A DNA stretch of 12,449 nucleotides from contig PEWQ01000144.1 in assembly GCA_002780065.1 (NCBI GenBank), positions 1 to 12,449 on the forward strand. Reading direction: 5' to 3'. Of the stretch, positions 1 through 12,449 are shown one piece after another; the stretch's first letter is position 1; each line of letters opens with the position of its first letter. The stretch is from Candidatus Hydrogenedentes bacterium CG07_land_8_20_14_0_80_42_17. Lineage in GTDB: Bacteria; UBA8481. The notes beneath the pieces are model-generated. The model was given only the letters and a program-made list of their open reading frames with translations. It ran no database searches and was not told the origin of the DNA. The position numbers were made by a program, and so were the translations under genes.

Positions 1-483
1 AATATTATACACAATCGGCCCGATACGATTGTCCGCGCTGCACGGTTCGTGCTCGGCACCGGAGATAAACCCGTTCTTCCCGATCTCTTCGGCTCCTCGT
101 GGACCGGCGACTTGTATCCCAACGAATTTTTTCGAGACCAGTTTCCCATGTGCCGGCGGAGCCGTGATGAGTATATCGAGAGTGTTATGCAGGTTTCATG
201 GGAGAACATGCTCTCTCAGGTGAACGAATCCTGGGGGTATCCCGGATCGCGCGTTTCAGCGGACGAAATCCGATCGTGGTTCGGACCGCCGACGGACGAG
301 GTACGACAGGCGTTCGAGGAAAAGGCCGCCGCGATCGTTTCTCCTGAGGCGGAGAAGGACCTGGAGTGGATCAGGTTCATCCAGCCGTCAGCACACTTTC
401 GGGAGATCGAAGAATCCGGCCGGAATGCCTTTTCGCTCGGACGGGTCTCTTCCGCAATTGCTGAATTTCTAAGATCGATCTAG
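1..483 (+). CDS. 3' part of an unrecognised protein gene, 5' end outside window
   Basis: The frame is open from base 1 to a TAG at 481-483, so the gene starts upstream of the window; GTG at 49 is only an internal candidate start. The visible 160 residues are acidic, soluble and rich in aromatic residues (SSWTGDLYPNEFF near the start, SWGYPGSRV in the middle), with no membrane segment, signal peptide or repeat that I can see. Codons end mostly in G or C, unlike the genes after 1285, which supports real coding in a GC-rich genome or segment. I do not recognise the family and assign no function. The next gene follows on the same strand after about 28 bases, so the two may be co-transcribed. Confidence 0.6.
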   Translation, partial: NIIHNRPDTIVRAARFVLGTGDKPVLPDLFGSSWTGDLYPNEFFRDQFPMCRRSRDEYIESVMQVSWENMLSQVNESWGYPGSRVSADEIRSWFGPPTDEVRQAFEEKAAAIVSPEAEKDLEWIRFIQPSAHFREIEESGRNAFSLGRVSSAIAEFLRSI

Positions 484-511
484 TGACTTTTGCCAGGAAC
501 CAACAGAAACT

Positions 512-1156
512 TTGAGGTTTACTAGTCTGCAACTGTTCAAGCCGCTGGACTTTCTCGTCCAGATGCCCCAGCACATACCGGACAAGTATCAGAACGTCGT
601 GACGGCGGTCACGCGAAGTTCGGTGCGTCTGAAGGTCGGCGACCGGACTCTCATGCCCATGCGTCTGGAAGATCTTCCCGAAGATCTCAGGACTATGCTC
701 GACGTCATGAAGCCGGTGCTCCAGCGAATGATCGGTACCTTGGGGCAGAACATGCACTTCATCGTCTTCCAGAACACGGACTCTGAGGGGCGGTCCATTG
801 TTTCGGCCCGAACGCTGGGGCAGTTCACGATCGAGATGGGCATTACGAAGTTCCGATGGCGCACGCCGCTGGGCTCGCTCCTTCCGACGAAGACATGCCC
901 CCAGTGCGACGAGGAACTCTCCGGGGCGTTTCTCTATTGCCCGTTCGATGGGACCGAGGCTGGAGGAAGAGGGACGGTAGGTGCACGGCACGAATGCAGG
1001 AGCAAGTCGTCCCGCAAGGGGCAGGAGGCCTCGTTTTTGCGGCATGCCGTGTCCTGTCAGGAGTATTTGACGGGCCCCTGCGGAGTCTGGCTCTCGTCCA
1101 CAATGCCGACGAAGAAGAATTGGAACGCGAAGGACGAAGTTACTTCAAATGGCTGA
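512..1156 (+). CDS. Zinc-ribbon protein, probably frameshifted near its C-terminus
   Basis: Residues 1-148 look like a real protein: a mixed alpha/beta region (IPDKYQNVVTAVTRSS, LGQNMHFIVFQNTD), then a C-terminal zinc-ribbon-like segment with C129, C132 and C143 in CPQC...YCPFDGT. The start used is a TTG with no clear ribosome binding site, and the frame is open back to 473, so the true start is uncertain; ATG 563 is an alternative. After DGT the frame continues for 66 residues that do not look protein-like. Skipping one base near 955-956 gives DGTRLEEEGR and a stop at 978-980, matching the CPxDGTxL ending I know from many bacterial zinc-ribbon tails. I infer a one-base indel, real or from sequencing, with the native end at 980. 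Function unknown. Confidence 0.5.
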   Translation: MRFTSLQLFKPLDFLVQMPQHIPDKYQNVVTAVTRSSVRLKVGDRTLMPMRLEDLPEDLRTMLDVMKPVLQRMIGTLGQNMHFIVFQNTDSEGRSIVSARTLGQFTIEMGITKFRWRTPLGSLLPTKTCPQCDEELSGAFLYCPFDGTEAGGRGTVGARHECRSKSSRKGQEASFLRHAVSCQEYLTGPCGVWLSSTMPTKKNWNAKDEVTSNG

Positions 1157-1159
1157 ATT

Positions 1160-1280
1160 GAAAATGGACACAAATAAAAAAAACACGAATGAACACGAAT
1201 TATTTTTTTAAAATAAATATAATATTAGTGATTATTAGTGTCCATTCGTGGATCGCATTATTAGTGTTTATTAGTGGTTT
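1160..1280. repeat. AT-rich cluster of CACGAAT/CACTAAT heptamers with a dyad
   Basis: CACGAAT occurs twice at 1184-1200. Its relatives ATTAGTG and ATTCGTG occur on the other side of an AT-rich centre (about 1224-1277), so the block is roughly palindromic. ATGGACAC at 1164-1171 is matched by GTGTCCAT at 1238-1245. It lies between two convergent genes and exactly at the change from GC-rich to AT-rich DNA. Similar CACGAAT-type interspersed repeats are familiar from many environmental bacterial genomes; their function is not known to me. It could also act as a bidirectional transcription terminator. Confidence 0.55.
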
Positions 1281-1284
1281 TGCT

Positions 1285-1917
1285 TTATCTGATCAGTCCT
1301 AATCGGTCGAATGGATAAAATCTTACCCAAGCTTTTCCTATGATATTAGAAATTGGTAAAAATCCCCAGAAGCGCGAGTCTGACGACTGATTTCGATTAT
1401 CTCCCATCATGAAAAGTTCTCCTTCAGGAACGGTCACAGGCCCGAAATGCTCTATCGATTTTTCAGCCGTGTAATTTTCAGGGAGCAATACTCCGTTCAC
1501 CATTACGCCTTCGTTAGGAATAACTTCTATTACATCGCCGGGCATACCGATGACTCTTTTAATCATAGCGTGATCGTCATGAAGACCGAATGACGATTTT
1601 AAAAGTTGATATAGAGTCGGCTTTGGATCGCCAGGTCTATAAAATACGATTATCTGACCGCGGGATATCCAATCAAAATTTTTCGTAACGAGTTCAATGA
1701 GAAGCCTATCGCCTTCCAAAAGCCCGGGATGCATCGATGCAGACGGAATATAGCGCGCCTGAACGACAAGATTTCTTAGAAGAAGAAAAAGCGCGAGTGT
1801 AATTACAATTTCTTTACTCACGTAAAAAACTTTTGCTCCTAATGTTTCCTCTTTGGGTTCTTCTTTTTTCTCGATCTCCGAACTGCTTACCGAGTCGTTT
1901 TCCGTTTCATTTTGCAT
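1285..1917 (-). CDS. lepB: Signal peptidase I
   Basis: This membrane-bound serine protease removes signal peptides from exported proteins. The 210-residue protein has an acidic N-terminal tail (1-25), one membrane helix at about 34-51, then the catalytic domain outside the membrane. Family motifs are all visible: IPSASMHPGL with nucleophile S61 (box B), IKRVIGMPGD with general base K120 (box D), and GDNRNQSSDSRFWG at 172-185 (box E). Length suits a compact bacterial enzyme. ATG at 1917 is preceded by GAGAAG about 10 bases upstream and GGAGG about 18 upstream, so the start is likely but not certain. The gene diverges from the secreted prolyl isomerase across about 157 bases. Confidence 0.95.
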   Translation of the reverse strand: MQNETENDSVSSSEIEKKEEPKEETLGAKVFYVSKEIVITLALFLLLRNLVVQARYIPSASMHPGLLEGDRLLIELVTKNFDWISRGQIIVFYRPGDPKPTLYQLLKSSFGLHDDHAMIKRVIGMPGDVIEVIPNEGVMVNGVLLPENYTAEKSIEHFGPVTVPEGELFMMGDNRNQSSDSRFWGFLPISNIIGKAWVRFYPFDRLGLIR

Positions 1918-2074
1918 TTATTGTTTTCTTCTCAACCTCCAAAATGAATATCTTATATTCTTAAAAATATAATTCAAGACGATTACTTGAAAATAAAATA
2001 TCTTGTCAAATAAACTGTAACGAAAGAACATAATAAGGCATGATCGTTGCATTAGAAATGATTTGGAGGTAGAA

Positions 2075-3058
2075 ATGAAATTTAAAACAATTATTGGAAT
2101 TGTATGGGCGGCTTTATTGATTACTGCGACAAATGCTTTCGCTCAGAATAGGCCGAATCGCGGCAATTCGGGTGACAGAGTTATTATCGAAGTGAACGGC
2201 TTGACTGTGACACAGCAGAAATTCAGGGAAGAATTTGAACGGGAATGGGCTGACCTGAAAAGAAATCAGAATATTTCCGAAGACGACAACTCTTCTGAAG
2301 ATATGAAGAACAGGCTTGCGATGCAGATATTAGATAACATGATAGAACGAAATCTTTTTCTAAGTTTTTCGAAGAAAGAGAAAGTAAAAGTACCTTCCGA
2401 TTCTGTCCAAACAGAACTTCAAAGGATAATTGAGACTTATCCTGATGAGGCAACTTTTGACAGTGCTCTAGTCGCAAGCGGAAGAACTCGGGCGGAATTA
2501 AAAAAGCGGATCGGAGAAGAACTTATGATTCGCGAATATGTAAAAGGCCGCATTGATATGTCGGAGCCGTCGGAGACGGAAGCGAAAATATTTTACGCGA
2601 CTAATCGCTCTAAGTTCAGTCAGACCGCGATGGTTCATGCAAAACATATTTTAGTGGCGGATGATACCAACGCGCAAAAGACGCTGAGAGATATTCGCAG
2701 AAGATTTGAGAAGGGTGATTCATTCGCTTCTCTTGCTCAGGAATATTCCATAGATTATGGAAGCGCGAGTCAGGGCGGAGATTTGGGATACTTTGGTAAA
2801 GGCAGAATGGTTCAACCTTTCGAAGACGCCGCATTCTCTTTGCCTATCGGAAAGATTTCTGATCCGGTAAAGACTCAGTTTGGCTGGCATTTAATTCTCG
2901 TTGAAGACAAACAGCCTGAGCGAATTCTTGGATTTGACGAGGTTAAGGACAAAATAATTTCTTTACTCTCTGATAGAAAAAGTAATTTAGAGGTTCAGAA
3001 ACTTAGTTTGAAGTTGAGACTAAAATCAGTGATAAAGGTGAACGGCCCGGTATTGTAA
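2075..3058 (+). CDS. Secreted SurA/PrsA-like parvulin peptidyl-prolyl isomerase
   Basis: This is a predicted periplasmic foldase that isomerises prolyl bonds and helps outer-membrane or secreted proteins fold. The 327 residues begin with a signal peptide (hydrophobic 5-20, ATNAFA before Q24, consistent with signal peptidase I cleavage). A SurA-N-type helical domain follows (about 35-160, opening with VIIEVNGLTVTQQKF), then one parvulin domain at about 186-279. That domain has the hallmarks VHAKHILV, GSASQGGDLGYFGKGRMV, FEDAAFSL and FGWHLI. A helical tail follows. I place the start at ATG 2075 rather than TTG 2063, because GGAGGT at 2065-2070 is a strong ribosome binding site for it and TTG 2063 overlaps that site. 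A single rotamase domain makes it closer to PrsA or PpiC than to two-domain SurA. Confidence 0.9.
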   Translation: MKFKTIIGIVWAALLITATNAFAQNRPNRGNSGDRVIIEVNGLTVTQQKFREEFEREWADLKRNQNISEDDNSSEDMKNRLAMQILDNMIERNLFLSFSKKEKVKVPSDSVQTELQRIIETYPDEATFDSALVASGRTRAELKKRIGEELMIREYVKGRIDMSEPSETEAKIFYATNRSKFSQTAMVHAKHILVADDTNAQKTLRDIRRRFEKGDSFASLAQEYSIDYGSASQGGDLGYFGKGRMVQPFEDAAFSLPIGKISDPVKTQFGWHLILVEDKQPERILGFDEVKDKIISLLSDRKSNLEVQKLSLKLRLKSVIKVNGPVL

Positions 3059-3074
3059 TGTAAAAAAATCAGAA

Positions 3075-3088
3075 ATTCACCACGGAGA
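3075..3088 (+). repeat. Left arm of 14-bp inverted repeat bracketing the toxin-antitoxin pair
   Basis: ATTCACCACGGAGA here is the exact reverse complement of TCTCCGTGGTGAAT at 4074-4087. The arms are about 985 bases apart and enclose the REP-like dyad, the promoter and both toxin-antitoxin genes. CACCACGGAG-type sequences are common dispersed repeats in environmental genomes, so this may be two independent copies of a repeat family rather than the ends of one mobile unit. Confidence 0.6.
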
Positions 3089-3191
3089 AACTCATGCGGC
3101 TAGGCCGCTCCTCAACGGATGAAAATGAAGATGTAGAATTTTCTGAATAGTTCACGGAGAGCGCGGAAAAAAAACCTCTCGCTCATCACGG

Positions 3192-3280
3192 ACTTGTCGA
3201 GGGATGGGTGCAACTCCAACCCGCTCATGGTTCGACAAGTACTTCCCGAGCAAAGCCGAGGGGCTCACCATGAGCGGGTT
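3192..3280. repeat. REP-like palindromic element (ACCATGAGCGGGTT / TTCGACAAGT type)
   Basis: Two overlapping dyads are present. AACCCGCTCATGGT at 3218-3231 pairs perfectly over 14 bases with ACCATGAGCGGGTT at 3267-3280. ACTTGTCGA at 3192-3200 pairs with TCGACAAGT at 3232-3240. The two pairings compete, because they share the TTCGACAAGT segment region. Elements with CGCTCATGG and TTCGACAAG cores resemble REP-type palindromes seen in many bacterial genomes. It differs in sequence from the GGACAGGGC palindromes further right, so it is a second family. Confidence 0.6.
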
Positions 3281-3341
3281 TCGGGTATTCATGAAATTTT
3301 TCCACACGTTCTGACGCATTACAGTATCCAATCAAAAACAC

Positions 3342-3370
3342 TTGATAGATAAGACTGAATATGTTACTAT
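3342..3370 (+). promoter_or_regulatory. Sigma-70-type promoter of the toxin-antitoxin pair
   Basis: TTGATA at 3342-3347 (5 of 6 to the -35 consensus) is separated by exactly 17 bases from TACTAT at 3365-3370 (4 of 6 to the -10 consensus). Transcription would start near 3377, about 28 bases before the antitoxin ATG. The spacing and position are good, but the -10 is imperfect. Confidence 0.5.
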
Positions 3371-3383
3371 ACCCATATACCCA
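3369..3383 (+). promoter_or_regulatory. Candidate operator: ATACCCA direct repeat at the start site
   Basis: ATACCCA occurs at 3369-3375 and again at 3377-3383, an 8-base step that overlaps the -10 element and the predicted start of transcription. AbrB-type antitoxins usually repress their own operon, so this is a plausible site for autoregulation. The repeat is seen in the sequence; the role is inference. Confidence 0.35.
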
Positions 3384-3404
3384 CTATTAACAAAGGAGGA
3401 TATA

Positions 3405-3686
3405 ATGGATTCACCAAGCATACTAAAAACAGATTCAAGGGGAAGGATTACTCTCCCTCCAGAATTCAAGAATGAACCATTGTTTGAATGTGTTGAAGAT
3501 AACGGTTGCTTAGTTCTGTATCCGGTCCAGACCGTTAGAAAATTTCCGAAAATGAGCGACATTTCAACAACAACCCTTGCTCCCAAATGGCAAAAGGAAG
3601 AGAAAGAGATAAACGAAGATACTCGACCCCCAATTATAGCGACAACCCCCAAATCTGCCCTGAAAAAATTAAAGGGACAAAAATAA
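3405..3686 (+). CDS. AbrB/MazE-type antitoxin
   Basis: This is a 93-residue protein with a swapped-hairpin AbrB DNA-binding domain at the N-terminus: SILKTDSRGRITLPPEF at 5-21 is the typical AbrB strand-turn-strand. The C-terminal half (about 45-93) is charged, lysine-rich and probably disordered until it binds the toxin. Antitoxins of this kind neutralise the partner toxin and repress the operon. ATG 3405 is chosen because AAAGGAGG lies just upstream, whereas the frame's earlier TTG at 3342 has no such site and is also the -35 element. The stop codon overlaps the toxin ATG by one base (TAATG), indicating coupled translation. Confidence 0.75.
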   Translation: MDSPSILKTDSRGRITLPPEFKNEPLFECVEDNGCLVLYPVQTVRKFPKMSDISTTTLAPKWQKEEKEINEDTRPPIIATTPKSALKKLKGQK

Positions 3687-3997
3687 TGTCTTCTCTGGTG
3701 CCACCTTTTCAAATGAACTTTGAAATAAAATTTTTGACAAACTATTCGCAGTTAAACGCAAAGGAACAAAAGGCTATTGATAAAGCCATCACCTTCCTTT
3801 CCACAAACCCCCGTCATTCTGCTTTAAATACCCATAAGGCGATAAATGTTAAGGCAAAATACAGGGTGGGAGGAGACGATGTCTTTATTGCTTATGCCAC
3901 TAAAAAAATTAGGGTAACATTTGAATATGGTCCTAAACCAGGTATGATAACTATAAGAAACTGCGGTTATCATGATGAATGTGAACGGGGTATGTAA
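3686..3997 (+). CDS. RelE/ParE-superfamily toxin
   Basis: A 103-residue protein with the RelE/ParE fold pattern: FEIKFLTNYSQL opening strand and helix, helix AKEQKAIDKAITFLSTNP with the PRHSALNTHK loop, then strands VKAKYRVGGDDVFIAYA, KIRVTFEYG and MITIRNCGYHDE. The closing GYHDE resembles the HDEVY ending common in RelE-like toxins. Toxins of this group usually cleave mRNA at the ribosome, but the target cannot be read from sequence. ATG 3686 overlaps the antitoxin stop; Met10 (3713) is an alternative start that would begin directly at the fold. An AbrB-type antitoxin with a RelE-type toxin is a less usual pairing than MazE-MazF or VapB-VapC, though mixed pairs are known. Confidence 0.7.
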   Translation: MSSLVPPFQMNFEIKFLTNYSQLNAKEQKAIDKAITFLSTNPRHSALNTHKAINVKAKYRVGGDDVFIAYATKKIRVTFEYGPKPGMITIRNCGYHDECERGM

Positions 3998-4073
3998 TGA
4001 AGTGTAATAAAGGAAAAAGGGGAGATGGGGAAAGATGGAAAAGGTAAAGATTTTGGACTGAAATTTTTTTACC

Positions 4074-4087
4074 TCTCCGTGGTGAAT
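4074..4087 (-). repeat. Right arm of 14-bp inverted repeat bracketing the toxin-antitoxin pair
   Basis: TCTCCGTGGTGAAT here is the perfect inverse of 3075-3088. It lies 77 bases after the toxin stop and 27 bases from the end of the convergent ClC gene. The rest of the 116-base gap shows a purine-rich stretch (4010-4050) and no obvious hairpin terminator. Confidence 0.6.
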
Positions 4088-4113
4088 CATCAACCTGCAG
4101 GATTCCATTATCA

Positions 4114-5865
4114 TCATCTGTGCCGTTCAGCCGCGGATTCGATCTGCTCGCTTGTGATGATGCGAGGCTTTTCTTCGGCTGAAGAAATGACTAGAGCATG
4201 ATTGACTCCTCGAATCATCATCGCTCTCAATACGCTTCGAAGACTATCACTTTGCTTAACTTGCGGAATAGGTGAAGCTACATCCGTAGCCAGAATTACG
4301 TTTGTCTCTTCAATGCCTGCTACCCCAACATAATCGTCACTCTCTATGATGCCGTCGATATCACTGCTCTTCTTTACAAGAAGGTAAGGCACTGTTGATT
4401 TACGGAAAGCAGTTGGAATATCTTTGATGAGCGTAGAGGCTGGAATAGGTTCCGGTGCGACTTGAAGCTCATTCCATAACTGCGCTGTCGTAATTTCGGA
4501 AAGAATATCTCTGACAAGATCTTCGCGGTGCGAGGGCGAGTCGAAACGCGATCGCAGTTGGCTGTCATAGATAGACCACTTTTGAGTAAAAAGAATTGCG
4601 AATATAGATACAAGCATAAAAGGTGCGACAAGTCCGTAAGCTCCGGTCATCTCCATCACCATGACAAGCGCACCTATAGGCGCGTTTGCAATGCCTGCAA
4701 AGAATGAAGCCATTCCCACAAGTATGTATGCCTCAGGCTGCTGGACTATTGCAGGAAAATAGTGATGTCCGAAAAGCCCTATTCCTCCACCAAGCATTCC
4801 TCCAATGAAAAGGCTGGGTCCGAATATTCCGCCCGAGCCACCTGAACCGACAGTAAACGATGTAGCCAGAATTTTTGCCAGAGCGATTGTAACGAGTAAT
4901 AACGCTCCATATTTTCCCATAAGTGCGATTTGAATCTCACCCCATCCAGTTCCCAAAATTTGTGGAACAAAAATTCCAAGGAGTCCAACGAGCAAACCGC
5001 CCAGAGCAGGTTTCAGCGGCGGATAGATTGGAAGCTGATGAAAAATGCGCCGCGTTCTTTTGAAGACTCGGATAAATAAAATACCCGCTAGTGCCGACGC
5101 TATGCTCAATAGCAGATAGAATGCGAATTCACGAAGATCATAAAAAGATGGAGTTATTGGCAGACCAAAAATTGTTGCATGACCGAAAAAAGCGGAAAAG
5201 ACGGCGTAAGAGCTTACCGACGAGATTACGGAGGGAATAAGTGCTTCAGCTTCAAAATCTTCCTTGTAAATAATTTCAATCGCAGTGATAGCGCCGCCCA
5301 GTGGAGCTTTGAAGATAGCTCCGATTCCTGCGGCAGCGCCGGCAAGAAGCAACTGTCTTTTGATGCGCACTGACAAGCGCAAGATACGGGCGATTAGAGA
5401 GCCTACTCCTGCACCCATTTGAATGATAGGGCCCTCACGGCCTGCTGAGCCCCCGGTAGCGAGAATAAAAATTGTCGCCAATCCTTTAATTATGGGAACT
5501 CGACTTCTTATATTTCCATCCTCTTGATGAAAAGCTTTTATCATAGCGTCAGTTCCGTGCCCTTCGGCTTCAGGCGCAAATAGGTAGACTAAAAATCCGG
5601 AAGCAAGTCCGCCAAAAGCCGGCAGAAGAATTTTGAGCCATAAAGATTGAGGTTTTGAGATTACATTAAATAAAGGAGGTTCGCCCAGTGGAGATGGAGA
5701 CAAAGTTCCTCCGACTAAATAGATTACAAAAGTGTCCGCCGCCTTCAAACAGTAGAAGAACAGGGCGGCAAGGCATCCTGCAAGAATTCCTATTGCAACG
5801 CTTTCTATAACCCTGCGTGTTAATCGGTTTGACGTAAAATATTTTATCAAACGTAAAAGTCGCAA
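4114..5865 (-). CDS. ClC-family chloride channel/transporter with CBS-like tail
   Basis: An integral inner-membrane anion channel or anion/proton exchanger, 583 residues. Helices fill about 20-430, with ClC signatures: EGHGTDAM (101-108, in place of GSGIP), GSAGREGPIIQMGA (139-152) with gating glutamate E144, APLGGAITAIEII (187-199), GSGGSGGIFGP (340-350, the GxFxP loop) and Y433 in SIYDSQL as a likely central tyrosine. The soluble tail (about 455-583) looks like a degenerate CBS pair. By hand alignment, the position of the E. coli proton glutamate E203 is I198, and the central serine of GSGIP is H103. The start is TTG at 5865, with AAGGA about 10 bases upstream inside the end of dsbD; only one base separates the two genes, so they are co-transcribed and probably coupled. 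Confidence 0.9.
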   Translation of the reverse strand: MRLLRLIKYFTSNRLTRRVIESVAIGILAGCLAALFFYCLKAADTFVIYLVGGTLSPSPLGEPPLFNVISKPQSLWLKILLPAFGGLASGFLVYLFAPEAEGHGTDAMIKAFHQEDGNIRSRVPIIKGLATIFILATGGSAGREGPIIQMGAGVGSLIARILRLSVRIKRQLLLAGAAAGIGAIFKAPLGGAITAIEIIYKEDFEAEALIPSVISSVSSYAVFSAFFGHATIFGLPITPSFYDLREFAFYLLLSIASALAGILFIRVFKRTRRIFHQLPIYPPLKPALGGLLVGLLGIFVPQILGTGWGEIQIALMGKYGALLLVTIALAKILATSFTVGSGGSGGIFGPSLFIGGMLGGGIGLFGHHYFPAIVQQPEAYILVGMASFFAGIANAPIGALVMVMEMTGAYGLVAPFMLVSIFAILFTQKWSIYDSQLRSRFDSPSHREDLVRDILSEITTAQLWNELQVAPEPIPASTLIKDIPTAFRKSTVPYLLVKKSSDIDGIIESDDYVGVAGIEETNVILATDVASPIPQVKQSDSLRSVLRAMMIRGVNHALVISSAEEKPRIITSEQIESAAERHR

Positions 5866-5866
5866 T

Positions 5867-7675
5867 TTAATTTTCCTTTAAAGATATTTTTGCGAGCCGC
5901 TTAATAAAATCGTTCGGCCCTTCGAATCCTGTCAGCCTTAAATCTGAAATCTCATTACCGCGTCCATCAAAGAAGATAACTGTAGGCACTCCCCGAATTC
6001 CGAACTGATGAACCAAGGCATCTACTTCCGCCGAAATGTTCAGCCCCGAGACATCGGCTCGAAATGCGGCGATGTTATGCTTCGACAACTCTTCGATTAC
6101 GGTCGGTTCAGAAAATGTTACAGCGTCCATTTCGTGGCATGGCAAACACCATGACGCGGAGAAATCTATAATTACAGCTCTACCACCGGATATTGCCTCT
6201 GCGAACCCGCTTTGAGTATATTCATGCCAGTCGATTTTTACTTGAGATTCTGCAGGCTCGAAAAATTTCACCAGCGCAAAAACTATAAGCAAGGCACTTC
6301 CGATTTTTCTGAAGATTAATGTTCCTTGCCCTTCGCCTTCTGCTCCAAACAAAAATAAAATAATTCCTCCGGCAATGGAAATAAGAATTAAAACTCTGGA
6401 GAAGATTCTTTCACCGATGATTGGCAGTAAAAACCATGCTGAAAGGACGATGAGAAAAAATCCCAGTATGCGTTTAGTAGTCACGAGCAGAGGCCCGGCT
6501 TTCGGCATCCGCGAAAATGATTCTGCGATCAGCGCGAGTGGAATGTATGGAATGCCCATTCCGATTCCAAGCGAAAAGAATAGCACGAAGCCTTGCAGAG
6601 GATCGCCTTTCGCTCCGACAAAAGCCAATAGCGCCGCAATAAAAGGCCCTACACATGGCGCAGCTACAACGCCCATCGTAGCGCCCATGAATGCGGCTCC
6701 GCTTACTCCAGGCCGCGACTCGGTAAGGAAACTTAATCCCGTCGGCATTCTGATTTCATATACTCCGAACATTGCCAGAGCTAGAAAAAACATTATTGAA
6801 GAGATAAAGACCAGAACAACAGGATGCTGGAGCGCTCTTCCAAAGAGTGAACCTGTGAATGCCGCGGCTACACCAAGCAATGAATAGACAATTGCCATGG
6901 AAAATATAAATGTTAAAGCTAGAAGAAAAGTTTTTTTCTTTCCTCCTGCTTGCCTCGAAAAATATCCTGCCGTGACCGGAATGAGCGGATAGACGCACGG
7001 CGTAAGATTTAGCGAGAGGCCTCCGATAAACGAAAGAATGATTAAAACAAATAAGCTTCTTCCTGCAAATTGAGATCTATTCAAAGAATTATTTTCGGGA
7101 ATTTTAGGATTAACTATTTGTGAATTATTGGCGATCTTGTTCGAACTTGTTTCAGATACGATTGATAAAGTGTCCGGATTTTTTTCGGAGCGAACTATCA
7201 CTTCCGCTTCGAATCCTGTTTCCGACGGCGCATAACAGGAGTTTTCGTCGCATGCCTGAAATCTCACTTTTCCGCTGATTGGAATCTTTTCTTCGCGCTC
7301 GACTTTGGAAACTTGAAGAGGAATTGTGATGATTATTTTTCCGCCGTAAACTTTGATCGCAGAATCGAATCCGCCTACCTTCATTAAAATGCCTTCAGGA
7401 TATTTAGTAGCTCCGAATTCGATAGAATTATTTTTTTCTATTGCGACTGATGTCGGTATTAGATAATCAAACGAAGAAGGATTTGCGTTCACATGAAAAG
7501 GCTCTTTGATTTTGAGAGTGAGAATCAGGTTTGCTTTATCTCCTTTAGCTGAATTTATCGTCGAAACTTTGGCAGATACCTTCAGAACCTCATTGCTCTT
7601 CTCTGCAAGTAAATTTAAAGGAAGCAAAAATATCAGGAGAGCAAGAAAGAAGATTATTTTTTTACAAAAATTCAT
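5867..7675 (-). CDS. dsbD: Thiol:disulfide interchange protein DsbD
   Basis: Carries electrons from cytoplasmic thioredoxin across the inner membrane to periplasmic thiol proteins. All three parts are present in 602 residues. A signal peptide (to about A24) leads into the periplasmic alpha domain (about 30-160) with C142 and C147 in ACDENSCYAP. The membrane part (about 205-470) has the redox cysteines C227 in NLTPCVYPLIP and C341 in AAPCVGPF. The thioredoxin-like gamma domain (about 478-600) has C510 and C513 in SASWCLPCHEMD and cis-proline P564 in GVPTV. It is thus a complete DsbD (E. coli about 565), not a CcdA-type fragment. ATG 7675 overlaps the end of the upstream DUF1460 gene by 14 bases, so these two and the ClC gene form one operon. 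Confidence 0.95.
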   Translation of the reverse strand: MNFCKKIIFFLALLIFLLPLNLLAEKSNEVLKVSAKVSTINSAKGDKANLILTLKIKEPFHVNANPSSFDYLIPTSVAIEKNNSIEFGATKYPEGILMKVGGFDSAIKVYGGKIIITIPLQVSKVEREEKIPISGKVRFQACDENSCYAPSETGFEAEVIVRSEKNPDTLSIVSETSSNKIANNSQIVNPKIPENNSLNRSQFAGRSLFVLIILSFIGGLSLNLTPCVYPLIPVTAGYFSRQAGGKKKTFLLALTFIFSMAIVYSLLGVAAAFTGSLFGRALQHPVVLVFISSIMFFLALAMFGVYEIRMPTGLSFLTESRPGVSGAAFMGATMGVVAAPCVGPFIAALLAFVGAKGDPLQGFVLFFSLGIGMGIPYIPLALIAESFSRMPKAGPLLVTTKRILGFFLIVLSAWFLLPIIGERIFSRVLILISIAGGIILFLFGAEGEGQGTLIFRKIGSALLIVFALVKFFEPAESQVKIDWHEYTQSGFAEAISGGRAVIIDFSASWCLPCHEMDAVTFSEPTVIEELSKHNIAAFRADVSGLNISAEVDALVHQFGIRGVPTVIFFDGRGNEISDLRLTGFEGPNDFIKRLAKISLKEN

Positions 7676-8582
7676 AGAATATTACTCCATCATATAAGCC
7701 GCCGCGTTCTTTGATAAAATCGCGCCAATTTACAGATACGACTCTGCCCGCCCTGCTCGATGCGTGAACCAATATTTCGCCTTTCCAAAGAAAACCTTCA
7801 TGGAGAAGATCCAGCCCGTTCTCCATAAACTTTTTTTTAAGAAAACCTACTCCGACAGCTTCAGGCAGTCTTCCTGATTCAAACCAGTTCTTCGCATCCT
7901 CAGTTCTAGAAAACGGGATGTAATTAATTATTCGCTTTCGGCTCCAGTTGATGGGAATCCATTTTTCTCCGTTAAGCTTCTCATTGAGATTGACCGAAAC
8001 AGTCTTTACAAATTCAGGCGCAATCAGTTTAGTTATGTCTCTGTCAAACGGAGATGAATCCAGTCTGTCAGTCGTAAAGTGAAAACGATTTTCATACGAA
8101 ATGTCTCCGACTCGATAATTTGCAAACTGCATCGCTCGTGTTTCCCCGCGGTATTCAATCGCATGTGCTAGAGATTCTGCGATGAGAATCATCACAGTGC
8201 AGTCGGCAAATTTCAGAGAGAATACGGGATCTGTGTCAGGCTCAATATCTTCTCCAAGAGGTCCGGTTTTATACGGAGTGCCTACTTGGAGGAATATCAG
8301 AACCGCCACGCGTTCAGGAATAGAAAGAGTTTCAAGGTGCTCGAGCAATTCTCTTCGAGAATTATCCGACAGGCTAAGAAGCCTTGGAATCGAGGTGTCA
8401 GCGAGCTCTGAGAAGTTTTTGTTCTCGATACATTTTGAGATTGAGATTGGAATAAGTTCGGATTCATCTCTTTTTTCAGCTTGCACTAATGAATTTTTCG
8501 AACCTGAATCGTAACAGCAGAGAATAAATCCGACCGAAACAATCAGAACCGGTTCGATCATCTTCTTACAAAAGGACTTCAT
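7662..8582 (-). CDS. DUF1460 (NlpC/P60-like amidase fold) protein, exported
   Basis: This 306-residue protein fits DUF1460, a family of NlpC/P60-like cysteine enzymes that I know from a Bacteroides structure as an N-acetylmuramoyl-L-alanine amidase. Matching features, numbered from MM, are VGTPYKTGPLGE (101-112), FADCT with likely nucleophile C129, YRVGDISYENRFHFTTDRL (157-175), and LHEGFLWKGEILVHASS (261-277) with a candidate catalytic histidine at 274. The N-terminus (12-24, EPVLIVSVGFILCC) is hydrophobic and ends in two cysteines, a possible but non-canonical lipobox. The expected role is in cell-wall peptide cleavage, by family only. ATG 8582 is preferred to the adjacent TTG 8585; no ribosome binding site is visible. 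It heads the operon with dsbD and the ClC gene. A free catalytic cysteine outside the cytoplasm would fit a need for DsbD-supplied electrons, but that is inference. Confidence 0.75.
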   Translation of the reverse strand: MKSFCKKMIEPVLIVSVGFILCCYDSGSKNSLVQAEKRDESELIPISISKCIENKNFSELADTSIPRLLSLSDNSRRELLEHLETLSIPERVAVLIFLQVGTPYKTGPLGEDIEPDTDPVFSLKFADCTVMILIAESLAHAIEYRGETRAMQFANYRVGDISYENRFHFTTDRLDSSPFDRDITKLIAPEFVKTVSVNLNEKLNGEKWIPINWSRKRIINYIPFSRTEDAKNWFESGRLPEAVGVGFLKKKFMENGLDLLHEGFLWKGEILVHASSRAGRVVSVNWRDFIKERGGLYDGVIFYEFL

Positions 8583-8588
8583 CAAAAT

Positions 8589-8594
8589 ATTTTA
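8589..8594 (-). promoter_or_regulatory. Possible -10 element for a leaderless DUF1460 operon transcript
   Basis: On the minus strand TAAAAT ends six bases before ATG 8582, so the start of transcription could fall on the start codon itself. This matches the absence of any ribosome binding site. The -35 region (TAGAGT, 17-base spacing) is weak and the whole stretch is AT-rich, so a chance match is quite possible. Confidence 0.25.
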
Positions 8595-8633
8595 ACATAA
8601 TAATAATTAAAACTCTATTTTTGTTTATGAGCA

Positions 8634-8642
8634 TGCTATAAT
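8634..8642 (+). promoter_or_regulatory. Extended -10 promoter of the thioredoxin-TPR gene
   Basis: TGCTATAAT is a perfect TATAAT with the TGn extension. There is no good -35 at 17 bases, which extended -10 promoters do not need. Transcription would begin near 8649, about 19 bases before ATG 8668, and the leader contains the GGAG at 8657-8660. Confidence 0.6.
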
Positions 8643-8667
8643 TTGCAAATGAAATTGGAGAACGAAG

Positions 8668-9492
8668 ATGTTTTTAATTGGTAAAGGCTCGAATAAAGAC
8701 GGTCATAATTCTGTCGGCAAAAATTTTGTAATTGAAGTTGACGAGAGGAATTTTGAGGAAGAAGTAATCAACAAATCGTTGAATGTTCCGGTGCTTGTCG
8801 ATGTCTGGTCAACAAGGTGTGTTCCGTGCAGAACTTTAGGACCGGTGCTGGAAAAATTGGCAGAGGAAGGAAAAGGCAGATTTATTCTGACTAAGCTTGA
8901 TGCCGACCAAAATCAGGAATTGATAATGATGATGGGAGTACGCAGCGTACCTACGGTGATACTATTCAAAGACGGAAAACCTGTTGACGGATTTACCGGA
9001 GCGATTCCTGAAAATGAGGTTAGAAAATTCCTTGCTAAACATGTGCCGATGGCAGAATCCGATGAAGAAGAATCGGAAGAAGTTAACGTTGAAAAATTGC
9101 TTGCAGAAGGAAGTGTAAAGGAAGCTCGGAAACTGTTTGAAGAATCAGACGACAAAAATATTTTGTTGGAACTGCGAATTTTGATGTTGGAAGGCGAGAC
9201 GAAAAAAGCAAAAAAAATAATCGATTCTGCAAAAGATGGTGCGGATGATTCGCTCGGAGAATTAATTTCAGTGTGTGAACGTTGGATAGAGTTTATAGAG
9301 AATCGCTTTGCTGATAACAGTAAGATAATCGATGCGTTTCAAAAAAATGAGTTGAGATGCGTATTGGACTTACTTCTTGAAAAACTTGATCAGAATCGAA
9401 AAAGACTTTTTCTTGATCTCTTACTACTGATGGGGCGCGGTGAATTATCGGAAGAATATAGATCAAAGTTTGCAAAACTTGTTTTGAGCTAA
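8668..9492 (+). CDS. Thioredoxin-TPR protein (CnoX/YbbN-like)
   Basis: A 274-residue soluble protein, predicted cytoplasmic. The N-terminal thioredoxin domain (about 20-127) has VLVDVWSTRCVPCRTLGP with active cysteines C51 and C54 and cis-proline P95 in SVPTVILFKDG. An acidic linker (128-139) leads to a helical TPR-like region (about 139-274: VEKLLAEGSVKEARKLFEES, LRILMLEGETKKAKKIIDSA). This domain order is that of CnoX (YbbN), a holdase that protects clients from over-oxidation and hands them to chaperones. Unlike E. coli CnoX, which lacks the full CxxC, this one keeps CVPC and may be redox-active; the residue before the first cysteine is Arg rather than the usual Trp. ATG 8668 has GGAG seven bases upstream. 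It diverges from the DsbD operon, a second thiol-redox unit. Confidence 0.8.
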   Translation: MFLIGKGSNKDGHNSVGKNFVIEVDERNFEEEVINKSLNVPVLVDVWSTRCVPCRTLGPVLEKLAEEGKGRFILTKLDADQNQELIMMMGVRSVPTVILFKDGKPVDGFTGAIPENEVRKFLAKHVPMAESDEEESEEVNVEKLLAEGSVKEARKLFEESDDKNILLELRILMLEGETKKAKKIIDSAKDGADDSLGELISVCERWIEFIENRFADNSKIIDAFQKNELRCVLDLLLEKLDQNRKRLFLDLLLLMGRGELSEEYRSKFAKLVLS

Positions 9493-9497
9493 ATTAT

Positions 9498-9767
9498 ATG
9501 AATAAAAAAATTGAGTGGAAGCCGGAAGATATTGTTTACAAGAAGTCTGATAGTAAAATAGAAACTGCAAAACGGATTCTAGTGCTGAGCTCAATAGTTT
9601 TGATCGCTTTCGGCATTATGGAATTAGTCTGGGGAGTTCTATTCTGGAGAGCGGCAATGCCATTAAAATCGTCGGCGGTTATTGTGGGAATGGCTCAGAC
9701 GGTATTTGGAGCAGGCATTGTTCTGTCAGGTATTTATCTTTTAGTTAAAGAATGGAGCAATAATTAG
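9498..9767 (+). CDS. Small two-helix membrane protein, unknown function
   Basis: An 89-residue protein with a basic hydrophilic start (1-26), a hydrophobic helix at about 27-50 (ILVLSSIVLIAFGIMELVWG), a short loop, and a second helix at about 58-83 (SSAVIVGMAQTVFGAGIVLSGIYLL). Both ends are predicted to be in the cytoplasm. It begins five bases after the stop of the thioredoxin-TPR gene with no clear ribosome binding site, so translation is probably coupled and the pair forms an operon. I do not recognise the family. Because it is short, the call rests on the clean hydrophobic pattern and the spacing. Confidence 0.6.
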   Translation: MNKKIEWKPEDIVYKKSDSKIETAKRILVLSSIVLIAFGIMELVWGVLFWRAAMPLKSSAVIVGMAQTVFGAGIVLSGIYLLVKEWSNN

Positions 9768-9815
9768 AAAAGGGTTTTGCTCAAAGAAATATATGATTGC
9801 CATTGTGGGGAAAAA

Positions 9816-10409
9816 ATGAAATATAATCCCGATAGACACCATCGAAAATCCATACGATTAAAACATTATGATTATTCACAGGCAGGGGCGTATTTTGTAA
9901 CGATATGCACAAAAGATAGAAAATTATTTTTTGAAGATGAATTCATTAAATCGATTGCTGAAACATTTTGGAAGGAAATACCAAAACATTTTATAAATGT
10001 GAAATTAGACGAATTTATAATTATGCCTAATCATCTGCACGGCATAATAATAATTGAAAATGATATTGCCGTAGGGACAGGGCACCGCCCTGTCCAAATA
10101 GGGCACCGCCCTGTCCAAAACCGATTTCAAAATCCAGGCAAGGGATCATTGTCAACAATTATAGGATCATACAAATCCATTACCATAAGAACCATCAATG
10201 AAATTGTAGGGACAGGGCACTGCCCTGTCCAAATAGGGCAAGGCAATGCCTTGCCCCTACGTGAACAGAAAAATTTTGCGTGGCAACCACGATTCTATGA
10301 ACATATAATTCGCGATGAAATTGAATTGAATAAAATTAGAGAATATATTATAAACAATCCTCTAAAATGGGAATTGGATATTGAAAATCCGGAAAGAATA
10401 AAGAGCTAA
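9816..10409 (+). CDS. REP-associated tyrosine transposase (RAYT, Y1 HUH family)
   Basis: A 197-residue single-strand DNA transposase of the IS200/IS605-related TnpA_REP group, expected to recognise and process palindromic REP elements. Features are RHHRKSIRLKHYDYSQAGAYFVTICT (9-31 region), FIIMPNHLHGIIII (67-80) with the HUH pair H73 and H75, GSLSTIIGSYKS (110-121), AWQPRFYEHIIRDE (155-168) and REYIINNPLKWELD (175-188), where Y177 is the likely nucleophile. ATG 9816 is chosen over TTG 9777 because GTGGGG lies five bases upstream. Two stretches not expected in the family, residues 86-101 and 131-149, are translated from GC-rich palindromes in the gene. All core motifs remain in frame, so the gene looks intact. 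It follows the small membrane protein gene by 48 bases and precedes the amt promoter. Confidence 0.85.
   Translation: MKYNPDRHHRKSIRLKHYDYSQAGAYFVTICTKDRKLFFEDEFIKSIAETFWKEIPKHFINVKLDEFIIMPNHLHGIIIIENDIAVGTGHRPVQIGHRPVQNRFQNPGKGSLSTIIGSYKSITIRTINEIVGTGHCPVQIGQGNALPLREQKNFAWQPRFYEHIIRDEIELNKIREYIINNPLKWELDIENPERIKS
10071..10118 (+). repeat. Palindromic element in frame inside the RAYT gene, copy 1
   Basis: A 48-base insert (16 codons). GGACAGGGC at 10075-10083 and GCCCTGTCC at 10087-10095 form a perfect 9-base stem with loop ACC. A shortened second hairpin, AGGGC-ACC-GCCCT, follows at 10100-10112. It is read as VGTGHRPVQ then IGHRPVQ. It lies between the HUH strand and the GSLSTIIGSYK helix, where a loop would tolerate extra residues. 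Same family as the array at the right end of the window. Confidence 0.8.
10206..10262 (+). repeat. Palindromic element in frame inside the RAYT gene, copy 2
   Basis: A 57-base insert (19 codons). The first hairpin is GGACAGGGC-ACT-GCCCTGTCC (10210-10230) and the second is GGGCAAGGC-AAT-GCCTTGCCC (10236-10256), both with perfect 9-base stems. GTAGGG at its left edge and CCCTAC at its right edge are also inverse. It is read as VGTGHCPVQIGQGNALPLR, in the same codon phase as copy 1, and sits in the linker before AWQPRFYEH. Confidence 0.8.
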
Positions 10410-10445
10410 TAGAGCGATTCCTGATTAGATTCATAGACAGTGGTC

Positions 10446-10473
10446 AATATTGAATTTATTTAAGTTCAATATT
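10446..10473. promoter_or_regulatory. Dyad upstream of the amt sigma-54 promoter, possible activator site
   Basis: AATATTGAA (10446-10454) and TTCAATATT (10465-10473) are perfect 9-base inverse arms with a 10-base AT-rich spacer. The centre is about 86 bases before the predicted start of transcription, a normal distance for the enhancer-binding activator that sigma-54 requires. The sequence does not match the enteric NtrC site. It could instead be a weak 3' hairpin of the RAYT transcript, though it has no U-run. Confidence 0.4.
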
Positions 10474-10518
10474 AATCAGTAAGTTAAATTAGAATCTCAT
10501 TAATCTATAATTTTCATT

Positions 10519-10535
10519 TTGGCATAGCTATTGCT
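10519..10535 (+). promoter_or_regulatory. Sigma-54 (-24/-12) promoter of amt-glnK
   Basis: TTGGCATAGCTATTGCT contains the -24 GG (10521-10522) and the -12 GC (10533-10534) with the obligatory 10 bases between. It matches TGGCAC-N5-TTGC except for the last base of the -24 hexamer. Transcription would start near 10546, just before the GGAGG at 10554-10558. Ammonium transporter operons are classic sigma-54 targets, switched on under nitrogen limitation. Confidence 0.75.
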
Positions 10536-10563
10536 CACTTCATTGCATGAAATGGAGGCAGTA

Positions 10564-11994
10564 ATGATTAGAGCCGTAAAGAAATGTCAATTCTGGTTTC
10601 TTGTTGCATTTATATTCAGCGTAATTTTGGCAACAGTTGTGGCGGCGGATACCGGAGCAATAAATGGAAGTGCGATTACAAGTCAATCTTCTTCCTTGGA
10701 GGAAATTGCGGATACGCCTGTAGTCTCTCAGACTGTAGTCCAGAAAGTTAAAAAAGATAACGAGATCGATACTGGCGATACAGCATGGGTTCTAATCTCG
10801 ACAGCGCTTGTACTTCTTATGACGCCGGGCCTTGCGTTTTTTTACGGAGGACTTGTCCGAAAGAAAAATGTGCTTTCGATCATAATGAAGTCTTTCATGT
10901 GTATGGCTCTAATTACGATGCAGTGGGTGATTTTTGGATACAGCCTTTCTTTTGGCTCTGACATTCACGGATTGATTGGAGACCTTTCTTGGTTTGGACT
11001 CAGAGGAGTGGGGCTTGCGCCGAATTCTGATTATGCCGCTACAATTCCTCATCAATTGTTTATGCTTTTTCAGATGATGTTTGCGATTATAACTCCGGCG
11101 CTGATAATCGGCGCGGTTGCTGAGCGGATTAAGTTTTCTGCGTTTGTGATCTTTTCATTGCTTTGGTCGACATTTGTTTATGACCCTGTATGCCACTGGG
11201 TGTGGGGTGTAGGCGGCATTTTGAGAAATACTGGAGCGCTGGATTTTGCGGGAGGAACAGTCGTGCATATCAATGCGGGAATGGCGGCGCTTGCCGCAGC
11301 ATTGATATTAGGCAGAAGACATAATATGGTTCTTCATGTTCCGCTTCCTCATCATCTTCCCTTTGCCGCGCTTGGAGCAGGCCTTTTATGGTTCGGATGG
11401 TTTGGCTTCAATGGCGGTAGTGCGCTGGGTTCGAATTCAATTGCGGTTAATGCATTTGTGACGACTCATATTGCCGCATCATCAGCGGGATTGACTTGGT
11501 CGTTGATCGAATGGGTCGTGAATTCGAGACCGACGATGCTTGGTATGATTACCGGTGCTGTGGCTGGGCTGGTTGCTATTACTCCGGCTTCCGGTTTTGT
11601 GAACGTTATTGGAGCTATTTGGATTGGAATCGGAGCGTCGGCAATCTGCTTCTTATTCGTTTCGGTCATTAAACCTAAACTCGGTTATGATGATGCTCTT
11701 GATGCTTTTGGAGTGCACGGCATCGGTGGAATTTGGGGTGCTGTTGCAACAGGAATTTTTGCTACGAAAGCTGTGAATGCAGGCGGAGCAAATGGATTTT
11801 TTTACGGCGATGCGTTTCAACTTTTTGTCCAGCTTAAAGCGACGGCAATTACTGCAATTTATTCTTTCGTAGTCTCTTTCGTAATTTTGAAGGTTCTGGA
11901 TGCAATGATTGGGATTCGCACTACCTGTGAGTCTGAAAAGATTGGGCTCGATCTTACGGAACATCGTGAGTCGGCATACACAATGTTGGAATAG
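10564..11994 (+). CDS. amt: Ammonium transporter Amt
   Basis: Inner-membrane trimeric channel for ammonium uptake. The 476 residues begin with a signal-like helix (7-28, ending VVAADTG), then a linker of about 40 residues, then the 11-helix Amt core from about residue 70. Conserved pore elements are visible: DTAWVLISTALVLLMTPGLAFFYGG (71-96 region), MMFAIITPALIIGA with F173, HWVWG with W214, LDFAGGTVVHINAG with D227 and the pore histidine H235, and DAFGVHGIGGIWG with the second pore histidine H385. ATG 10564 is used because GGAGG lies five bases upstream; the earlier TTG at 10531 lies inside the -12 promoter element and cannot be the start. A GlnK-type PII gene follows after 11 bases, the usual pairing, in which PII plugs the channel when nitrogen is plentiful. 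Confidence 0.95.
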   Translation: MIRAVKKCQFWFLVAFIFSVILATVVAADTGAINGSAITSQSSSLEEIADTPVVSQTVVQKVKKDNEIDTGDTAWVLISTALVLLMTPGLAFFYGGLVRKKNVLSIIMKSFMCMALITMQWVIFGYSLSFGSDIHGLIGDLSWFGLRGVGLAPNSDYAATIPHQLFMLFQMMFAIITPALIIGAVAERIKFSAFVIFSLLWSTFVYDPVCHWVWGVGGILRNTGALDFAGGTVVHINAGMAALAAALILGRRHNMVLHVPLPHHLPFAALGAGLLWFGWFGFNGGSALGSNSIAVNAFVTTHIAASSAGLTWSLIEWVVNSRPTMLGMITGAVAGLVAITPASGFVNVIGAIWIGIGASAICFLFVSVIKPKLGYDDALDAFGVHGIGGIWGAVATGIFATKAVNAGGANGFFYGDAFQLFVQLKATAITAIYSFVVSFVILKVLDAMIGIRTTCESEKIGLDLTEHRESAYTMLE

Positions 11995-12005
11995 GAGAAG
12001 AAAAG

Positions 12006-12347
12006 ATGAAATACATAATTGCGGTAATTCAATTGGACAGAGTTGATGAAGTCCTGCAGAGATTGGAAGAAAAAGAGGTTCATCTTGTGACAGTGACTCC
12101 GGTATTGGGTAGAGGCCGGCAGAAAGGCGTAGCTCAGGTTTATCGCGGGAACAAGGAAGCGGGAAGTTTATTGAAGAAAGCAAAATTAGAGGTTGCCGTC
12201 AATAATCAATTTGTGCCTGCGACTGTTGAAGCAATTATGGAAGGAGCTCGCACCGGCAACATCGGAGACGGAAAGATTTTTGTGTTCAACATGGAAGAGT
12301 GCTATCGGATACGTACAGGTGAAATTGGCTCAGTCGCGATTGGCTAG
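12006..12347 (+). CDS. glnK: PII nitrogen regulatory protein (GlnK-like, no Tyr51)
   Basis: A 113-residue trimeric signalling protein that senses ATP/ADP and 2-oxoglutarate and, next to amt, probably gates the transporter. PII landmarks are KYIIAVIQLDRVDEV at the start, the T-loop from GRGRQKGVAQVYRG (35-48) to about 55, and the signature ARTGNIGDGKIFVF (81-94) with RIRTGE. Numbering matches E. coli GlnB without gaps here: Q39 (2-oxoglutarate/Mg site) is kept. However, the uridylylated tyrosine position 51 is Glu in YRGNKEAGSLL. It is therefore probably not controlled by GlnD-type uridylylation, as in other amt-linked PII subfamilies. AGGAG (11993-11997) overlaps the amt stop, eight bases before ATG 12006. 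Confidence 0.92.
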   Translation: MKYIIAVIQLDRVDEVLQRLEEKEVHLVTVTPVLGRGRQKGVAQVYRGNKEAGSLLKKAKLEVAVNNQFVPATVEAIMEGARTGNIGDGKIFVFNMEECYRIRTGEIGSVAIG

Positions 12348-12449
12348 TAGGGACAAGGCAATGCCTTGTCCCTACGACAGGGCACCGCCCTGTCCCTACG
12401 ACAAGGCACCGCCCTGTCCCTACGACAAGGCACCGCCCTGTCCCTACGA
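12347..12449 (+). repeat. Tandem array of 24-base palindromic units, running off the window
   Basis: The first element is a perfect 13-base stem, GTAGGGACAAGGC-AAT-GCCTTGTCCCTAC (12347-12375), whose first G is the last base of the glnK stop codon. Three further units of exactly 24 bases follow (12376-12399, 12400-12423, 12424-12447), each ending GTCCCTAC. Unit 2 is a perfect ACAGGGC/GCCCTGT hairpin with loop ACC. Units 3 and 4 join an ACAAGGC left arm to a GCCCTGT right arm, leaving one A-C mismatch. There are no spacers, so it is not CRISPR. The family is the one inserted in the RAYT gene. The first hairpin may also end or stabilise the amt-glnK transcript. Confidence 0.85.

Follow-up and report, generated by a model that had tools for sequence, protein, structure and literature searches.

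An intact RAYT gene with in-frame REP palindromes on either side of helix alphaC, and how REP core and alphaC correspond among its homologues

The window, by which we mean the whole stretch of DNA analysed (12,449 bases), is the entire contig C205 of a 2.39-Mb draft genome (207 contigs, 87% complete). It encodes a RAYT, or TnpA-REP, protein (Table 1) whose open reading frame begins with ATG, with a possible earlier in-frame start (TTG) at 9777, and is assigned to the Pfam family Y1_Tnp. An AlphaFold model of fair quality (mean pLDDT 77.8, pTM 0.74) has as its closest solved structure 4er8, the E. coli TnpA-REP with its REP hairpin (Foldseek E 3.8e-7; Z 13.6 across 130 residues); domain and structure bear out the identification as a RAYT made in an earlier note on this DNA. 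The HUH histidines, the WQ pair and the predicted catalytic tyrosine are all present and conserved, so there is no sign of a dead gene; judged from its sequence, this is an intact RAYT.

Table 1. Coordinates of the RAYT gene, its motifs and inserts, and the REP array in the window
Feature	Position	Strand	Remarks
RAYT/TnpA-REP gene, 197 aa	9816..10409	+	Y1_Tnp; model matches 4er8
HUH motif codons (H73-L-H75)	10032..10040	+	Invariant in homologue alignment
Insert 1: REP 10071-10095, AAATA 10096-10100, truncated REP 10101-10116	10071..10116	+	Reads VGTGHRPVQIGHRPV
alphaC segment GSLSTIIGSYKSITIRTINE	10143..10202	+	Helix 112-131 in model; its face tracks REP core
Insert 2: REP(+) 10206-10230, AAATA 10231-10235, REP(-) 10236-10260	10206..10260	+	Reads VGTGHCPVQIGQGNALPL
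WQ motif codons (W156-Q157)	10281..10286	+	Alignment
Catalytic Tyr codon (Y177 in YIINNP)	10344..10346	+	Assigned by homology
REP array, window family	12347..12449		Begins with GTAGGGACAAGGCAATGCCTTGTCCCTAC; 24-bp units follow in tandem up to contig end

Two palindromic inserts interrupt the gene in frame. Insert 1, placed between the HUH strand and alphaC, is made up of a 25-nt REP (GTAGGGACAGGGCACCGCCCTGTCC), a spacer and a shortened second REP (GGGCACCGCCCTGTCC); insert 2, between alphaC and the WQ strand, consists of two full REPs in inverted orientation, with GTAG and CTAC outermost. The earlier note had described two composite palindromes in a single codon phase, situated in loops between RAYT core motifs, and this description holds: both begin in phase 0 (GTA GGG, Val-Gly) and encode the peptide VGTGHxPVQIG, and both fall in low-confidence regions of the model, mostly unstructured coil outside the predicted core (residues 81-111 are coil). 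The lengths given there, 48 and 57 bases, become 46 and 55 on recounting. As RNA, insert 1 is predicted to fold at -30.6 kcal/mol (z -4.9) and insert 2 at -37.7 kcal/mol (z -6.1), values equalled by no shuffle; the stretch between them has a z of +0.6.

A pattern search of the whole 2.39-Mb assembly, allowing up to two mismatches, finds the window palindrome on three contigs only (C205, C108, and C15), against one match for the backward-pattern control. C205 carries it in the RAYT gene and in the terminal array; C108 ends in an array of 51-bp units, each an insert-type composite in reverse complement, and C15 holds an array of a variant. The outer flanks of the window gene contain no REP within 1 kb, the next being that at 12347, 1.9 kb off. 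Contigs C205 and C108 both terminate within REP arrays, and three RAYT fragments of the same genome (L016, L023, and L030) stop at contig ends within or beside in-gene REPs; this assembly seems to break at such elements, so that REP counts from draft genomes are probably too low, and the real copy number of the palindrome is probably higher than the count given here. The end of L023 and the start of L030 (G000, contigs C143 and C17) share one REP type (GAACACACAGGTTCGCCC, read as GEHTGSPL); the assembly may have cut a single RAYT gene into these two pieces. The window genome has three more Y1_Tnp genes (L001-L003), none with a GT[AG]GGGRC foot. Between the RAYT gene and the array (10567-12347) lie an ammonium-transporter-like (AmtB) gene and then a PII-like (GlnB) gene, both named from translation alone; the array begins directly at the end of the latter.

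Homologues were surveyed at 80 loci across many phyla and at 90 further loci, giving 146 distinct genes. A GTAG palindrome occupies the HUH-to-W (beta3-alphaC) loop in 127 of them, a proportion (87%) that may be inflated because the search for genes relied on similarity to an alignment of mostly insert-bearing members. The alignment proposed in the earlier note does turn up homologues without the insert, namely the other 19. The residues of the insert are not common to the homologues, since different palindromes encode different peptides; related palindromes are also found near many RAYT genes. The earlier suggestion that the palindromes are REP elements, of the kind that the enzyme would be expected to recognise, is supported. 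In the 80-locus set, the beta3-alphaC loop holds 5.6 REPs per kb and the remainder of the gene 0.51; the flanks have 1.9 per kb in their first 200 bp and 0.11 to 0.24 farther out, intergenic DNA has 0.71, and other ORFs (150 residues or longer) have 0.065. Chance palindromes are ruled out by these densities together with the RNA folds. In one homologue (L117, 719-1261) the peptide of the in-gene REP, RARHAVPL, is repeated beyond the WQ motif, in the stretch from beta4 to the catalytic helix.

The GTAG feet stand in phase 0 in 79 cases and in phase 1 in 38, and never in phase 2, where a foot would give an in-frame TAG stop. Three 18-nt cores are each read in both open phases and yield unrelated peptides, which indicates that the DNA, not the peptide, is kept. 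In three alphaC types with good sampling, identity between genes is 76-90% for the 18-nt core, against 24-46% at the four-fold sites of those same genes; the DNA must then be either under selection or steadily renewed from other copies.

The alternative that survives best is that such insertions are tolerated and nothing more: REPs would land in the gene just as they do near it and persist, functionless, only where a loop tolerates in-frame peptide (Quentin et al. 2018). The coil positions of the two inserts, the absence of GTAG from the stop phase, the high REP density that extends into the first 200 bp of flank, and the intragenic REPs known from other genes (PMC3733652) are all consistent with this. 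It accounts less well for a loop density eight times that of intergenic DNA and three times that of the near flank, for the presence of a palindrome in so many of the genes surveyed, and for near-perfect palindromes across phyla despite saturated synonymous sites, since neutral relics would not remain so unless constantly renewed. We regard functionless insertion as a serious possibility, short of an even one.

The sequence of the in-gene REP follows that of alphaC. In partial Mantel tests the correlation of REP with alphaC given the backbone is 0.488 (0 of 2000 permutations as high), and that of REP with the backbone given alphaC is 0.005, which rules out backbone phylogeny as the origin of the match. 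REP type and alphaC type agree with an adjusted Rand index of 0.72 (maximum of 2000 permutations, 0.049). The REP type of the nearest neighbour agrees at a rate of 0.78 when neighbours are chosen by alphaC and 0.24 by whole backbone, with controls at 0.13 (20 entropy-matched backbone columns) and 0.06 (random); seven face positions give 0.75, although these were picked on the same data that scored them, the one independent result being the cross-set prediction by whole alphaC. There, where alphaC identity is 55% or more, the cores of second-set genes are predicted from the first set with an identity of 0.83; prediction by backbone gives 0.54. Among genes less than 55% identical in backbone the agreement is still 0.65-0.66, against 0.06. 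The strongest positions of the 20-residue segment, scored in 127 genes, include 0, 4, 7, 8, 11, 12, and 15, the spacing of one helix face.

Examples of helix and REP that occur together are KPLGRLIGAFKTVSTKQIN with GGCGGTTCGCGAACCGCC, MLLPKIIGYFKMNVAKQIN with GGCAATTCATGAATTGCC, HGLPEIVRAFKTFSARRIN with GCGGGTTTNAAACCCGC, KSLGSFIAGFKSSATRRIN with GGCGCACGGCCGTGCGCC, and GSIPTVIRSFKSAVTKRIN with GGCACGGCATGCCGTGCC. The window helix (GSLSTIIGSYKSITIRTIN) has its nearest alphaC relatives in L214, L171, and L195. The REP of L171 (GACACGGCATGCCGTGTC) resembles the window family, GACARGGCAnnGCCYTGTC; the cores of L214 and L195 are GACGTTGCATGCAACGTC-like and agree with it more poorly. Core similarity was computed ungapped, and the window REP, unequal in length to those of its nearest alphaC relatives, fell into a type of its own. 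The nearest backbone to the window gene (L131, 0.67) has a different alphaC and a different REP. A description of REP-alphaC matching was not found in the openly searchable papers.

REP and alphaC are exchanged together between RAYT backbones. Locus L164 (G204:C2:2300414-2302062) consists of three tandem mosaic RAYT genes, the third with an in-frame stop. The first two are 95% identical outside one segment (126/132 and 134/141 positions) and 55% identical (137/249) inside it, the segment running from alphaB through the HUH strand and REP to alphaC and thus covering more than REP and alphaC; the second and third share the segment (237/249) and diverge after it. Two other genomes (G002 and G010) contain gene pairs with similar C-terminal parts but differing helices and REPs. 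On a short backbone tree alphaC type changes 73 times, against 95 with shuffled labels.

With about 10-100 nt between REP and alphaC, part of their correlation may come from such linkage, and it could be argued that all of it does, the two adjoining and recombining as one block without any recognition. The swaps themselves and the scatter of alphaC types across the backbone tree are in keeping with this. Linkage alone does not readily explain why a sliding-window computation puts the maximum of the correlation on alphaC (0.48) and gives almost none for the neighbouring HUH strand, or why the signal lies along one helix face. Nor does within-gene linkage alone give the result for 11 genes that have no in-gene REP, whose external flanking REPs match the core predicted from alphaC at 0.77 (background, 0.47). 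The equivalent helix of E. coli TnpA-REP, moreover, carries K82, which contacts the REP (PMC8266576); when the invariant lysine of alphaC is anchored on K81, in an alignment done by eye on the F/I-K motif, K82 falls at position 11 of the putative code. By analogy, alphaC probably contacts the hairpin in subclass 2.4 also, and linkage without recognition appears unlikely. For group 3 RAYTs, REP contacts have merely been speculated on (PMC8266576).

The hairpins might instead limit production of the transposase, through the mRNA or as operator sites. The great stability of the RNA hairpins in the coding region would suit such a role, which on its own leaves the match of core and alphaC unexplained, unless the protein binds its own site; we think it distinctly unlikely. 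That the inserts belong to the protein fold as an ancient component under selection is hardly credible: the site is fixed and peptides such as VGAxxxxAPT are conserved within types, but the same palindrome is translated in different phases, each type has a different palindrome, 19 of 146 genes lack an insert, and no structure is predicted for the window inserts.

Our preferred reading of the computed site, DNA conservation, core-helix match and cassette swaps is that the in-gene REP is the cognate substrate of the enzyme, tolerated as protein and maintained as DNA; we consider this probable, with a role in the cell that we infer. The window inserts would be copies of the gene's own cognate REP, lodged in loops that tolerate additional peptide, and read, as DNA, by alphaC of the very protein in which they sit. 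REP and alphaC would be inherited and exchanged among RAYT genes as a single specificity cassette, and a copy inside the gene would keep enzyme and substrate together during gene transfer or exchange of the specificity region; this copy may itself be bound or cleaved. In its fullest form the proposal is of a self-labelled cassette, in which the REP core is read by six or seven residues on one face of alphaC, the REP that matches them sits in the same gene and swaps with the helix, so that each gene would declare its own substrate, and the window helix is bracketed by REPs; we rate this an even prospect. The alphaC segment of the window gene stands between REPs as if a specificity segment had turned into a REP-bounded unit.

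For the question of how RAYTs select their REPs, the matching of REP and helix points to a readable recognition code. If each gene of subclass 2.4 holds its cognate REP next to the helix by which it is read, hundreds of enzyme-substrate pairs could be read from sequence; a code for the recognition of DNA hairpins by protein would be deducible, and specificity could be tested through helix swaps. Such an arrangement would further account for the continued association of a transposase with its short non-autonomous elements during horizontal transfer.

By its motifs and features the window gene fits TnpA-REP subclass 2.4, for which in-frame REPs within the gene are a published hallmark (Quentin et al. 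2018, PMC6006769). The earlier note called them unusual; being already published, and present in most of the homologues, they make its observation one of a known kind. Members of this broadly distributed subclass generally carry the in-gene REPs between HUH and Y, together with double-foot REPs and a variable beta3-alphaC insertion, and the insertions are held possibly to affect the protein little (PMC6006769). The window gene shares the Y1 HUH core, the motifs (NHLH, WQ, and YIINNP, against NH[IFV]H, WQ, and YIxNNP), the long variable beta3-alphaC insertion, the long distance from HUH to Y (104 residues to the Tyr motif; published median, 88), the in-frame REP, and double-foot composite REPs inside the gene, as well as the lack of a C-terminal extension, the protein stopping 20 residues past the catalytic tyrosine; its homologues likewise come from many phyla. 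It differs in the Leu of its HUH motif, where the published consensus has I/F/V, and in the distance of its closest external REPs. It also adds, between alphaC and beta4, an inverted pair of REPs at a position unlisted for the subclass; insertions there are tabulated for subclasses 2.2 and 2.6 only (PMC6006769). Among the 146 genes it alone has REPs flanking alphaC on both sides; insert 2, located after alphaC, is its unusual feature.

The E. coli TnpA-REP, or REPtron (subclass 2.2, PDB 4er8), has the same fold, HUH/Y1 chemistry and GTAG-tagged REPs, and its REP-contacting helix, alpha3, corresponds to alphaC. In E. coli, however, the REPs flank the gene and carry a bulge, and GTAG makes contact with a C-terminal tail; REPs inside the gene have been described as peculiar to subclass 2.4. 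Palindromes translated in frame are also known from the GTAG/CGTC REPs found inside many other genes (Di Nocera et al. 2013, PMC3733652) and from the Rickettsia RPEs, which occur in many unrelated genes at varied sites, whereas those of the window type occupy a fixed site in the gene of their own transposase. Insert 2 resembles a REPIN in that two REPs stand in opposite orientation across a short spacer, and differs in lying in frame within a RAYT gene and in its low copy number in the window assembly. The window gene is a known kind in an unusual form, with REPs on either side of alphaC.
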